From Altererythrobacter xiamenensis (GTDB lineage: Bacteria > Pseudomonadota > Alphaproteobacteria > Sphingomonadales > Sphingomonadaceae), in assembly GCF_900177715.1 (NCBI RefSeq), contig NZ_FXWG01000002.1, positions 248,001-312,000 of the forward strand: a stretch of 64,000 nt of DNA, in the 5' to 3' direction. Each line of letters begins with the position of its first letter. The first letter of the stretch is position 1. The notes beneath the pieces are model-generated. The model saw nothing but the letters and a program-made list of their open reading frames with translations, was not told where the DNA came from and made no database searches. Made by a program: the position numbers and the translations under genes. Of the stretch, positions 1-64,000 are shown in pieces.

Positions 1-1
1 C

Positions 2-1213
2 GGCTTCCCCGTTCTGGGGTTCGATGTCGATGAAACCAAGATCGCCTCGCTCAATGCGGCGCAGTCACCGATCGAACGCGTCGCCAACTCCAGGCTTGCG
101 ACAATGCGCGAAGAAGGCCTGTTCGAGGTCACCAGCGATTTTTCGCGGACGAGCGAATGCGATCTCCTGATCATTTGCGTGCCCACCCCGCTGGGCAAGC
201 ATCGCGAGCCTGATCTCTCCTACGTCGTGCAGACCGTCGAGGCGATCAAGCCCAACCTGCGTAAGGGCCAGCTGGTGTCGCTTGAATCGACAACGTACCC
301 CGGCACCAGTCGCGATCTCATCAAGCCGATTCTGGAGTCTACCGGGTTAGAGTCCGGAGCCGATTTCTTCATCGCTTATTCGCCAGAGCGCGAGGATCCG
401 GGCAATCCGGACTTCGAAACTCGCACCATTCCCAAGGTCGTGGGCGGTGACGGCGACCACGCCCTTCAGGCAGCGACGGCGTTCTACGGCGCCGTGGTCG
501 AGAAGGCCGTCCCCGTTTCGAGCTGCGAAGTGGCAGAGGCCGTCAAGCTGACCGAGAACATCTTCCGTTCGGTCAATATCGCTTTGGTGAACGAGCTGAA
601 GATCATCTACGCGCGCCTCGGCATAAACGTCTGGGATGTCATCGATGCGGCAGCGACGAAACCATTCGGCTTCATGCCCTTCTATCCCGGTCCCGGGCTC
701 GGCGGGCACTGCATCCCCATCGATCCGTTCTACCTGACCTGGCGCGCTCGGGAGTTCCAGGTCCCGACCCGTTTCATCGAGCTCGCCGGCGAAGTGAACC
801 TTCAGGCACCCTATTTCGTGATTGAAGAAGTCGCCAAGGCCCTGAGCGACCGCAAGCACAAATCGGTTGCCGGTTCTCGCATTCTCTTGTTGGGCGTCGC
901 CTACAAGAAGAACGTTGAAGACACGCGGGAAAGCCCTGGCTTTGTCCTGATCGAGGAGCTTGAGCGTCGCGGTGCGAAGGTCGACTTCTACGATCCCTAC
1001 GTGCCTGTGATCCCGAATCTCCGCGAGCACCCCGAAATGGTCGGGCGTAAGAGCGAAGATTTCGACCCGGAAAATTTCTCCGAATATGACGCAATTCTGC
1101 TCTGCACCGATCACGATAACGTCGACTACGAGGCCATCGCAGAGCGAGCGGACCTGATTGTCGACACGCGCAACGTGTTCGATCACTCCAAAAACAACAT
1201 CGTTCAAGCCTGA
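2..1213 (+). CDS. wbpA: UDP-N-acetyl-D-glucosamine 6-dehydrogenase (WbpA-type), 5' end cut by window edge
   Basis: The frame is open from base 2, so only the last 403 residues are present; the N-terminal GxGYVG nucleotide loop and about 25-30 residues lie outside the window. The family oxidises C6 of UDP-GlcNAc to the uronate with two NAD+. Seen here are the catalytic-cysteine motif GGHCIPIDPFYL (Cys codon 710-712), the SLESTTYPGT and SPEREDPG segments, and a C-terminal UDP-binding domain (LLGVAYKKNVEDTRESP). The flanking FGFMPFYPGPGLGG wording fits WbpA better than UDP-glucose dehydrogenase. It is convergent with the flippase, 25 bases away. WbpB- and WbpD-like genes that would use its product lie at 8.0-9.6 kb. 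The substrate assignment is by family resemblance. Confidence 0.85.
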   Translation, partial: GFPVLGFDVDETKIASLNAAQSPIERVANSRLATMREEGLFEVTSDFSRTSECDLLIICVPTPLGKHREPDLSYVVQTVEAIKPNLRKGQLVSLESTTYPGTSRDLIKPILESTGLESGADFFIAYSPEREDPGNPDFETRTIPKVVGGDGDHALQAATAFYGAVVEKAVPVSSCEVAEAVKLTENIFRSVNIALVNELKIIYARLGINVWDVIDAAATKPFGFMPFYPGPGLGGHCIPIDPFYLTWRAREFQVPTRFIELAGEVNLQAPYFVIEEVAKALSDRKHKSVAGSRILLLGVAYKKNVEDTRESPGFVLIEELERRGAKVDFYDPYVPVIPNLREHPEMVGRKSEDFDPENFSEYDAILLCTDHDNVDYEAIAERADLIVDTRNVFDHSKNNIVQA

Positions 1214-1225
1214 TGAAGATGCGCC

Positions 1226-1256
1226 GACAGGAAGGTCGTTATCCGGCCTTCCTGTC
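1226..1256. terminator. Bidirectional stem-loop between convergent wbpA and flippase genes
   Basis: A 10-bp perfect inverted repeat (GACAGGAAGG at 1226-1235, CCTTCCTGTC at 1247-1256) can extend inward by three pairs including one G-U, leaving a short loop. It lies just after the wbpA stop and overlaps the last codons and stop of the minus-strand flippase gene. There is no clear T-run on either side, so a role as terminator or transcript-end stabiliser is inferred from position and stem strength. Confidence 0.6.
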
Positions 1257-2519
1257 CCGTAGACTTCTGACGGCGATCAGGATGAGCATCCAATAGATCG
1301 CGTAAACTCCAACCTTTACCAGGGCGATCCAGCCGACGAAGGTCAGCAAATCCCAACCGAAGGCCGAGTGCGAAAGCCACAGCGCGGCCATCGCAAAAAC
1401 GGCCAGGAAGTCGTAGATGAGCTTTAGCTCCTGGCGCTGGAGCATCAGCAGCAGTCTCGAATTGATGTTTACGATGGTACTCGCCGCAATCCAGGGCGAC
1501 ATCAGCAGTACGATCAGGCTGAACTCCTTCCCACTTTCGGGCAGGTGATCGTAAAGAGCCCAGATCAGCGCGGCGAAAACCAGGAGGCCGGCGAGAGAGG
1601 CCCCGGTCACCAACAGGGTCGAACGCCAAAAGAAGCCCTCCAGAGCGGCCCAATCCCGCGCTCTCTGGAAGACCGAGTAGCGTGTCTGCATGACCTCGGT
1701 CAGTGTTTTCGATAGCTGAGCTGCTGGAACGGCCAATCCCCGATAAGCCAATCCGAAGAGCGCGGTGGAAGCCAGGCCATAGAATTGCGTGACGAGCAGG
1801 ATGGGCGCGTTGGCGGCAAGGTGATCGAGCATCGTCGATGGCGTTTCGATGATGGGAAACTTCCAGTATTTGATCATGGTGCGACGGTAGATCACCGAAC
1901 CGGCCTTGCCCCAATGGAGCCTCAGGGCCGCGAACGGGTAAAGCTGGCCTGCCATCATTATCGTGACGAGCAATTCACCTGCGATCAGCCAAAAGCCCAC
2001 CTCCGATGCAATCATGTCCCGATCGAGCAGGAGTATTGCTGCGACACACCCGCGAGCAAGCGACATTGCGCCAGCGCGCACATAGGTGGCACGCATTATT
2101 CGCGCGACGTTCCCTTGCCGAATGGCCCAAAGCCTGCCGATCTGAACGAGTGTCTGGGCGATGGTGAGACCCAGGAGCATCGCGATTTCGAACGGCCCAA
2201 GGCTTCGAACCTCGAAGAGATCGAGTTGCGAAAGGGCCAAGATTATTGCGATCTGGAGAAGACAGACGAGGGCAATACTGCTCGTGGCAAGCACCAGCAG
2301 CACGCCGAGACGTCTGGCGGATTCCACGGAGGGCATAGCACTCTCGAAGCGCAGACCCGCAAAGGCAGAAAAAGGCAGCGAGATTGAGAGCGCCAGGAGG
2401 AACAGGCCGAATTGCTGCGACGGTGAAATCGCTCCGAGCAAGCCGATGGTTACAAGGTGCACTGCCAACATCACGACATTCGCCGAACCAAGTCGAACGA
2501 ACGTGCGGGCAAAACTCAT
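1239..2519 (-). CDS. Polysaccharide flippase-like membrane protein (Wzx type)
   Basis: A 426-residue, almost entirely hydrophobic protein with about 12 predicted membrane segments, consistent with the MATE/MOP oligosaccharide flippases that move undecaprenyl-PP-linked repeat units across the inner membrane. I chose the ATG at 2519 because it makes an ATGA overlap with the stop of the upstream asparagine-synthase gene. A longer reading from 2573 would add 18 polar residues inside that gene. It is the last gene of the minus-strand polysaccharide run. No catalytic motif exists for this family, so the call rests on hydrophobic pattern, length and neighbours. Confidence 0.75.
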   Translation of the reverse strand: MSFARTFVRLGSANVVMLAVHLVTIGLLGAISPSQQFGLFLLALSISLPFSAFAGLRFESAMPSVESARRLGVLLVLATSSIALVCLLQIAIILALSQLDLFEVRSLGPFEIAMLLGLTIAQTLVQIGRLWAIRQGNVARIMRATYVRAGAMSLARGCVAAILLLDRDMIASEVGFWLIAGELLVTIMMAGQLYPFAALRLHWGKAGSVIYRRTMIKYWKFPIIETPSTMLDHLAANAPILLVTQFYGLASTALFGLAYRGLAVPAAQLSKTLTEVMQTRYSVFQRARDWAALEGFFWRSTLLVTGASLAGLLVFAALIWALYDHLPESGKEFSLIVLLMSPWIAASTIVNINSRLLLMLQRQELKLIYDFLAVFAMAALWLSHSAFGWDLLTFVGWIALVKVGVYAIYWMLILIAVRSLRDRKAG

Positions 2520-4420
2520 AGGGTAGCGCCGATCATGTTCTGGCGAAGAGCCAGGAGGTTGATTGATCGCCATAGAAACGCGAGCTGGGTTCCCTCCTTG
2601 CTTTCGGCGTGGTCAAGCGCGGATTCCAGAGGTTCGCCCATTATCAGCCCCTCCAGACGCGTGTCACCAGATCCGAGAGGCAGGGTTCTCAGTGCGGGCG
2701 CCCAGGCGCGATTGTCGGGCGCAAAGCCGATCTTGTCGGCGCGAGCGAGAACGTCATCAGGTACGATGCCTCGCATCGCATCGCGGAAGACCTTCTTGGT
2801 CACGCCGGCCTCGTCGATCAGGAATTCGTCCGGGAATGAAAGGCAAAGTTCGGCCATTTGTGGGGTGAGGAACGGCACCCTGCTTTCGACCGAGTGCGCC
2901 ATCGAGTTGCGATCGTCGTATCGAAGCAGCGCGACCAGAGAGCGACGGATCGATTGGACGAGGAGCGCAGTTATACTTGAACTGGTAGGATCGTGGAGAG
3001 CAAGATCTGCCCAGGCATCCATCCCGAACGCTTGCATCGCATCGGCTTCGATCCACGGCGCCATCTGGGAGAACTGCCTCTTCCCCATCGATTGGCGAAT
3101 CCCGTAGGGCAATAACGATCGCGCCAGATTGCGCAGGATTGCACCATTCGAGATGCCAAAGCGCGCACTGAAATGGCGCACATAGCGCATGAAGATGGAA
3201 ACGTCGCCGCGCTTCAAAGCGTTGGCCATCGCTAGTTGATAGTAGGAGATATACCCAGCCAGGAGTTCATCGGCGCCTTGCCCACTCAGGAGGACCTTGA
3301 CGCCTTGGCGGGCGACTTCACCGTAGACTTCGTATTGTGCATAGATGCTTAGACTTGCGAAGGGTTCGCCCTGATGCCTTACCACATGTTCTAGATTCTC
3401 AAGCACAGCACCGGTTGCCGGGCGGATAAAATGCGTTTCAGCACCGACATGCCGGGCGACAATATCGATCCACCGCTTCTCGGATATGCGTTCATCCTGC
3501 GGTAGATAGGAAAATGTCTTTATGTCGCGATGACCCAGATAGTGGGCGGCACAGACTATGGCGCTTGAGTCGATCCCGCCCGACAATGCGAAGCCGATTG
3601 GCGCGTCGGAACGCATGTGCCTTTCGACAGATTCGAGGAAGCATGTACGCAATGCTTCAACAGCTTCGCCATACTGCCAGTCGCGTTTCTCTATGCGGTC
3701 GAGATCAAAGTAGCTCTCGGTCTCGCTCAGCGACAAAGTCTCGAGCTCGAGCGATACGAAACTTCCGGGCGGCAGGCGTTCTACGCCAGGGATAATCGTC
3801 TTCCGATCGCCATCATTCATCCCCCAACGCAGCGAGTAGGCTGCGCTGAGCGGGTCAAATCGATCCGGCTTGATCCACTCAACGATAGGAGCCAGTTCGG
3901 AACTGAAAATGATTTCGTCGTCCGAGCGGTAGACCAGCAGGGGCTTGATCCCGAAGGGATCACGGGCAGCGAAGATGCAGTCCTTTTCACGGTCGTATAT
4001 GACGAAGGCGAACATACCTTCAAGACGGGCGAGACAGGCAGGCCCCCATTCGCGCCAGCAGTTGAGCAGCACCTCCGTGTCACCCGACGTCCTGAATTGC
4101 ACCCCTTTGCCCTGAAGGGCGTCGCGTAACTCAACGTAATTGTAGATCTCGCCGTTGTAGACCAGGTGAAAGCGGCCGTCCTCTGACTGAAACGGCTGGT
4201 CCGACGCGTCGTGCAGATCGATGATGGACAAGCGTTTGTGGCACAGAACATGGTCCATGTCCGTGCTTTCCAAGCCAGCAAGATCGCGGATGTCGGAACT
4301 GTCATTCCACCCGACAGCCCCGCTCGCATCGGGACCCCTGTGTTCGATAAGCCCGGCGAGTTTGGCGAGAGGAAAGGAGTAGTTCTGTTTTCGCGAGAAG
4401 CGAGCGAGCAGTCCGCACAT
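2516..4420 (-). CDS. asnB: Asparagine synthase-family glutamine amidotransferase in polysaccharide locus
   Basis: This 634-residue protein starts MCGLLARF, placing the N-terminal nucleophile cysteine of class II glutamine amidotransferases at residue 2. The synthetase domain carries the ATP-binding PP-loop LSGGIDSS. Length fits AsnB-type enzymes (about 600-640). In general the family transfers glutamine ammonia to an adenylated carboxylate, usually aspartate. Members inside O-antigen and capsule loci are thought to amidate uronic acids. Here it sits between the second polymerase candidate and the flippase, in a locus with uronate-forming enzymes, so sugar amidation is a reasonable inference, but free asparagine synthesis cannot be excluded. 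Confidence 0.85.
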   Translation of the reverse strand: MCGLLARFSRKQNYSFPLAKLAGLIEHRGPDASGAVGWNDSSDIRDLAGLESTDMDHVLCHKRLSIIDLHDASDQPFQSEDGRFHLVYNGEIYNYVELRDALQGKGVQFRTSGDTEVLLNCWREWGPACLARLEGMFAFVIYDREKDCIFAARDPFGIKPLLVYRSDDEIIFSSELAPIVEWIKPDRFDPLSAAYSLRWGMNDGDRKTIIPGVERLPPGSFVSLELETLSLSETESYFDLDRIEKRDWQYGEAVEALRTCFLESVERHMRSDAPIGFALSGGIDSSAIVCAAHYLGHRDIKTFSYLPQDERISEKRWIDIVARHVGAETHFIRPATGAVLENLEHVVRHQGEPFASLSIYAQYEVYGEVARQGVKVLLSGQGADELLAGYISYYQLAMANALKRGDVSIFMRYVRHFSARFGISNGAILRNLARSLLPYGIRQSMGKRQFSQMAPWIEADAMQAFGMDAWADLALHDPTSSSITALLVQSIRRSLVALLRYDDRNSMAHSVESRVPFLTPQMAELCLSFPDEFLIDEAGVTKKVFRDAMRGIVPDDVLARADKIGFAPDNRAWAPALRTLPLGSGDTRLEGLIMGEPLESALDHAESKEGTQLAFLWRSINLLALRQNMIGATL

Positions 4421-4438
4421 CTCAAAAGACCCTCATCA

Positions 4439-5812
4439 TCAATTGGCTGGATCGAGGGCTGAGTTTGGCGCACGGCCCTCAAACCGGGTGATCCCTGTGC
4501 GGTTGCTTAAAGGCTGAGCGACAGCTTTGCGAGAGGGGTAGATGAGCAGCAGGATCAGGGCGTATCCCAGCCCTCCGGACAGAAAGGTCGCCGGCAAATC
4601 GGCCGTTGTTACCGCGAAATAGCTCGCCCTAATCATCAGGGCCGCGCCCAGCATTTCGACTCCCTTGCCTTTCGCCAAAGCTGCGCCTCCTACGAGGATC
4701 GCAAAGAAGACCGCGACGTAGAAGGCCACCCCGAAGTGTCCGGCATTGATGTACCCAAAGCCAATCATCCCGGTGTTGGCTGAGTTGGAATCGCTCCCTG
4801 TAAGGTAGTGCCCCACCGCCTGTGTCGGAGAAACAGTGTCAGTGTATTCGAAAATTCCGAGCCCGATCTTCGAGTAGCTCCAGTTGAGGTAGCCGAACTG
4901 TTCGGCAAACATCACGTAATACTGGTTGAGCAAGACCGGAGTGAAGAGAGTGCGACGGATGAGGAAATTGGCGATACTCCCGCCGAGTTCGGTATCCATC
5001 GCGAGCGCGATCACCCCGATAAACACGGTCGATACCATCAGGAAGTAGATGAACTTGTTCTTGAACCGCGCGAGGTAAAGCAGGCCAACGAGGAAGATGG
5101 CCCAGAACAGAATGCTCTTGTGTCCAGTGTACCCAAAATACAGGACTGCAAATCCGAAACCGACAAGAGTGTAGAATCGCTCGCGGTTGAAGAATGCGAC
5201 CGTGATCAACAGGAGCGCAGCCTGGATCCCGAGTTGCATGATATAGCCAAGAATGCCCAGATCTGCTTCGTTGGCTTCTGCCCGGCGATCGTACACTTCG
5301 AAAATATTGAAATTGAGCGAGAAGATACCTGCCGCGTTTATCGCGATGGCAAGGCCCGCCAACGAGAGAATGACGAGCGTCACTTGAAGCACATTGAGCG
5401 GCACCTCTCCTCGAAATGCGAGATCGAAACGAACTCGTGAGAAGAGAATGAGCAAGGCCTGGATTATAATCGTCCAGATGAAGATTGCCGGAAACAAGCC
5501 CGCGTAGACGAACATCACCACGGTCGGGATGAAAAAGAAGAAATGACACAACGTCGCCAGGAGAGAGGTTACGTCATCGAGGTTTGGCCTTACAAAGGAG
5601 GTAAGGATGGAAAGCGCGACGAGTCCTATCCCGAGCCTTTCGGGAATGAACAGATAGGGAAAGCCATAGTAGGCGTAATAGACCGAGACGTAATCGACAT
5701 AGAGCGTCGAGAGTGCGGTGAAAATGATGATCGCGCACCCTATTCGGGCCAGGAGCCGGACAAAGCCATCAGAGCCTGGGCGACTTCCGGCAGGATCTTG
5801 TTGCAGTCTCAT
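4439..5812 (-). CDS. Polytopic membrane protein, candidate repeat-unit polymerase (Wzy-like)
   Basis: A 457-residue protein with roughly 11-12 hydrophobic segments and a long hydrophilic loop near the C-terminal third, the pattern of Wzy/EpsG-type polysaccharide polymerases. I do not recognise a diagnostic motif. The ATG at 5812 overlaps the stop of the epimerase gene as ATGA; an upstream in-frame ATG at 5851 would add 13 residues inside that gene. It lies 18 bases upstream of asnB in the same run. The locus also encodes an O-antigen-ligase-type protein at 19.3 kb, so one of the two is probably the polymerase and the other may have a ligase or alternative polymerising role. Confidence 0.65.
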   Translation of the reverse strand: MRLQQDPAGSRPGSDGFVRLLARIGCAIIIFTALSTLYVDYVSVYYAYYGFPYLFIPERLGIGLVALSILTSFVRPNLDDVTSLLATLCHFFFFIPTVVMFVYAGLFPAIFIWTIIIQALLILFSRVRFDLAFRGEVPLNVLQVTLVILSLAGLAIAINAAGIFSLNFNIFEVYDRRAEANEADLGILGYIMQLGIQAALLLITVAFFNRERFYTLVGFGFAVLYFGYTGHKSILFWAIFLVGLLYLARFKNKFIYFLMVSTVFIGVIALAMDTELGGSIANFLIRRTLFTPVLLNQYYVMFAEQFGYLNWSYSKIGLGIFEYTDTVSPTQAVGHYLTGSDSNSANTGMIGFGYINAGHFGVAFYVAVFFAILVGGAALAKGKGVEMLGAALMIRASYFAVTTADLPATFLSGGLGYALILLLIYPSRKAVAQPLSNRTGITRFEGRAPNSALDPAN

Positions 5813-6876
5813 TGAAGCTGCGAAATCGCATGGACGACTTTCGCACTGCATCTGCCATCGCCGAACATGTCGAGCCTGGGGTTCACCTTCTGACCGAAGA
5901 CATCAGTGCAATAGCTGAGCATGGTTTCTGCCTCCACCGGGCAAAGGCGGTTCGCCCGCACCTGGACAAGTTCGACCCATTCTGTCTCATCCCTGACGGT
6001 TATGCAGGGTTTGCCGCAAAAGTAGGCTTCCTTCTGTAGTCCGCCGCTATCTGTCAGGACGGCCCCGCTATTCTGCAGCAGCCAGATCATTTCGAGGTAT
6101 CCCACAGGATCGATCGTTTCGACTTCAAGCGAAAGGTTCGCGTCCTTTATGGCATTACGGGTGCGTGGGTGCAAAGGCAGCACGACGGGCGCCAATTCGG
6201 AATGAATAAGGTTGAGCCCTTCAACCAGATTTCTGAGTTTGACCAGGTCGTCGGTATTCTCGGCACGATGAACCGTCGCCAGGAGAAAGTCTTGCGGCAA
6301 CTCCACCGAGGGTTTGAGCGCGAGGCTGCTGAAAGTCTGTATGGCGTCCAGCATCACATCACCCGAATAAACGACCTTTGCCCTGCCATCCGCTGTAAAA
6401 CCTTCCTTCTCAAGGTTCAAAAGGGCCTGCTGCGTCGGGCAGAATAGGATGCTGCTAATCTGGTCGGTCAGGAGGCGATTGACCTCCTCCGGCATCCGCA
6501 TGTTGAAGCTGCGCAAACCCGCTTCGACGTGCGCAATGGGGATATGCATCTTCGCGGCCGCAAGAGCACCCGCCAAGGTCGAATTCGTGTCACCGTAGAC
6601 GAGCACGCAATCGGGCGCGGTCTTATAGAAGTATTCTTCCAGCGCGATGAGCATCCGCCCGGTCATGTCGCCATGACTGCCACCATTGATATCGAGATAG
6701 GCAGCGGGCTTGGGAATGCCGAGCTCTCGGAAGAAAATGTCAGACATGCCGGCATCGAAGTGCTGGCCGGTGTGGACGACGAGCTCCTCGATATCGCTTT
6801 GATCAAGGAAAGCGCGCGAAACAGCTGCAGCCTTGATGAATTGCGGCCGCGCACCGACGATTGTCGCAACTTTCAC
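5809..6876 (-). CDS. wecB: Non-hydrolysing UDP-N-acetylglucosamine 2-epimerase family (WecB/WbpI)
   Basis: The 355-residue product begins VKVATIVGARPQFIKAAA, the classical N-terminus of this family. The start is GTG at 6876, which overlaps the preceding TGA as GTGA; an upstream ATG at 6933 would add residues that do not look like the family. Further signatures are HTGQHFD, VYGDTNSTLAG, HVEAGLRS, RLLTDQIS and LTDSGGLQKEA. Members invert C2 of UDP-GlcNAc, or of UDP-GlcNAc(3NAc)A in the WbpI subfamily. With WbpA-, WbpB- and WbpD-like enzymes in the same locus the WbpI reaction is the better guess, but the sequence alone does not separate the two. Confidence 0.9.
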   Translation of the reverse strand: MKVATIVGARPQFIKAAAVSRAFLDQSDIEELVVHTGQHFDAGMSDIFFRELGIPKPAAYLDINGGSHGDMTGRMLIALEEYFYKTAPDCVLVYGDTNSTLAGALAAAKMHIPIAHVEAGLRSFNMRMPEEVNRLLTDQISSILFCPTQQALLNLEKEGFTADGRAKVVYSGDVMLDAIQTFSSLALKPSVELPQDFLLATVHRAENTDDLVKLRNLVEGLNLIHSELAPVVLPLHPRTRNAIKDANLSLEVETIDPVGYLEMIWLLQNSGAVLTDSGGLQKEAYFCGKPCITVRDETEWVELVQVRANRLCPVEAETMLSYCTDVFGQKVNPRLDMFGDGRCSAKVVHAISQLQ

Positions 6877-7976
6877 GCTAATATCCCGAGTTTGCGGTAA
6901 AAACCGAGCAAGTTGTCTGCCTGGGCTTCCCAATTCAGACGATTGGCGACGGCCTCACGCCCCCTAGCACCCATTTTCGCCGCTTCTATCGGATCATCGA
7001 ACAGCCGGTCAATCGCGCTGGCGACCTCCTCGGGCCGCGAAGGGTCGACGCAAAGCCCGCAACCGGTCCCCTCAACGATCTCTCTCCACAAGGTGAAGTT
7101 CGAGGCGACAATCGGGATCCCGGCGCTCATATACTCGAATAGCTTATTGGGCTGCGCGCAAACGTGATTGGGCGCTTCGAGAAATGTGACGATCCCGCAA
7201 ACTGCGGATGCCATTTCTTCAGCGACCGCCTGCCTGTCGACACTTCCCACAACATCGGTCCGGCTACGGCCGGGGGATTCTTCCACGCGCTGCTCGATTC
7301 CGTCATTGGCCATAGGACCGACTAGACGGAAGCGGCGCCCTTCCTTGACCATGCTCATAGCATCCACGACTTCACCGACGCCGCGAATTCGGCTGATGCT
7401 CCCCACGAACAGAGCATGGCGCGGGGTCCGATCGACTGGCGGTTCGAACTCGTCTTTCAAAGGATAGTTCGCGACGAGTTCGACGTTGCCATTAAGCTCG
7501 GCCAACTGAGAAGCGATCTGCGAGGTGGCCCCGACCAGCCCGTCGAACTTCGGGAATGCCCAGCGCTCTCCCATGGCAACGACAGCGGCAAGGCCCCGCC
7601 TCGCGTACCGGGGAATGTAATGCTTGGTTGCAATCTGGGCCGGGAGGTCCTCGTGCGCGTCGAATATCACCGGCGCGCCCTGTTCCTTGAGCCTAAGGGC
7701 CCAGGGAATCAATTCCGGGTCATGGCAATGATAGGCGTCCGCCTTGAGAGTCCTTGCCTTGCGATACACACGGTAGGCGGAGGCCGCCATGCGCTTCAGC
7801 CTGCCTTCCGAGCGACCGACATCTACGATCGTCACACCGTCGACAGTGTCATCACCCTTGTCGTCTGCGACAACCAGGGTCACCTGAGCACCAGCCTTGG
7901 CCAGGGAGCGGCATTGCTTGTGAAAAACCCGGACATCCGTTCGCGGATGCGCTGAAGTCATCTGGACAATATGCAT
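6873..7976 (-). CDS. Glycosyltransferase family 4
   Basis: A 367-residue GT-B fold glycosyltransferase. The N-terminus MHIVQMTSAHPRTDVRVF is typical of GT4 enzymes of capsule loci. The C-terminal half has the family's nucleotide-sugar region, with EYMSAGIPIVASNF and GTGCGLCVDPSRPEE. I prefer the ATG at 7976 over an in-frame TTG at 8003, since homologues of this type begin at the MHIV-like strand. Such enzymes add one sugar to the lipid-linked repeat unit on the cytoplasmic face. Donor and acceptor cannot be told. It lies between the acetyltransferase gene and wecB and overlaps wecB by four bases. Confidence 0.88.
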   Translation of the reverse strand: MHIVQMTSAHPRTDVRVFHKQCRSLAKAGAQVTLVVADDKGDDTVDGVTIVDVGRSEGRLKRMAASAYRVYRKARTLKADAYHCHDPELIPWALRLKEQGAPVIFDAHEDLPAQIATKHYIPRYARRGLAAVVAMGERWAFPKFDGLVGATSQIASQLAELNGNVELVANYPLKDEFEPPVDRTPRHALFVGSISRIRGVGEVVDAMSMVKEGRRFRLVGPMANDGIEQRVEESPGRSRTDVVGSVDRQAVAEEMASAVCGIVTFLEAPNHVCAQPNKLFEYMSAGIPIVASNFTLWREIVEGTGCGLCVDPSRPEEVASAIDRLFDDPIEAAKMGARGREAVANRLNWEAQADNLLGFYRKLGILA

Positions 7977-8004
7977 GTTCAGTATCCCGAACCGCCCGGC
8001 CAAT

Positions 8005-8583
8005 CTACTCGCTCACGACCTTGATATGCGAGCCGTCAAGCTCGAAGCGTTCACCGGTGCGCGGGCACACCAGATCTTCCGTCAGGCGTTCGCCGGCGCT
8101 GCTTACCCAGCCGACCTGCCGCGCCGGATTGCCGAGCACTAGCGCATGGTCGGGCACATCGCGGGTAACAACGGATCCGGCACCGACCATCGCGTATCTG
8201 CCGATCGAATTGCCGCAAACGATGGTGCAGTTGGCGCCGAGGGTCGCCCCCCGTTTGACGAGCGTTCGCGCAAACTCGCGCTTGCGGTCTACGTGGGCGC
8301 GCGGCGTAATGACATTGGTGAAGACCGCAGACGGGCCGATGAAGACGTCCTCCTCCAGTTCCACCCCGTAGTAGATCGATACGTTGTTCTGAATTTTCGA
8401 CCCGTCGCCGATTTTGACGTCGGGCCCGGCCATCACATTCTGGCCGAGCGTACAATTGCGCCCAACGCGCGTGCCGGAAAGCAGGTGGACGAAGTGCCAG
8501 ATCGCACTGCCTTCGCCGATTTCCACATTACCGTCTACGATCGCGGTGTCGTGCACGAAGATGTCCGTTTTGCCTTCCGACAT
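8005..8583 (-). CDS. wbpD: Left-handed beta-helix N-acetyltransferase (WbpD/WlbB-like)
   Basis: A 192-residue protein built of hexapeptide repeats, for example VDGNVEIGEGSAIWHFVHL and IGRYAMVGAGSVVTRDV, with the C-terminal NPARQVGWV seen in sugar N-acetyltransferases. WbpD uses acetyl-CoA to acetylate the 3-amino group of UDP-GlcNAc(3NH2)A, giving the 2,3-diacetamido uronate. The adjacent upstream gene is a WbpB-like oxidoreductase, two bases away, which supports this reaction. The PLP aminotransferase (WbpE) needed between them is not in the window. Other sugar acetyltransferases share the fold, so the substrate is inferred mainly from context. Confidence 0.85.
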   Translation of the reverse strand: MSEGKTDIFVHDTAIVDGNVEIGEGSAIWHFVHLLSGTRVGRNCTLGQNVMAGPDVKIGDGSKIQNNVSIYYGVELEEDVFIGPSAVFTNVITPRAHVDRKREFARTLVKRGATLGANCTIVCGNSIGRYAMVGAGSVVTRDVPDHALVLGNPARQVGWVSSAGERLTEDLVCPRTGERFELDGSHIKVVSE

Positions 8584-8585
8584 GA

Positions 8586-9551
8586 TTAGCGAGTCTCCAT
8601 GACTTCGTTTGAACGTTGCAATACGTCGAGGACGGCAATCGCTTCCTCGGCATCGGTCAGCGGACGCTCACGATCGGCGATACGATCGATGAAGTGCTGC
8701 ATCTCCGCCTTGAGCGGTTCGCCGTTGGGAACGTCGATATAACGCGGATCCGCCTTCTTCGCGGTATAACCATCGCTCGTGTGCGCAATTTCGTGATCGT
8801 AGACTGCTACCTTGTGTTCCCACGGAAGTTGATCGTCGAACACAGCCATGCCTTTGCTGCCAACCACGATGAGACGCTGTTCCTTGAACGGATGCAGCCA
8901 TGAAGAACGCACTTCGGCTCGCACGCCGTTGCCAAAGAGAATATCGACATGGCCGATGTCTGCAATTCCATCCTGCAGAATGTCCGAACCGTTTGAGCTG
9001 ACGTCCTTCACTTCGGAATCGACGAGGCCGAGAACCATCGAGATGTCATGGGGAGAGAAGCTCCACACGACATTTTCGTTGCTGCGGATCCGGCCCAGGC
9101 TGAAGCGGGTGGAAACGATGTAGCGGGGATCTCCGATCTCACCTCCCTGAACGATCTTGCGAAGAGCCACATAGCAGGGATGGTATTGGAGCAGGTGCCC
9201 GACCATCATCAGGACACCCGCCTCGGAGGCAGCCTGCGCCATCTCTCTTGCGTCGGACAGGGTCAGGGCAATCGGCTTCTCGACGTAAACGTCCTTGCCC
9301 ACTTCGATTGCCTGCAAGGCTACGTCGCGATGTGTCGGAGCAGGGGTTGCGATCACGACGCCTTTGACGGCTGGATCGGCGAGAGCATTATGCGGCTCGG
9401 CAAAATGTTGCACGCCTGCATCTTCGGCCAGCTTGCGTGCCGCATCGCTGGGATCGACCACCGAGTGGAGGACTCCCAGTTCATTGAGATTTCTGAAGAG
9501 GTTGCGGCCCCATGCACCGGCGCCGATAAGTGTGATCATCTTGTTTCTCAT
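8586..9551 (-). CDS. wbpB: Gfo/Idh/MocA sugar oxidoreductase (WbpB-like)
   Basis: A 321-residue NAD-dependent oxidoreductase with the Rossmann motif GAGAWGRNLFRNL at the N-terminus and the family's EKPIALT motif near residue 95. WbpB/WlbA enzymes oxidise the C3 hydroxyl of UDP-GlcNAcA to the ketone that is then aminated. The ATG shares one base with the TAA of the upstream transketolase subunit (TAATG). Placed directly before the WbpD-like gene, it probably supplies the 3-keto intermediate. Other Gfo/Idh/MocA members act on many sugars, so the substrate is inference from the neighbours. Confidence 0.82.
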   Translation of the reverse strand: MRNKMITLIGAGAWGRNLFRNLNELGVLHSVVDPSDAARKLAEDAGVQHFAEPHNALADPAVKGVVIATPAPTHRDVALQAIEVGKDVYVEKPIALTLSDAREMAQAASEAGVLMMVGHLLQYHPCYVALRKIVQGGEIGDPRYIVSTRFSLGRIRSNENVVWSFSPHDISMVLGLVDSEVKDVSSNGSDILQDGIADIGHVDILFGNGVRAEVRSSWLHPFKEQRLIVVGSKGMAVFDDQLPWEHKVAVYDHEIAHTSDGYTAKKADPRYIDVPNGEPLKAEMQHFIDRIADRERPLTDAEEAIAVLDVLQRSNEVMETR

Positions 9552-10429
9552 TATGGGCGCAGCTGCGCCAGGACATTTTCGACCGTCAGGCCATAGTGCT
9601 GGCGCAGGTAATTCTGGTCGCCAACCACGGACGGCCCGTTGTCGCTTATGGCAAGTTGAATGACGTTCAGCCCTGCAGCCTTCATGTTCAGGCCTGCACT
9701 GTTAGGCAGAACGTGCTCTTCGAGCGAGACAATCAGCTCATGCTTGGCCAACTGTTCTCGCACGGCAGCTTCCGACAGTGAGCGAAAGCGGGGCAAGCTA
9801 TAGACGGCAATGTCATCATCGGATTGCTCCGCTGCCTCCATAGCGACCGAAAGCAGACCGCCGACGGCCAGGATGGCTTTCCTGCCGCCCCTGCGATGAC
9901 AGACAAGTCCCAACCTTTCGCCGAAAGCTTCAAGTTCGGGAAAATCGAGTTCAGTCTTCTCGAGCCGCAGATATTTCGGCCCCGGCATAGTCGCACATTC
10001 GGTCACGTGTCGCTTGACCTGCGCGCTCGTGGATGGCGTCAATATCTCGACACCGCCGAGCGCCGAGATGATCCCGTAATCCTCGATCGCGAAGTGCGTG
10101 AAACCCAGCTGTCCGTAGGTGAAGCCCCCGCCTGAACACACCAGCGTCACGTTGAAATCATGATAGACCGGACCGTTGCGGAACTGCTCAAGGCCTCGCA
10201 TGAAGACGAAGTTGGCGATCGAATAGCAGAACGCAGCCTTGCCCAGCTTGGCCATGCCCGATGCGACGCCGATCATATTCTGCTCGGCAACCCCTACGTT
10301 GATAAAGCGCTCGGGAAAGCGTTCCGAGATTTCATTGAATATTCCGAACCCGAGGTCCCCTGTCAGGAGCACCGAATGGTCAATGCTGCCGAGCGTTTCG
10401 GTCATCTGGTTGACGAAGCTGTCCCTCAT
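9551..10429 (-). CDS. Transketolase, C-terminal subunit (split enzyme)
   Basis: A 292-residue protein covering the pyrimidine-binding and C-terminal domains of transketolase: residues near the start carry the LLTGDLGFGIFNEISERFP stretch, followed by RFINVGVAEQNMIGVASGM, where the conserved Glu activates ThDP. The C-terminal domain ends near residue 290. It overlaps the N-terminal half gene by ATGA, so the two are co-translated and should form one ThDP enzyme moving a two-carbon ketol unit. Split transketolases in glycan loci are not the housekeeping pentose-phosphate enzyme; a role in making an unusual or branched sugar is inferred. Confidence 0.88.
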   Translation of the reverse strand: MRDSFVNQMTETLGSIDHSVLLTGDLGFGIFNEISERFPERFINVGVAEQNMIGVASGMAKLGKAAFCYSIANFVFMRGLEQFRNGPVYHDFNVTLVCSGGGFTYGQLGFTHFAIEDYGIISALGGVEILTPSTSAQVKRHVTECATMPGPKYLRLEKTELDFPELEAFGERLGLVCHRRGGRKAILAVGGLLSVAMEAAEQSDDDIAVYSLPRFRSLSEAAVREQLAKHELIVSLEEHVLPNSAGLNMKAAGLNVIQLAISDNGPSVVGDQNYLRQHYGLTVENVLAQLRP

Positions 10430-11241
10430 TTCGAGCTCAGCTCCTCCAGAGCGGCCTGCCGCTCGTCATCGTCGGGCGAGCGGTAGTGCCACAGCACCGA
10501 ATTCTCCATGAAAGACACGCCTTTACCTTTGGTTGTGTCGCAGATCACCACGACCGGCCGGTCTTTTGTCGCGGGTTCGGCCATGGCCTGTCGAAGCAGG
10601 TCGTGATCGTGACCCGGGGTCCGGCGGACCTCCCAGCCAAATGACCGCCATTTGTCCTCGAATGGCTCCAGCGCCATCGTGGCCTCGGTTGTGTCGATTG
10701 ATTGCAGCTTGTTGTAGTCGATCACCGCCATCAGTTTCCTGAGGCGGAAGTGGGCGGCAAACATTGCCGCCTCCCAGACCGAACCTTCGTCGCATTCGCC
10801 GTCGCTCATCAACACGACCACTCGCCGGCCATGCGCATCAAGCTTGGAGGCGAGCGCCATCCCGGCCCCCAGGGACAGGCCCTGGCCAAGCGAACCGGTC
10901 GATACTTCGACACCGGAAATGCCCTTGTGCGACACGTGGCCCGACATGATCGAACCGTTCTCGTAGTGATTTTCGAGCATTTCAGGCTCGATGAAGCCGC
11001 GCCCGGCCAGTGCCGCGTAAACAGCAGCACCTGCATGCCCCTTGGAAAGGACGAACATGTCGCGGTCCGCCATCTGCGGATCCTTCGGGTCGACATTGAG
11101 AACATCGGAATAGAGCACGCCGAGAATGTCAGCGATCGAGAGGCACGACCCCACATGGGACGACCCCCCGAACGAGGTCATCTTGACGACCGATGTTCGA
11201 ATGAACTTCGCGAGTTGATCGCTCGTGGAATTGGGTTTCAT
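10426..11241 (-). CDS. Transketolase, N-terminal subunit (split enzyme)
   Basis: This 271-residue product is the ThDP pyrophosphate-binding half. It has the conserved KGHAGAAVYA histidine segment, GSLGQGLSLGAG, and the metal/ThDP motif SDGECDEGSVWEA ending at IDYNKLQS. I place the start at the ATG at 11241 (MKPNSTSDQLAKF), giving the usual 270-280 residue length. An earlier in-frame start at 11343 would run into the preceding aldo/keto reductase gene. It is followed with an ATGA overlap by the C-terminal subunit. The pair lies between an aldo/keto reductase and the WbpB-like gene. The natural two-carbon donor and acceptor are unknown. Confidence 0.88.
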   Translation of the reverse strand: MKPNSTSDQLAKFIRTSVVKMTSFGGSSHVGSCLSIADILGVLYSDVLNVDPKDPQMADRDMFVLSKGHAGAAVYAALAGRGFIEPEMLENHYENGSIMSGHVSHKGISGVEVSTGSLGQGLSLGAGMALASKLDAHGRRVVVLMSDGECDEGSVWEAAMFAAHFRLRKLMAVIDYNKLQSIDTTEATMALEPFEDKWRSFGWEVRRTPGHDHDLLRQAMAEPATKDRPVVVICDTTKGKGVSFMENSVLWHYRSPDDDERQAALEELSSK

Positions 11242-11314
11242 TGGGAACTTCACGGTGGAATGAGGCGCGGCTTCTAACACGCAGGTTTTTGGAATCAATG
11301 CGCTTCGGCCGACA

Positions 11315-12235
11315 TTATGCCTTCTGCCAACCAATACCTTCATACAATGGTGCCAGATCCGACATATTCAGGCGGTGACTATCCAATTGGACGAGCTCGT
11401 CTACTTGCCGGACATTCTTGACGCCAACGATCACGTGGTCGACGAAACCAGATTGTCGCGCGGCCTGTATCGCCGATTGACCCACCGACAATCCGGCATC
11501 TGCGGCGAGGTTTTCGATGGCCTTCAGGGCCTCGACGGTCCTTGGCCAGTTCTCCGCTCGAAAATGAGGAAGTCGATGGCGCCTGTCGTCGCCGTTGAAT
11601 GTGCTTGCCAGGTCATATTTTCCGGTCAGAAGGCCCTGCGCAAGAGCGCCATAGCCGAATCGATGGAGACCAAGTTCCTTCCATTTCTCGAAGGAGGCTC
11701 GCTCTTCGGCGCTCGACAAGAGGTTGAAGCTGGCCTGGATGGCGCTCATCCCGCGCTCCGCGCCATGGCGCACTGCGGCATCGGCGAAATTGGAGAACCC
11801 GAAGGCCTTGATCTTGCCCGATTGCACGGCGCCATTGCAGAACTCCAGAGTTTCTTCGATTGACGCGCTCTCGTCGGGCCAGTGAATGAAATAGAGGTCG
11901 ATCGCTTCGACCCGCAAGCGCGCAAGGCTGGCATCAAGCGCGGCGGCCAAATAGCCCGGACTGTTGTCCTTGTAGGTCTTGGCCCTCCCACCGGTCTGTT
12001 CCCAGCGGACCCCCGCCTTGGTGATGATCGTCGCGGCATGACGGCGTGGGCCCAAAGCCTTTGCGAGGCGCCGCTCGCTCTCACCCAGTCCATAAACATC
12101 TGCCGTGTCGAAAATTGTAAGGCCTGCGTCGAAAGCGTGCGAAATAGCCGCGCTCACTTCGACCGGGTCGAGCTCGCCCCAATCGGTCCCGCCGAGTTGT
12201 TCGCAGCCAATGACAATCCTTGCAGGGTCGGTCAT
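11315..12235 (-). CDS. Aldo/keto reductase
   Basis: A 306-residue (beta/alpha)8-barrel NADPH-dependent reductase. The catalytic tetrad of the superfamily can be read: Asp and Tyr in FDTADVYGLGESE, Lys in IITKAG and His in YFIHWPDE. Residues IGCEQLGGTDWG at the N-terminus match the first strand. It reduces a carbonyl, here possibly a keto-sugar or the product of the neighbouring split transketolase. The gene makes an ATGA overlap with the initiating sugar transferase upstream and leaves 73 bases before the transketolase N-subunit start. The substrate is not predictable. Confidence 0.87.
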   Translation of the reverse strand: MTDPARIVIGCEQLGGTDWGELDPVEVSAAISHAFDAGLTIFDTADVYGLGESERRLAKALGPRRHAATIITKAGVRWEQTGGRAKTYKDNSPGYLAAALDASLARLRVEAIDLYFIHWPDESASIEETLEFCNGAVQSGKIKAFGFSNFADAAVRHGAERGMSAIQASFNLLSSAEERASFEKWKELGLHRFGYGALAQGLLTGKYDLASTFNGDDRRHRLPHFRAENWPRTVEALKAIENLAADAGLSVGQSAIQAARQSGFVDHVIVGVKNVRQVDELVQLDSHRLNMSDLAPLYEGIGWQKA

Positions 12236-12885
12236 TTGTTCGTAAGCCCGAACGGCCGCGCCAAAACGAGCGCCACGGTTTTCAGCAAGATCTTCAAGTC
12301 CAACAGCAATCCTCTATTCTTGGCATACTCGACGCGAAGGCGGTTCTTTTGCGGCAGGACATTTCGCTCGAAACTGCCGTCGGGATCATTGTCATCGATC
12401 AGAGAACCCAAGTCGCTGAACCTGATCGAGGCCAGATCGGTAATGCCGGGCCTCACTGAAAGAATGATCAGCTCTTCGCCCCTATAATCGTCCGTATACT
12501 TGGGAAGCTCAGGGCGCGGACCGACAAAGCTCATATCGCCCACCAGGACGTTGAACAGCTGTGGCAGTTCGTCCAGCTTGTAACGCCTAAGAATTCGCCC
12601 AAAGGCCGTAACCCTATGGTCGTTGCGGCTTGTTGTGCCTGCGCCGTGTTCGGACCCAACCTTCATGGAGCGGTATTTCAGAATCTCGAAGGGCACGCCG
12701 TTGAGGCCGGTTCGAACGCCGCGAAAGAAAACCGGACCGGGCGATGACGCGAGGACGGCCAGGCTTAATCCGATCATGAGCGGAGAAAGGACGACCAGCA
12801 GGATGCCGGACACAAACATGTCGGCAGCTCGCTTGATGGTGCCGTAAAAGGGCGCCCCGTTTCCGGTATTGGCCGCAATCGACAT
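12232..12885 (-). CDS. Initiating undecaprenyl-phosphate sugar-1-phosphate transferase (PglC/WcaJ C-terminal type)
   Basis: A 217-residue bacterial sugar transferase of the small, single-membrane-helix class. After a short N-terminus comes KRAADMFVSGILLVVLSPL (membrane hairpin), then the catalytic region KYRSMK and the signature DELPQLFNVLVGDMSFVGP followed by RPELP. It loads the first sugar phosphate onto undecaprenyl phosphate, starting each repeat unit. The ATG at 12885 is four bases after the methyltransferase stop; longer in-frame readings run through that gene and look non-coding. It lacks the large N-terminal WcaJ domain. Confidence 0.9.
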   Translation of the reverse strand: MSIAANTGNGAPFYGTIKRAADMFVSGILLVVLSPLMIGLSLAVLASSPGPVFFRGVRTGLNGVPFEILKYRSMKVGSEHGAGTTSRNDHRVTAFGRILRRYKLDELPQLFNVLVGDMSFVGPRPELPKYTDDYRGEELIILSVRPGITDLASIRFSDLGSLIDDNDPDGSFERNVLPQKNRLRVEYAKNRGLLLDLKILLKTVALVLARPFGLTNK

Positions 12886-12889
12886 TGGG

Positions 12890-13747
12890 TCAGGAGGCTG
12901 CAGGCTTCTCGAAATACACGCCACCCCGGCCGTCTTCCAGAAGAGGGGTGCCAATCTTGCGCTCTTCGCGGAACTCGTCGGTCGCCTTGCGCGAACCGAA
13001 GCAGGTCGCGTAGTCGTCGATGATGACGTAGCCGCCAGCCGGCATCTTGTCGTAAAAGTTGTCGAGGGGAATCTTGGTCGATTCATACCAGTCCCCGTCG
13101 AGACGCAGGACGGCAATGTCGCCAATGATAGCCTTGTGCGGGGGGACCGTATCCTGAAACCAGCCCTTCACCAGATGCGTGCGAGCGCGGTCGAGACCGA
13201 GGTCGTCGAAAAGGAGTTCTTCGACCTGTTCGATCGTACCGAGGCAAGAACCCTTCGGCAGCGGCCGGATGAATTCGCCGACCCGGCCGTCACTGTAATC
13301 TTCCGCAGTAGGTTCGGGCAGGCCTTCGTAGGAATCGAAGAACCACTTCTCCCGCTCTTTCTCGCCCAGCGCCCGGCTGGCCATCGCCATCATTGCCGCG
13401 GTGCCCCCTTCGGCAACGCCGCATTCCACGATCGCACCATCAACCTTGGCGTTTTCCACCTTCTCGATAACATCGAAGGCGTTCTCAAGCGCCTTTCGGC
13501 CGCCCATCGTATGGGGGAGGAGGCGGAAGGTGAGCTTGTCCCGAAGCTTGCGATTTCCGCTCACGAACGGACGCCGCGCAGCCACCTTCACGCCATGACC
13601 GACGTAGAGAAGTTTCTTGTAGCTGCCATAGGCGAGTTCGTAGACGAACCCGTAGACGCCAGTCGGCAATATGCGGCGAAGGCCGGGGAGAACGGTCCGC
13701 GCGACCCGGCCGGCGATTGAGGGCTTGTAAGCTACAACTTCGTTCAT
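12890..13747 (-). CDS. TylF/MycF-type SAM-dependent O-methyltransferase
   Basis: A 285-residue class I methyltransferase. The SAM motif is VECGVAEGGTAAMMAMASR, followed by FFDSYEGLPEP and, in the C-terminal part, LRLDGDWYEST and VIIDDYATC, the acidic Mg2+-binding residues of macrocin O-methyltransferases. The ATG at 13747 follows the upstream stop by 16 bases and has a GGAG about 12 bases before it; longer readings enter the neighbouring gene. TylF relatives methylate a sugar hydroxyl in antibiotics or glycans, so the polysaccharide probably carries an O-methylated sugar. Position between the GT and the initiating transferase supports this. Confidence 0.85.
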   Translation of the reverse strand: MNEVVAYKPSIAGRVARTVLPGLRRILPTGVYGFVYELAYGSYKKLLYVGHGVKVAARRPFVSGNRKLRDKLTFRLLPHTMGGRKALENAFDVIEKVENAKVDGAIVECGVAEGGTAAMMAMASRALGEKEREKWFFDSYEGLPEPTAEDYSDGRVGEFIRPLPKGSCLGTIEQVEELLFDDLGLDRARTHLVKGWFQDTVPPHKAIIGDIAVLRLDGDWYESTKIPLDNFYDKMPAGGYVIIDDYATCFGSRKATDEFREERKIGTPLLEDGRGGVYFEKPAAS

Positions 13748-13763
13748 TTTCGTCACTAAGCTC

Positions 13764-15038
13764 CTACGCAGCCGCGTTGGCGACAACGTTTTCAATTCTG
13801 GCCACGAAATCGGTAAAAACCCGAGGACCGTGGAACCGCTCTTCATAAAGCTGGCGGGCATTTGACCGCACCCGGGCAAGTTCGCCCCGATCTTGTTCAA
13901 GCCATTCCAGAGTGTCCGCCAGCCGTTCACTGTCGTCGGAATAGATGAAGCCGGATCGGGTGTCGGTAATCATCTGTCCCATAGCGCTTTCTGCGAGATT
14001 TCCAACCAAAACCAGAGATCCGGCAAGGTACTCGCCGAACTTGTTGGGGATGCTCCAGCGGAAAGTGTCTATTTCTTTATACGGCAGCAATCCGACATCG
14101 GATTCCTCAAGCAGGTATCGGATCTCTCTCGCGTTGATCCAGCCGGGACAGTCAATCGTCTTGATCGTCGCGGCCTGCGTTCGGACGCGCTCGAAATCCG
14201 AACCATGGCCGCAAAGCCGGATTTTCACCGGGTCGTTCTTCTCAGATAGCTTGCGCGCTGCATCCAGCACCGGGTCGAGCGACATCATCGGTCCGATCGT
14301 GCCGACAAAAACCACGTTCAGTTCGCCGTCGACGATCTCGAACTTTTTCTTCATTGCCTCTTTCTCGAAGGATGAAAGTTCGATCGATTCCTGCGGCATA
14401 TATGCCATCAACAAGGGACGGTCTTCGGCAGTCTTTGCACGGGTTCCCTGGTCCAGCGCCCATTGGATGTACTGATCGGTCAATCCGGTGACGGCAGTGC
14501 TGGCGTCCACCACCTTTCCGAGCGAGCGACGCAACGGATGAAGGACAGGCGCGGCGATCGGCCTTAGCGCCGATGGAAGAACGTCCAGAAAAACATCAGG
14601 CCAAAGGTCCCTGACGTCGCAGACGTGCGGGATTCCGCGTTTCCCGGCATATTTGGATGCTTCGCGCGCAATCGTTACCGAGGGCAGCGAACTGAGAATC
14701 ACATCGGGCTTTGGCAAGGTCCGTGCATAGCGCGCGAACTCCTCTGCCAGCACGCGTTCGTCCTGCAATCTTTGAAAGGAGATGTTGCGGCGGTAGCCGG
14801 GGCCCTTGAGATAGACGATGTCGAAGCCCGGCATCACTTCTGTCCTTGTCGTCTCGTCAAATCTTTGCCGGCGATTGTAGTGATCGAAGGTCGAGGTGAA
14901 CCAGATGACCTCATGCCCTGCCGCCTGAAAGAACTCGGCCATCAGACCGGTGCGCAACTTTCGTTGCGCCCCGTCATTGTCGTGCGGAGTCGGTTCCGCC
15001 CGCTGAAGCAACCAGACCTTCATGCTAAAACCAATCAC
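13764..15038 (-). CDS. Glycosyltransferase family 4 (WbuB-like)
   Basis: A 424-residue GT-B glycosyltransferase. The N-terminal domain contains LRTGLMAEFFQAAGHEVIWF and CDVRDLWPD, features of WbuB-type GT4 enzymes that transfer amino sugars. The C-terminal domain has VVFVGTIGPMMSLDPVLDA and PNKFGEYLAGSLVLV. The GTG at 15038 overlaps the preceding stop as GTGA; an alternative ATG at 15023 (MKVWLLQRAEPTPHD) gives a family-like N-terminus five residues shorter and cannot be ruled out. Acts on the cytoplasmic lipid-linked intermediate; donor unknown. Confidence 0.87.
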   Translation of the reverse strand: MIGFSMKVWLLQRAEPTPHDNDGAQRKLRTGLMAEFFQAAGHEVIWFTSTFDHYNRRQRFDETTRTEVMPGFDIVYLKGPGYRRNISFQRLQDERVLAEEFARYARTLPKPDVILSSLPSVTIAREASKYAGKRGIPHVCDVRDLWPDVFLDVLPSALRPIAAPVLHPLRRSLGKVVDASTAVTGLTDQYIQWALDQGTRAKTAEDRPLLMAYMPQESIELSSFEKEAMKKKFEIVDGELNVVFVGTIGPMMSLDPVLDAARKLSEKNDPVKIRLCGHGSDFERVRTQAATIKTIDCPGWINAREIRYLLEESDVGLLPYKEIDTFRWSIPNKFGEYLAGSLVLVGNLAESAMGQMITDTRSGFIYSDDSERLADTLEWLEQDRGELARVRSNARQLYEERFHGPRVFTDFVARIENVVANAAA

Positions 15039-16270
15039 CCGACCTGATGAACTTCCAGGCGGTCGATGCGGCCGCCCAGATTACGCTGCGTCGGATTGGA
15101 GCCCGATTCCACCCGCAACCAATGCATCGGGCAGTCTTCGGTGACCGAGAAGGACTCTCGCCAGGTCTTGCTGCCGGAGCCGGCCAGATCGACGCGTGCG
15201 AGAACGCGATTGTCGTAGCCGCAAGTCACTGCGAGCGATGCCATGTTCTCTGGTACTCGGGCGGACAACTCTGCCTGAAGGTCGACAGTGTACACACCCG
15301 GCCTCAGCCGTATCAGGCGGCGTGCCAACAATCCGGCCTGGGCGGAGGGGAGGATGCTGAACTCAAGCGCGCGACCGTTATCGACTGGAGTTGCCAATGT
15401 GTCGGAGCCAAGGAAGGTTTCCCAATGGAAGGGCGGCCAGTCGCCTTTGGCAAACGATATATTGGAGCGCATTTGCCTATTGGCAGCTTCCGTGCCGGCA
15501 ACGTGACGGAACACGGCAACGGCCTCATCGACATGTCCATCCCTGATGGCATTGTGCATTACGAGACGGGTCACATTTTCTGACACGAGGCCGGCATCAC
15601 CTGGGAGCATCGTCCGCAGCTCCGCTGTGGGCGCGCTCATCTCCTGGCGCGCGAGCGCTGCTTGCCAGAAGGCATCGTCCCAATCAGGACCCTGGGACAG
15701 CTCCTGTGCGATCGCGCCCCGCCAGTCGGGGTCCTCAAGGAATGCCACGGCACGCGGCATGAGTGTTTCGCGGGCCAGGCGAGAAGTTCGCGCAGCGTCA
15801 TCAAGATAGCTTGCCGCCTGTGGCAGATTGCCGGAGGCATAGGCCAGTTCATGCTGATACATGCTGGTGAGGAAGTCGCGCTTGCTCATGCGCCTGACGG
15901 TCGCAAAAATTTCCTCCGCCCGATCGAGGTCGTTGCGCAGTGCTGCGAGCAGGCCCATCTGTCGCAGGGCCGGAACGTTGAGCCCTTGCGCTTGGAACGA
16001 CCGACGCGAGTAAGGTTCAATCTGATCGACCAGCATGGCGGGATCCTCGGCAGGATCAATCGAGGCAAAAAGCAAGTCGCCCATGCGGGCATTGGCCGCC
16101 GCATTGCCTCCGGAGATTCCCAGGACCAGTTGCGGAGCGGTTTTCTGTTGTAGGGCCACAAAGACCTGGAGAAAGGCTGCTATGGCAAGGGCCAGGGCAA
16201 TCGCAACGAGCAATAGCTTGCCGCCCGAGCCCGAGGCCAACCCCTTCTCCCTCGTTAAACTAGCTGTCAT
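15035..16270 (-). CDS. Single-pass membrane protein with TPR-like helical region, polysaccharide-locus accessory
   Basis: I do not recognise a named family. The 411-residue product has one membrane segment near residues 17-37 (LLLVAIALALAIAAFLQVFV) and then a long soluble part. Its first half is alpha-helical with repeat-like units such as LRQMGLLAALRNDLDRAEEIF, resembling tetratricopeptide repeats. The last 120 residues look beta-rich. It lies between wzc and a glycosyltransferase, overlapping both, so a role in assembly or export is inferred. The ATG at 16270 was chosen because the one at 16285 lies deeper in wzc. Probably anchored in the inner membrane with its bulk in the periplasm. Confidence 0.7.
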   Translation of the reverse strand: MTASLTREKGLASGSGGKLLLVAIALALAIAAFLQVFVALQQKTAPQLVLGISGGNAAANARMGDLLFASIDPAEDPAMLVDQIEPYSRRSFQAQGLNVPALRQMGLLAALRNDLDRAEEIFATVRRMSKRDFLTSMYQHELAYASGNLPQAASYLDDAARTSRLARETLMPRAVAFLEDPDWRGAIAQELSQGPDWDDAFWQAALARQEMSAPTAELRTMLPGDAGLVSENVTRLVMHNAIRDGHVDEAVAVFRHVAGTEAANRQMRSNISFAKGDWPPFHWETFLGSDTLATPVDNGRALEFSILPSAQAGLLARRLIRLRPGVYTVDLQAELSARVPENMASLAVTCGYDNRVLARVDLAGSGSKTWRESFSVTEDCPMHWLRVESGSNPTQRNLGGRIDRLEVHQVG

Positions 16271-18464
16271 CCTGCCCGTAACCATATCCGTAACCGTAGC
16301 CGTAGCCGTAGCCTTCCCCTTCAGCGTCGAACTTGGTCAGCACTGCACCAAGAATCCTTGCATCCGATGCGGCGATCCGCTGGATCGCAGCGCGGGCACC
16401 CCGGACCGGAATTCTTTCGGCCTCGACCACGAACACGGCGCCTTCGACATGGCGGGCGATCAAAGGTGCGTCCGACAGGCCAAGCAGGGGCGGAGCATCT
16501 ACCACGACATAGTCGAACTGCGTCTTCAGGTGCGCCAGTAGCTGGCCGAACCGTTCATCGCTGAGCAGTTCAGCCGCGCTGGGCGGCATCGGGCCGGTTC
16601 CGAGGCAATACAGGTTGCTGTCGCCGAGTTGCTGGATGGCGGCGTCGTAATTCGCCTCTCCCGACAGCAGATTGCTGAGGCCGAACTCATTGGGAAGGTC
16701 GAATGCCGCTGCGATGGAGGGCGAGCGCATATCTGCATCGACCAGGATCGTGCGGCCCGCCGAGCGAGCAAGCACGGTAGCAAGGGCGATCGAAGAAGTG
16801 GATTTGCCCTCCTTCTCCCGCGTGCTTGTAACCATCATGCTCTTTGGAACGCCGTGCGGCGTGGAGAACGACAGGTTCGTGCGAACCGTGAAATACGCTT
16901 CGGATAGCATGGACTTGCGATCCTCGAGCAGCTCCAGTTCGTCCCCTTCGCCAATCTCCGGGATTGAGCCGAGCAGGGGAACCCCAAGCAGCCTTTCGAC
17001 CGATTGCGGATCCCTTATGCCTTCGTCCACCTGATCAAGCACAAGCAACAGGCCGCCTCCTGCGACAAAGCCGACCAATGTGGCGAGCAGCAGGTTGATC
17101 AGCAGCTTGGGCGAGGAAGGGATCTCTGGAGGTTTCGCCGAGTCAACCACCGCTATGTTGTTCGCCGCAATACCGGCGACACCGATCTCCTTGAAGCGTT
17201 GCAGGAGGCTGTCATAAAGCTGACGGTTCGTATCCACTTCCCGCAGGAAGATATTGTACTGGATACGGTCACGGTCCTGGACTTGGAGGTCGCCCTTCAG
17301 CGCAAGAACGCGGGAGCGCAAGTCCTGCTCCCTCCGCAAGGCTTCCTGGAAATTGTTGTCGACGTTGCTTCGCACCCGCGCCTCTTCTGACGCGATCGAG
17401 GCCTCGAGGGTCGCGATTTGCTGCTGAAGCGCCTGGGCACGCGGATACTCGGGCTCGAACTGGACCATCAGGCGAGAATACTCGGCCTGCAATCCTGCGA
17501 GGCGTTGCCGCAGCTCTGCAATGGTTGTGTTGGCGAGGGAGCCGTCGCTGATGCTCGTGCGGGCAGCATTTCGCCGGCTCTCTGCCGCAACGCGATCTGC
17601 GATCGCTTCGGTTAGCGCGTTGTTCAGGCCCTCAAGATCCTGCGCAACAAGTGTCCGCTCCGCCAGCGTACGCCCATTGGCGCCCTCGCTGGTGCTGAGC
17701 GTCACGATGTCCTTGTTCGTCGCATAGGTTACCAGATTACGTTCAGATTCCTCGAGCTTCTGGCGCAGTTCGCCCAGCCTTCCCTCGAGGAAGTCTCGTG
17801 CCTCAGCCGTAGAAGCGAACCTGCGATCCATGGCGCTGCTGATGAACTGCTGGCTCCAGCTGTTGGCCACGCGGGCTGACAATGCGGGTGAGCGGCTCGT
17901 GTAGCTGATGTCGACCAGGCTTGAACCGCGTATCGGGGAAATCGAAATATTCTCGAGCAGGAGTTCGACCGCCCTTACCTGTCGCTCTTCCAGCGCGCTT
18001 GCACCGATTCCGGAATCGCCCAGCGAACCGGAGCCCTGGGCGATATCGATTTCCTCACCGTGGCTGGCAAAAAAACCAGCATCGTTCACGAGACGCAGGT
18101 CGCGCGCCACCCGCTCCGCCAGCGAACGGGCCCGCAGCAAGGCGTACTGCGTCTGATAGAACTCCAGGTCGGCGCCAGCTTCGGTCGATTCCAGCCCTTC
18201 GACATTGGTCACATTGGCAGATTGCCGACTGATTTCGATACGCGCTGTCGCAGTGTAGAGCGGGCTCGTAAGAAGAGTCAAGACCAGGCCTGCAGCGATG
18301 GCTGCCGCCACGATTCCTGCCAGGAGCCACTTGCGGCGCTTGAGCAGCTGCCAGTAATGTAGAAGAAGCGGCGGTTGGCCAGCATCCTCGTGACCACCCG
18401 GGCGTTGGCCCTGAGGTATGAGCACCGATACGTCGTCGGTATGCGAGTTCGTGGAATAATTCAT
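16260..18464 (-). CDS. wzc: Polysaccharide co-polymerase / BY-type tyrosine autokinase (Wzc-like)
   Basis: A 734-residue protein with the Wzc layout: cytoplasmic N-terminus, first membrane helix near residues 44-65, periplasmic coiled-coil region, second helix near 455-480, then the kinase domain. Walker A is TSTREKEGKSTSS, Walker A' is ILVDADMRSPS and Walker B is VVVDAPPLLGLSDAP. It controls chain length with Wza and Wzy and autophosphorylates on a C-terminal tyrosine cluster. Here that cluster is a strict Gly-Tyr repeat at residues 718-730 with six tyrosines, followed by QDDS. The gene overlaps the wza-like gene's stop by one base. Confidence 0.95.
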   Translation of the reverse strand: MNYSTNSHTDDVSVLIPQGQRPGGHEDAGQPPLLLHYWQLLKRRKWLLAGIVAAAIAAGLVLTLLTSPLYTATARIEISRQSANVTNVEGLESTEAGADLEFYQTQYALLRARSLAERVARDLRLVNDAGFFASHGEEIDIAQGSGSLGDSGIGASALEERQVRAVELLLENISISPIRGSSLVDISYTSRSPALSARVANSWSQQFISSAMDRRFASTAEARDFLEGRLGELRQKLEESERNLVTYATNKDIVTLSTSEGANGRTLAERTLVAQDLEGLNNALTEAIADRVAAESRRNAARTSISDGSLANTTIAELRQRLAGLQAEYSRLMVQFEPEYPRAQALQQQIATLEASIASEEARVRSNVDNNFQEALRREQDLRSRVLALKGDLQVQDRDRIQYNIFLREVDTNRQLYDSLLQRFKEIGVAGIAANNIAVVDSAKPPEIPSSPKLLINLLLATLVGFVAGGGLLLVLDQVDEGIRDPQSVERLLGVPLLGSIPEIGEGDELELLEDRKSMLSEAYFTVRTNLSFSTPHGVPKSMMVTSTREKEGKSTSSIALATVLARSAGRTILVDADMRSPSIAAAFDLPNEFGLSNLLSGEANYDAAIQQLGDSNLYCLGTGPMPPSAAELLSDERFGQLLAHLKTQFDYVVVDAPPLLGLSDAPLIARHVEGAVFVVEAERIPVRGARAAIQRIAASDARILGAVLTKFDAEGEGYGYGYGYGYGYGQDDS
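16277..16313 (-). repeat. Hexanucleotide repeat encoding the Gly-Tyr tail of Wzc
   Basis: On the minus strand the last part of wzc is a run of GGNTAY units (GGCTACGGCTACGG and close variants) coding for alternating glycine and tyrosine. About six hexamers are present, the 5' ones nearly identical. Such a tract could gain or lose units by slippage without breaking the frame, which would change the number of phosphorylatable tyrosines. That consequence is inference. Confidence 0.75.
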
Positions 18465-19198
18465 CAGTTGTTGTTGCTCGTTAGCACGGCGATAATCGGA
18501 GTGGTGAGCAGCGGTGCACCCGAGAGAATATCGCGGAAGACGCGGCGTGCCCTGTTGGTGCTCACGACGATGCGATCATTGGCGAATACCTGCGGGTCTT
18601 CGTAGGCCCCACGCTGGATCGCCTCAAGATTGTAAAGCGCCGCCATTTGCTTGCCCTCTACCTTGCGGAACACGACGACATATTCAGCTTTCGCGAATTC
18701 GGTCAGGCCCTTCGCCTGGGCGACTGCCCCGATCAGCGTGAGCTGGCCGCGCACTGGATAAAGGCCCGGCTCCCCGACCTGGCCCGTGACGGCATACACC
18801 TTGCTGTTATTCTCTTCGAGATTGACGGAGACCTGTGGGTCGCGAATGTAACGCGCGCCAAGCCTTTTCGCGATCTCTTCAGCGAGCTCGGACGAAGTCT
18901 TTCCGCCGGCCTCAAGAGAACCGGCGAGCGGGAATGAGATATTGCCGCCCCCGTCGACAACGGCTTCGAAATCCTGAAGCTCTTGAATGCCGAAGACGCT
19001 GACTTTCAGCTTGTCGTAGGGGCCAATCACGAACGACCTGCCAACTACCCCAAGGTCGTTGACCGCAGGGGGAGGCAGCGCATCGGCCTGAACGACTTCG
19101 ATGGCTGTCGGGCCCTCGAGAGGGCGAGCGGTGGAGCATCCCGCAATCAATGGCAGAAGCGCAAGGAAAAGTCCCCTCCCGGCTAGGCTAAATGTCAT
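18464..19198 (-). CDS. wza: Outer-membrane polysaccharide export lipoprotein (Wza/KpsD family)
   Basis: A 244-residue lipoprotein: signal peptide followed by the lipobox LIAGC, then the polysaccharide-export domain (FVIGPYDKLKVSVFG) and a soluble ligand-binding beta-grasp domain (VYAVTGQVGEPGLYPV). It would form or contribute to the outer-membrane exit channel for the polymer, paired with Wzc. It is shorter than E. coli Wza (about 360 residues), with fewer periplasmic repeats and no obvious C-terminal amphipathic helix. I chose the ATG at 19198 because it gives a clean signal peptide; in-frame ATGs at 19213 and 19240 are possible. One-base overlap with wzc. Confidence 0.88.
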   Translation of the reverse strand: MTFSLAGRGLFLALLPLIAGCSTARPLEGPTAIEVVQADALPPPAVNDLGVVGRSFVIGPYDKLKVSVFGIQELQDFEAVVDGGGNISFPLAGSLEAGGKTSSELAEEIAKRLGARYIRDPQVSVNLEENNSKVYAVTGQVGEPGLYPVRGQLTLIGAVAQAKGLTEFAKAEYVVVFRKVEGKQMAALYNLEAIQRGAYEDPQVFANDRIVVSTNRARRVFRDILSGAPLLTTPIIAVLTSNNN

Positions 19199-19255
19199 CT
19201 GTTCTCGATCCATTGGTCTCGTGTGGCCATATCGCGCCACGGTGAAAGTTGAAAC

Positions 19256-20656
19256 TCAAGACTCTACCGAGGGCGCAGAGCGTATTTTGAATTCCCCGGC
19301 TCTGTACGACATGACTGCAGCAATCGTCGCCACAGCCGCGATCAACGGCACGCGGACAGGATAGTCGACCGCGCTGGCGACTGCCAGTTGCGCGAGCAGA
19401 AGCGTCCCCAGCCTGCCGAGCACGATGATCTCCGTATCCTTTGATCCGGCTTTCGACCACGCTTTCCGCGCACAGCGAGTCAGAATGATGAGGGCACCCA
19501 CCAGGATGAGGGCACCCGGTATACCGGCCGCAAGCAGCAGCTCAAGGTAGTCGTTGTGGGCGTGATTTACGTAGTTCAACTGCAAGGAGCCTTCCGGCTC
19601 GAAGATCTTGTATACCTCTACAAATGATCCGAATCCCGATCCCCACGGGAGAAAATCGAACAATGATCCCCAGGTAGCCGACCACACAGTCGAGCGCATG
19701 TCGTCCAGCCCGTCAGCCTCGAAGAGCTTTTCCAGACTGGTTGAGCGGCCCGCCAGGAACGAGGAGACGACGAGCGCAAAGAAAACTCCGCCAGCAATCA
19801 CCCAGCGGGGATTGATGCTCTGCCGTTTGCGACGCTCGACCCGTTCGGCCTGCGGGCGGCGATAGAGGAGGGCGCTGCCGATCAATCCGACCAGTGCAAC
19901 GACGATGCCTGAGCGCGAGCGCGAAACTGCTATGACCGGTATCGCAATAGCGAGCGCAATCCCGGCGAAGAACAGTCGCTGGCGCAGCCGCTCGACCGTT
20001 TTCGCTGGCATCGAGAGATAGGCGACCACGATGGGGATGAGCATGGCGAGAAAGACCGATGCATGATTGCGATTGGCAAACAGGCCGACCGGCGCGCCCT
20101 TGTTCGTGATGTCATAGAAGTAGAGAACGCTGTTTGCCGGGCCGATGCTTTGAAGAAGCCCGAGAAATGCCGATGTAACGCCCACAACGATCAGGAACGG
20201 GAGCAGCTGGGCGAGTTGGCGATTGGAAAGCTGGACTGCCAGCACGAGAGCCGCGAGGGGGATAATCATGGCGAACAGGCTGTTCCACGCCATCCAGGGC
20301 ACCATGGCAAGCGGACGCCAGGGTTGGGAGTCGCCGAAGAACGCGCCTGCCGCGACGATCAATTCCCTCCCCGGCGCCGCCTCCCATATCGCGGGCGGCA
20401 GCGGGAGGAGATGGATAATAGCGAGGGCGACCAATGCCAGCAGTAGGACGAACAGCCAGCGGTGTGCCTGAATGTCGCTTCGCGTGAGTGTGGCAGCGCC
20501 AATAACCAGCAGTATTGCAGACACAGGCCTGACAAACAGGAGCGAGTCAATGTCTGCGCGTGCGCCACCACCGCCGATGGCAAGCACCATCAACAATCCA
20601 AGCAAAAGGCCGAGCTTACGGTTCGCGGTCCACCATTGAAGGAGGTATTTCATCAT
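19256..20656 (-). CDS. O-antigen ligase/polymerase family membrane protein
   Basis: A 466-residue protein with about 10-12 membrane segments and the Wzy_C/O-antigen-ligase region: GLFANRNHASVFLAM near the middle, then a large periplasmic loop ending in NYVNHAHNDYLELLLAAGIPG. The last motif (HAHNDYLE) is typical of this family. It may polymerise the repeat units, or ligate the chain to an acceptor. It is transcribed between the WbpM-like gene and wza. Since a second polymerase-like protein lies at 4.4-5.8 kb, the division of work is open. Confidence 0.85.
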   Translation of the reverse strand: MMKYLLQWWTANRKLGLLLGLLMVLAIGGGGARADIDSLLFVRPVSAILLVIGAATLTRSDIQAHRWLFVLLLALVALAIIHLLPLPPAIWEAAPGRELIVAAGAFFGDSQPWRPLAMVPWMAWNSLFAMIIPLAALVLAVQLSNRQLAQLLPFLIVVGVTSAFLGLLQSIGPANSVLYFYDITNKGAPVGLFANRNHASVFLAMLIPIVVAYLSMPAKTVERLRQRLFFAGIALAIAIPVIAVSRSRSGIVVALVGLIGSALLYRRPQAERVERRKRQSINPRWVIAGGVFFALVVSSFLAGRSTSLEKLFEADGLDDMRSTVWSATWGSLFDFLPWGSGFGSFVEVYKIFEPEGSLQLNYVNHAHNDYLELLLAAGIPGALILVGALIILTRCARKAWSKAGSKDTEIIVLGRLGTLLLAQLAVASAVDYPVRVPLIAAVATIAAVMSYRAGEFKIRSAPSVES

Positions 20657-20710
20657 TGTTCCGACTTGCAGGGAATTTCAATCGGGCGACAAGGGTTTAC
20701 GGCCCCTACA

Positions 20711-22696
20711 CTACTTCGCTTGCAGGGTGTCGCCCTTAGCCTGAATTCGACCTGAGGCAAACCGAAGTTTTGAGCCTTGGATCTCCGAAGCGCATTCCGC
20801 CTCGACAAGATCGTCTCTGCGATGTTGAAACTCCGGCACGATTGTTTGCAGCAAAGACACAATTTCTGAACTTGCATTGGTCTCAGCTAGCCGGGAGATG
20901 CTCTTCGACAGTTCGTCATGTGGCATGAAACCTTCCTGAGCCATCATGATGCGCTGGTGTTTGGTAGGGCTGGCATTCTCGCCGATCAGCAACTCTTCAT
21001 AGAGTTTTTCTCCCGGGCGCAAGCCAATCTCCACGATTTCGATGTCCCCGTCTGGGTTGTTTGCGTCGAGGACCTTGAGGCCTGACAGCCTGATCATTGT
21101 TACGGCCAGATCGTGAATGCGGATCGGCTCCCCCATATCGAGCACGAAGACTTCGCCGCCACGGGCAAGACCCGCCGCCTGTATGACTAGGTTCGCCGCT
21201 TCGGGAATAGTCATGAAATAACGCACGACATCCCTATGGGTGAGCGTGATCGGACCGCCATTCTCTATCTGCTTGCGGAAGTGCGGGACGACCGATCCGC
21301 TGGAACCCAGCACGTTGCCGAAGCGGACCATCGAGCATCGCATTTCGCACTGGAGTGCGGCAAACCCCTGAACGACTTGTTCTGCAGCTCGTTTCGTGGC
21401 ACCCATCACATTGGTCGGCCTTACCGCCTTGTCCGTGCTCACCAGAACAAAATCGTTCACTCCGGCCTTGTGGCTTGCCTGGACCATCGCCTGAGTGCCC
21501 AGTACGTTGTTGCGAGCTCCTTCGACCGGATTGTCCTCAATCAGCGGAACATGCTTGTAGGCTGCTGCATGAAATACGGTGTCGACCTGGAATCTCGAGA
21601 AAACCGTATCCAGCCTTCGTCCGTCACAAACCGACCCAAGGAATGCGTGAAGAGAGCATGGGATTTCTTGCTCTTTCAAGGTCGCCCTGAGTTCGTTCTC
21701 GATCGAGAACAGGGCGTACTCATTCTGCTCGAAAAGGACCAAGCTGGTCGCGCCAATGCCTATGATCTGGCGGCAAAGCTCCGACCCGATCGACCCGCCG
21801 GCTCCGGTTACGAGCACTGTCTTGCCGACGATCGTTCTGCCAAGCAGCAGCTCATTGGGCTGCACCGGCTCGCGTCCGAGAAGATCTTCGATTTGTACCG
21901 GCCGGATATCTTGCAGTGATACCTCGCCGGACACGAATTCTCGCATGGGAGGAAGAGTCTTCACAGCAAGATCAAAGGTCGAAAGCTTGGCGATGATTTC
22001 CCGCCTGCGCTGACGCGGTGATCCCGGCATGGCAAGAAGGACGTCGGTCGCACTGGTTTGTTTCAGAACTTCTTCGAAGGGATCAGGATCATAGACCGGC
22101 AGGCCGTCGAGACGATGGCCGATAAGCTTGGCATCGTCGTCGAGGTATCCAACGAGCGCAAGTTGCGGGTCTTTGCTGACCGAGCTTGCCAATTGCTGTC
22201 CGGCGTCGCCCGCTCCGTAAATGAGAAGGCGGCGGATTTTTCCAGAGTAGGAATTCCGCTTGAGTATGTCGAGAAAGAGAAAGCGATAACCGAGCCTGGC
22301 GGCAGTTATGAAGAGAAACAGGACGGCAGGCTGCAACAGTCCCATAGTCCTTGGCACCGGCGACATACCTATCAGCATGAAGACGAGGAAGGTCATCGCG
22401 GTATAGACCGTGAAGGCTTTTAGCAAAGTCTTCATCATGCCGAGGCCGGCATAGCGGAAGATCGCCCGGTAAACCCCGGCGAAGTAAAACACCGGGATGA
22501 ACATGGTCGCGCAACCAATCAGCATTTGCTGGATCGGCTCGGACCAAAGAATCCAAGTCCCTACCCTGAGCGAATAGCCGACCCAGACTGAAAGGAGCAA
22601 AAGCAGCATGTCGCCGGAAAAAACCAGCGCCTGCTTCTGCCAGCGAGCAAGTCGTGACAGCCTTTCAAGGACATCAATGAGAATATCTGTAAACAA
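20711..22696 (-). CDS. wbpM: Membrane-bound nucleotide-sugar 4,6-dehydratase (WbpM/CapD/FlaA1 family)
   Basis: A 661-residue protein. Four membrane helices fill the first ~140 residues, followed by a CoA-binding-like Rossmann domain (LLIYGAGDAGQQLA) and the catalytic extended SDR domain with VTGAGGSIGSELCRQ. The usual Tyr of YxxxK is replaced by Met in DKAVRPTNVMGATKR, which is normal for this subgroup. WbpM-type enzymes convert UDP-GlcNAc to the 4-keto-6-deoxy sugar, the entry to QuiNAc, FucNAc or bacillosamine. First gene of the minus-strand locus, so a promoter is expected just upstream (22.7-22.8 kb), though I see no clear one. Confidence 0.93.
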   Translation of the reverse strand: MFTDILIDVLERLSRLARWQKQALVFSGDMLLLLLSVWVGYSLRVGTWILWSEPIQQMLIGCATMFIPVFYFAGVYRAIFRYAGLGMMKTLLKAFTVYTAMTFLVFMLIGMSPVPRTMGLLQPAVLFLFITAARLGYRFLFLDILKRNSYSGKIRRLLIYGAGDAGQQLASSVSKDPQLALVGYLDDDAKLIGHRLDGLPVYDPDPFEEVLKQTSATDVLLAMPGSPRQRRREIIAKLSTFDLAVKTLPPMREFVSGEVSLQDIRPVQIEDLLGREPVQPNELLLGRTIVGKTVLVTGAGGSIGSELCRQIIGIGATSLVLFEQNEYALFSIENELRATLKEQEIPCSLHAFLGSVCDGRRLDTVFSRFQVDTVFHAAAYKHVPLIEDNPVEGARNNVLGTQAMVQASHKAGVNDFVLVSTDKAVRPTNVMGATKRAAEQVVQGFAALQCEMRCSMVRFGNVLGSSGSVVPHFRKQIENGGPITLTHRDVVRYFMTIPEAANLVIQAAGLARGGEVFVLDMGEPIRIHDLAVTMIRLSGLKVLDANNPDGDIEIVEIGLRPGEKLYEELLIGENASPTKHQRIMMAQEGFMPHDELSKSISRLAETNASSEIVSLLQTIVPEFQHRRDDLVEAECASEIQGSKLRFASGRIQAKGDTLQAK

Positions 22697-22793
22697 TTGT
22701 CGACCCTTGCGCTGACGAATGCAGCTCTTCCCAGAGCACTAATAGGTGATTAACGGCGCCGCAAGCAGGAGTAATTGTTGGCCATCACATCAC

Positions 22794-23600
22794 TCACCCT
22801 AGCGCGATATCGGGGGCGTCTTCCTGTTTCATGCCGACGACGTGGTATCCGCCGTCGACATGGTGCACTTCGCCCGTCACGCCAGATGACAGGTCGGACA
22901 GGAAGTAGAGACCGGAGCCGCCGACGTCGTCGATTGTGACATTGCGCCGCAGCGGAGAGTTGAGCTCGTTCCATTTGAGAATGTAGCGGAAATCCCCGAT
23001 CCCGCTCGCCGCCAGCGTCTTGATCGGACCCGCGCTGATCGCGTTGACGCGGATGTTGCGCGGCCCGAGGTCGTTCGCGAGGTATTGCACGCTCGTCTCC
23101 AGCGCCGCCTTGGCCACGCCCATGACGTTATAGTGTGGAATGACCTTTTCCGCGCCGTAATAGGTCAGAGTCAGGATCGATCCGCCGGTTTCCGGCATCA
23201 TCTCCGACGCGCGCTTCGCCACCGCGACGAGCGAATAGGCCGAGATGTTCATCGTCATCAGGAAATTGTCGAGGCTGGTGTCGACATATTTTCCGCGCAG
23301 CTCGCTCTTGTCGGAAAAACCGATCGCATGGACCACGAAATCGAGCTGGTCCCAGCGGCTTTTCAACGCATCGAAGGCGGCGTCGAGCGCCTCCATTTTC
23401 GAGACATCGCATTCGATCAGGAAATCGCTGCCAAGCTGTTCGGCCAGCGGCCTGACCCGCTTCGCAAGTGCTTCACCCTGATAGGAAAACGCAAGCTCCG
23501 CGCCTTCTGCCGCCAGCTTCTTGGCAATGCCCCAGGCAATCGACTTGTCATTGGCGAGCCCCATGATGAGACCGCGCTTACCTTGCATCAGACCGCCCAT
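22794..23600 (-). CDS. fabI: Enoyl-[acyl-carrier-protein] reductase (NADH), FabI
   Basis: A 268-residue FabI. Recognised by GLANDKSIAWGIAKKLA (the FabI version of the dinucleotide loop), the catalytic Tyr-x6-Lys in YNVMGVAK and AISAGPIKTLAASGI. It performs the last reduction of each fatty-acid elongation cycle and is the target of triclosan-like inhibitors. The ATG at 23600 (MGGLMQGKRG) overlaps the upstream gene by 13 bases; the ATG at 23588, overlapping the stop as TGATG, is a plausible alternative four residues shorter. Follows a BrkB-family gene. Confidence 0.96.
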   Translation of the reverse strand: MGGLMQGKRGLIMGLANDKSIAWGIAKKLAAEGAELAFSYQGEALAKRVRPLAEQLGSDFLIECDVSKMEALDAAFDALKSRWDQLDFVVHAIGFSDKSELRGKYVDTSLDNFLMTMNISAYSLVAVAKRASEMMPETGGSILTLTYYGAEKVIPHYNVMGVAKAALETSVQYLANDLGPRNIRVNAISAGPIKTLAASGIGDFRYILKWNELNSPLRRNVTIDDVGGSGLYFLSDLSSGVTGEVHHVDGGYHVVGMKQEDAPDIALG

Positions 23601-24583
23601 TCGCTGTCTTCCCTTTCTTCCTCGCCAAGCGCTTCCGCCTCTTCCTCCTCGGGGGTGATGGCCAGCGCGGCGTTAAGTTCAGCTCCGACGACCACCCCTA
23701 AACCAACCAGCCAGAAAAAGAACAGGGCAATCATGATCCCGGCCAGGCTGCCGTAGGTGAGGTTGTAAGCGAAGAACGTGCCGAGGATCGGCGGCAACAA
23801 GCTGGTCACCAGAACCCACCAGAGCGTGATGAACACGACACCCGGCCATTTCGGATAGCGGCGCGCGCGGTATGCAGATGGCGTCAGGAGGTAGAACAGC
23901 AGGTAGAGCGAGCCGAACAGGCCGACCGTCGGCACGACCCGCGAGAGGTGCAGCGCTGCTATGCGATCGACCAGCTGAGGGAAATAGGCCTGGATCACCT
24001 CTTGCGCTGCCACGATCAACACTTGCGAGAAAAGCGAGAGGACCAGCAGGATGACTGCGGCAAGGGTGAAGCCGGCGGAGATCAGCCGGTTCATCCAGAA
24101 TGCCCGGGTCGGCTCGGTGCCATAGGCACGCCGCAAAATGTCGCGGATCGTCTCGATCAGGCTCGTGACGGTCCATAGCGCGACCAATGCACCTGCCCAG
24201 AGCAGCCAGCCGCTGCGCGCCTCCATCACATCGCGTGCGACCGGAGAGATCGTCTTGGCCACCGTAGGCGGCATGGCGGTAACGATGACGTCGATGATCG
24301 CCGCTTCGTCACCGCTGCTTCCGATTACGGCGAAGAGAGCCGCGCCGATAATGAAGAAGGGGAAAATCGCCAGCATCGCGAGATAGGCGAGATTACCGGC
24401 ATGGATGAAACCGTCGTTATAGGTGCCGACAACCGTACGCTTGGCCACGTTGAAGGCGCGTGTGCCCGGGCCGACATGCGTGATGACCCTGGTTCGCAGC
24501 GTTTGCGCCTCGCGCCGACGCGCTTCGGGGGACAGCGATTGAACTTCGCGGTCTCGAGCATTCGGAAGCTCGGTTTTGCTCAA
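23588..24583 (-). CDS. YihY/BrkB family inner-membrane protein
   Basis: A 331-residue protein with a hydrophilic N-terminus and six membrane segments, including YNDGFIHAGNLAYLAMLAIF at the start of the core and LTYGSLAGIMIALFFFW near the end, both typical of the YihY/BrkB family. Its C-terminal tail is very acidic (EEEEAEALGEEEREDSE). Once annotated as ribonuclease BN, the family has no established biochemical function; transport or envelope roles have been suggested. Lies between dnaJ-like and fabI genes, overlapping fabI. Confidence 0.92.
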   Translation of the reverse strand: MSKTELPNARDREVQSLSPEARRREAQTLRTRVITHVGPGTRAFNVAKRTVVGTYNDGFIHAGNLAYLAMLAIFPFFIIGAALFAVIGSSGDEAAIIDVIVTAMPPTVAKTISPVARDVMEARSGWLLWAGALVALWTVTSLIETIRDILRRAYGTEPTRAFWMNRLISAGFTLAAVILLVLSLFSQVLIVAAQEVIQAYFPQLVDRIAALHLSRVVPTVGLFGSLYLLFYLLTPSAYRARRYPKWPGVVFITLWWVLVTSLLPPILGTFFAYNLTYGSLAGIMIALFFFWLVGLGVVVGAELNAALAITPEEEEAEALGEEEREDSEWAV

Positions 24584-24586
24584 GCG

Positions 24587-25570
24587 CTAAACCCCGAGGC
24601 CCTTGCGCGGATTTCCTTCATCTTTCCAGCCCTCGAGGCGTTTGGCGAGCTCGGTGGTGTCCTCCGGCATCTGGATCTCGAGCGAGACGAGCTGATCGCC
24701 GCGGGCACCCGTTTTCTTGCTCCAGCCCTTGCCCTTCAGCCGCATGACCGTGCCGCCGTTGGTGCCCGGCTTGATCGTCAGCATCACGGGGCCATCGACC
24801 GTCGGGCATTTGACCTTCGCGCCGTGCAGCGCCTCGTCTAGCGTGATCGGCAGGTCCATGCGGATGTGGTCGCCGTCGCGCTTGTAGAAGGGGTGGCTGG
24901 CGACTTCGACCATGACCAGGCCATCGCCCGGGCCGCCGGCACCTTCCTGCCCCTTGCCCTTGAGCCGCATCTGCGTGCCGTCTTCGGTGCCTGCCGGCAG
25001 CTTGAGGTCGATCGTCTTGCCGTCGGCTAGTGTGATGCGCTGGTCCTTGCGCGTTGCCGCGTCGACGAAGGGCACGGCGAGCCGGTAATGGATGTCGGCG
25101 CCCTTGCGAGGCGGCGGTGGTGGCCTGCGCTGAGAGCCGAACCCGCCGCCCATGCCGCCGGGCCCGCCGGCGCTACGGCGACGCGAGCCGCCACCGAACA
25201 GCCCGTCGAAGAGGTCGGAAAGGTCCATATCGTCGCCGCCGACGCCCTGGAAATCCTCGGGCCGGAAGCCGCGCTGGCCGCCGCCGCCGAATCCACCCGA
25301 GCGCCCGCCGCCAAAGCCGCCGCCCATTCCGGCGAAGGGATTGGCCGGATTGCCTTCTGCATCGATTTCGCCGCGATCGAACTGCGCACGCTTCTCCTTG
25401 TCGGACAGCAGGTCGTAAGCCTTTGTAACATCGGAGAATTTTTCCGCTGCGTTGGGTTTATCCTTGTTGCGATCGGGGTGCAGTTCCTTGGCGAGCTTGC
25501 GGTATGCGCTCTTGATCTCCTTCTCGGAGGCAGTGCGGGCAACGCCAAGGGTGGAATACGGATCATTCAT
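24587..25570 (-). CDS. DnaJ/CbpA-type co-chaperone (no zinc finger)
   Basis: A 327-residue J-protein. The J domain occupies residues 2-70 with the HPD tripeptide in [11 protein letters not shown] long Gly/Phe- and Gly/Arg-rich stretch follows to about residue 135, then the two beta-sandwich client-binding domains of the DnaJ C-terminus. No CxxCxGxG zinc repeats are present, so this is a class B (CbpA-like) protein that stimulates DnaK. It is the first of three minus-strand genes with brkB (3-base gap) and fabI and is divergent from pdxH. Confidence 0.93.
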
Positions 25571-25785
25571 CGCCGTGTTAGCTAGGTGCTACAGCAGCTT
25601 GGCGCAAGCGGTCTGGTTTCCTACCTGAGAATGCGCCTCTACTGTTCCCGGGCACCACCGCGTGACAGATGAAGTCGGTGGTCAATCCTTGCGGGGCTGT
25701 TAGGGGTGAGAAAATTCGGACGCATGGACCGTGTTCCATGTGTTCCATCGCGTATGATTTGGACCTCTTGGAGATCGAACGGAAT
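25571..25785. other. Divergent intergenic region between dnaJ-like and pdxH
   Basis: This 215-base gap must hold promoters for both directions. I could not identify convincing -35/-10 boxes. It contains a TTCCATGTGTTCCAT direct repeat at about 25734-25749 and an imperfect inverted partner ATGGA just before it. No terminator or small gene with a good ribosome-binding site was seen; an in-frame ATG at 25669 extends pdxH but looks untranslated. Confidence 0.4.
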
Positions 25786-26433
25786 ATGAGCGAAAACTCC
25801 AGCCTCGATGCAGAACAGCTCGCCGATAGCGCAATCCCCGCAGACGCCGATCCGATTGCCTTGTTCGAAGAGTGGTTCGCCGAAGCGCGCGCGAGCGAGC
25901 CGAACGATTCGAACGCGATGGCGCTCGCTACCGCGACGCCGGAGGGCGCGCCTTCGGTGCGTATGGTGCTGCTCAAGGGACATGGCCCAGAAGGTTTCAC
26001 CTTCTTCACCAATGCTCAAAGCCGCAAGGGCGAGGAGATTCGCGCCAACATGCAGGCTGCGCTGCTGTTCCACTGGAAGAGCCTGCGCCGCCAGATCCGC
26101 ATCGAAGGGCCGCTCGAAGAAGTGAGCGAGGATGCGGCGGACGCCTACTTCCACTCTCGCCCCTTCGTCAGCCAGGTCGGCTCTGCGGCAAGCGACCAGT
26201 CGCGCCCGCTCGACAACCGGCAGACCTACATCGACCGGGTCGAAGCGCTGGAGGATGCCTGCAAGGAAGCAGGCGAAGTTCCGCGCCCTTCGCACTGGAC
26301 CGGTTTCACTCTCAGGCCGCAGCGGATCGAGTTCTGGCGCGACCGCGAGAACAGGTTGCACGACCGGCGTCTCTTCACGCTGTCGGGGGCGGGCGATGCG
26401 CTCGGCTGGACCAACACGCTGCTCTATCCATGA
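25786..26433 (+). CDS. pdxH: Pyridoxamine/pyridoxine 5'-phosphate oxidase
   Basis: A 215-residue FMN flavoprotein that makes pyridoxal 5'-phosphate, the last step of vitamin B6 synthesis and salvage. Family segments are AMALATATPEGAPSVRMVLL, FFTNAQSRKGEEI, VSQVGSAASDQSRPL and the C-terminal RIEFWRDRENRLHDR, which provide FMN and PLP contacts. The ATG at 25786 gives the normal length and is preceded by GGAG; an upstream ATG at 25669 would add 39 unrelated residues. Its stop overlaps the start of the cation-diffusion-facilitator gene as ATGA. Confidence 0.95.
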   Translation: MSENSSLDAEQLADSAIPADADPIALFEEWFAEARASEPNDSNAMALATATPEGAPSVRMVLLKGHGPEGFTFFTNAQSRKGEEIRANMQAALLFHWKSLRRQIRIEGPLEEVSEDAADAYFHSRPFVSQVGSAASDQSRPLDNRQTYIDRVEALEDACKEAGEVPRPSHWTGFTLRPQRIEFWRDRENRLHDRRLFTLSGAGDALGWTNTLLYP

Positions 26434-27371
26434 GCGCCATCCATCACGAAGATCGTAGCGCGCTCAACCGCGGGGCGGCGCTCGCCTCGATCGCGACGGC
26501 GATATTCCTCGTCGCGCTGAAGACCTGGGCGACGTGGCGAACCGGCTCGACCGCGATGCTCGGCAGCCTCGCCGATTCGGCGCTCGACCTCGTCGCTAGC
26601 CTCGCCACGCTGATCGGCGTGTGGATTGCGGCGATGCCGGCTGACGAGGACCACCGCTTCGGCCACGGCAAGGCGGAGGCGCTCGCAGCTATCTTCCAGG
26701 TCATGCTGATCGCGCTGTCGGCCACGGGCATCGCCTATCGCGCGATCGACCGGCTGATGAACGGCGCGCAGACGCAGGCTGCCGAAGAGGGTATCGCAGT
26801 CTCGCTTATCGCCATCGCGGTGACGCTCGCGCTCATCACCTGGCAACGCATCGTCATTGCGCGGACCAACAGTGTCGCAATCAAGACCGACAATGTGCAC
26901 TATCAGTCGGACCTGCTGCTCAACATGGCGGTGATCGCGGCGCTGGTAATCGACCAATATCTCGGCTTCAGCGAGGCAGATCCGCTGTTCGGGCTGGCGA
27001 TTGCCGCCTGGCTCGCATGGGGCGCATGGCGCGGCGCGAGCGAAGCGGTCGACCACCTGATGGACAAGGAATGGCCCGAGGAACGGCGCGATGCTTTTCT
27101 CGAGGTTCTTGGGCGCCATCCCGACATTCGCGGGGTGCACGATCTGCGTACGCGGACGAGCGGGATGCATGATTTCGTCCAGTTCCACATGGCCGTCGAT
27201 CCCAAGCTCACCGTGGTCGAAGCGCATGACCTGATGGACGAGGTCGAGGCCCGGCTGGCGAACGAGTTTCCCGGGGTCGAGGTGTTGATCCATCCGGACC
27301 CTGAAGGATTGGTGGACGAAGAAGGGGTGGCAGCCGAGGAGCTGCTCCCCGATCGCGCGGAGGACGCATGA
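26430..27371 (+). CDS. Cation diffusion facilitator (CDF) metal efflux protein
   Basis: A 313-residue inner-membrane metal/proton antiporter of the FieF type. Membrane helices begin at ALASIATAIFLVALKTW; the metal site is visible as SLADSALDLVAS in helix 2 and HRFGHGKAEAL after helix 3, with a later DNVHYQSDLLLN. A cytoplasmic ferredoxin-like domain follows (HDFVQFHMAVDP). The start at 26430 overlaps pdxH; longer readings in this frame lie inside pdxH and are not family-like. Likely exports Fe2+, Zn2+ or similar ions. Overlaps phzF by four bases, so pdxH, this gene and phzF form an operon. Confidence 0.94.
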   Translation: MSAIHHEDRSALNRGAALASIATAIFLVALKTWATWRTGSTAMLGSLADSALDLVASLATLIGVWIAAMPADEDHRFGHGKAEALAAIFQVMLIALSATGIAYRAIDRLMNGAQTQAAEEGIAVSLIAIAVTLALITWQRIVIARTNSVAIKTDNVHYQSDLLLNMAVIAALVIDQYLGFSEADPLFGLAIAAWLAWGAWRGASEAVDHLMDKEWPEERRDAFLEVLGRHPDIRGVHDLRTRTSGMHDFVQFHMAVDPKLTVVEAHDLMDEVEARLANEFPGVEVLIHPDPEGLVDEEGVAAEELLPDRAEDA

Positions 27372-28165
27372 CACAGATACCCTATTGGCATGTCGATGCC
27401 TTCTCGGACCGGCCGTTCGGCGGAAATCAGGCGGCGGTCATGGTGTTCGACGAATGGCCGGAAGACGATGTGCTGGTTGCCATCGGCGAGGAGAACAACT
27501 TCGCCGAGACGGCTTTCCTGGTGAAAGACGCGAGCGGCGAAGCCGATTGGGAGCTGCGCTGGTGCACTCCGACCTATGAAATCGCGCTTTGCGGCCATGC
27601 GACGCTCGCCAGCGGCCACGTGGTGCTCGACCATGGGCTGGGCGGGGGCGATAGCGTCACCTTCCGCACGCGCAAATCGGGGGTGCTCGAAGTGCGCCGG
27701 AGCGAGGCCGGATATGAACTCGCTCTGCCGGCAATATCGACCGATCAAGGCGAATGGGCCGAGGCCGTTGCGCTGCTTGGAACCGAGCCGCAAGAGGTGT
27801 GGCTGAATCCCGATGGCTACGGCATCTACCTGTTCGAAAGCGAAGCGCAGGTGCGCGCGCTCGAGCCCGACATTCGCGGTCTGGGCGCGCTCGGGAACGA
27901 CCAGTTCATCTGCACCGCTCCGGGTGACACCACCGATGTGGTCAGCCGGGTTTTCGTGCCGGGTGGCGGGGTCGATGAAGACAGCGTGACCGGCTCGGCC
28001 CATGCGGTGCTTACGCCCTTCTGGTCGGCGCGTCTGGGGAGGGAGAGCTTTACGGCGCATCAGGCCTCCGCGCGCGGCGGCGACCTCACCTGCCGGCTGG
28101 ACGGGCACAGGGTGTGGCTTGGCGGACCTTGCGTGACAGTCGTCGAGGGAAGCTTCTACCTCTAG
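27368..28165 (+). CDS. PhzF-family isomerase/epimerase
   Basis: A 265-residue protein of the diaminopimelate-epimerase-like PhzF fold. The N-terminal VDAFSDRPFGGNQAAVMV, the catalytic glutamate in NNFAETAFLV, the LCGHATLASGHV motif and VTGSAHAVLTPFW in the second half are diagnostic. PhzF itself isomerises a phenazine precursor, but most members lie outside phenazine loci and have unknown substrates; no phenazine genes occur here. Starts by ATGA overlap with the CDF gene and ends before a structured repeat. Confidence 0.92.
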   Translation: MTQIPYWHVDAFSDRPFGGNQAAVMVFDEWPEDDVLVAIGEENNFAETAFLVKDASGEADWELRWCTPTYEIALCGHATLASGHVVLDHGLGGGDSVTFRTRKSGVLEVRRSEAGYELALPAISTDQGEWAEAVALLGTEPQEVWLNPDGYGIYLFESEAQVRALEPDIRGLGALGNDQFICTAPGDTTDVVSRVFVPGGGVDEDSVTGSAHAVLTPFWSARLGRESFTAHQASARGGDLTCRLDGHRVWLGGPCVTVVEGSFYL

Positions 28166-28182
28166 CAGGTTCGCGGGGGAAA

Positions 28183-28276
28183 CGGTCGCACAGCGACCGC
28201 AAGGCCGACTGGCCGCCCGCAGCGAGGCGGCCTTCAGGTCGCATGAGCGAGGAAATCGCGCCCCGGATGGGGTGCG
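28183..28276 (+). repeat. Hairpin-rich intergenic repeat, copy A
   Basis: Located between the convergent phzF and serine-hydrolase genes. It starts with a 7-bp hairpin (CGGTCGC, loop ACA, GCGACCG; 28183-28199), continues with the shared core GCAAGGCCGACTGGCCGCCC from 28199, forms GGCCGCC/GGCGGCC (28211-28232), then has GCGAGGA and ends in CGCGCCCC-GGAT-GGGGTGCG (28257-28276) followed by six A. The same order of elements appears at 42065 and, reversed, at 46499. Function unknown. Confidence 0.8.
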
Positions 28277-28287
28277 AAAAAATAGAA

Positions 28288-29427
28288 TCACCTCTCGGGA
28301 TAAAGCTCGAGAATATCGGCCAGCTCCTGCAGCATCGCGATGCGCTGCGGGCGGTCGGAATGGCCCAGCCTGACAAGCGTCACGCGCTGCTCTGGCGAGA
28401 CGATGACATACTGGCCCATGTGGCCGATCAGCGAAAACACGCTGCCCGGTGCGCGGTCGGGGAAGAGCGGATGCTCGCTCTCGTCACCAGCCTCGCGGTA
28501 TTCGCGGTTGAGCCAGGTCTGCAGGCCGTATTGCGGGCTGCGCGGGCTAGGCGATACCATCAGCTCGACCCAGCGGCGTGGGACAAGCTGCTCGCCCCCC
28601 GGGGCGCGGCCCTTGCGGCGCAGGAACTCGCCGAGCTTGGCCCAGTCGCGCGCGGTGCCGTGGATCAGCGACCCGCCGATCAGCGTGCCCGATGCGTCGA
28701 ACTCGGGCACCATGGAATCCATGCCCAGAGGCCCGAACAACCGCGCCTCGAGGAAGTCCGCCACGGCACGACGGCGAATCTCGGGATCGTCGCTATCGGT
28801 CAGGGCACGCGCTGCGATGTCGGCGAGAATGACAGTGGTGTTGGAGGAATATTCGAACTGCGCGCCCGGTTCCGCCTCGAGCGGTTGCTCCTTCGCCCAG
28901 CGCGCCATGTCGTCGCGCCCGTCGAGAAAAAGCATGCGCACTTCGGAGCTTTCGTATGGCGGGTCGCCCGCTTCGGTATGGCGCAGGCCGGACCGCATCT
29001 GCAGCAATTGCCGCAGGGTAATCTCGCCGCGCGGATCGCCGGGGCGCTGCCACAATTCGACCGGCGCGCTCTCGTCGATGCTCAGCCGACCGTCGGCCAC
29101 AAGCATGCCGATCATCACGGCAGTCACGGTCTTCGCCATCGACCAGCTGACGAAGCGGGTGTCGGCATCATAGCCTTCGCCATAACGCTCGGCCGCGATT
29201 TCACCATTGGCCATCACCACCAGTGCACGGGTTTCGCCCAAGCCTTCCTTGGTGAAAAGCTCATCGACGGCGCGGGCCAGATCCTCGCGCGGGGCCCCGG
29301 CCTCTTCGGTCACGGCCGCCAGAGCAGCTTCTGTAAGCGGCGGTTCGCCGATCTCGGCTTCGCCGCAGGATGTGAGGCTTGGAAGCGCGGCGAGGAGCGC
29401 TATAGGGGCGAGCGACCGTTTCATCAT
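28288..29427 (-). CDS. Class C beta-lactamase-family serine hydrolase, lipoprotein
   Basis: A 379-residue putative lipoprotein: signal peptide MMKRSLAPIALLAALP with lipobox LTSC, then a beta-lactamase/penicillin-binding-like domain. The catalytic SxxK is SWSMAKT and the second motif is YSSN; LLQMRSGLRH is also typical. Members are esterases, DD-peptidases or nylon-oligomer-type hydrolases, so antibiotic resistance should not be assumed. The ATG pair at 29427/29424 is preceded by GAGGGG and gives a proper signal peptide; the longer reading from 29469 does not. Start lies only 35 bases from the divergent gene at 29463. Confidence 0.9.
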   Translation of the reverse strand: MMKRSLAPIALLAALPSLTSCGEAEIGEPPLTEAALAAVTEEAGAPREDLARAVDELFTKEGLGETRALVVMANGEIAAERYGEGYDADTRFVSWSMAKTVTAVMIGMLVADGRLSIDESAPVELWQRPGDPRGEITLRQLLQMRSGLRHTEAGDPPYESSEVRMLFLDGRDDMARWAKEQPLEAEPGAQFEYSSNTTVILADIAARALTDSDDPEIRRRAVADFLEARLFGPLGMDSMVPEFDASGTLIGGSLIHGTARDWAKLGEFLRRKGRAPGGEQLVPRRWVELMVSPSPRSPQYGLQTWLNREYREAGDESEHPLFPDRAPGSVFSLIGHMGQYVIVSPEQRVTLVRLGHSDRPQRIAMLQELADILELYPER

Positions 29428-29462
29428 TGGCCCCTCACTCGCGCAAGGAAATCCGATTGGCA

Positions 29463-29813
29463 ATGGCAAATGCTAGATCACGTAATGCAGGGAAGAAGGG
29501 CTCTCGCGCCTTGTGGATTCTGCTCGTCATCGCAGCGGTGCTGGCCGCCGCTGCCTGGTATTTCCGCATCCCGGCGCAGGGATATGCGCAGACCGCAGCT
29601 GCCTATTCGGCGCGCGTTGCCTGTTCATGCCGTTTCGTTGCGGGACGCAGCCTCGATGACTGCAAGAAGGACAAGCTCGCAGGAATGGAACTGGTCACGT
29701 TGAGCGACGATGTGGGAGCCAAAAGCGTGACGGCACGCTTTCCGCTGATCGCCAGCGACACGGCTCGCTATCGCGAGGGCTATGGCTGCGTGCTGGAGAA
29801 GTGGGACAGCTAG
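29463..29813 (+). CDS. Small single-pass membrane protein with conserved-looking cysteines, unknown function
   Basis: A 116-residue protein I do not recognise. A basic N-terminus (NARSRNAGKKGSRA) precedes one membrane helix (LWILLVIAAVLAAAAWYF). The remaining ~75 residues should lie in the periplasm and contain ACSCRF, DDCKKD and YGCVLEK, enough cysteines for two disulfides. The ATG at 29463 is chosen because it puts the basic stretch first; AAGGA lies about 12 bases upstream. It is divergent from the serine hydrolase and convergent with mnmA, 15 bases away. It may act with the hydrolase, but this is only positional. Confidence 0.7.
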   Translation: MANARSRNAGKKGSRALWILLVIAAVLAAAAWYFRIPAQGYAQTAAAYSARVACSCRFVAGRSLDDCKKDKLAGMELVTLSDDVGAKSVTARFPLIASDTARYREGYGCVLEKWDS

Positions 29814-29828
29814 CGCCCCTGAGGCAGT

Positions 29829-30983
29829 TCAGGCGGCGCTTTCGGTCGAATCGATCCAGCCACCGCCGACGACGCGCTCGCCAGCGTAGATCACAGCCGC
29901 CTGCCCGGGCGACACACCATACTCGGGCGTCTCGAAGCGGATTGTCGTAGCGGCTCCATCGCCGAGCGGTCCCTCAAGGGTAACCGGAACCGGTTTCGCC
30001 AGACTGCGCACCTTTGCAGTCAGTTCGACATCGGGAATGGGGCCGATCCGGTTCGTTTCGATTATCCGGGCGCTGGAGACCGCCAGCATCCGCTTGGGCC
30101 CCACGCGCACTTCGCCTGCCTCGGCATCGAGACCGACGACATAGAGCGGTTCGGGCTGGCCGCCGATCTCCAGGCCGCGGCGCTGGCCCACCGTGTAATG
30201 GACGATGCCCTTGTGTTCGCCCAGCGTTTCGCCGCTCTCGGCATGGACAATCGCGCCCGGAATGCCGCCCTCGGGCCGCATCTTCTTGACGATCCTGGCA
30301 TAGTCGCCGTCGGGCACGAAGCAGATGTCCTGGCTGTCGGGCTTGTCTGCATTGCGCAGGCCCGCCTCCTCCGCCAGCCGCCGTACGTCGCTCTTGGGCA
30401 GGCCGCCCAGCGGAAAGCGCAGATAATCCAGCTGGTCTTCGGTGGTCGCGTACAGGAAATAGGACTGGTCGCGCGCCGGGTCGAGCGCTCGATGCAGCTC
30501 CGGCCCGGCCGATCCCATCACGCGGCGGACATAATGCCCGGTCGCAAGGCAATCGGCACCCAGCTCGCGCGCCATCTTGAACAAGTCCGTGAACTTGGGC
30601 CCCATATTGCAGCGGATGCAGGGCACCGGCGTGCGTCCGGCCAGATATTCATCGGCGAACTGCTCGACCACGTCTTCACGGAAGGCGCTTTCGTGATCGA
30701 AGACGTAATGTGCGATGCCGAGCCGGTCTGCCACGGCACGGGCATCGGCGATGTCGTCACCCGCGCAGCACGCGCCCTTGCGGCCTGTGGCTGCGCCATA
30801 ATCATACAGCTGGAGCGTGATCCCGATGACTTCGGCTCCGCTGGCGTGTGCCAGCGCTGCCACGACCGACGAATCGACTCCGCCCGACATGGCGACCACG
30901 ATGCGGCTCTCGCCCGCCGGTTTGGGCAGGTCGAACAGCGCCTCGGGATCAATCCCGGCGTAGGAGGTTGTCGCATCTGACAT
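29829..30983 (-). CDS. mnmA: tRNA-specific 2-thiouridylase MnmA
   Basis: A 384-residue enzyme that thiolates U34 of tRNA-Glu, -Gln and -Lys. The PP-loop is [13 protein letters not shown] near residue 32, the catalytic cysteines are in [10 protein letters not shown] and [10 protein letters not shown], and the tRNA-interacting C-terminal part includes [14 protein letters not shown]. It acts in the cytoplasm, taking sulfur from the IscS/TusA relay. Slightly longer than the usual ~370 residues because of a short N-terminal extension. Monocistronic by appearance. Confidence 0.96.
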
Positions 30984-31111
30984 GGATGGCGCGCCTCATA
31001 CACGCCCTTGCGCCATGAATCCAGCCACGCGTGACAGCCCCGTTTTTTCCCTAATCTTCGGTAAATTACGGCTTTACGCAATCTTGACCGACTTGGGTTT
31101 AAAGGGAGGTC

Positions 31112-31414
31112 ATGTTCGAAAACAAAGCCATCACTGCAGCTGCGATTCCGGCGAACGAGGGCACGGCGCTCAAGGCGATAGCCTGGCCCGAGCTCACGGC
31201 ACGAATCAATGCCGCACGCGACTTGCGGAGCGTCCTGCGCCGTGACAGCGCCTGCATGATGGCAAGCTTCACCGACGCTGCCGCAGGTTACTTCTGTGCG
31301 GAGGACGATGGCAAACCTCCTGTTAACTCTGATGCTTTAGAGCATGGCAAACCAGCCGAGTGCACCACCGGCGGCGAAGAGAGTGAAGCTGCTAAAGGCG
31401 ACCGAGAGTTTTAG
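31112..31414 (+). CDS. Small conserved-looking protein upstream of sciP
   Basis: A 100-residue soluble protein without a family I can name with certainty. It begins MFENKAITAAAIP and its middle (WPELTARINAARDLRSVLRR) is helical. The start has a strong GGGAGGT six bases upstream. The stop codon is immediately followed by the sciP ATG with no gap, so the two are co-translated. Its tail is rich in Gly, Glu and Lys. Given the partner, a link to cell-cycle control or motility regulation is possible but not shown. Confidence 0.7.
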   Translation: MFENKAITAAAIPANEGTALKAIAWPELTARINAARDLRSVLRRDSACMMASFTDAAAGYFCAEDDGKPPVNSDALEHGKPAECTTGGEESEAAKGDREF

Positions 31415-31714
31415 ATGATCGAAAACCAAGACATCCGTCCTGCACAGGTTATCGGCCCGCTCGGCGAGCCGCTGACGCTTGACGACTTGCCTTCGCCCAA
31501 GACGAAGCGCTGGGTCGTGCGTCGCAAGGCGGAAGTGGTCGCTGCCGTAAACGGCGGGCTCCTGACCATTGACGAAGTGCTCGAGCGCTACGGCCTCACT
31601 CTTGAAGAGTTTGCTTCGTGGCAGCGCGCGGTCGACCGTTCGGGCATGCAGGGTCTGCGCGTCACGCGCATCCAGCACTACCGCGATCTCTACGAGCGCC
31701 AGCTCAAGTACTGA
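31415..31714 (+). CDS. sciP: SciP-type CtrA-interacting regulator (DUF1153)
   Basis: A 99-residue helix-turn-helix protein. The core IGPLGEPLTLDDLPSPKTKR, WVVRRKAEVVAAVNGGLLT and TRIQHYRDLY closely follow Caulobacter SciP, which binds CtrA and represses CtrA-activated genes in early cell-cycle stages. It is directly followed by a strong terminator. The role in this organism (cell cycle, flagella or both) is inferred from the family. It has about ten more N-terminal and C-terminal residues than the Caulobacter protein. Confidence 0.9.
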   Translation: MIENQDIRPAQVIGPLGEPLTLDDLPSPKTKRWVVRRKAEVVAAVNGGLLTIDEVLERYGLTLEEFASWQRAVDRSGMQGLRVTRIQHYRDLYERQLKY

Positions 31715-31739
31715 GCCGCAATCTTTCAATCTTACAGGT

Positions 31740-31776
31740 AGCGCGCGAGGGCAAATTCGCTCTTGCGCGCTTTTTG
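31740..31776 (+). terminator. Rho-independent terminator after sciP
   Basis: AGCGCGCGAG at 31740-31749 pairs with CTTGCGCGCT at 31762-31771 (10 bp with one G-U) and is followed by a T-rich run. It starts 26 bases after the sciP stop. Confidence 0.88.
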
Positions 31777-31811
31777 TTTTAGCCTTTCTCCATCCGCCGA
31801 TGTGATTGCCG

Positions 31812-31836
31812 GGAACGAGCCTGTTCCAAGGCCGTT
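31812..31836 (+). promoter_or_regulatory. EcfG-type general stress promoter upstream of glsB-like gene
   Basis: GGAAC at 31812-31816 and CGTT at 31833-31836 with a 16-base spacer match the GGAAC-N16/17-CGTT consensus of the alphaproteobacterial EcfG sigma factor. It lies 36 bases before the start codon of a stress-response-type membrane protein, a gene type often in this regulon. Assignment is by motif only. Confidence 0.75.
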
Positions 31837-31871
31837 ATCAGGCGGAAACGCATAATAGCAGGAGGACGCTA

Positions 31872-32135
31872 ATGGGTTGGATTATCGCACTTATCGTGGG
31901 CGGCATCGCAGGATGGCTGGCCAGCCTGGTCATGAATCGTGATGCCTCGATGGGCATTTTCTGGAATATCGTCGTCGGCTGCATCGGCTCGGTCATCGGC
32001 AATCTCATCGCCAACCAGTTCGGCATTGTCGGCAGCGTACAGGAGTTTTCGCTGACCGGCCTGATCGTCGCAGTGTTCGGCGCGGTGATCCTTCTTGGCA
32101 TCATCAACCTGATCCAGCGTGGCCGGGTTCGCTAA
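31872..32135 (+). CDS. GlsB/YeaQ/YmgE-family stress membrane protein
   Basis: An 87-residue protein with three membrane helices: WIIALIVGGIAGWLASLVM, a glycine-rich middle helix (IVVGCIGSVIGNLIANQFG) and LTGLIVAVFGAVILLGIINL. This is the transglycosylase-associated/YeaQ family, commonly induced by envelope or acid stress, with unknown mechanism. The ATG at 31872 has AGGAGGA eight bases upstream. An EcfG-like promoter precedes it and a hairpin terminator follows, so it is a single-gene unit. Confidence 0.93.
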   Translation: MGWIIALIVGGIAGWLASLVMNRDASMGIFWNIVVGCIGSVIGNLIANQFGIVGSVQEFSLTGLIVAVFGAVILLGIINLIQRGRVR

Positions 32136-32159
32136 GAGCCGAAAAACCAAGCGAAATCA

Positions 32160-32197
32160 GGGGCGGTGCGGCGAAAGCCGTGCCGCCCCTTCGTTTT
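32160..32197 (+). terminator. Rho-independent terminator after glsB-like gene
   Basis: A 13-bp stem (GGGGCGGTGCGGC, 32160-32172; GCCGTGCCGCCCC, 32177-32189, with two G-U pairs) closed by a GAAA tetraloop and followed by TTCGTTTT. Confidence 0.92.
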
Positions 32198-32360
32198 ACA
32201 CCGGGACATTTGCCCTCATGTCCCTTGTCGGCGGCTTATGTCGCTCATCGACTCATGCATTGCCCCGCGTAGGCGCGATGCTTATGAGGTATTGCGCGCG
32301 GTGACTTATATCGGTAATACACCGCTGGGCTGCGTTTGCTGGCCCGAGTAGGGAATGGGC
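32198..32360. other. Intergenic region upstream of RND operon
   Basis: About 160 bases between the glsB terminator and the adaptor gene. The RND promoter must be here, but I see no clear consensus. ATG-rich short frames are present without ribosome-binding sites. No divergent TetR-type repressor gene accompanies the efflux genes, unlike many RND operons. Confidence 0.4.
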
Positions 32361-33560
32361 ATGAATTACGAAACCAACATCACCGGCGAAACGAAGCATT
32401 CGATCGCTTCCGATATCGAGCTGGACGACGGTTATGAGCGTTCGAACAAGACGCGCTGGATCATCGGCGGGATCATCCTGCTGATCGGCGCGCTCGCGCT
32501 CGCCTATTTCCTGACGTCGAGCGGCGAAGGCGCACCGGCTGCAGCGGGCGACGACCGTTCGCAACTGCCATCTGTTACCGTGGTGACGCCAGGAACCACC
32601 ACCGTCGAAGGGACCATCACCGCCCCCGGGACTTTGGCGGCGCGCCGCGAAATGCCGGTCGGCGTGGTTGGTGAAGGTGGCCGCGTGGTTTCCGTGCCGG
32701 TCGATGCCGGCGACTGGGTCCGCCAAGGCCAGGTTCTCGCCGTGATCGACCGTTCGGTTCAGAATCAGCAGGCGCAGAGCGCCGCTGCCCAGATCCAGGT
32801 CGCTCAGGCCGACGCCAATCTCGCGCAGTCCAACCTCGATCGTGCGCTGCAGCTCGTCGAGCGTGGTTTCATTTCCAAGGCCGACGTCGATCGCCTTACC
32901 GCAACCCGCGATGCCGCTGTCGCCCGCGTCAATGTCGCGCAAGCGCAGCTGCGCGAACTGCGGGCTCGCAACGCACGCCTCAATATCATCGCACCTGCTT
33001 CGGGTTTGCTGCTCGAACGCAATGTCGAACCCGGCCAGACGGTAAGCGGCGGCTCGGCCCCGCTGTTCCGTATTGCCAAGGGCGGCGAAATGGAAATGCT
33101 CGCCGAAGTGAGTGAGAGCCAGCTGGCAAGCCTGTCCACCGGCGTGCCTGCCAACGTCGTCCCGACCGGTACCGAGAAGCAATTCACCGGGCAGGTCTGG
33201 CAGCTTTCGCCGGTGATCGATCCGCAGAACCGCCAGGGAACGGCGCGCATCGCGTTGTCCTATGCGCCGGAATTGCGCCCGGGCGGCTTTGCCACGGCGA
33301 CGATCAACAGCGGCACGGTGGTCGCTCCGGTCCTGCCGGAAAGCGCGGTCCTGTCCGATAATGAAGGTGCCTATGTTTTCGTGATCGATAACGAGAACAA
33401 GGCAGTCCGCCGTTCGATCAGGACCGGTATGGTCACGAACCAGGGCATCACCATTGCCGAGGGACTAGATGGAAGCGAAAAGGTCGTTCTGCGTGCCGGC
33501 GGCTTCCTGACCGAAGGTGAAACCGTCAACCCGGTCGCCGCCGAAGCCGGCGAGGGATAA
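32361..33560 (+). CDS. RND efflux periplasmic adaptor (membrane fusion protein)
   Basis: A 399-residue adaptor. The cytoplasmic N-terminus is about 35 residues, followed by one membrane helix (WIIGGIILLIGALALAYFL) instead of a lipobox. Then come the half-lipoyl motif (VVSVPVDAGDWVRQGQVLAV), an alpha-hairpin of heptads, the second half-lipoyl segment (IIAPASGLLLERNVEPGQTV), a beta-barrel and the membrane-proximal domain. It links the pump to an outer-membrane channel. I prefer the ATG at 32361 (AGGGA six bases before) over 32355. Four bases separate it from the pump gene. Confidence 0.93.
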   Translation: MNYETNITGETKHSIASDIELDDGYERSNKTRWIIGGIILLIGALALAYFLTSSGEGAPAAAGDDRSQLPSVTVVTPGTTTVEGTITAPGTLAARREMPVGVVGEGGRVVSVPVDAGDWVRQGQVLAVIDRSVQNQQAQSAAAQIQVAQADANLAQSNLDRALQLVERGFISKADVDRLTATRDAAVARVNVAQAQLRELRARNARLNIIAPASGLLLERNVEPGQTVSGGSAPLFRIAKGGEMEMLAEVSESQLASLSTGVPANVVPTGTEKQFTGQVWQLSPVIDPQNRQGTARIALSYAPELRPGGFATATINSGTVVAPVLPESAVLSDNEGAYVFVIDNENKAVRRSIRTGMVTNQGITIAEGLDGSEKVVLRAGGFLTEGETVNPVAAEAGEG

Positions 33561-33564
33561 CTTC

Positions 33565-36500
33565 ATGAATTTCCGCAACATATCCGCATGGTCGATTCGC
33601 AACCCGGTGATCCCGCTGGTGATCTTCACCGCGCTCCTGTTTGCGGGGATCATCAGCTTCGCGCGGATGGATGTGGTCAACAATCCTGATGTCGAGTTTC
33701 CTGCGGTCAATATTTCGATCTCGCAGCCGGGCGCAGCCCCGACCGAGATTGAAAACCAGATCACCCAGCGCGTCGAATCCGCGGTTCGCTCCATCAATGG
33801 CGTGAAGTCGCTCAATTCGACCGCACGCGAAGGCAGTTCGAACACCTTCGTCGAGTTCGAGATCGGCACCGACCCCAATGATGCGGTGGCAGAGGTCAAG
33901 AACGCCGTCGATACGGTACGCGGCAGCCTGCCCGATGGTATTCTCGAACCGCGCATCAGCAAGGAAGAAGTCGCCGGCGGCTTCCTCGGCGTGTATGCCG
34001 TCGAAGCGAGCGACATGACGATCGAACAGCTCAGCTGGTTCATCGACGATACGGTCGCCAAGCAGCTGCTTTCGATCGAAGGCATGGCCGAAGCCGGGCG
34101 TTTCGGCGGCGTGGATCGCGAAATCGAGGTCATCCTCGATCCGGCCAAGATCCAGGCACTTGGCGTCACGGCCAGCCAGCTCAACAATGTCCTGCGCTCG
34201 ACCAATCTCGATGCTGCGGGCGGCATGGCCGAGGTCGGCGGAACGCGCCAGTCCGTCCGCGTCCTCGGTAATGACGACGATGCCTACTCGCTGTCGCAGC
34301 GGCAAATCCAGCTCGGCAACGGCCGCACGGTCAGGCTCGCCGACGTTGCCACCGTGCGCGATGGCTATTCGGAACGGACCTCGATCAGCAAGGTGCGCGA
34401 CAAGGAGGTCGTGAACTTCTTCATGTCGCGCGCCAAGGGCGCTTCGGATGTGACCGTCTTCAACGAGGCGCAGGAAATCATCGCGCAGATCGAAGCGGAA
34501 AATCCCAACGTCCGCTTCATTCCGCTCGTCAACACCGTCAAATACACCGTGGGTCAGTATGAAAGCTCGATCGCCGCCATGATCGAAGGCGCGATTCTGG
34601 CTGTCGTGGTGGTCTTCTTCTTCCTGCGCGACTGGCGCGCGACGATCATTTCGGCCATCGCTATCCCGCTTTCGGCAATCCCGACCTTCTGGTTCATGGA
34701 TTTGCTGGGGTTCAACCTCAATTTCCTGTCCCTGCTCGCGCTCGGCCTGGTGGCCGGTGTGCTGGTCGACGATGCGATCGTGGAGATCGAGAACATCGTC
34801 AGACACATGCGAATGGGCAAGAGCGCCTATCAGGCCTCGATCGACGCGGCCGACGAGATCGGCCTCGCCGTGGTGGCGACCAGTTTCTGTATCGTCGCGG
34901 TGTTCCTGCCCGTCGGCCTGATGCCGGGCATTTCGGGTCAGTTCTTCAAGAATTTCGGCCTGACGGTCGTCGTCGCGGTGCTGATGAGCCTTGCCGTGGC
35001 GCGTATGATCACGCCGATGCTCGCGGCCTATTTCCTCAAGGCCAAGGGACACGCTGCGCACGGCGAAGGGCCGTGGATGGACCGCTATATGAAGGTCCTC
35101 GCCTGGTCGCTCAACCGCGGCAAGCTCTACGCGATGCGCGACGGTGTTGCTCCGCCGCGTCACCGCTGGCTCTATGTCATCAGTCTGCTGCTGGTGACGA
35201 TCCTGATTCTCGCCATATCGGCCATGGCCATGTTCATGGCGCACGGGGCGATTGCCGGCCTGGAACTATCTACGGGCATCGCCGGCGCAATCTCGAGCGA
35301 CCCCAACGGTACGGTCTATTTCCTGGTCGAGAGATTGTTCGACATCCTGACCGTGCTCGCAGCAATGGGCATCGGGTTTCTCGCTGCTTATGGTGCCTTC
35401 CACCTGCTCACCCTCCTTGCCAAGGTCAGCGGCAGCCGGTTCTCGCAAAGCGTCACCTATCTGCGCGCGCGCTTCTATGATCACCGCATCTGGATGCTGG
35501 GCGTCGGCTGGTTCGCGCTGCTGCTGACGGTCCTTCTGTTCAGCCAGGTTCCGCCCCAGTTCCAGCCGACCATCAACGATGAAAACAGCCGGATCGAAAT
35601 CGAGATGGTGCCCGGCACCACGCTCGCAACGACCGAGCGCGTGACCAAGGACATCGCCAACCTGCTTTACGAACAGCCCGAGGTCGAACTGGCGCTCGAG
35701 CGCGTTCGGGAAGGCCAGGCGACGATCTACATCAGGCTGAAGGAAGACCGCGAGAAGACCTCGATCGAGTTCGAGCGCGATCTCGCGCCGACGCTGGCGC
35801 AGATCCCCGATGCGCGGGTTCGTTTCCAGTCGCAATCCGGCGGGTTCGGTTCCGGCCGCGACCTCACGGTCATGCTGGCGGGTTCCGACCCTGTTCTTCT
35901 CGAGGAGACCGCAGCGACGCTGGTCGAACAGATGAAAGGCGTCGACACTCTGGTCGCACCGCGCATCAACGCCGACATCAACCGGCCGGAGATCATCGTT
36001 ACTCCGCGTGAGGATCTTGCCGCCGAACTCGGCGTGACGACCATCGCGCTGAGCCAGACGATCCGCATCGCGACCATGGGCGAGATCGAGCAGAACGCCG
36101 CGAAGTTCTCGCTGTCGGACCGCCAGATCCCGATCCGGGTCAAGCTGTCCAAGGCTTCCCGCAGCGATCTGACGACTCTCGAGAACCTGCCGGTGCAGAC
36201 CATCAACGGCGGTTCGGTGCCGCTCGGCCGCGTGGCCGATATCTCCTTCGGTTCCGGCCCGACGACGATCCAGCGCTACAACCAGAACCGCCGCGTCCTG
36301 GTCGGTGCAGACCTTGCCAGCGGCGTGATCAAGGGGGAGGCACAGGCAGAAGTCGACGCCCTGCCGATCCTGCAGGACCTGCCGCAGGGCGTGATCCGCG
36401 ACGTGGTGGGCGAGGACGAATGGCAGCAGGAACTCGTCCAGAACCTCATCATCGCGATCATTTCGGGCGTGCTGCTGGTCTTTGCGGTGCTGGTGCTGCT

Positions 36501-37038
36501 CTACAAGCGACTGATGAGTCCGCTCGTGAACATGACGTCGCTTGCGCTGGCACCACTCGGCGGCATCCTGCTGATCTGGCTCGTTGGCCAGTCGCAATCG
36601 ATGCCGGTCTATATCGGGATATTGCTGCTGCTCGGTATCGTTTCGAAGAACTCGATCCTGCTGATCGACTTCGCGATCGAAGAGATGGAGGCGGGCACAC
36701 GCAAGCTGACCGCCATCCTCGAAGCGGGGCACAAGCGTGCGCAGCCGATCGTGATGACCACCGTCGCCATGACGGCGGGCATGGTGCCTACGGCCATCTC
36801 GCTCTCGGGTGATGGCGCCTGGCGCCAGCCCATGGGCGTGGTGGTGATCGGGGGCCTGATTCTCTCGACCATGCTGACGCTGCTGATCGTTCCGGCGGGC
36901 TTCAGTCTCGCGGATGGTTTCGAAAAACGCGCCGGCCCATGGTTGCGCCAGCGCTTCCTGACCTATCGCCCGGGCGACGATGGCAAGCCTGCGCGCGACG
37001 ATGGTGACGCTGTACCGGGGTTCGAGCCGGCAGAGTGA
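33565..37038 (+). CDS. RND efflux permease (AcrB/MexB-like) with central insertion
   Basis: A 1157-residue proton-driven pump, longer than the usual ~1040. The N-terminus (MNFRNISAWSIRNPVI) and proton-relay helix 4 (GLVAGVLVDDAIVEIENI, with the paired Asp) are typical; SKNSILLIDFAIEEM is in the second half. Between helix 6 and helix 7, roughly residues 508-645, there is about 90 residues more than in AcrB, holding two extra hydrophobic segments (LYVISLLLVTILILAISAM and LVERLFDILTVLAAMGIGF). Topology parity would be kept. Substrate unknown; no outer-membrane factor gene adjoins. Confidence 0.93.
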   Translation: MNFRNISAWSIRNPVIPLVIFTALLFAGIISFARMDVVNNPDVEFPAVNISISQPGAAPTEIENQITQRVESAVRSINGVKSLNSTAREGSSNTFVEFEIGTDPNDAVAEVKNAVDTVRGSLPDGILEPRISKEEVAGGFLGVYAVEASDMTIEQLSWFIDDTVAKQLLSIEGMAEAGRFGGVDREIEVILDPAKIQALGVTASQLNNVLRSTNLDAAGGMAEVGGTRQSVRVLGNDDDAYSLSQRQIQLGNGRTVRLADVATVRDGYSERTSISKVRDKEVVNFFMSRAKGASDVTVFNEAQEIIAQIEAENPNVRFIPLVNTVKYTVGQYESSIAAMIEGAILAVVVVFFFLRDWRATIISAIAIPLSAIPTFWFMDLLGFNLNFLSLLALGLVAGVLVDDAIVEIENIVRHMRMGKSAYQASIDAADEIGLAVVATSFCIVAVFLPVGLMPGISGQFFKNFGLTVVVAVLMSLAVARMITPMLAAYFLKAKGHAAHGEGPWMDRYMKVLAWSLNRGKLYAMRDGVAPPRHRWLYVISLLLVTILILAISAMAMFMAHGAIAGLELSTGIAGAISSDPNGTVYFLVERLFDILTVLAAMGIGFLAAYGAFHLLTLLAKVSGSRFSQSVTYLRARFYDHRIWMLGVGWFALLLTVLLFSQVPPQFQPTINDENSRIEIEMVPGTTLATTERVTKDIANLLYEQPEVELALERVREGQATIYIRLKEDREKTSIEFERDLAPTLAQIPDARVRFQSQSGGFGSGRDLTVMLAGSDPVLLEETAATLVEQMKGVDTLVAPRINADINRPEIIVTPREDLAAELGVTTIALSQTIRIATMGEIEQNAAKFSLSDRQIPIRVKLSKASRSDLTTLENLPVQTINGGSVPLGRVADISFGSGPTTIQRYNQNRRVLVGADLASGVIKGEAQAEVDALPILQDLPQGVIRDVVGEDEWQQELVQNLIIAIISGVLLVFAVLVLLYKRLMSPLVNMTSLALAPLGGILLIWLVGQSQSMPVYIGILLLLGIVSKNSILLIDFAIEEMEAGTRKLTAILEAGHKRAQPIVMTTVAMTAGMVPTAISLSGDGAWRQPMGVVVIGGLILSTMLTLLIVPAGFSLADGFEKRAGPWLRQRFLTYRPGDDGKPARDDGDAVPGFEPAE

Positions 37039-37051
37039 TTGTTAGCTGACC

Positions 37052-38344
37052 ATGGCGGCACGCAAACCCGTACCGCTCGTTTTCGGCGGCGAGCCGCTCA
37101 CCGCAGACCGTGCGCGCACCATGCGCTGGACTGCGACCGGTCTGCTGGTGCTGATGGCGGCGCTGTTCATCGGTTCCAAGCAGCTGCTCGAAGTGCATCC
37201 CGGCTGGGGCTATCTCAACGCCTTTGCCGAAGCGGCAATGGTCGGCGGGCTGGCGGACTGGTTCGCGGTTACTGCGCTGTTCCGCCACCCGCTCGGCCTG
37301 CCAATCCCGCACACCGCGATCATTCCCGAGAACAAGGATCGCATTGCCGACACCATGGCGCTGTTCCTGCGCGAGAACTTCCTGACGCCCGCCGTGGTGG
37401 CGCGGCGCATGAGCGGCATGAATGTCGCAGGCGCGATCGGTGACTTCCTCAGTGCCCCGCGCAACGACAACGAGGCGCTCGACAACCGTTCGCGCATCAC
37501 CAGCGGGGCGGCCGAACTGCTCGCCGAAGTTCTCGAATCGCTCGATCCCGACCGGCTCGGCAATCAGGTGCGCACCGGCTTGTCGAACCAGGTCGCCAAG
37601 ATCGACGTCTCGCCCTTGATCGGGCGCATGCTCGAAAGCGCCATCGCCGACGGGCGGCACATGCCGTTGATGGACGGCTTCATCCGGTGGGCGGGTCTGA
37701 CGCTCGAGGACAATGAAGAGACCGTTCGCGAGATCATTCACGCCCGTGCCAATGCGGTGCTGCGCTGGACCGGCCTCGACGAGCGGATCTCGGGATCGGT
37801 TCTCGATGGGCTATACAAGCTGCTGGCCGAAGTGCTGGTCGATCCCGAGCACCCGCTCCGCGGCAAGATCGAGGAGGGTCTGGAAAAGCTCGCCCATGAT
37901 CTCCAGCACGATCCCAAGACGCGTGAACGGGTCGAGAGTATGAAGCGCGACCTGATGGAGAACCCTGCGGTCGCCGAATGGTGGATGGGCGTGTGGGAAC
38001 GGATCCGCCGATCGCTGATCCGCCGCGCGCGCGACCCCGACAGCGCGCTGGGCGAAGAAATGCGCAAGGGGCTGGCAGAGCTTGGCAGTGCGCTGAAGGA
38101 CGATGTGCGCCTGCAGCACCAGATCAATCGTTTCGCCCGGCGCACGGCAGTCGGCATTTCGACACGCTATGGCGGGCAGATCGTCCAGCTCGTTTCGGAA
38201 ACGGTCAAGCGCTGGGACGCGGTGACGATCACCGGCCGGATCGAAAGCGCGGTCGGGCGTGACCTCCAGTTCATCCGGATCAACGGCACGCTGGTCGGCG
38301 GCCTGGTCGGCGTGACGATCCATGCGCTCGATCACGTGATCTGA
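37052..38344 (+). CDS. DUF445 family membrane-anchored protein
   Basis: A 430-residue protein of the YjiN/DUF445 family. A hydrophobic segment near residues 25-45 (WTATGLLVLMAALFIGSKQ) is followed by the family signature ADWFAVTALFRHPLGLPIPH and TAIIPENKDRIADTM; the remainder is mostly helical. Function is unknown in the family. It starts 13 bases after the RND pump stop, so probably shares the transcript, which would make it a third member of the efflux operon by position only. A small CGCGG/CCGCG hairpin follows the stop at about 38354. Confidence 0.9.
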   Translation: MAARKPVPLVFGGEPLTADRARTMRWTATGLLVLMAALFIGSKQLLEVHPGWGYLNAFAEAAMVGGLADWFAVTALFRHPLGLPIPHTAIIPENKDRIADTMALFLRENFLTPAVVARRMSGMNVAGAIGDFLSAPRNDNEALDNRSRITSGAAELLAEVLESLDPDRLGNQVRTGLSNQVAKIDVSPLIGRMLESAIADGRHMPLMDGFIRWAGLTLEDNEETVREIIHARANAVLRWTGLDERISGSVLDGLYKLLAEVLVDPEHPLRGKIEEGLEKLAHDLQHDPKTRERVESMKRDLMENPAVAEWWMGVWERIRRSLIRRARDPDSALGEEMRKGLAELGSALKDDVRLQHQINRFARRTAVGISTRYGGQIVQLVSETVKRWDAVTITGRIESAVGRDLQFIRINGTLVGGLVGVTIHALDHVI

Positions 38345-38447
38345 CCCGCCATCGCGGCTTACCGCGTAAAGTCACCTAGCCTGCGGGCAGGGCTCGATGA
38401 ATGGCCGCCCGATATGTCTGTTTCCCGGAAGGTGATGGGAATCGACT

Positions 38448-39110
38448 ATGGGCGAACTTGCTGGCGAGCTCGAATATCTGGCGCGGACGCTGTCGCAAAT
38501 GCCTCTGTCCGAAGTGCGACGCAAACCTTTGCTCTACGACCGGATATTCGCGCGATTGCTCGACTGTCTGAGGCCGCGAATCGGGCATCTGATACAGCGT
38601 TATGGACTATCGGACATGCGCGAGGATGCGGAGCAGGCCTGCGCCATCGGTGTGCATCGAGCCCTCGAAACCTATGATCCCCGCAAGGCTCGATTCACCA
38701 CCCATGTTACCTGGCAGCTACGTGGCGAATTGCAGAGCCTGCGCCACCGCGTGCGCCTCGATCAGCGACAGAGCGCACAAAGCGCGCAGGTTCGCACAGT
38801 CTCTCTCGAGGCACTGTCCGCCGCATATGCCGAGCGTGGCGAGGTATTCGAGATCGTCGACGAAACGGCGCTCCAACGCGTCGAACGAACCTGTAGCAAT
38901 GCATTGGTGAGGCGGTCCCTTCTCCGATTGATGAACCGCATAGAGACGCCGGTGCAAGAACGGGTCATCGTACTGGAATCGGTGTTCGACCGGGAAGGCG
39001 ACGACTCCCGTTATGGCAAGACGCGCGAGCAGCGCCGCCAGATTGTACGTCGAAACATCAGGAACTGCGCCAGGATAGCGGCGACCACGACCATAACTGC
39101 TGAAATGTAG
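38448..39110 (+). CDS. Divergent sigma-70-like protein
   Basis: A 220-residue protein with a recognisable region 2: EDAEQACAIGVHRALETYDP followed by RFTTHVTWQLRGELQSLRHR, matching core-binding and -10-binding helices of sigma-70 (compare the typical GxIGLxxAxxxYDP). The C-terminal part (SRYGKTREQRRQIVRRNIR) looks like a worn region 4.2 helix-turn-helix. Region 1 and most of region 3 are absent. It is not a standard ECF, RpoH or RpoD protein. It could be a functional alternative sigma factor or a decayed one acting differently. No anti-sigma gene is adjacent. Confidence 0.72.
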   Translation: MGELAGELEYLARTLSQMPLSEVRRKPLLYDRIFARLLDCLRPRIGHLIQRYGLSDMREDAEQACAIGVHRALETYDPRKARFTTHVTWQLRGELQSLRHRVRLDQRQSAQSAQVRTVSLEALSAAYAERGEVFEIVDETALQRVERTCSNALVRRSLLRLMNRIETPVQERVIVLESVFDREGDDSRYGKTREQRRQIVRRNIRNCARIAATTTITAEM

Positions 39111-39131
39111 TTTTGTATTCGATTGATGCGG

Positions 39132-39167
39132 CGCAAAACAAAAGACCCGAGCCAGCGGCCCGGGTCT
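39132..39167 (-). terminator. Rho-independent terminator after etfA
   Basis: On the minus strand AGACCCG (39167-39161) pairs with CGGGTCT (39149-39143) and is followed by TTTTGTTTTG. It ends the etfBA transcript and also lies just downstream of the convergent sigma-like gene. Confidence 0.88.
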
Positions 39168-39200
39168 CATGTGGCATCAAATGCCCTTCGCTTGCTCGGC

Positions 39201-40130
39201 TCAGAGCTTCTCGGTGAGCTCCGGCACTGCCTTGTAGAGGTCGGCGACGAGGCCGATATCCGCAACCTGGAAGATCGGGGCGTCCTCGTCCTTGTTGATG
39301 GCGATGATGGTCTTCGAATCCTTCATGCCGGCAAGGTGCTGGATCGCGCCCGAGATACCGATCGCGATGTAGACTTCCGGAGCGACGATCTTGCCGGTCT
39401 GGCCGACCTGGTAATCGTTCGGCACGTAGCCCGCATCGACCGCAGCGCGCGATGCGCCGATGCCTGCGCCGAGCTTGTCGGCGAGCGGGGTGATGTATTC
39501 CTCGAAGGTTTCTGCGTCCTTCAATGCGCGGCCACCCGATACGATCACCTTGGCGCTGGTCAGTTCGGGACGTTCGCTTTCGGCGATTTCTGCCGAGACG
39601 AAGCTGGAGGTACCAGCATCGCCCGGGCCGGAAACGGCTTCGACCTCGGCCGAACCGCCTTCGGCTGCGGCCTTGTCGAACGCCGTACCGCGAACGGTGA
39701 TGACCAGCTTGGGATCCGAGCTCTCGACCGTGGCGATGGCGTTGCCGGCGTAGATCGGACGGGTGAAGGTCTTTTCGCCTTCGACCGATAGAATGTCCGA
39801 AATTTGCATGACGTCCAGCAGCGCTGCAACGCGCGGCGCGATGTTCTTGCCGGTGGTGGTGGCGGGCGCGAGAAATGCGTCGTGGTGACCCATCAGGTCG
39901 GCCACCAGCGGTGCCACATTCTCGGCCAGAGCATGCTCGTAAGCCGCATCGTCGGCGACATGGACCTTGCCCACGCCTTCGACCTTGGCAGCCTGCTCTG
40001 CAACGCCGCCGCAGCCACTTCCGGCCACCAGCAGATGCACTTCGCCCAGCTTGCTTGCCGCAGTGACCGCGGCCAGCGTTGCGTCTTTCATCTCGTTATT
40101 GTCGTGTTCGACCCAGACGAGCGTTTTCAT
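39201..40130 (-). CDS. etfA: Electron transfer flavoprotein alpha subunit
   Basis: A 309-residue FAD-binding subunit. The C-terminal FAD domain has [29 protein letters not shown] and [19 protein letters not shown], all characteristic. With EtfB it accepts electrons from acyl-CoA and other dehydrogenases in the cytoplasm and passes them to ETF-ubiquinone oxidoreductase. It lies 29 bases downstream of etfB and ends at a terminator. Confidence 0.97.
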
Positions 40131-40159
40131 GTGATAGTTCCTTCCTTGTCCGGGGTGAC

Positions 40160-40906
40160 TTACGCGATGCCGAGCGCTTTGATCTTGGCGACCAGCGCGT
40201 CGACGTCTTCGACCTTCTCACCTGCCTGGCGAACTGGCGGTTCGGAGACATTGGTGGTGGTGAGGCGCGGCGCGATATCCACGCCGTAGTCCGCCGGGCT
40301 CTTGGTATCGAGCGGCTTCTTCTTCGCCTTCATGATGTTCGGCAGCGACGCATAGCGCGGCTCGTTGAGGCGAAGGTCGGTGGTGATGATGGCGGGCAGC
40401 GTCAGCTTGACCGTTTCGAGACCGCCGTCGATCTCGCGCTTCACGGTGACGGCGTCGCCGTCGACCTCGACCGTATTGGCGAAGGTGCCCTGCGGGCGGC
40501 CCATCAGGGCGGCGAGCATCTGGCCGGTCTGGTTGCTATCGTCAGAGATCGACTGCTTGCCGAGCATCACGATGCCGGGCTGTTCTTCGTCGGCAATCGC
40601 CTTGAGGATCTTGGCAACGGCGAGCGGCTCGACCTCTTCGTCGGTCTCGACGAGGATCGCGCGATCGGCACCCATGGCGAGCGCGGTACGCAGCGTTTCC
40701 TGAGCCTTTGCCGGGCCGATCGAGACGGCGACGATTTCTTCGGCCTTGCCCGCTTCCTTGATGCGAATCGCCTCTTCGACAGCGATCTCGTCGAACGGGT
40801 TCATGCTCATCTTGACGTTGGCCAGGTCCACGCCCGAGCCATCCGCCTTGACGCGCGGCTTCACGTTATAGTCGATCACCCGTTTGACGGGCACGAGGAT
40901 TTTCAT
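40160..40906 (-). CDS. etfB: Electron transfer flavoprotein beta subunit
   Basis: A 248-residue subunit binding AMP. Family features are [19 protein letters not shown] at the N-terminus, [17 protein letters not shown], and [18 protein letters not shown], the recognition-loop side of the protein. The ATG at 40906 has AGGAAGGA upstream; a start at 40927 would add seven residues before the universal MKILVPVKR. First gene of the etfBA operon, behind a palindromic promoter element at 40940-40969. Confidence 0.97.
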
Positions 40907-40939
40907 GGGGTATCCTTCCTGTCGCAATCTTTCGGCGCC

Positions 40940-40969
40940 GCTCTAGCTTGCGTTTACGTAAACGTCAAG
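40940..40969 (-). promoter_or_regulatory. Promoter with 14-bp palindromic operator for etfBA
   Basis: CGTTTACGTAAACG at 40951-40964 is a perfect palindrome, embedded in the longer TTGACG/CGCAAG symmetry. Read on the minus strand, TTGACG (40968-40963) can serve as -35 and TAGAGC, 17-19 bases on, as a weak -10, so the palindrome sits in the spacer. That geometry is typical of MerR-family activators. The sequence resembles operators reported for LiuR-type regulators of acyl-CoA catabolism, recalled from general knowledge. Confidence 0.65.
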
Positions 40970-41112
40970 TTGGAGCGACGGGCTTACAGCTATCAAATCC
41001 TTGAGCAACCCCTCGCGTTCCCGCAGGCCAAGGTCAAGTCTCATCGCCCTCAGCTTTACTAGCCAATTGGCGAGGATTAGCTTCTCCAGATACGAAATCG
41101 GGAGGTGGGTGG

Positions 41113-42030
41113 ATGCGACTATTTTCGGCAGTGCTGGCATGCTGGTGCGCAATCGTTTCGGGCACACCCGCGGCGGCACAACATTCCAGTCCGGAGACGA
41201 GGATCGGCGAAGAAGGGTTCGAATCGCCGCCCGCGACGCTCGCGCAAATGGATTGGCTGGTCGGTCAGTGGTCGGGCGAAGGCATTGGTGGCGCGCCTGC
41301 CACCGAAAGCTTGCTGCCACCAGCAGGCGGGACCATGGTCGGCACCTTCGTGCAGACCAAGCATGGCGAAGATGGCGCGGAAGCCATCATGTTTACCGAG
41401 CACATGTACCTGATGGAGGAAAATGGCTCTCTCGTCCTGCGCCTCAAGCATTTCAATGCCGATCTGACCGGCTGGGAGGAGAAGGACGAGATGCTGACGT
41501 TCCGCCTCGTCGCAATCGAGCCATGCGCCGCCTATTTCAACGCGCTGACGCTGCGCTGCGCCGATGCCGATCGCCCAGGAGAGGGGCTGGTGGCAGCGGT
41601 CCGCATGAAAAGCGAGGGGCCGGAGGTTCGCGAACTGCTGTTCCACTTCGATCCGGCTCATGGTTCGGACAAGTCCGTGCGCTGTGCCGATGCGCTGACG
41701 ACCGTCGACATGAATGAATGTTTTTCAGAGACGCTGACCCGGGCCGATGCCAAGCGAGTCAAATATTTCGACGCTGCAATAGAGCGATATGCGGATCGCG
41801 GCGATCTGCTCGAAGCGATCCGCGAAAGCCAAACCGCCTTCGAGGCCTATCGCGATACCGAATGTGGCGCGGTCCTCCAAAACTGGATCGACGGCAGCAT
41901 AAGGGGCGCGATGACGCTCGGTTGCCGGATCGACATGACCGATCAGCGTACGCACCGGATCTGGCAGAACTGGCTGACGTCCTTGGACAGCTCGACACCG
42001 GTCCTGCCCGAGCCGCAACCGACGCGGTAG
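41113..42030 (+). CDS. Secreted DUF6265 - LprI (DUF1311) fusion protein
   Basis: A 305-residue exported protein with signal peptide [19 protein letters not shown] (cleavage after AAA). Residues about 40-160 fit DUF6265 ([12 protein letters not shown] and [12 protein letters not shown]). Residues about 200-290 fit the LprI/DUF1311 domain, with [17 protein letters not shown] and cysteine pairs later ([18 protein letters not shown]); some LprI proteins inhibit lysozyme. The two domains are not normally joined to my knowledge. The ATG has GGGAGGTGG upstream. Periplasmic or secreted; function of the fusion unknown. Confidence 0.8.
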
Positions 42031-42064
42031 TCGAACCTCGCCTTCGTTTTGCGCCCGAACGAAT

Positions 42065-42157
42065 CGGTCGCATATTGCGATCGCAAGGCCGAATGGTCGC
42101 CCGCAGCGGGCGCGGCTTGCCGCGCACCTAGCGAGGACGAGGCGCGGATGCGCCCTC
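42065..42157 (+). repeat. Hairpin-rich intergenic repeat, copy B
   Basis: Lies in the gap between the convergent LprI-fusion gene and sucC. Order of elements matches copy A: CGGTCGC/GCGATCG hairpin (42065-42083), the core GCAAGGCCGAATGGTCGCCC, CGCCC-GCAGC-GGGCG (42098-42112), GCGCGGC/GCCGCGC, GCGAGGA, and a last hairpin GAGGCGC-GGAT-GCGCCCTC (42139-42157, one bulge). Ten bases separate it from the end of sucC. Confidence 0.82.
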
Positions 42158-42166
42158 GCACGCATA

Positions 42167-43366
42167 TCAGGCCGCCTGCTTGACCTCGGCGACGATCTTC
42201 TTCGCGGCGTCGCCCAGATCGTCGGCCGGAACGATCGGCAGGCCGGAGTTCGCGAGGATTTCCTTGCCCTTCTCGACATTGGTGCCCTCGAGGCGAACCA
42301 CCAGCGGTACGCCGAGATCGACTTCCTTGGCGGCCACGACGATGCCCTCGGCAATCGTGTCGCAGCGCATGATGCCGCCGAAGATATTGACGAGAATGCC
42401 CTCGACCGCCGGGTCCTTGAGGATGATCTTGAACGCGGCGGTGACCTTCTCGGTCGTCGCGCCGCCGCCAACGTCGAGGAAGTTTGCCGGGAAGGCGCCG
42501 TTCAGCTTGATGATGTCCATCGTTGCCATGGCGAGGCCTGCGCCGTTGACCATGCAGCCGATGTTGCCGTCGAGCTTGATGTAGGCGAGGTCATATTCGC
42601 TCGCTTCGACTTCGGCCGGGTCTTCCTCGGTGACGTCGCGCAGCTCTTCCACGTCCTTGTGACGGAACATGGCATTGCCGTCGAAGCTCATCTTGGTATC
42701 GAGCACAAGCAGCTTCTCGTCCTTGGTTTCGACCAGCGGGTTGATCTCGAGCATTTCCATGTCGAGGTCCATGAAAGCGGTGTAGAGCTGCTTCGCGAGC
42801 TTCTGGCACTGCTTGTTGAGATCACCCTTCAGCTTCAGCGCGAAGGCCACGGCGCGGCCGTGGTGCGGCATGAAGCCCTGCGCCGGGTCGATGGTGATCG
42901 TGGTGATCTTCTCGGGCGTTTCATGCGCCACGTCTTCGATATCCATCCCGCCTTCGGTCGAAGCGATCATGGCGACGCGGCCGGTTGCGCGGTCGACCAG
43001 CATCGAGAGATAGTATTCCTTGGCGATGTCGACGCCGTCGGTGACGTAGAGACGATTGACCTGCTTGCCTTCTTCGCCGGTCTGGATGGTGACCAGCGTG
43101 TTGCCGAGCATTTCGCGGGCGTTGGTTTCGACTTCCTCGATGCTCTTGGACAGACGCACGCCGCCACCGGCATCGGGCCCGAGTTCCTTGAACTTGCCCT
43201 TGCCGCGGCCGCCGGCGTGGATCTGTGCCTTCACCACGTACAAGGGTCCGGGAAGCTTCTTCGCGCCTTCGACTGCCTCTTCAACAGTCATCGCGGCATA
43301 ACCGGTCGGTACACCGATGCCGTATTTCGCGAGCAGTTCCTTGGCCTGGTATTCGTGGATATTCAT
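42167..43366 (-). CDS. sucC: Succinyl-CoA synthetase beta subunit (ADP-forming)
   Basis: A 399-residue ATP-grasp subunit. It begins [20 protein letters not shown] and contains [28 protein letters not shown] and [15 protein letters not shown], all standard. With SucD it makes ATP/GTP from succinyl-CoA in the TCA cycle. The ATG at 43366 is preceded by AGGAAAG; the reading from 43432 adds a non-homologous N-terminus. Unlike the common sucCD arrangement, no sucD follows; the gene ends against a convergent gene and repeat B. Confidence 0.96.
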
Positions 43367-43476
43367 GGAGAGGCTTTCCTGTTCGAGATTCTGTCGGTTT
43401 GGCTCGGCAGGCCCTAAGCATGGATTGGCCATCTTGAAAAGTGGCCAATGCTGTTGCAGGGGCCGAACCTATCCAA

Positions 43477-44268
43477 ATGATAGACAGTGATCGCCTTGAA
43501 GAGATCGTCCGCGAAGCCGGACGCATCGCGCATGGCCAGTGGCCGGGCGCGGGGCACGAGGTCGAAAGCTGGGAGAAGGAGCCTGGCTCGCCCGTCTGCG
43601 CGGCTGATCTGGAAGTCGATGCCTTCCTCAAGCGCGAACTGGGCGCGTTGCTCCCGTCGGCCGGCTGGCTTTCGGAGGAGACCGCCGACGATCCTTCGCG
43701 CCTTGGCAAAGGGCTGATCTGGCTGGTCGATCCGGTTGACGGCACACGCGACTTCCTGCGCGGCAGGCCCGGCTGGGCAGTCTCGGTCGCGCTGATCAGC
43801 TCGGGCCGCCCGCTCATCGGGATGCTCAGCGCTCCGGCGAGAGGCGAGGAATGGATCGCGGTTGCGGGGCAGGGTGCGCGGCGCAATGGCGAACCGCTCA
43901 GGGCCTCGGTGCGCGAGACATTTGCCGGAGCGCGGGTCCCGACCGATGCCTTGCCCAAGGAAGATCGCGATCTCGAGATCGTCTACAAGCCCAATTCCAT
44001 CGCCCTGCGGATTGCCATGGTCGCCGCTGACGAGGCGGACCTCGTCGCGACCCTGCGCTGGGGCTTCGAATGGGATATCGGCGCGGCGGCCCTGATCGCG
44101 CGCGAGGCGGGCGCCGAGGTGACCGATGCCTTCGGAGGACCGCTCGCCTACAACAAGCGCGATCCGCGTGCCTTCGGCCTGCTGGCAAGCTCGCCGCAGA
44201 TCCATCACGACGCGGTCGAGCGACTGGCTGATCGGGTCAGTCGGCTCTCGGCCATGAAAAAGGGCTGA
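43477..44268 (+). CDS. cysQ: 3'(2'),5'-bisphosphate nucleotidase / inositol-monophosphatase family (CysQ)
   Basis: A 263-residue Mg2+-dependent phosphatase. Metal-binding motifs are in order: GWLSEETADD, WLVDPVDGTRDFLRG (the DPxDGT signature) and EWDIGAAALIAREAGAEV (WDxxA). CysQ removes the 3'-phosphate of PAP formed in sulfate assimilation; the inositol monophosphatase activity cannot be excluded. ATG at 43477 chosen; GTG at 43441 would add 12 residues. Divergent from sucC across a 110-base gap; its stop lies next to the terminator hairpin of the opposite-strand ompA-type gene. Confidence 0.9.
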   Translation: MIDSDRLEEIVREAGRIAHGQWPGAGHEVESWEKEPGSPVCAADLEVDAFLKRELGALLPSAGWLSEETADDPSRLGKGLIWLVDPVDGTRDFLRGRPGWAVSVALISSGRPLIGMLSAPARGEEWIAVAGQGARRNGEPLRASVRETFAGARVPTDALPKEDRDLEIVYKPNSIALRIAMVAADEADLVATLRWGFEWDIGAAALIAREAGAEVTDAFGGPLAYNKRDPRAFGLLASSPQIHHDAVERLADRVSRLSAMKKG

Positions 44269-44287
44269 TCCGTCGCCGGACCAGCCC
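44257..44287 (-). terminator. Terminator of the OmpA-family gene, at the cysQ 3' end
   Basis: On the minus strand GGGCTGGTCC pairs with GGATCAGCCC (one mismatch) and is followed by TTTTT. It ends the minus-strand ompA-type transcript; the hairpin overlaps the last codons of cysQ. Confidence 0.85.
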
Positions 44288-44322
44288 GTTAGTCATTTCA
44301 AGACAATGACCTTCGTGATTTG

Positions 44323-45021
44323 TCAGTTGCCTTGTGCAGCTTGTGCCTCACGAACATCCTGTTCGTCAAAGGGAATGATCTTGATTTCGACACGGCGATT
44401 GCGCGCCCGACCGTACTCGGTGTCGTTGTCGGCGATCGGCATGGTTTCGCCAAAGCCCTGCCACTTGATACGGGCCGACGAGACGCCTTGCGAAATCAGA
44501 TAGTTGGCGACCGCCTGCGCGCGCTGTTCGGACAGGCGCTGGTTGAACGCGTCCGAACCGGTCGAATCGGTGTGGCCGTAAACGTCGATGATCGAGTTGG
44601 GATACTGGATCAGGCTGTCCGCGACCGAGTCCAGCGTCTGGCGGAAGGCCGGCTTGATGGTGTAGCTGCCGACATCGAAGGTCACGCCGTCGGGCAGGTT
44701 GACCAGGATCGCTTCGCCATTGTCGACTTCGGTGACATCGACGCCGGAACCAGCAGTCTGTTCCTTCAGTTCCTTGATCTGTTCGTCCATCTGATATCCG
44801 ACGTAACCGCCGGCAGCCGCGCCGCCGACTGCGCCGATGATGCGTCCCGTCTTGCCGCCGATCGCGCCGCCCAGCAATCCGCCCAGCACAGCGCCGCCGA
44901 CACCGCCGATGGCGGTCCGCGAGACCTTGCGCTCACCCGTATTCGGGTCGGTTACACAGGCAGTCGTGCCGATCAGCGAAAGAGCAGCGACACTCGACAG
45001 GATCATTTTCGATTTTTTCAT
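44323..45021 (-). CDS. OmpA-family lipoprotein with glycine-zipper segment (YiaD-like)
   Basis: A 232-residue lipoprotein: signal peptide with lipobox GTTAC, then a glycine-zipper region (GGAVLGGLLGGAIGGKTG) and a C-terminal OmpA peptidoglycan-binding domain (YGHTDSTGSDAFNQRLSEQR, with the Asp/Arg that hold diaminopimelate). It should tie the outer membrane to the peptidoglycan. Similar to E. coli YiaD. An EcfG-type promoter motif lies about 80 bases upstream, suggesting control by the general stress response. Confidence 0.93.
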   Translation of the reverse strand: MKKSKMILSSVAALSLIGTTACVTDPNTGERKVSRTAIGGVGGAVLGGLLGGAIGGKTGRIIGAVGGAAAGGYVGYQMDEQIKELKEQTAGSGVDVTEVDNGEAILVNLPDGVTFDVGSYTIKPAFRQTLDSVADSLIQYPNSIIDVYGHTDSTGSDAFNQRLSEQRAQAVANYLISQGVSSARIKWQGFGETMPIADNDTEYGRARNRRVEIKIIPFDEQDVREAQAAQGN

Positions 45022-45099
45022 GGGGCAGTCCCCTTCCTATTTGGTCGTCTTGCGACAGTTTGGGCACCCGGAGTTCTCCGAGACACCGGATAAAATGCC

Positions 45100-45124
45100 A
45101 ACGAACATGAACCTCTCCTGTTCC
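45100..45124 (-). promoter_or_regulatory. EcfG-type promoter upstream of OmpA-family gene
   Basis: On the minus strand GGAAC (45124-45120) and CGTT (45103-45100) are separated by 16 bases, the same spacing as the motif before the glsB-like gene. The start codon is 79 bases downstream. Assignment is by motif only. Confidence 0.7.
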
Positions 45125-45190
45125 GCAAACGAGTGAAACAGGACGTTACAATAGCTGGCGCGCGTCACGAATTGTGCTAGCGCATTGGGC

Positions 45191-46486
45191 GTGACACCCT
45201 TTCCCTGGACCGACCTCGTCATTATCGCCTGCCTGATCGTGCTCAATGGCGTCTTCGCCATGTCCGAGCTGGCGATCGTTTCGGCGAAGACTGCGCGCCT
45301 CAAGGCCGCGCGTGAGAAGGGCTCTGCGAGTGCCGGGACCGCGCTTGCGCTGGCCGCCGATCCGGGCAAGTTCCTCTCGACCGTCCAGATCGGCATTACT
45401 CTGATCGCGATCATTACCGGCGCGTTCTCGGGCGCGAGCCTTGAAGGGCCTGTGGGTGAGCGTCTTGCCGCGCTGGGCGTGCCAGCGGATGTCTCGGGCG
45501 AAGTCGCGTTCATCACCGTCATCGCCCTGACCACCTATTTCAGCGTGGTCGTGGGCGAACTGGTTCCCAAGCAGCTGGCGCTGAAGTCTGCGGTCCCGAT
45601 TGCCATCGTCATGGCGCGTCCGATGGCGCTTCTGGCGACCATCGCCGCGCCGCTGGTATGGCTGCTCGACAGGTCCTCCGGCGTCCTCGTGCGCCTGTTC
45701 GGCCTGAGGCCGGGCGGGCAATCCTCCGTCACGGCAGAAGAACTGCACATGATCTTCGCCGAAGCGACCCGCTCGGGCGTGATCGAGGAAGATCAGCACC
45801 AGATCCTGACCGGCGTCGTCCGGCTTGCAGAGCGTCCCGTGCGCGAAATGATGACCCCGCGAACCGAGATCGACTGGATCGACATCAACGCGGACGAGAA
45901 GGCGATCCGCAAGGTTATCGAGCAAAGCCCGCATTCGCTGCTGCCGGTGGCCGATGGCTCGCCCGACACGATCGTGGGGGTGGTCAAGGTGAAGGAACTG
46001 CTCGCCGCATTCGTCGCCGGCGAGACTCCCGTGCTGTCCGAACTCACGAAGAAAGCCGAAGTCGTGCCCGACCAGCTCGACGCGATGGACGCGCTGCGCG
46101 TATTGCAGCAGTCCGACGTCGCCATGGCGATGGTGCATGACGAATATGGCCACCTCGACGGGATCGTGACGCCGGTGGACCTGCTCACCGCGCTGGTGGG
46201 CACTTTCGCCAGCGATCAGGACCAGGGCGATGCCCCGCAGATCGTCGAGCGCAAGGACGGCTCGATGCTCGTATCGGGCACCTATTCAGCCGATGCTCTC
46301 GCCGACCGCCTGAACCTCGAATATCCCGATGACCGGGAGTTCGGCACCGCGGCGGGCTACGCGCTTCACGTGTTCAAACGGCTGCCGACCGAAGGTGACA
46401 GCTTCACCGATCAGGGCTGGCAGTTCGAAGTGGTCGACATGGACCGCCGCCGCATCGACAAGTTGCTGGTGAGCAAGGAAGGCTGA
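45191..46486 (+). CDS. CNNM/CBS-domain protein (HlyC/CorC family)
   Basis: A 431-residue inner-membrane protein. An N-terminal CNNM domain with about four membrane segments begins WTDLVIIACLIVLNGVFAMS and includes LSTVQIGITLIAIITG. Two CBS domains follow (VREMMTPRTEIDWIDINADE and MAMVHDEYGHLDGIVTPVDL), then a CorC_HlyC transporter-associated domain at the C-terminus. The family is linked to Mg2+/Co2+ or Na+ efflux. The start codon is weak: GTG at 45191 gives MTPFPW; TTG at 45185 is also in frame. Confidence 0.9.
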   Translation: MTPFPWTDLVIIACLIVLNGVFAMSELAIVSAKTARLKAAREKGSASAGTALALAADPGKFLSTVQIGITLIAIITGAFSGASLEGPVGERLAALGVPADVSGEVAFITVIALTTYFSVVVGELVPKQLALKSAVPIAIVMARPMALLATIAAPLVWLLDRSSGVLVRLFGLRPGGQSSVTAEELHMIFAEATRSGVIEEDQHQILTGVVRLAERPVREMMTPRTEIDWIDINADEKAIRKVIEQSPHSLLPVADGSPDTIVGVVKVKELLAAFVAGETPVLSELTKKAEVVPDQLDAMDALRVLQQSDVAMAMVHDEYGHLDGIVTPVDLLTALVGTFASDQDQGDAPQIVERKDGSMLVSGTYSADALADRLNLEYPDDREFGTAAGYALHVFKRLPTEGDSFTDQGWQFEVVDMDRRRIDKLLVSKEG

Positions 46487-46498
46487 TTTTTGTCTTCC

Positions 46499-46583
46499 GC
46501 AAGCGCATCCGCGCTCGCGATATCCTCGCACCTTCGGTGCTGCGGGCGGCCGATTGGCCTTGCGGGCCACTGGTCGTGGCCCG
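46499..46583 (-). repeat. Hairpin-rich intergenic repeat, copy C (reverse orientation)
   Basis: Read on the minus strand the order is GGGCCAC-GACCA-GTGGCCC, core GCAAGGCCAATCGGCCGCCC then GCAGC, a GCACC/GGTGC hairpin, GCGAGGATATCGCG-like bases, and GCGAGCGC-GGAT-GCGCTTGC (46518-46499). It lies in the 200-base gap between the convergent CorC-type gene and the DUF3035 gene and starts 12 bases after the CorC stop. Confidence 0.8.
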
Positions 46584-46657
46584 TCACATTGCTGGATATC
46601 TGAGGCGCACTTTACCGCCAGGTGCCAACCATGAGATGCGCGCAATTCGGCTGGGAT

Positions 46658-46677
46658 GAACCCGCGGATGCGGGTTC
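46658..46677. terminator. 8-bp perfect stem-loop with GGAT loop, 3' of DUF3035 gene
   Basis: GAACCCGC (46658-46665), loop GGAT, GCGGGTTC (46670-46677). It is nine bases beyond the stop of the minus-strand DUF3035 gene. No T-run follows on either strand. The loop is the same as in the terminal hairpins of repeats A-C, so it may be a fragment of that family. Confidence 0.6.
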
Positions 46678-46686
46678 ACTCGAAAA

Positions 46687-47097
46687 CTACCCTGAAATAA
46701 CGACCTGTGCCGCCTGACCGTCACCCTCGGGTGCGGCGATGATGTCGCGGGTCACGCGGCCCTTGGCCACGGTGTTGGTCTCCGGATCGCCAATGGTCGA
46801 GCGGATGCCGACATCTGCTGCACCGGCGCGATCGAGCGCGCTCGTCTCGACACCCGAACGCGGTGCCGGACCGCCGAAGAGCGCTTCGAGCGCCTGCTCG
46901 GCCGCCGTGCCTTCGGTCGGGCGCGGGGCGCCGGGTGCGGGCGGGACGAGATTGAAATCGGGCGGCACCACCAACGGCGCCTGCCGCTGCACGGCAAACT
47001 CGTCGGGACGCTCGCGATTGAGGAAACCGCCGCCGCCGCAGCCGGCCAGCATGGCGCTCGTGGCGGTGATCAGGACGAGGCTCTTGAGGTTACGCAT
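46687..47097 (-). CDS. DUF3035 lipoprotein
   Basis: A 136-residue lipoprotein with signal peptide RNLKSLVLITATSAMLA and lipobox LAGC. The part after GGGGFLNRERPDEFAVQRQ and APLVVPPDFNLVPP matches DUF3035 (beta-barrel assembly-enhancing-like proteins of alphaproteobacteria, function uncertain). It is proline- and alanine-rich and probably unstructured in part. Last gene of the minus-strand run that begins at 55.6 kb; three bases downstream of lspA. Confidence 0.88.
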   Translation of the reverse strand: MRNLKSLVLITATSAMLAGCGGGGFLNRERPDEFAVQRQAPLVVPPDFNLVPPAPGAPRPTEGTAAEQALEALFGGPAPRSGVETSALDRAGAADVGIRSTIGDPETNTVAKGRVTRDIIAAPEGDGQAAQVVISG

Positions 47098-47100
47098 TAT

Positions 47101-47631
47101 TCAGCTCTCCGCCGGCTGCTTCGCCGGCTCATGTGTTTCCGCGTCCTTTTCGCGCACGAAGAAGGAGCGGGCAAGGATAATCACGACGCCGATGGTGATA
47201 GCGGCATCGGCGACATTGAAAATGAGGAAGGGGCGGAAATCCCCGATATGGAAATCGGCATAGTCGATGACGTAGCTCAGCAAGTAGCGATCGCGGATGT
47301 TGCCGAGCGCTCCGCCAAGGATCATGCCGAGTCCGACTATGTCGGCGAGCGCCTTCTCCCGCATCATCCATACGAGCACGACCAGCGCGATGACCGCAGT
47401 CACGGCAACCAGCAGCCAGCGCATTTCCATGCTGGTCGCTTCGAACAACCCGAGCGATACGCCGCGGTTCTCGGTATAGCGCAAATCGAAGAACGGCAGC
47501 AGCTCGATCAGATAGACCTCGCGCAGCCGCAGCGGCTCGATCACCAGCCATTTGATGAACTGGTCGACGGCAAAGATTGCCGCCGCCACGACCAGCCCGA
47601 TGATCCGGTTGCGGGTGAACAGGCCGCTCAT
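47101..47631 (-). CDS. lspA: Lipoprotein signal peptidase II
   Basis: A 176-residue inner-membrane aspartyl protease with four membrane helices. The two catalytic Asp are in GGALGNIRDR and FNVADAAI, the family's conserved motifs. It removes signal peptides from prolipoproteins, such as the DUF3035 product encoded next to it. The ATG overlaps the ileS stop as ATGA, reproducing the classical ribF-ileS-lspA order with a glycerophosphodiesterase gene inserted. Confidence 0.97.
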   Translation of the reverse strand: MSGLFTRNRIIGLVVAAAIFAVDQFIKWLVIEPLRLREVYLIELLPFFDLRYTENRGVSLGLFEATSMEMRWLLVAVTAVIALVVLVWMMREKALADIVGLGMILGGALGNIRDRYLLSYVIDYADFHIGDFRPFLIFNVADAAITIGVVIILARSFFVREKDAETHEPAKQPAES

Positions 47632-50594
47632 GCCGCGCTGTCCAGCTGCTCGACCACGCTATCGCAGCGGTCGCACAGCGCGCCGTCTTCCTCGACTTCG
47701 GGAAGCAGGCGCCAGCACCGGCCGCATTTGTGGTGGGAGGACTTGGTCACGGTCACTTCGCCGCCTTGCCCACGCGTCACTGACGCGGTGATGAACAACT
47801 CGGCCAGCTGTTCGTCGCTGATGCCTTCGGGCACGGCGGCGGCGGGAACGGTCACGCTCGCTTCGTTGCTCGAGCGGATCACCTTGTCGCGGCGCAGCGG
47901 CTCGATCGCTTCGTTCACGCGCTCGCGCAGATCGCGCAGCGCATCCCACTTGGCGCGGTCTGCAGCGACCTGTGGCACGCTCGGCCATTCGAGCAGGTGG
48001 ACGCTGCCTTGCTGCTCGCCATCTTCGGGATAGCGGGTCTGCCACACTTCCTCTGCCGTGAAGACCAGCACCGGCGCGGCATAGCGCACCAGTGCGTGGA
48101 ACAGCAGGTCGAGCACGGTGCGATAGGAATTGCGCGTGTCGCTGTCCGGCCCGTCGCAATAGAGCGTGTCCTTGCGGATATCGAAGAAGAACGCCGAAAG
48201 GTCCTCGTTGCAGAAATCGACCAGCAGGCGCGTGTAGGCGTTGAAGTCGTATTCCTCGACCGCTGTGCGCAGCTTGCCGTCGAGTTCGGACAGCAGCGAG
48301 AGCACGTAAAGCTCCAGCTCCGGAATCTCGCCCGCATCGCCCATGTCGCCGACGAACCCGTCGAGCGCGCCGAGCAGATAGCGGAAGGTGTTGCGCAACC
48401 GGCGATACTGGTCGCCGACGCCTTTCAGGATTTCATCGCCGATGCGGTGATCTTCGGTGAAATCGACCGAGAGCGCCCACAGGCGGATGATGTCCGCGCC
48501 ATATTGCTCCATGACCTTCAACGGATCGATCGTGTTGCCGAGCGACTTCGACATCTTGCGCCCGTCGCTCGCCATGGTGAAGCCGTGGGTGAGAATCTGG
48601 TTGAAGGGCGCGCGGCCGCGCGTGGCGCAGCTTTCGAGCAGGGAGGACTGGAACCAGCCGCGATGCTGATCGCTGCCTTCGAGATAGAGGTCGGCGGGCC
48701 AGTGCAATTCGGGCCAGCGGTCGCCTTCGAGCACCCAGGCATGGGTCGTGCCCGAATCGAACCACACGTCGAGAATGTCGGTGACCATCTCGTACTCGGC
48801 CGGATCGTGATCGGGTCCGAGGAACTCAGCTTTGCGTGCCTCGCTCCAGGCGTCCATGCCTTCTTCGCGCACCGCGGCGACGACTCGCGCGTTGACTTCG
48901 GCATCCTGCAGATAGGAGCCGTCGGGCCGCACGAACAGCGTGATCGGCACGCCCCAGGCGCGCTGGCGCGACAACACCCAGTCGGGACGCCCCTCGACCA
49001 TCGCGCCGAGACGGTTGCGGCCTTTTTCCGGAATGAAACGCGTGTCGGCGATGGCCTGAACCGCGCGCTCGCGCAGCGTGGCACCGTCGCCGAGGTCCTT
49101 GTCCATCGGCACGAACCATTGCGCCGTGGCGCGGAAGATCACCTTGGCTTTCGAGCGCCAGCTGTGCGGATAGGAGTGCGCGTAGTCGGCTGAGGCGCTG
49201 AGCAACGCGCCCGCTTCGCGCAAGTCCGAACAGATCGGCCCGTCGGGAGCGTTGAACGGCTTGTTGATGACGCTGCGGCGGCGTTCCTTGCCCTCGTCGT
49301 CGAGGTCATCGGCACCGAGCCATGCCCAGTCGTCGCGATAGCGCCCGTCCGCCATGACCGCGAAGACCGGCTCGATGCCGTGCTGTTTGCAGAGCAGGAA
49401 GTCGTCCTCGCCGTGGTCGGGCGCCATGTGGACGAGGCCGGTGCCGCTGTCGGTGGTGACGAAATCGCCCTCAAGGAAAGGACGCGGTTTGGCGTAGAAC
49501 CCGCCAAGATGGTGCATCGGGTGGCGGACTTTGGTTCCGGCAAGGTCTGAGCCTTTGATGCTCATGATTTCATGCGGGACGAGCAGGTTTTCGTCCGCCT
49601 CGTCCGATGCCGCCTCGACCTTGTCGTGAACCAGCACGCGCATGCGGGCGACCACGCTTTCGAGCAGAGGTTTTGCGACCAACATTCTGCGCCCGAGCTG
49701 CGAGCGAGTGCCCGGCTCGGCGCTGGGATGCGATCCGGCGCCGTAGCCTTCCGGCTCGGCATCGAGAGCGACAAGCACGTAATCGATGTCCGGCCCATAG
49801 GCCAAAGCCTGGTTCACCGGGATCGTCCACGGTGTCGTCGTCCAGATCACTGCTTGAGCGCCGACCAGTTCCTCGATCGGCGATTCCACGATCTCGAAGG
49901 CCACGTCGATCTGCGGCGAATCCGTCAGGTCCTCATATTCGACCTCGGCTTCGGCCAGAGCGGTCTGTTCGACCGGGCTCCACATCACAGGCTTCGACCC
50001 GCGATAGAGATTGCCCGCCTCGGCCAGCTTCATCAGCTCGGCGACGATGACCGCCTCGCTTTCCTTCTGCATGGTCAGATAGGGATTGTCCCAATCGGCC
50101 ATGATGCCGAGGCGCTTCAGCTGTTCGCGCTGCACATCGACCCAGTGCTGCGCGAAGGCCCGGCATTCGTTGCGGAAGGCAAAGACCTCTTCCTCGTTCC
50201 GCTCGGGACCGGTGAGGACGGGCTTTTCCTTCTTCTTCTTGCGGTACTGCTCTTCGACCTTCCATTCGATCGGCAGGCCGTGGCAGTCCCAGCCGGGCAC
50301 ATAGGGCGAATCCTTGCCGAGCAGGTTCTGCGTGCGGCAGACCATGTCCTTCAGCGTGTGGTTGAGCGCGTGCCCGATGTGCATGTCGCCATTGGCGTAG
50401 GGCGGCCCGTCGTGGAAGATGAACTTCTCGCGCCCCTTGCGGCTTTCGCGCAGCTTTTCATACAGGCCGATCTCGGCCCAGCGCGCGGCAATGCCGGGCT
50501 CCTTCTGAGGAAGGCCGGCCTTCATCGGGAAATCCGTCTTCGGCAGGAAGACCGTGTCCCGGTAGTCTCTCTGGTTGTCGCGCTTTTCAGACAT
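47628..50594 (-). CDS. ileS: Isoleucyl-tRNA synthetase
   Basis: A 988-residue class I synthetase. The HIGH motif is in ANGDMHIGHALNHTLKD, KMSKS in GRKMSKSLGNTIDP, and WxxGxP-type editing-domain segments lie between. A C-terminal zinc ribbon (CGRCWRL and CDRCDSV) marks the bacterial mupirocin-sensitive type. It charges tRNA-Ile and edits valine. Starts 41 bases after the glycerophosphodiesterase gene and is co-translated with lspA. Confidence 0.98.
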   Translation of the reverse strand: MSEKRDNQRDYRDTVFLPKTDFPMKAGLPQKEPGIAARWAEIGLYEKLRESRKGREKFIFHDGPPYANGDMHIGHALNHTLKDMVCRTQNLLGKDSPYVPGWDCHGLPIEWKVEEQYRKKKKEKPVLTGPERNEEEVFAFRNECRAFAQHWVDVQREQLKRLGIMADWDNPYLTMQKESEAVIVAELMKLAEAGNLYRGSKPVMWSPVEQTALAEAEVEYEDLTDSPQIDVAFEIVESPIEELVGAQAVIWTTTPWTIPVNQALAYGPDIDYVLVALDAEPEGYGAGSHPSAEPGTRSQLGRRMLVAKPLLESVVARMRVLVHDKVEAASDEADENLLVPHEIMSIKGSDLAGTKVRHPMHHLGGFYAKPRPFLEGDFVTTDSGTGLVHMAPDHGEDDFLLCKQHGIEPVFAVMADGRYRDDWAWLGADDLDDEGKERRRSVINKPFNAPDGPICSDLREAGALLSASADYAHSYPHSWRSKAKVIFRATAQWFVPMDKDLGDGATLRERAVQAIADTRFIPEKGRNRLGAMVEGRPDWVLSRQRAWGVPITLFVRPDGSYLQDAEVNARVVAAVREEGMDAWSEARKAEFLGPDHDPAEYEMVTDILDVWFDSGTTHAWVLEGDRWPELHWPADLYLEGSDQHRGWFQSSLLESCATRGRAPFNQILTHGFTMASDGRKMSKSLGNTIDPLKVMEQYGADIIRLWALSVDFTEDHRIGDEILKGVGDQYRRLRNTFRYLLGALDGFVGDMGDAGEIPELELYVLSLLSELDGKLRTAVEEYDFNAYTRLLVDFCNEDLSAFFFDIRKDTLYCDGPDSDTRNSYRTVLDLLFHALVRYAAPVLVFTAEEVWQTRYPEDGEQQGSVHLLEWPSVPQVAADRAKWDALRDLRERVNEAIEPLRRDKVIRSSNEASVTVPAAAVPEGISDEQLAELFITASVTRGQGGEVTVTKSSHHKCGRCWRLLPEVEEDGALCDRCDSVVEQLDSAA

Positions 50595-50635
50595 AGGGGA
50601 GCGCCGTTAGAACATCCCTCGCGCGCGGGGAACCC

Positions 50636-51685
50636 TTATTGCGCGTCGCGCCGCCGTTCGAGCGCCGCCTGGGCGGCGTCGATCTCCGCCTGACTGCGGT
50701 CATCGAAGCGGGTGATCAGCGCGGGCACGATGGTGAAGGCGTCCTCCACCCAGACATAGCCATTGAAAGTGGACGGGATCTCGCCCAGCTGTTCGGGCAG
50801 CGTCAGCCCGCGCGGCGCATTGTCGCCGAGCGGACCCACCACGATCACCTTGCCGCCATATTCCTCCATCCGCGCGATCAGGCGATTGGGCCAGCCCCAG
50901 AAGGCGAACTGGCGATTGAGCGGGACGATCATGGTTTCGCCGCGGCAGCTTTCGGGCAGATAGCTGCTCCAGCCCAGCGCGATATAGTCGCGGCTGCAGG
51001 CCTCGGCCCCCTGCATGCTCCATGACCATGCCTCGGGGTAGAGCTCGCGGATGCGGGCAATCGGTGCCTCGTGACCATAGAACGCGTCCCCTGCGGCGAC
51101 GGGATCGCGGCCCGCCGCTTTCAGTTTCGCGGCCAGCAGATCCGCCTCGCGCGCGTCCTTCGACTTGAAGTTGATCATCATCCGCCCGCGCCGGGGCAGG
51201 GCGCTGGCTACGTCCTCGATAGTCGGCATCGCGCCCACGAACTCGCCGCGGAAGGGGAAGGTCTTGCCGCCATCGGCGGTGTAGCCATAGCCCACGTCGA
51301 GCGCCTTGAGCTCTTCAAGTGTCGCCTCGCGCACCGGCCCCGTTCCGTCCGTGCGGCAATCGAGCGTCCAGTCATGGAAGACGACCAGTTCGTCATCCGC
51401 TGTCGGGGCGATATCGACCTCGACCATCCATGCACCCAGTTTCTGCGCGCGCAGAATGCCGGGGAGCGTGTTTTCGAGATAGTCGTGATAGGGCGGGTCG
51501 ATGCGGTCGGCGGTGCAGGTGTCGCGCTCAAGCCCCGTGCGATCGTACAGCTGGTAAAGGCCGCGATGCGCGATCACCTTGGGACCACCCGCAGGTTCGG
51601 GCGCAAGCCAGCTGGCGTTGACCAGCGTGAGGATCAGGAAAACCAGCGCCAAAGCGAAGGCACCGCGCCGCAGCCATGTTCTCAT
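50636..51685 (-). CDS. Glycerophosphodiester phosphodiesterase-family protein
   Basis: A 349-residue protein with an N-terminal membrane helix (AFALALVFLILTLVNASWL) and a GDPD TIM-barrel: VIAHRGLY, MVEVDIAPTADDELVVFHDW with the catalytic HD, and INFKSKD. Longer than cytoplasmic UgpQ because of the anchor and insertions. Expected in the periplasm, possibly breaking down glycerophosphodiesters for phosphate or glycerol. ATG at 51685 overlaps the ribF stop as ATGA. It separates ribF from ileS, which are usually adjacent. Confidence 0.87.
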   Translation of the reverse strand: MRTWLRRGAFALALVFLILTLVNASWLAPEPAGGPKVIAHRGLYQLYDRTGLERDTCTADRIDPPYHDYLENTLPGILRAQKLGAWMVEVDIAPTADDELVVFHDWTLDCRTDGTGPVREATLEELKALDVGYGYTADGGKTFPFRGEFVGAMPTIEDVASALPRRGRMMINFKSKDAREADLLAAKLKAAGRDPVAAGDAFYGHEAPIARIRELYPEAWSWSMQGAEACSRDYIALGWSSYLPESCRGETMIVPLNRQFAFWGWPNRLIARMEEYGGKVIVVGPLGDNAPRGLTLPEQLGEIPSTFNGYVWVEDAFTIVPALITRFDDRSQAEIDAAQAALERRRDAQ

Positions 51686-52608
51686 GCGAGCAGCCTGCGG
51701 GCCTTCTCGCAATCCTTATCCATCTGCTCGATCAGCGCGTCGAGACCGTCGAACTTCGCTTCGGGACGGAGGAAATGGTGGAAGGCCACCTCGATTTCCT
51801 GCCCGTAAAGGTCGCCGGAAAAATCGAAGAAATAGGGTTCGAGCAGTTCCTTGGGCGGTTCGAACTGCGGCCGCACGCCGATATTGGCCGCGCCCTGCAA
51901 TTCCTGCCCCGTGCTGAGAATCCGGCCTGTCACGGCATACACCCCGTATTTGGGGCGCAGATACTTGTCGATCGCGAGGTTGGCGGTGGGATAGCCGATG
52001 GTGCGCCCGCGCTTGTCGCCATGTTCGACGATGCCGCGAATGGCGAAGGGCCGGGTGAGCAGTTCGGCGGCCAGTTCCGGCTTGCCCTCTCGCAGCGCCT
52101 CGCGGATGCGACTGGAGGAGACGACCGCCTCGCCATCCGAGACCGCTTCGACGACGCGCGACTGCAACCCGTGTTCGCCGCCCAGCGTGCGCAGCAGATC
52201 GACATTGCCCTTCGCACCCTTGCCGAAAGTGAAGTCCGCGCCGGTCACCACGCCATGCGCTCCGAAACGCTTCACGAGGATTTCGGTGATGAAGTCTTCC
52301 GCACTGGTGCCTGCCAGTTCGCCGTCGAAGTGGAACACCAGCATCGCGGTCGCGCCCGCCGCGAGGTAAAGTTCCTGCCGTTGTTCGAGCGTCGTCAGGC
52401 GGAAGGGCGGGACATCGGGCTTGAAAAAACGCACCGGGTGCGGATCGAAAGTGGCGATGATCGAAGGGCGGCCCTCCGCATGCGCCCAGTCGATTGCTTC
52501 GCCCGCGACCGCCTGGTGCCCCTTGTGGAACCCGTCGAAATTGCCGAGCGCGATGACCGCCCCGCGCAGCGCCTCGGGCACCTCGTCGCGATGATCGAGC
52601 CAGCGCAT
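51682..52608 (-). CDS. ribF: Bifunctional riboflavin kinase / FAD synthetase
   Basis: A 308-residue protein. The N-terminal FAD synthetase domain has IALGNFDGFHKGHQAV (the GxFDGxHxGH motif) and VVTGADFTFGKGAKG; the C-terminal flavokinase domain has GRTIGYPTANL and GVYAVTGRI. It makes FMN and FAD from riboflavin. The start at 52608 makes a TGATG overlap with folA; longer readings are inside folA. FAD/FMN supply here is next to genes for other cofactors and purines. Confidence 0.96.
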   Translation of the reverse strand: MRWLDHRDEVPEALRGAVIALGNFDGFHKGHQAVAGEAIDWAHAEGRPSIIATFDPHPVRFFKPDVPPFRLTTLEQRQELYLAAGATAMLVFHFDGELAGTSAEDFITEILVKRFGAHGVVTGADFTFGKGAKGNVDLLRTLGGEHGLQSRVVEAVSDGEAVVSSSRIREALREGKPELAAELLTRPFAIRGIVEHGDKRGRTIGYPTANLAIDKYLRPKYGVYAVTGRILSTGQELQGAANIGVRPQFEPPKELLEPYFFDFSGDLYGQEIEVAFHHFLRPEAKFDGLDALIEQMDKDCEKARRLLA

Positions 52609-53132
52609 CAGACAGCGACCTCGCAGCGGGTGTAGGTGACGAAGCTGTAGGCCGGTCTGTCGCCTTTTGCGGGGTGTTCCTCGCGTGCGGCGACTTCCCA
52701 TTCGGCGCCGAGCTCCGGCATGAAGGTGTCGCCGTCAAACTCTGCATGGACCTCGGTCAGCTCCACGCGTTCGGCACGGTCGAGGAAAACGTCATAGATC
52801 GCCGCGCCGCCGACCACCGCGATTTGCGTATCCGGATCGTCGCGCCGGGCGAGAGCGATCGCTTCCGGCACCGAACGGACGACTTCGGCCCCGGTGCTGT
52901 CCCAGCGTTCGCGGCGCGTCAGCACGATATGGCGGCGACCGGGGAGAAGGCCGGGAAGGCTCTCGAAGGTCTTGCGACCCATGATCATCGGCAGGCCCTC
53001 GCCTTCGGGTCCCATCGTCATGGCCTTGAAATGCTTGAGATCGGCGGGAAGGTGCCAGGGGAGCTGGCCGTTCTTGCCGATCGCGCCATTGGCGGCGCGC
53101 GCATAGATGAGGAACAGGCCTTTTTCGGGCAT
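52608..53132 (-). CDS. folA: Dihydrofolate reductase
   Basis: A 174-residue DHFR. The N-terminal YARAANGAIGKNGQLPWHLP and PADLKHFKAMTMG contain the folate-binding Asp-equivalent region, followed by MGRKTFESLPGLLPGRRHIV and IAVVGGAAIYDVFL. It reduces dihydrofolate with NADPH and is the trimethoprim target. Starts and ends with one-base TGATG overlaps with purK and ribF, an uncommon neighbourhood, since folA often follows thyA. Confidence 0.96.
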   Translation of the reverse strand: MPEKGLFLIYARAANGAIGKNGQLPWHLPADLKHFKAMTMGPEGEGLPMIMGRKTFESLPGLLPGRRHIVLTRRERWDSTGAEVVRSVPEAIALARRDDPDTQIAVVGGAAIYDVFLDRAERVELTEVHAEFDGDTFMPELGAEWEVAAREEHPAKGDRPAYSFVTYTRCEVAV

Positions 53133-54214
53133 CAGGCGCTCGCCTGGCCGACGCGCGTCCAGTGACCCATCTTGCGGCCCTCGCGCGCTTCGGACTTGCC
53201 GTAAAGGTGGAGGTGCGCCTCGCCATCATCAGCGAGCTTTTCATGCGCGGTAAGCGCTTCTGCGCCGACGATGTTGCGCATCTCGATGCTGGCGAAGCGC
53301 GTGGTGGTATCGCCCAGTGGCAGGCCGCAGACGGCGCGGATATGATTCTCGAACTGGCTCGTGGCTGCCCCTTCGATCGTCCAGTGACCCGAATTGTGGA
53401 CGCGCGGAGCCATCTCGTTGAACACCGGCCCCTTGGCCGTGGCGAAGAACTCCAGCGTCAGAACGCCGACGTAGTTGAGCGCTTCGGCAACCTTTTTCGC
53501 GAGGCCGCGCGCTTCCTCGACCTGCTCGCCTACGATGGCGGGTGCAGGGAGGGTGGAGGTGGAGAGCATGCCTGCGTGATGTACGTTATGGGTCGAATCC
53601 CAGAACCGCACTTCGCCGTCTTTCGCGCGCACGAGAATGACCGAAAACTCGGCCTCGAAATCGACGAAACCTTCGTAGACGCAGGAGCGCCCGGGGAAGC
53701 GGACGCTGTCCACATCGCGGTCGGTCGCGACGCGCCACTGCCCCTTGCCGTCATAGCCTTCGCGGCAGGTCTTGAGGATGCCGGGAGCGCCGATCCGCCC
53801 TGCGGCATCGCGATACTCCGCGTCCGAATCGACCGAGGCATAGGGCGCAGGCGTGCCGCCCAATCCTTCGACGAAACGCTTTTCCTTGAGCCGGTCCTGC
53901 GCCACTTCGAGCGCGCGCGGGTGGGGCGCGAGCATCTGCGGCGGGATCATCTCGACCGCTGAAACCGGAACGTTCTCGAACTCCCAGGTCACGACGTCGC
54001 ACTTGCTGGCAAAGGCGGCCAACGCCGGCTTGTCGCCCCAGCCATTGGCGAAGAAATCATGGCACACGTCCTCGGCGACAGTGTCACCCTCGGGCGCGTA
54101 GCCGATCACCTTGTAGCCCAGCTGTGCGGCGGACATGGCCATCATGCGGCCGAGCTGGCCGCCGCCGAGGATGCCGATAGTCGAGCCCGGCTTGATCACA
54201 CTGTCTTGCGCCAT
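53132..54214 (-). CDS. purK: 5-(carboxyamino)imidazole ribonucleotide synthase
   Basis: A 360-residue ATP-grasp enzyme that carboxylates AIR with bicarbonate in purine synthesis. Visible are the N-terminal IGILGGGQLGRMMAMSAAQL, the ATP-grasp loop region TCREGYDGKGQW and FFATAKGPVFNEMAPRVHNS near the C-terminal third. It overlaps purE by one base; the PurK product is the PurE substrate. Confidence 0.97.
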   Translation of the reverse strand: MAQDSVIKPGSTIGILGGGQLGRMMAMSAAQLGYKVIGYAPEGDTVAEDVCHDFFANGWGDKPALAAFASKCDVVTWEFENVPVSAVEMIPPQMLAPHPRALEVAQDRLKEKRFVEGLGGTPAPYASVDSDAEYRDAAGRIGAPGILKTCREGYDGKGQWRVATDRDVDSVRFPGRSCVYEGFVDFEAEFSVILVRAKDGEVRFWDSTHNVHHAGMLSTSTLPAPAIVGEQVEEARGLAKKVAEALNYVGVLTLEFFATAKGPVFNEMAPRVHNSGHWTIEGAATSQFENHIRAVCGLPLGDTTTRFASIEMRNIVGAEALTAHEKLADDGEAHLHLYGKSEAREGRKMGHWTRVGQASA

Positions 54215-54696
54215 CAGTCGGTCGGACGCTCCGCCACGGCAGCGCTGCGCGCCGCGCGCCAGTCCTGCAGGCGTTCGGACAGGTCCTCGTCATGCAGCGC
54301 GAGGATGGCCGCCGCCATGAGCCCCGCATTGGTCGCGCCAGCCTCGCCGATGGCGAGCGTGCCGACGGGAACGCCGGCGGGCATCTGCACGATCGAGAGC
54401 AGGCTGTCCTGACCGCTCAGCGCCTTGGACTTTACCGGCACGCCAAGCACCGGGAGGTGGGTCATCGCCGCGATCATGCCGGGAAGATGCGCTGCACCGC
54501 CGGCGCCCGCGATGATGACGTCGAAGCCTTCGCCCTCCGCACCTTTGGCAAAGGCGCTCATGCGGTCGGGCGTACGATGGGCGGAAACGATCCGCGCCTC
54601 ATGCTCGACCTCGAGCTCTTCGAGCACCTTCGCGGCACATTTCATGGTCGGCCAGTCGGACTGGCTTCCCATCACGATGGCTACCTTTGACCCCAT
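54214..54696 (-). CDS. purE: N5-carboxyaminoimidazole ribonucleotide mutase
   Basis: A 160-residue class I Pur[21 protein letters not shown], the catalytic-region [11 protein letters not shown] and [17 protein letters not shown] are diagnostic; the SAHRTP histidine is catalytic. It moves the carboxyl group from N5 to C4 to form CAIR. Precedes purK with a one-base overlap. Confidence 0.97.
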
Positions 54697-54719
54697 CCTC
54701 TGATCCCTTTCAGCCCTGC

Positions 54720-55406
54720 TCAGCTGTCCTTGAGGTAATAGCGTTCACCCGGGCGCATACCATCGTCGAAATCATAGATGATCGGCTGGCCGGTGGGAAT
54801 CTCGAGCCCCGTGATGTCGTCATCCGAGATCTGCGAGAGGTGCTTGACCAGCGCGCGCAAGGAATTGCCATGGGCGGAGATGATCACCGTCTCGCCGCTC
54901 GCCAGCACGGGCAGGATGTCGCTTTCCCAATAGGGCAGCACCCGCTCGATCGTGAGCTTGAGACTCTCGGTGGTCGGAATGTCGATCCCGGCATAGCGCG
55001 GATCGGAGCTGAGATCGTATTTGCTGCCTGCTTCCATTTCGGGCGGCGGCACGTCGAAACTGCGGCGCCAGATATGGACCTGCTCGTCGCCATGCTTCTC
55101 GCGGGTTTCCTGCTTGTCGAGGCCGGTGAGCCCGCCATAGTGCCGTTCGTTGAGCCGCCAGTCCTTGGTCTCCGGGATCCAGAGGCGGTTGCACTGGTGC
55201 AGCGCGAGATGAAGCGTGCGAATGGCGCGGGTCTGGAAGGAGGTGAAGGCGCGTGTCGGCTCGACGCCCTTGTCCTTCATCAGGGCGCCCGCCGCCATGG
55301 CTTCCTCGACGCCGCGCTCGGTCAGGTCGACGTCCCACCAGCCGGTGAAGCGGTTTTCGAGGTTCCACTGGCTCTGGCCGTGGCGAACGAGGATCAGTTT
55401 AGGCAT
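54720..55406 (-). CDS. gpmA: 2,3-bisphosphoglycerate-dependent phosphoglycerate mutase
   Basis: A 228-residue glycolytic/gluconeogenic mutase. The phosphohistidine motif is [10 protein letters not shown] at the N-terminus and the second histidine is in [24 protein letters not shown] is also conserved. Interconverts 3- and 2-phosphoglycerate. It is 23 bases upstream of purE, so purE and the genes below may share its promoter. Confidence 0.96.
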
Positions 55407-55453
55407 TATATCTCCGTGGAGGCGCGCTTAGCCCCATCAAGATTTCCTTCGCC

Positions 55454-55603
55454 CTAGCTACTGCCTTTCGGCTTGGAAACCCCGCTTTCGCCCGATTCGC
55501 CGCCTATCTGGCGGCTTTGCGCCTTGCGGCGACGCAGGTTCTCGCGCAATTTTGCAGCGAGGCGTTCTTCACGCGACATTTTGTTGCTGCTGTCTTCACT
55601 CAT
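55454..55603 (-). CDS. Small basic protein (49 residues), unknown function
   Basis: A short protein with MSREERLAAKLRENLRRRKA in its centre, highly charged and helical, followed by a Ser/Gly tail. The ATG at 55603 is followed by a frame that lies between the tRNA and gpmA; a longer reading into the tRNA is not credible. Similar short basic proteins occur in sphingomonads to my recollection, but I cannot name a family. Likely co-transcribed with gpmA, 47 bases downstream. Coding status is probable, not certain. Confidence 0.6.
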   Translation of the reverse strand: MSEDSSNKMSREERLAAKLRENLRRRKAQSRQIGGESGESGVSKPKGSS

Positions 55604-55693
55604 GCGAAACGCCTTGCCGTTATTGGCTTTCGTTCTCAAGTGTCGCTTGACATTGAGAGCGTGTCTGACAATAGGCGCGCCACTTGAACAGGC

Positions 55694-55768
55694 GCCGCGG
55701 TAGCTCAGTGGTAGAGCGCACCCTTGGTAAGGGTGAGGTCGAGAGTTCAATTCTCTCTCGTGGCACCA
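55694..55768 (+). tRNA. tRNA-Thr (anticodon GGT)
   Basis: All arms fold: acceptor GCCGCGG with TCGTGGC, D arm GCTC/GAGC, anticodon stem CACCC/GGGTG with loop TTGGTAA (anticodon GGT), T arm GAGAG/CTCTC with TTCAATT, discriminator A and an encoded CCA. Six T follow directly and can end transcription. It borders the catabolic gene cluster. Confidence 0.96.
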
Positions 55769-55896
55769 TTTTTTCTGATCGCGCTACCGCTTCGCTAGTT
55801 GAGCGCGACCAGAACCTCCCAACACTTTTGACGATTACCGGCTGCCGGACGCTCCGCTAGACCCGCCTCACGCAATTCACGTGGAGGTAAGCGGTT
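55769..55896. other. Intergenic region between tRNA-Thr and catabolic cluster
   Basis: Holds the T-run that ends the tRNA, an imperfect inverted repeat (TCGCGCT ... AGCGCGA at about 55781-55809) and GGAGG before the SDR start. I looked for a repeated tRNA 3' end or an integrase gene as marks of an integrated element and found neither here nor near 64 kb. Confidence 0.4.
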
Positions 55897-56661
55897 ATGG
55901 ATCTCGGTCTCAAGGGCAAGAAAGTCATCATGAACGGCGGTGCGCACGGGCTGGGCCTGGCATCGCTCAAGCTGTTCGCTGCGGAAGGGGCCGATGTCGC
56001 CTTCTTCAGCCGCAAGGAAGACAAGATCGAAGCCGCCAAGGCCGAGATCGAAGCGGCTGGTGACGGCAAGGTCTTCGCCGAGGTCTTCGACATGGCTGCA
56101 GGCGGTGATGCCTACAAGGCGTGGCTGGAGAAAGCCGCGGGCGAACTTGGCGGCTGCGACATCTTCATTCACACGGCGAGCTCTTCGGGAACCGGGGGTA
56201 CAGGCGACTGGCAGAACGGTCTCGACATGGACATCATGGGCGCGGTCAACGGCGTTGAGGCGCTGACGCCCCATCTCGAAAAGTCGGATAGCGGATCGAT
56301 CGTCTTCATGAGCTCGACCGCTGCGCTCGAGACCTTCATCGCGCCGCAAGCCTTTAACGCGCTCAAGGCAGCGCTCATCACCTATGGCTCGCAGCTGAGC
56401 CAGGCGCTCGCCGGACAGGGTATCCGCGTAAACTGCGTCAGCCCGGGCGCGATCTACTATCCCGGCGGCAACTGGGAAGTGATCGAAGGTGCCATGCCCG
56501 AGCTGTTCAACGCGACGCTCGCCAAGATGCCGATGGGCCGTTTCGGCAATGACGAGGAAGTGGCCAAGGCAATCGTCTTCGTCGCCAGCCCCGCTGTCCC
56601 CTACATGACGGGCGCGAACCTCGTGGTCGACGGCGGCTTCACGCAACGCGTCCAATTCTAA
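55897..56661 (+). CDS. SDR-family protein with Phe in place of the catalytic Tyr
   Basis: A 254-residue classical short-chain dehydrogenase fold: nucleotide motif NGGAHGLGLASLKLF (GxxxGxG), Ser140 in FMSSTAAL and Lys157. The catalytic Tyr of YxxxK is replaced: the codons read FNALK with Phe153 at 56353-56355. The C-terminal GGNWEVIEG and VVDGGFTQRVQF are normal. Loss of Tyr usually removes or alters oxidoreductase activity, so it may bind substrate, dehydrate or isomerise, or be regulatory. First plus-strand gene of the cluster; GGAGG upstream, 29 bases before the E1 alpha gene. Confidence 0.88.
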   Translation: MDLGLKGKKVIMNGGAHGLGLASLKLFAAEGADVAFFSRKEDKIEAAKAEIEAAGDGKVFAEVFDMAAGGDAYKAWLEKAAGELGGCDIFIHTASSSGTGGTGDWQNGLDMDIMGAVNGVEALTPHLEKSDSGSIVFMSSTAALETFIAPQAFNALKAALITYGSQLSQALAGQGIRVNCVSPGAIYYPGGNWEVIEGAMPELFNATLAKMPMGRFGNDEEVAKAIVFVASPAVPYMTGANLVVDGGFTQRVQF

Positions 56662-56690
56662 GCAAGACTGAGCCGAGAAAGGGTCCCCCG

Positions 56691-57671
56691 ATGGCTGACA
56701 TCGCCGAAGAGATCGACCGCGACAAGCTGCTCGATATTTACACCCGCACCATGAAGGTGAATCGCACTGACGAGAAGTTCCGCGAGCTTCTGATGCAGGG
56801 CAAGGTTGCCGTCATGTATTACTGCGTGCGCGGACAGGAACTCGTTTCCGCCGCCGCCATGGCCGCACTCGAAGACGATGATTACGTCGTCTGCACCTAT
56901 CGCGGACAGGGCGAGCAGACCGCCAAGGGTATCCCGATCGAAAAGTGGTGGGGCGAATGCCTCGGCAAGGCGACCGGAACCTGCAAGGGCAAAGGCGGCA
57001 CCATGCACATCACCGATCCCGATACCGGCATCATGGTGACCACCGGTGTTGTCGGCAGCGGGCTTCCGATCGCCAATGGCCTCGCCATGGCGAGCCAGAA
57101 TAATGGCGACGGTCGCGTGACGCTGGTGAGCTTCGGCGACGGGGCGGCCAATATCGGTGGCTTCCACGAGGCAATGAACATGGCTCAGCTTTACAAGCTG
57201 CCGGTCGTCTTCCTCTGCCAGAACAATCGCTACGGCGAACACACGGCTTATGCCGACCACACCGATACGAAGCAGATGAGTGATCGCGCAGCAGGCTACG
57301 GCATGAAAGGCGTCACGGTCGACGGAAACGACGTCAACGCCGTCTACCCGGCGGTGAAGGAAGCGGTGGACCGCGCTCGCGCCGGCGAAGGGCCGACCCT
57401 GGTCGAGGCCATGTGCTACCGCATGATGGGACACTTCTTCGGCTCGGACTTCTCCTACATGCCCAAGGAGCACATCGCCGAAATGCAGGCGGAAGATCCG
57501 CTGCCCAAACTGCGCAAGGTGATGCTCGAACGCCAGTTCACCGAAGAGGAACTGGACAAGATCGTGGCCGATATCGATGCGGAGATCGACGCGGCAGTGC
57601 AGAATGCGCTCGATGCGCCGCTGCCCGATACCGACGAGATTTACAAAGACGTGCTCGAGGAGACTGCCTGA
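56691..57671 (+). CDS. ThDP-dependent 2-oxoacid/acetoin dehydrogenase E1 alpha subunit
   Basis: A 326-residue protein similar to AcoA/PdhA. The ThDP-Mg motif is SFGDGAANIGGFHEAMNMA followed by VVFLCQNNRYGEHT. GTCKGKGGTMHI and YRMMGHFFGSD are also typical. With the beta subunit it decarboxylates or cleaves a 2-oxo or acyloin substrate and passes the fragment to a lipoyl group. The stop overlaps the beta-subunit ATG as TGATG. Substrate unknown; acetoin-type cleavage is as plausible as 2-oxoacid oxidation. Confidence 0.93.
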   Translation: MADIAEEIDRDKLLDIYTRTMKVNRTDEKFRELLMQGKVAVMYYCVRGQELVSAAAMAALEDDDYVVCTYRGQGEQTAKGIPIEKWWGECLGKATGTCKGKGGTMHITDPDTGIMVTTGVVGSGLPIANGLAMASQNNGDGRVTLVSFGDGAANIGGFHEAMNMAQLYKLPVVFLCQNNRYGEHTAYADHTDTKQMSDRAAGYGMKGVTVDGNDVNAVYPAVKEAVDRARAGEGPTLVEAMCYRMMGHFFGSDFSYMPKEHIAEMQAEDPLPKLRKVMLERQFTEEELDKIVADIDAEIDAAVQNALDAPLPDTDEIYKDVLEETA

Positions 57672-58657
57672 TGGCCGAGATTACCATGACCCAGGCTCTG
57701 AACCTCGCGATCGACGAGGCGATGGCCGAAGATGACGGCGTGTTCTGCCTTGGCGAGGATGTCGCCGCGAAGCAGGGCGGCGGCGTGTTCAAGGTCACGT
57801 CCGGCCTGACCGAGAAATATGGTGAGAACCGCATCCGCGCGACGCCCATCTCGGAAACCGCGATCGTCGGTGCGGCGGTTGGCGCTGCGCTCGCCGGGCA
57901 ACGTCCGATTGCCGAGATCATGCTTATGAACTTCGTCGGCGTGTGCATGGACCAGATCGTCAACCACGCGGCCAAGCTGCGTTTCATGTCGGGTGGCCAG
58001 ACGCCGTGCCCGCTCGTGATCCGCACCACGACCGGTGTCGGTGTCGGCTTCGGCGGTCAGCACTCCGACATGCTCGAGGCGTGGTTCGCCCATGTCGCCG
58101 GCCTGCACGTTGTGACGCCATCCAACGCTGCCGATGCGCGCGGCCTCATGCGCGCCAGCATCGATGCCAACGATCCGGTGATCTTCATCGAGAACATCCT
58201 GTGTTACGGCCTTACCTCGGAAGACCCAGGCCCGGGCTACCGCGTGCCGCTGGGCAAGGCGGCAGTGGCGAAAGAGGGTAGCGATCTGTCGATCATCACC
58301 TATGGCCGCACCGTGCTCGACGCTCTCGAAGTGGCGGGCGAGATGGAGAAGGAAGGCGTTTCGGTGGAGGTCATCGATCTCAGAACCATCGCGCCTTACG
58401 ACGAGGAAACCGTGCTGGCTTCGGTCCGTAAGACCGGTCGCGCGCTGACCCTGCACGAGGCAGTTCGCCCGTTCGGCACCGGCGCGGAAATCGCCGCGAA
58501 TATCCAGGAGAAATGCTGGGACGATCTCAAGGGTCCGGTGCGCCGGATCGGCGGCACTTTCTCCGCCGTCCCCTTCGCCTCGCATCTCGAGCAGGCGTGG
58601 ATCCCCACCAAGGGAGAGATCGTCGAGCAGATCAAGGCATCGGTAGGAAAGGACTGA
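57671..58657 (+). CDS. ThDP-dependent dehydrogenase E1 beta subunit
   Basis: A 328-residue partner of the E1 alpha subunit. Visible are MTQALNLAIDEAMAEDDGVF, CLGEDVAAKQGGGVFKVT, RATPISETAIVGAAVGAAL with the ThDP-activating Glu, and GGQHSDMLEAWFAHVAGLHV. It forms the alpha2beta2 enzyme. The start is the ATG at 57671 overlapping the alpha stop; in-frame sequence upstream lies inside the alpha gene. Five bases separate it from the lipoyl gene. Confidence 0.94.
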   Translation: MAEITMTQALNLAIDEAMAEDDGVFCLGEDVAAKQGGGVFKVTSGLTEKYGENRIRATPISETAIVGAAVGAALAGQRPIAEIMLMNFVGVCMDQIVNHAAKLRFMSGGQTPCPLVIRTTTGVGVGFGGQHSDMLEAWFAHVAGLHVVTPSNAADARGLMRASIDANDPVIFIENILCYGLTSEDPGPGYRVPLGKAAVAKEGSDLSIITYGRTVLDALEVAGEMEKEGVSVEVIDLRTIAPYDEETVLASVRKTGRALTLHEAVRPFGTGAEIAANIQEKCWDDLKGPVRRIGGTFSAVPFASHLEQAWIPTKGEIVEQIKASVGKD

Positions 58658-58661
58658 ACGG

Positions 58662-58892
58662 GTGGCTGAAGAAATACGCATCCCCAAGCTCGGCATGAGC
58701 GCAACCGAAGTTGTTCTCTCCGAGTGGATGTTCGGTGACGGCGAACAGGTCACCAAGGGCGAGATCATCTACACCGCCGAAACCGACAAGACGACCGTGG
58801 AGATCGAGGCACAGGCCTCGGGAACCATCCGGCCGACCGGCGAGGAAGGGATGAAGTACAAGGTCGGCGATCTTATCGGTACGATCGAATAG
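58662..58892 (+). CDS. Stand-alone lipoyl-domain protein
   Basis: A 76-residue single lipoyl domain starting at GTG 58662 (AGGAAAGGA upstream). It has IRIPKLGMSATEVVLSEWM and the lipoylation site ETDKTTVEIEA with Lys43. It ends right after the domain, with no E3-binding or acyltransferase domain. In normal complexes this is the first domain of E2. Here it follows E1 alpha and beta and would carry the reaction intermediate or reducing equivalents. No E2 catalytic core or lipoamide dehydrogenase lies in the window. Confidence 0.9.
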   Translation: MAEEIRIPKLGMSATEVVLSEWMFGDGEQVTKGEIIYTAETDKTTVEIEAQASGTIRPTGEEGMKYKVGDLIGTIE

Positions 58893-58900
58893 GGGCTTCG

Positions 58901-59323
58901 ATGAAAGCGAAGTCAGGGATCGAGCTATTGGGCCACGATAAATCTCTGCGTGAAATGCTCTCTGCCGTCTACGCAGCGGCAGGTGCGCGCGACTGGGATA
59001 CGGTCGCCTCGCTGCTCCATCCCGATTTCGTGCTTTACGAGGCGAAGGGCCTGCCCTTCGGCGGCGAATGGCGCGGCAAGGACGCGCTCCAGCGCTGCGC
59101 GGCGGCGATGTACGGCACCTGGGCCGAGGCAAAGGTCGACATCCATGACATCACCGGCGGGGATCATTGGGCGGTGGTGGTGCTGACGCTGACCATGACG
59201 CCGAAGGATGGGGGTGAGACTTTTCAGCAGACCGTGTGCGAGGCGGGCAACTTCGAGGACGGCCTGCTGAAAGAGCTGCGCATCCACTATTTCGATGCCG
59301 CCGAAGTGACGGAAAAGGCCTGA
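58901..59323 (+). CDS. NTF2-like / SnoaL-type protein
   Basis: A 140-residue protein with the cone-shaped NTF2 pattern: helix (LREMLSAVYAAAGARDWDTV), LLHPDFVLYEAKGLPFGGEW, GKDALQRCAAAMYGTWAEAK, then beta-strands. Such proteins act as isomerases, hydrolases, dehydratases or ligand carriers on small or cyclic molecules, and catabolic clusters often hold one. The catalytic residues cannot be assigned. It follows the lipoyl gene by eight bases and precedes the NmrA-like gene by four. Confidence 0.85.
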   Translation: MKAKSGIELLGHDKSLREMLSAVYAAAGARDWDTVASLLHPDFVLYEAKGLPFGGEWRGKDALQRCAAAMYGTWAEAKVDIHDITGGDHWAVVVLTLTMTPKDGGETFQQTVCEAGNFEDGLLKELRIHYFDAAEVTEKA

Positions 59324-59327
59324 CACC

Positions 59328-60251
59328 ATGACCATCGAGAAAGTCTGTGTGCTTGGAGCCCCTGCCGATCAGGGGCAGCCGCTCGTGGAGGAACTGCTGC
59401 GCGAAGGCTTTTCGGTGACCGCGGGCGTCCGCCGCGAAAATGCGATGGCCGACACGCCGTGGCCCGACCTGCCGACGGTGCATGCCGATATTACCGACGC
59501 GGGCGCGATGGCGAAGGCGTTCGAAGGACAGGATGCGGCGGCCTTCCACCTGCCGTTCGAGTTCGACCGCGAGAAAGCCGCGCATTTCGGCCGGTCCATT
59601 GCCGAAGGTGCGAAGCGTGCGGGCCTCAAGAAGATCGTCTTCAACACCGCCTGTTTCGTCGCCGATCACGATCTCGATCTTTCGGCGCATGATGGCCGGC
59701 GCGATATCGAGCGCGCGCTGGAAGAGACGGGCATTCCGTGCGTCTTCATCGAGCCGACCGTCTTCATGGACAATCAGTACCGGATCTGGACTCGCCCCCT
59801 GATCATGCGGGACGGCATTTTCGCCTATCCCGCCGGGCCGACGCTCAGGATCAGCTGGGTGTGCCTGGAGGATGTGGCGCAGGCGATGCGCCGCGCGCTC
59901 CAGACGAGTGCGGCGGACGGGCAGCATGTCCCGCTCGGTGGGCCCGAGGCGCTGGTCGGCGATGAAGTTGCGGCAAACCTGACCGAAGCGATCGGCAGAC
60001 CGGTGCGCTTCCAGAGCCTCGCGCCGGAGGAGTTCGCTGCACGGATGAGCGAGCTCGTCACCGGGTCGCGCGAGGTCCAGCCGCTCAGCATCTATGACGG
60101 CATGGCCAGGTTCTACGCCTGGTACAACGCGCAGCCCGAATCGCCGCTAGTGGTCGATCCCGGGCACGCGCGGGACTTGCTCGGGATGCAGCACACGTCC
60201 CATCTCGATTGGGCGAAGTCGAAAGACTGGTCTGCCGGCCTACCCGGCTGA
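59328..60251 (+). CDS. NmrA-like NAD(P)-binding protein
   Basis: A 307-residue atypical SDR. The N-terminal VCVLGAPADQGQPLVEELL is a variant dinucleotide motif (GxxxxxG), and VFNTACFVADHD with FIEPTVFMDNQYRIW resembles NmrA/HSCARG proteins. These either sense NADP redox state or reduce quinones and enones; no YxxxK is seen at the standard place. Last plus-strand gene of this block, convergent with the TIM-barrel gene, with only eight bases between stops. Confidence 0.85.
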   Translation: MTIEKVCVLGAPADQGQPLVEELLREGFSVTAGVRRENAMADTPWPDLPTVHADITDAGAMAKAFEGQDAAAFHLPFEFDREKAAHFGRSIAEGAKRAGLKKIVFNTACFVADHDLDLSAHDGRRDIERALEETGIPCVFIEPTVFMDNQYRIWTRPLIMRDGIFAYPAGPTLRISWVCLEDVAQAMRRALQTSAADGQHVPLGGPEALVGDEVAANLTEAIGRPVRFQSLAPEEFAARMSELVTGSREVQPLSIYDGMARFYAWYNAQPESPLVVDPGHARDLLGMQHTSHLDWAKSKDWSAGLPG

Positions 60252-60259
60252 GGCGGGAC

Positions 60260-61057
60260 TTATCCGCGCGCGTCGAGCCACGCCCGGCTGGTCCGGTAAA
60301 CTTCCGCAGCGCGCTCCTTGAGGTCGGGAAAGGCCTCGCGCAGAGCAGCAGACCGCTCCTCAACCGCCAATGGCAAGTCATTGGGCAGGGCATCCATCAT
60401 CGCCCCTAGCGGCAGCCCACCCTGACCCAGCGGCATGCGGCGATTGATCGCATCGTCGATCACCGCGTCGGCATCGCCCAGATCAGGTGCATCTGCGGGC
60501 GCATCGCATGGCTGGCAATAGCTGAGCCAATCACGCGGGATTACGGCAAGGTCCTCCGCTGTCCCACCGGAGCGCGCCCAGTGCAGCGTATCGACCAGCA
60601 GCGCCTTGGCATCGCCATCGACCTGTTCAACTATCGCCGACGCTGCGTGGATCGTCTTGACCTCGGTAAACACCCCGAACTCGAGATTGACCCGCACTCC
60701 GGTTCCCTTGGCCCGATCGACCAACAGCTGGAGCTTTGCAGCGGTGGCAGCGGAATCGGGGTCGGAAGACACGCACAGCAGGTTGCGCGCGCCCAGTTCG
60801 GCAGCGATTTCGACCAGTTCGGTGAGCCACGGGTCGGGCGGGCCGGGCATGATCCAGGCCACTTCGAGATCGAGCAGGGGGAGGCCAGCATCGCGCGCCT
60901 GCTGACGGATTGCTCGTGTGGTTGCCGGGGTCCAGCTGTCACGCTCGGCCCACATCCCGCCAAAATCGAATTGCGCCGCGGCGGCCGCCTCAACCAGTTG
61001 GGCAGGGCTTGCTTCGGGCATGATCCCCGCCGCCATCGACAGGAGCCTGCGCGTCAC
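60260..61057 (-). CDS. Xylose-isomerase-like TIM barrel protein (sugar-phosphate isomerase/epimerase fold)
   Basis: A 265-residue protein of the AP-endonuclease-2/xylose-isomerase-like fold. Candidate metal ligands follow the family order: Glu in LLDLEVAW, Glu in VNLEFGVF, Asp and His in LLVDTLHWARSGG, and Glu late in VEERSAALRE. Members isomerise or epimerise sugars or dehydrate/hydrolyse small molecules such as 3-dehydroshikimate. The substrate here is not known. Its ATG overlaps the second SDR gene by four bases (ATGA). Confidence 0.86.
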   Translation of the reverse strand: MTRRLLSMAAGIMPEASPAQLVEAAAAAQFDFGGMWAERDSWTPATTRAIRQQARDAGLPLLDLEVAWIMPGPPDPWLTELVEIAAELGARNLLCVSSDPDSAATAAKLQLLVDRAKGTGVRVNLEFGVFTEVKTIHAASAIVEQVDGDAKALLVDTLHWARSGGTAEDLAVIPRDWLSYCQPCDAPADAPDLGDADAVIDDAINRRMPLGQGGLPLGAMMDALPNDLPLAVEERSAALREAFPDLKERAAEVYRTSRAWLDARG

Positions 61058-61809
61058 AGGGTCTGGCCGTCATCCAGCACGAAATCGGTTCCGGTCACGA
61101 ATTCGGCTGCATCCGAACACAGGAAGAGCAGCGGCGCATCCAGTCCTTCTTCGTCCATCAATCGCCGCTTGGGAAAGCGCGCTATCTGCTTCTTGCCTGG
61201 CTCGGTCTCGAACCAGTCTTGGTTGATGGCAGTGCGAATATAGCCGGGCGAAATCGTGTTCACGCAGATGCCATGCCGCGCCCATTCGCGCGCCATGCTG
61301 CGCGCGGCCTGTTTCACACCCGCCTTGCTCGCCGAATAGGCGACGAGACCGGGCGAAGGCTCGAACGCGGTAATCGAAGCGATCAGCACGATGCGCCCCT
61401 TGGTCGTCCCTGCCGCAATCATGCGTTTCGCGCCTTCGCGAGCGGTCAGGATCGCACCCTTGAGATTGATCGCGAGCGTCCGCTCGATTTCGTCCTCGGG
61501 CATGTCGGCGATCATGCCTGCGCCGTCGACCCCGGCATTGGCGATGACCGTATCGATCGTCCCGAATGCCTCTTCGGCGGCATCGAAGCCTGCAATAATG
61601 TCCGCCTCGCTCGCCACGTCCATCTGCACCGCGCGGGCACGCTCGCCGATTTCGCCGGCGAGCGCCTCGAGACGGTCGGCGCGCCTTGCACCCAGTGCGA
61701 CATTGGCGCCGCTTTCGGCCAGGATCCGACCGAAACGCGCACCAAGCCCGGACGATGCGCCGGTAATGAGTGCATTGCGCCCACCGAGGTCAAACCCGAA
61801 TTGGCTCAT
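61054..61809 (-). CDS. Short-chain dehydrogenase/reductase (catalytically intact)
   Basis: A 251-residue classical SDR. Nucleotide motif TGASSGLGARFG, the structural NAG in VIANAGVDGAG, catalytic Ser in LIASITAFE and intact YSASK with Tyr and Lys. The Asp of VQMDVASEAD after beta-3 suggests NAD(H) rather than NADP(H) is possible. It oxidises or reduces an alcohol/carbonyl. Overlaps the Rieske oxygenase gene by ATGA, so it probably acts on its product, for example a cis-dihydrodiol-like alcohol. Confidence 0.92.
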   Translation of the reverse strand: MSQFGFDLGGRNALITGASSGLGARFGRILAESGANVALGARRADRLEALAGEIGERARAVQMDVASEADIIAGFDAAEEAFGTIDTVIANAGVDGAGMIADMPEDEIERTLAINLKGAILTAREGAKRMIAAGTTKGRIVLIASITAFEPSPGLVAYSASKAGVKQAARSMAREWARHGICVNTISPGYIRTAINQDWFETEPGKKQIARFPKRRLMDEEGLDAPLLFLCSDAAEFVTGTDFVLDDGQTL

Positions 61810-63230
61810 GCGGTCTTGGGCAGTTCACCGTTGATGTATTTCATCAGCGTCGTCTGGAAGTGACGAACACGGCTGTCCTGATAGGCACCCAGTTCCATCT
61901 CTCCATCCTTCATCGCCTTCATGCCTGTTTGGACATGCGGGAGATTGGCCATGTCCTGATCGAACACGCCAGCAAGTTGCGGACCCATGATGTCCGCCGC
62001 CCAGGCGAAGGGCTCGTCATCGGGAATATAGGTCCGCTCGACCGAGCGCGGCCGCTCCTCGCCCTTGGGCGTCGGGAACAGCAGGCGGATCTCCATGATG
62101 CACCAGTCGGGCGTGTCGCCCGGCAGCCAGCGATAGACCAGCGTCGGAAGGAAGCCGATCCACGGAGAGAAGTTCGGGAAGATATTGTAAGTGAAATTGT
62201 CGAGGATCTCGGCGTCCGAGGCATCCGAGTAATCGTAGCCATATTGCTCGGTGAAGCCCTTGCGGCCCGCTTCTGCCAGCACCTTGCGCGCGGCGAGCTG
62301 ATCTTCCGGATCGAACTCGTCCGTGCCGGCGCCCGCGGCAAAGCGGCGGTTGGTGCTTGCGTCGGCACCGCCCGAAAACTCGTTCATCTTCTCGAGAACG
62401 TAGTTCTGGTCCTTGCCATAGAGGTGCGGACTGAGGACGCCCGAAGGGGTGATCGCCCGGTTGAAGTGATCGCCGATGTGATCGTAGCGCGAGTTCGCAT
62501 CGCCGAGGAACGGCAGCAGTTGCGGGTGCGTGGTAACCGAGTGCCAGGCTTCCATGAACGCCTCGGCAGTCGCTTTCCAGTTGGCGGGGATCTTCTTCGC
62601 CACCCACATGCCGGTGTAGCGATTCTCGAAATCATAGCGTTCGTAATGGTCGGCAGCCGGGCCAAGCCAGGTCTTGAAGTCCGGCAGATCATGATTCTCG
62701 GTGATCATGACGAAGCCCTGCCACAGCTCCACCCGGGCTTCCGGAAGGTCGATATCCTTGCCTTCGAGATGCTTGAAATCCCATTCGCACGGGATTTCCT
62801 TCAATGACCCGTCCGTTTTCCATGTGAACCCGTGGAAGGGGCAGCGGAACTGGGTGGAATTGCCGCTCTTCGTACGCAGTTTGCGACCGCGATGGAGGCA
62901 GGCGTTGTAGAAGGCCCGCACGCTTCCGTCGCGCTGGCGGGTGACGAGGAAGCTCTTGTCGTTGATCTCGAATACGACGACATCGCCCGCATCGGGCAGT
63001 TCGTCTTCGCGCGCGGCGAAGAGCCAGACGTTGGGCCACATCTTCTCGCGTTCGAGCTGCGCGAACTCTTCGCTGATATAGGGTTCTACCGGCAGAGGAT
63101 CGTTGGGCATGTCTGCCACGGTTTCCTCGAACAAATAGTCGGGCGGAGTGCGCGTGTCGCCCTTCAGCATTTCCGTGTAGTCCATGCCCGGGCAGCGATC
63201 TTCGCGTGCGATGTTCTTGATTTCGTTCAT
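61806..63230 (-). CDS. Rieske non-heme iron oxygenase, alpha subunit
   Basis: A 474-residue terminal oxygenase. The Rieske [2Fe-2S] site is CLHRGRKL followed after 16 residues by CPFHGFTW. The mononuclear iron site is in NWKATAEAFMEAWHSVTTH, the two His with an acidic residue further on. It inserts O2-derived oxygen into an aromatic or cyclic ring, or demethylates. No small beta subunit, ferredoxin or reductase gene lies in the window, so electrons must come from elsewhere or another system. ATG at 63230 with GAGGAGGGG upstream; a start at 63266 is less likely. Confidence 0.93.
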   Translation of the reverse strand: MNEIKNIAREDRCPGMDYTEMLKGDTRTPPDYLFEETVADMPNDPLPVEPYISEEFAQLEREKMWPNVWLFAAREDELPDAGDVVVFEINDKSFLVTRQRDGSVRAFYNACLHRGRKLRTKSGNSTQFRCPFHGFTWKTDGSLKEIPCEWDFKHLEGKDIDLPEARVELWQGFVMITENHDLPDFKTWLGPAADHYERYDFENRYTGMWVAKKIPANWKATAEAFMEAWHSVTTHPQLLPFLGDANSRYDHIGDHFNRAITPSGVLSPHLYGKDQNYVLEKMNEFSGGADASTNRRFAAGAGTDEFDPEDQLAARKVLAEAGRKGFTEQYGYDYSDASDAEILDNFTYNIFPNFSPWIGFLPTLVYRWLPGDTPDWCIMEIRLLFPTPKGEERPRSVERTYIPDDEPFAWAADIMGPQLAGVFDQDMANLPHVQTGMKAMKDGEMELGAYQDSRVRHFQTTLMKYINGELPKTA

Positions 63231-63265
63231 GGCGACCAGCCCCTCCTCTTGGGCTTCTCCTCGCA

Positions 63266-63288
63266 ATTTACGCAGTGTCGATTTACGC
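63266..63288. promoter_or_regulatory. Direct repeats between Rieske oxygenase and VOC genes
   Basis: ATTTACGC occurs twice at 63266-63273 and 63281-63288, with centres 15 bases apart, in the 115-base gap between the divergent Rieske and VOC genes. This arrangement could bind a transcription factor controlling both. I cannot name the regulator and no regulator gene is in the window. Confidence 0.5.
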
Positions 63289-63345
63289 TTTTATCGCACA
63301 ACTGTCTTCCATCTGATCCTATCGGATTGAAGAGGAGACCGGGAC

Positions 63346-63879
63346 ATGGCGAAAGCAGGCGGATTGGCAGGACTGGGCGAAGTGATGCAGCTAGCCTTCG
63401 TGCCGGACGATTTCGACGCGGCGATCAGCTACTGGACCGAGGTAATGGGGGTGGGCCCGTTCTTCCTGATAGAGAACATTCATCTCGACGGAATGAAGTA
63501 CAAGGGCCAGGCCACCGAGGCGACATTCACGCTGGCGCTCGCCTATTGGGGCGATATCCAGATTGAGCTGATCCGGCCCGAGAATGACGCGCCCTCCATC
63601 TACTCCGACGATTATGCCGCGACCGAGGGCGTCCATCATGTCTGCATACTGACAGACGACATCGCTGACGCTCGCAAGACGTGCGAGGCGCAGGGCGCGG
63701 AGGTCGTGATCGAAGGCAAGTTCGGCGCGAGCGAGGTGATCTATGTCGATCCCGGCAGGGGTACCGGGCACCTCGTCGAAATCCTGCAGCAGGACAATGA
63801 CGGCCCCGACCTCTTCGCCATGATCAAGCAGGCTGGCGAGAATTGGGACGGCAGCGAGCCCGTGAGAACGCTCGGTTAG
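63346..63879 (+). CDS. VOC (glyoxalase/bleomycin-resistance fold) protein
   Basis: A 177-residue vicinal-oxygen-chelate protein with two beta-alpha-beta-beta-beta units: GEVMQLAFVPDDFDAAISYW and GVHHVCILTDDIADARK. Possible metal ligands are Gln in MQLAF, Glu in IQIELIRP, His in HHVCI and Glu in HLVEILQ. Members include ring-cleavage dioxygenases, epimerases and binding proteins. ATG has AGAGGAGA upstream. It is divergent from the Rieske gene and shares its control region. Confidence 0.88.
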   Translation: MAKAGGLAGLGEVMQLAFVPDDFDAAISYWTEVMGVGPFFLIENIHLDGMKYKGQATEATFTLALAYWGDIQIELIRPENDAPSIYSDDYAATEGVHHVCILTDDIADARKTCEAQGAEVVIEGKFGASEVIYVDPGRGTGHLVEILQQDNDGPDLFAMIKQAGENWDGSEPVRTLG

Positions 63880-64000
63880 TCACAGGAGCGCGCATGGCCT
63901 GCAAGACCGTAGGCCGTCCGGTCGGGCTTGCGGCCCGGCGAGCCGATGCTTCAATAGCTTCGTAGAGCCCGCCGGCGACGCGCGAAACTAGCTATTCGCG
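63880..64000. other. Right-edge intergenic sequence
   Basis: No supported gene. It holds the possible repeat core at 63912-63931 and an ATG at 63894 opening a 22-codon frame behind AGGAG; the frame has no recognisable features. Confidence 0.4.
63912..63931 (-). repeat. Possible degenerate repeat core, copy D
   Basis: On the minus strand GCAAGCCCGACCGGACGGCC matches the core of repeats A-C at 16 of 20 positions. It lies 33 bases after the VOC stop, near the window's right edge, so the rest of the element and its gene neighbour cannot be judged. The expected flanking hairpins are not clear. Low confidence. Confidence 0.35.

Follow-up and report, generated by a model that had tools for sequence, protein, structure and literature searches.

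A dispersed repeat of about 100 bp, present in three copies in a 64-kb stretch of bacterial DNA (the window), belongs to a family whose stems covary, whose orientation and distance are tied to one neighbouring stop codon, whose adjacent copies mostly stand head to head, and which is present or absent at the same sites in close relatives. It is probably a non-autonomous repeat of the REP, BIME or REPIN kind, with no cognate transposase found in a search for the Y1 class, that lands or survives behind stop codons and places its hairpins in the 3' UTR of the host gene. The preliminary description of this DNA had taken the three copies for a dispersed REP/BIME-like element of the genus, a reading borne out by the copy numbers and the pairing reported below. 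The observation is confirmed, and the family is larger than first described: neither a scarcity of further copies, looked for genome-wide, nor random placement, looked for by gap type, was found.

Structure and distribution of the repeat

On strand S, the strand on which the preliminary description read the element, four potential hairpins follow one another in the order H1-CAA-H2-GYCCGCA-H3-GAGGA-H4, with about nine A-rich bases behind them. H1 has the form CGG...CCG, and its first pairs are C-G and G-C in the consensus of 42 copies. H2 combines a stem of 4 bp with a loop that is mostly GANY (GACC in 96, GACT in 66, GAAC in 34 and GAAT in 7 of 217), H3 varies among copies in both length and sequence, and the loop of H4 is GGAB. 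The layout had been read as three hairpins with a constant core; all these parts are present, but the core is itself a hairpin, H2, so that there are four. In a long-tailed form, assigned by a simple rule to 38 of 241 copies, H4 is replaced by AGCCAAG...GCYGGCGYTTGARGC.

Covariation was assessed in 42 copies of similar length, aligned with MAFFT under a structure drawn by hand, with other H3 lengths left out. Standard pairs fill 95.5% of the pair cells, a figure that leans toward the structure because the latter was hand-drawn on length-selected copies, and 16 of the 29 pairs have changed on both sides. None of 500 shuffles scored as high, and slid controls reached at most 45.7%. Folding of single copies is less uniform. 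Copies 1 and 3 of the window fold better than 200 of 200 shuffles; copy 1, however, reaches its energy minimum by combining H4 with a longer-range pairing and not in the four-hairpin form, and copy 2 folds no better than shuffles, either as RNA (z -0.87) or as DNA (z -1.47). A conserved 5' leader looked promising and was dropped, being present in only 5 of 241 copies.

The three window copies are listed in Table 1, with ends refined to 42158 for copy 2 and 46498 for copy 3. A 25-nt core pattern has three matches in the window, against none in 100 shuffles. Each element had been described as starting 12-35 bases after a stop codon; from the sense-side stop codon to the 5' start the distance is indeed 17 and 34 nt in copies 1 and 2, but 103 nt in copy 3. 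The tight anchor is the distance from H4 to the antisense stop codon, which is 11, 8 and 11 nt in copies 1, 2 and 3.

Table 1. Copies of the repeat in the window, parts of copy 1 and the antisense stop codons (window positions)
Feature	Position	Strand	Remark
Element copy 1	28183..28276	+	short-tailed form; model R2, 110.3 bits
H1 of copy 1	28183..28199	+	CGG..CCG hairpin
H2 of copy 1	28203..28214	+	4-bp stem, loop GACT; the 'constant core' of the preliminary description
H3 region of copy 1	28222..28248	+	stem varies among copies
GAGGA linker of copy 1	28249..28253	+	
H4 of copy 1	28257..28276	+	loop GGAT
A-rich stretch of copy 1	28277..28287	+	from H4 to antisense stop codon
TGA stop codon, gene 28288-29469 (-)	28288..28290	-	antisense gene; 11 nt past H4 of copy 1
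Element copy 2	42065..42158	+	
TGA stop codon, gene 42167-43432 (-)	42167..42169	-	antisense gene, sucC in the preliminary naming; 8 nt past H4 of copy 2
Element copy 3	46498..46583	-	
TGA stop codon, gene 45185-46486 (+)	46484..46486	+	gene antisense to copy 3; 11 nt past H4

The window lies within contig C4 of a genome of 3.08 Mb in 5 contigs. A degenerate core allowing up to 3 mismatches matched this genome 18 times and its reversed control not at all; 17 of the 18 matches were kept as genuine, and one (L017) was judged a chance match. Model R1, which runs from H1 through GAGGA and was built from 10 sequences of the same genome, has 27 matches there at E<=0.1. At E<=1e-4 it matches all 61 genomes sampled from the genus, each of which carries 1 to 42 copies.

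Beyond the genus, matches were obtained in at least 61 of 199 genomes and at least 37 of 96 genera of the bacterial family, counts that are lower bounds with 25 first-look candidates scored per genome. At class level, where 14 candidates were scored per genome, model R2 has matches in at least 3 of 289 genomes, all three of them within the same family. A pattern search of genome contigs found at least 116 stretches with the element. The named loci among the matches listed come from Erythrobacter, Porphyrobacter, Qipengyuania, Altererythrobacter, Tsuneonella and Parerythrobacter; metagenome-assembled genomes named to higher ranks are also among the matches listed, one of them labelled Hyphomonadaceae. 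A blastn search of plasmid and phage collections with copy 1 as query gave no match. As far as sampled, the repeat is confined to one bacterial family.

Several local arrangements stand out. In two copies of the source genome (L062 and L066), the H2 loop is enlarged by about 40 inserted nt, which contain small hairpins themselves. L021 (G002) and L046 (G011) are followed by a common sequence (GACGGAACCACCATGGGTCGTTTG or near), which suggests that these copies are orthologous. A stretch of 10 kb from a different genus of this family (G080:C4:138763-148688) has at least six R1 matches, each about 57 nt long and all on one strand, and G031:C1:2374900-2375726 holds four same-strand copies in about 830 nt, three of them in 270 nt. 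Copies also occur close upstream of a tRNA-Met-like sequence, at L053 in the source genome and at L036 and L038 in G003, the latter two being identical copies with identical flanks, as far as shown.

Placement behind stop codons and differences between relatives

For placement, 260 model hits were reduced to 241 by removing duplicates and to 219 by dropping 22 without room or called neighbours; the genes were called with a purpose-made codon-usage caller, not a standard one. Convergent gaps hold 91 of these copies, co-directional gaps 116 (70 with both genes antisense and 46 sense) and divergent gaps 12. Element-free gaps in the window and the genome-contig loci number 127 convergent, 472 co-directional and 106 divergent. 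Convergent gaps, to which the preliminary description had assigned all three copies, are thus enriched but not exclusive.

An antisense gene lies on the 3' side of the element in 161 of 219 copies, and in 115 of these 161 its stop codon stands 23-50 nt after GAGGA, just past the fourth hairpin; the distance to the neighbouring gene on the 5' side is loose. The same holds within gap types: the antisense stop codon is at most 50 nt from GAGGA in 70 of the 91 convergent gaps and 48 of the 70 co-directional antisense gaps, and a sense stop codon within 26 nt of H1 occurs in 21 of the 91 convergent ones. Read on strand S, the antisense stop codons are TCA (73), TTA (29) and CTA (20). Against the placement rule, a sense gene occupies the 3' side in 58 of 219 copies, some of which may face uncalled or RNA genes.

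The distance from H4 to the stop codon was counted in the 122 short-tailed copies with an antisense gene, long-tailed copies being left out. It is -5 to 15 nt in 86, 16-30 nt in 14, more than 30 nt in 19 and below -5 nt in 3. In 86 of the 122, a hairpin thus stands at most 15 nt from the stop codon, the mark of a stop-proximal translational REP. REPs of E. coli that lie this close to a stop codon are reported to stall ribosomes (PMC12306157), and the RepRanger count puts about 11% of E. coli REPs within that distance. In this analysis, the stop-codon distance rule of the present element looks sharper than that of E. coli REPs. Since the A-rich end lies near the antisense stop codon, it is the complement of the element that opens the 3' UTR of that neighbour's mRNA. 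The earlier idea of a structured transcript-end element was right in kind, but named the wrong strand and stop codon: the fixed distance is to the antisense stop on the 3' side.

Adjacent copies follow a preferred arrangement. Among 42 pairs no more than 200 nt apart, 34 stand head to head, 7 head to tail and 1 tail to tail; in 19 of the 34 head-to-head pairs the spacer measures 33-41 nt, although these spacers differ in sequence. Single copies are also common. Where a head-to-head pair occupies a convergent gap, both genes can have a copy next to their stop codon, as at L122, L128 and L133. At G065:C1:185872-187702, three head-to-head pairs recur at intervals of about 360-400 nt together with one further copy, like a repeated unit.

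Occupancy of the same gaps was followed in 41 homologous regions, the window and those of 40 congeners. The gap of window copy 3 holds an element in 19 of 41 regions (16 facing one gene, 6 the other and 3 both), a neighbouring gap in 10 and the gap beside sucC in 4, the last two in a single orientation throughout. In one congener (G053), the gap between the homologues of 45185-46486 and 46687-47097 holds a hairpin resembling a CGTC REP (L121); in other congeners the same gap carries the present element.

Closely related genomes were compared without an outgroup, so that gain and loss are indistinguishable in what follows. G006 and G057 are 95.0% identical over 9,160 nt. At aligned sites the element is kept at L270 and L274, differs by one copy at L275 and L280 and is partly replaced at L271. 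In a second set of 10 sites, 5 were aligned and 5 lacked a two-sided match; these five further sites show a partner without a copy at L272, L277, L279 and L285 and a remnant at L278. G065 and G068 are 93.1% identical over 6,027 nt, and 11 sites of G065 were considered, of which 5 were aligned, 5 were judged shared by position and 1 (L302) was not aligned. Thus 5 of 11 sites are common to both genomes by position; in G068 the element is absent at L306 and L307, only H1 is left at L299, L301 is truncated and L300 is rearranged.

The element comes and goes among relatives that are 93-95% identical, like a mobile element. The aligned sites showed no target duplication, and their junctions were too ragged for a target or a duplication to be defined. 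Copies in the source genome have a similarity of 0.647 within the genome versus 0.676 between genomes; as within-genome copies are no more alike than those of different genomes, no recent burst of amplification is seen by this measure.

Comparison with known repeats and RNA families

In an Rfam scan of the window only a tRNA reached threshold. The best sub-threshold match of copy 1 was the CrfA small RNA (RF01527), with 16.2 bits (gathering score 38) and an E value of 0.74; it spans the whole model, yet at chance level. CrfA and the other Rfam families were rejected, as all scores were at that level. No named family with this layout was found in the open-licence literature either, in agreement with the preliminary description, and the family would be new on the strength of these two kinds of search.

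Several known repeats of bacterial genomes nevertheless share features with the element. CGTC REPs (Di Nocera et al. 2013, PMC3733652) are palindromic repeats of Alphaproteobacteria without a dedicated transposase. Each is a single hairpin of 8-9 bp with a CGTC tag, A-T as the first two pairs, a loop of 4-5 and a CCA tail; head-to-head dimers predominate and stems vary. They lie near gene 3' ends; in S. wittichii fewer than 20 bp separate convergent REPs from either ORF, and E. lithoralis and S. alaskensis are among the species with REPs inside genes (PMC3733652). RepRanger also counts palindromes in E. cryptus. Like CGTC REPs, the element has no known transposase (Y1 was searched), forms head-to-head dimers and lies near gene 3' ends, likenesses that are insufficient for membership. 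Unlike them, it has four hairpins over about 100 nt, lacks the CGTC marks and has an orientation tied to one stop codon. A CGTC-REP pattern is absent from the window at up to 3 mismatches.

A similar balance applies to GTAG REPs, BIMEs and REPINs, which the element resembles in being dispersed, hairpin-forming, intergenic and often paired head to head; unlike in GTAG REPs and REPINs, however, the 42-copy consensus contains no GTAG. The RAYT (Y1) transposase (PF01797) has no match in the source genome and matches in 4 of 61 congeners, with a model that matched 5 of 14 controls. Mobilisation by a RAYT or IS200/605 enzyme was rejected for the source genome, where Y1 is absent. Contigs C3, C5 and C10 of G002 carry six Y1 transposase matches, and the element is rare there (4 matches).

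The CIR repeat, as described in PMC2229807 and PMC10969869, is an intergenic alphaproteobacterial repeat of about 110 bp with a conserved hairpin structure of two arms and GANTC at the terminal loop. The element is likewise an intergenic alphaproteobacterial hairpin repeat of about 100 bp, but with four hairpins versus two arms. GANTC occurs in 8 of 241 copies, fewer than the mean of 46.9 in 20 mononucleotide shuffles, and identity with CIR was rejected on this scarcity. By the features tested, all of them read from sequence, the element is not a CGTC REP, a GTAG REP, a CIR or a member of an Rfam family; it appears to behave like REP doublets.

Strand preference and possible roles

Stable DNA loops are known in the form C-GNAB-G, in which the last loop base is not A, and GGAA is a GNRA loop, which RNA is expected to tolerate. 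A literature search on GNAB DNA loops gave none on the subject among the papers listed. The H4 loop keeps the form C-GGAB-G: of 197 hairpins, 149 have GGAT, GGAG or GGAC and 2 have GGAA, and a second count gave 107 and 5 of 131. The H1 loop is GNA in 81 of 189. These H4 and H1 loops fit stable DNA loops and not the RNA GNRA rule; on the doubtful proposal set out below, folded DNA would be the form under selection. On strand S, model-fitted alignments contain G.T versus A.C mismatches at 112:47 without the doubtful pair 44-61 and at 154:98 with it, and model-free counts in H4 give 33:13 at the inner six positions and 37:35 at all eight. The equality over the eight positions makes the strand argument weak, and the evidence for S as the favoured strand is a lean, not proof.

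On the probable reading, that of a REP-like repeat without a transposase of its own, some enzyme would spread the element by acting in trans on its hairpins, probably in strand S as single-stranded DNA. The element would move or be copied, then land or survive just behind stop codons, where its hairpins could impede ribosomes on the host mRNA or the 3' exonucleases that attack it. Such an effect is likely because the first hairpin mostly starts within 15 nt of the stop codon, the range of stalling by E. coli REPs cited above. A bolder proposal is a mobile element addressed to stop codons: a type of enzyme not yet linked to REPs would move a single-stranded DNA with four hairpins, which would enter in one orientation a few bases behind stop codons and be under selection as folded DNA. 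This seems doubtful, if conceivable.

It is also unlikely that the element is mainly a selected 3'-UTR regulator, an mRNA stabiliser or translation brake for which spread by copying is secondary. Its fixed place and orientation behind stop codons, the covariation of its stems and the sites common to species (by position, G065 shares 5 of its 11 with G068) would suit such a role, but the genes that carry it differ between species, as the 19, 10 and 4 of 41 regions per gap indicate, and the strand preference, if real, favours the strand other than host mRNA. Hairpins directly behind stop codons equally call to mind an intrinsic terminator, a G+C hairpin followed by a U-tract, and terminator-like matches on the host-mRNA strand are found in 14 of 122 copies compared with 76 of 3000 random 120-mers. 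However, 14 of 122 on that strand and 1 of 122 on strand S are all the matches there are, termination of the host gene would need the A-rich stretch on the other side of H4, and the element has no U-tract. The intrinsic-terminator reading is not supported and is very improbable. A native terminator beyond H1 occurs in 7 of 122 copies and in 36 of 669 control gene ends, figures that speak neither way.

GGA is found both in the loop of H4 and in the GAGGA linker, and 149 of 197 H4 loops are GGAT, GGAG or GGAC, which could point to transcription of strand S into a structured small RNA or an RNA that binds CsrA. This has next to no likelihood: 70 of the 219 copies are flanked by antisense genes on both sides, so that no sense gene reads into them, and no Rfam small RNA family reached threshold. 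A CsrA-binding RNA in particular was rejected, since CsrA (PF02599) is not encoded in the source genome (0 matches there and 1 of 41 congeners, with a model that matched 3 of 14 control genomes).

The element family touches on the wider question of the origin and spread of REP-like repeats that have no transposase. It is longer, strongly covarying, present in 61 of 61 genomes of the genus and placed differently between species that are 5-7% apart. Models R1 and R2 permit its annotation in Erythrobacter and relatives, and its genus-wide presence with differing placement makes both its mobility and its effect on gene ends directly testable.
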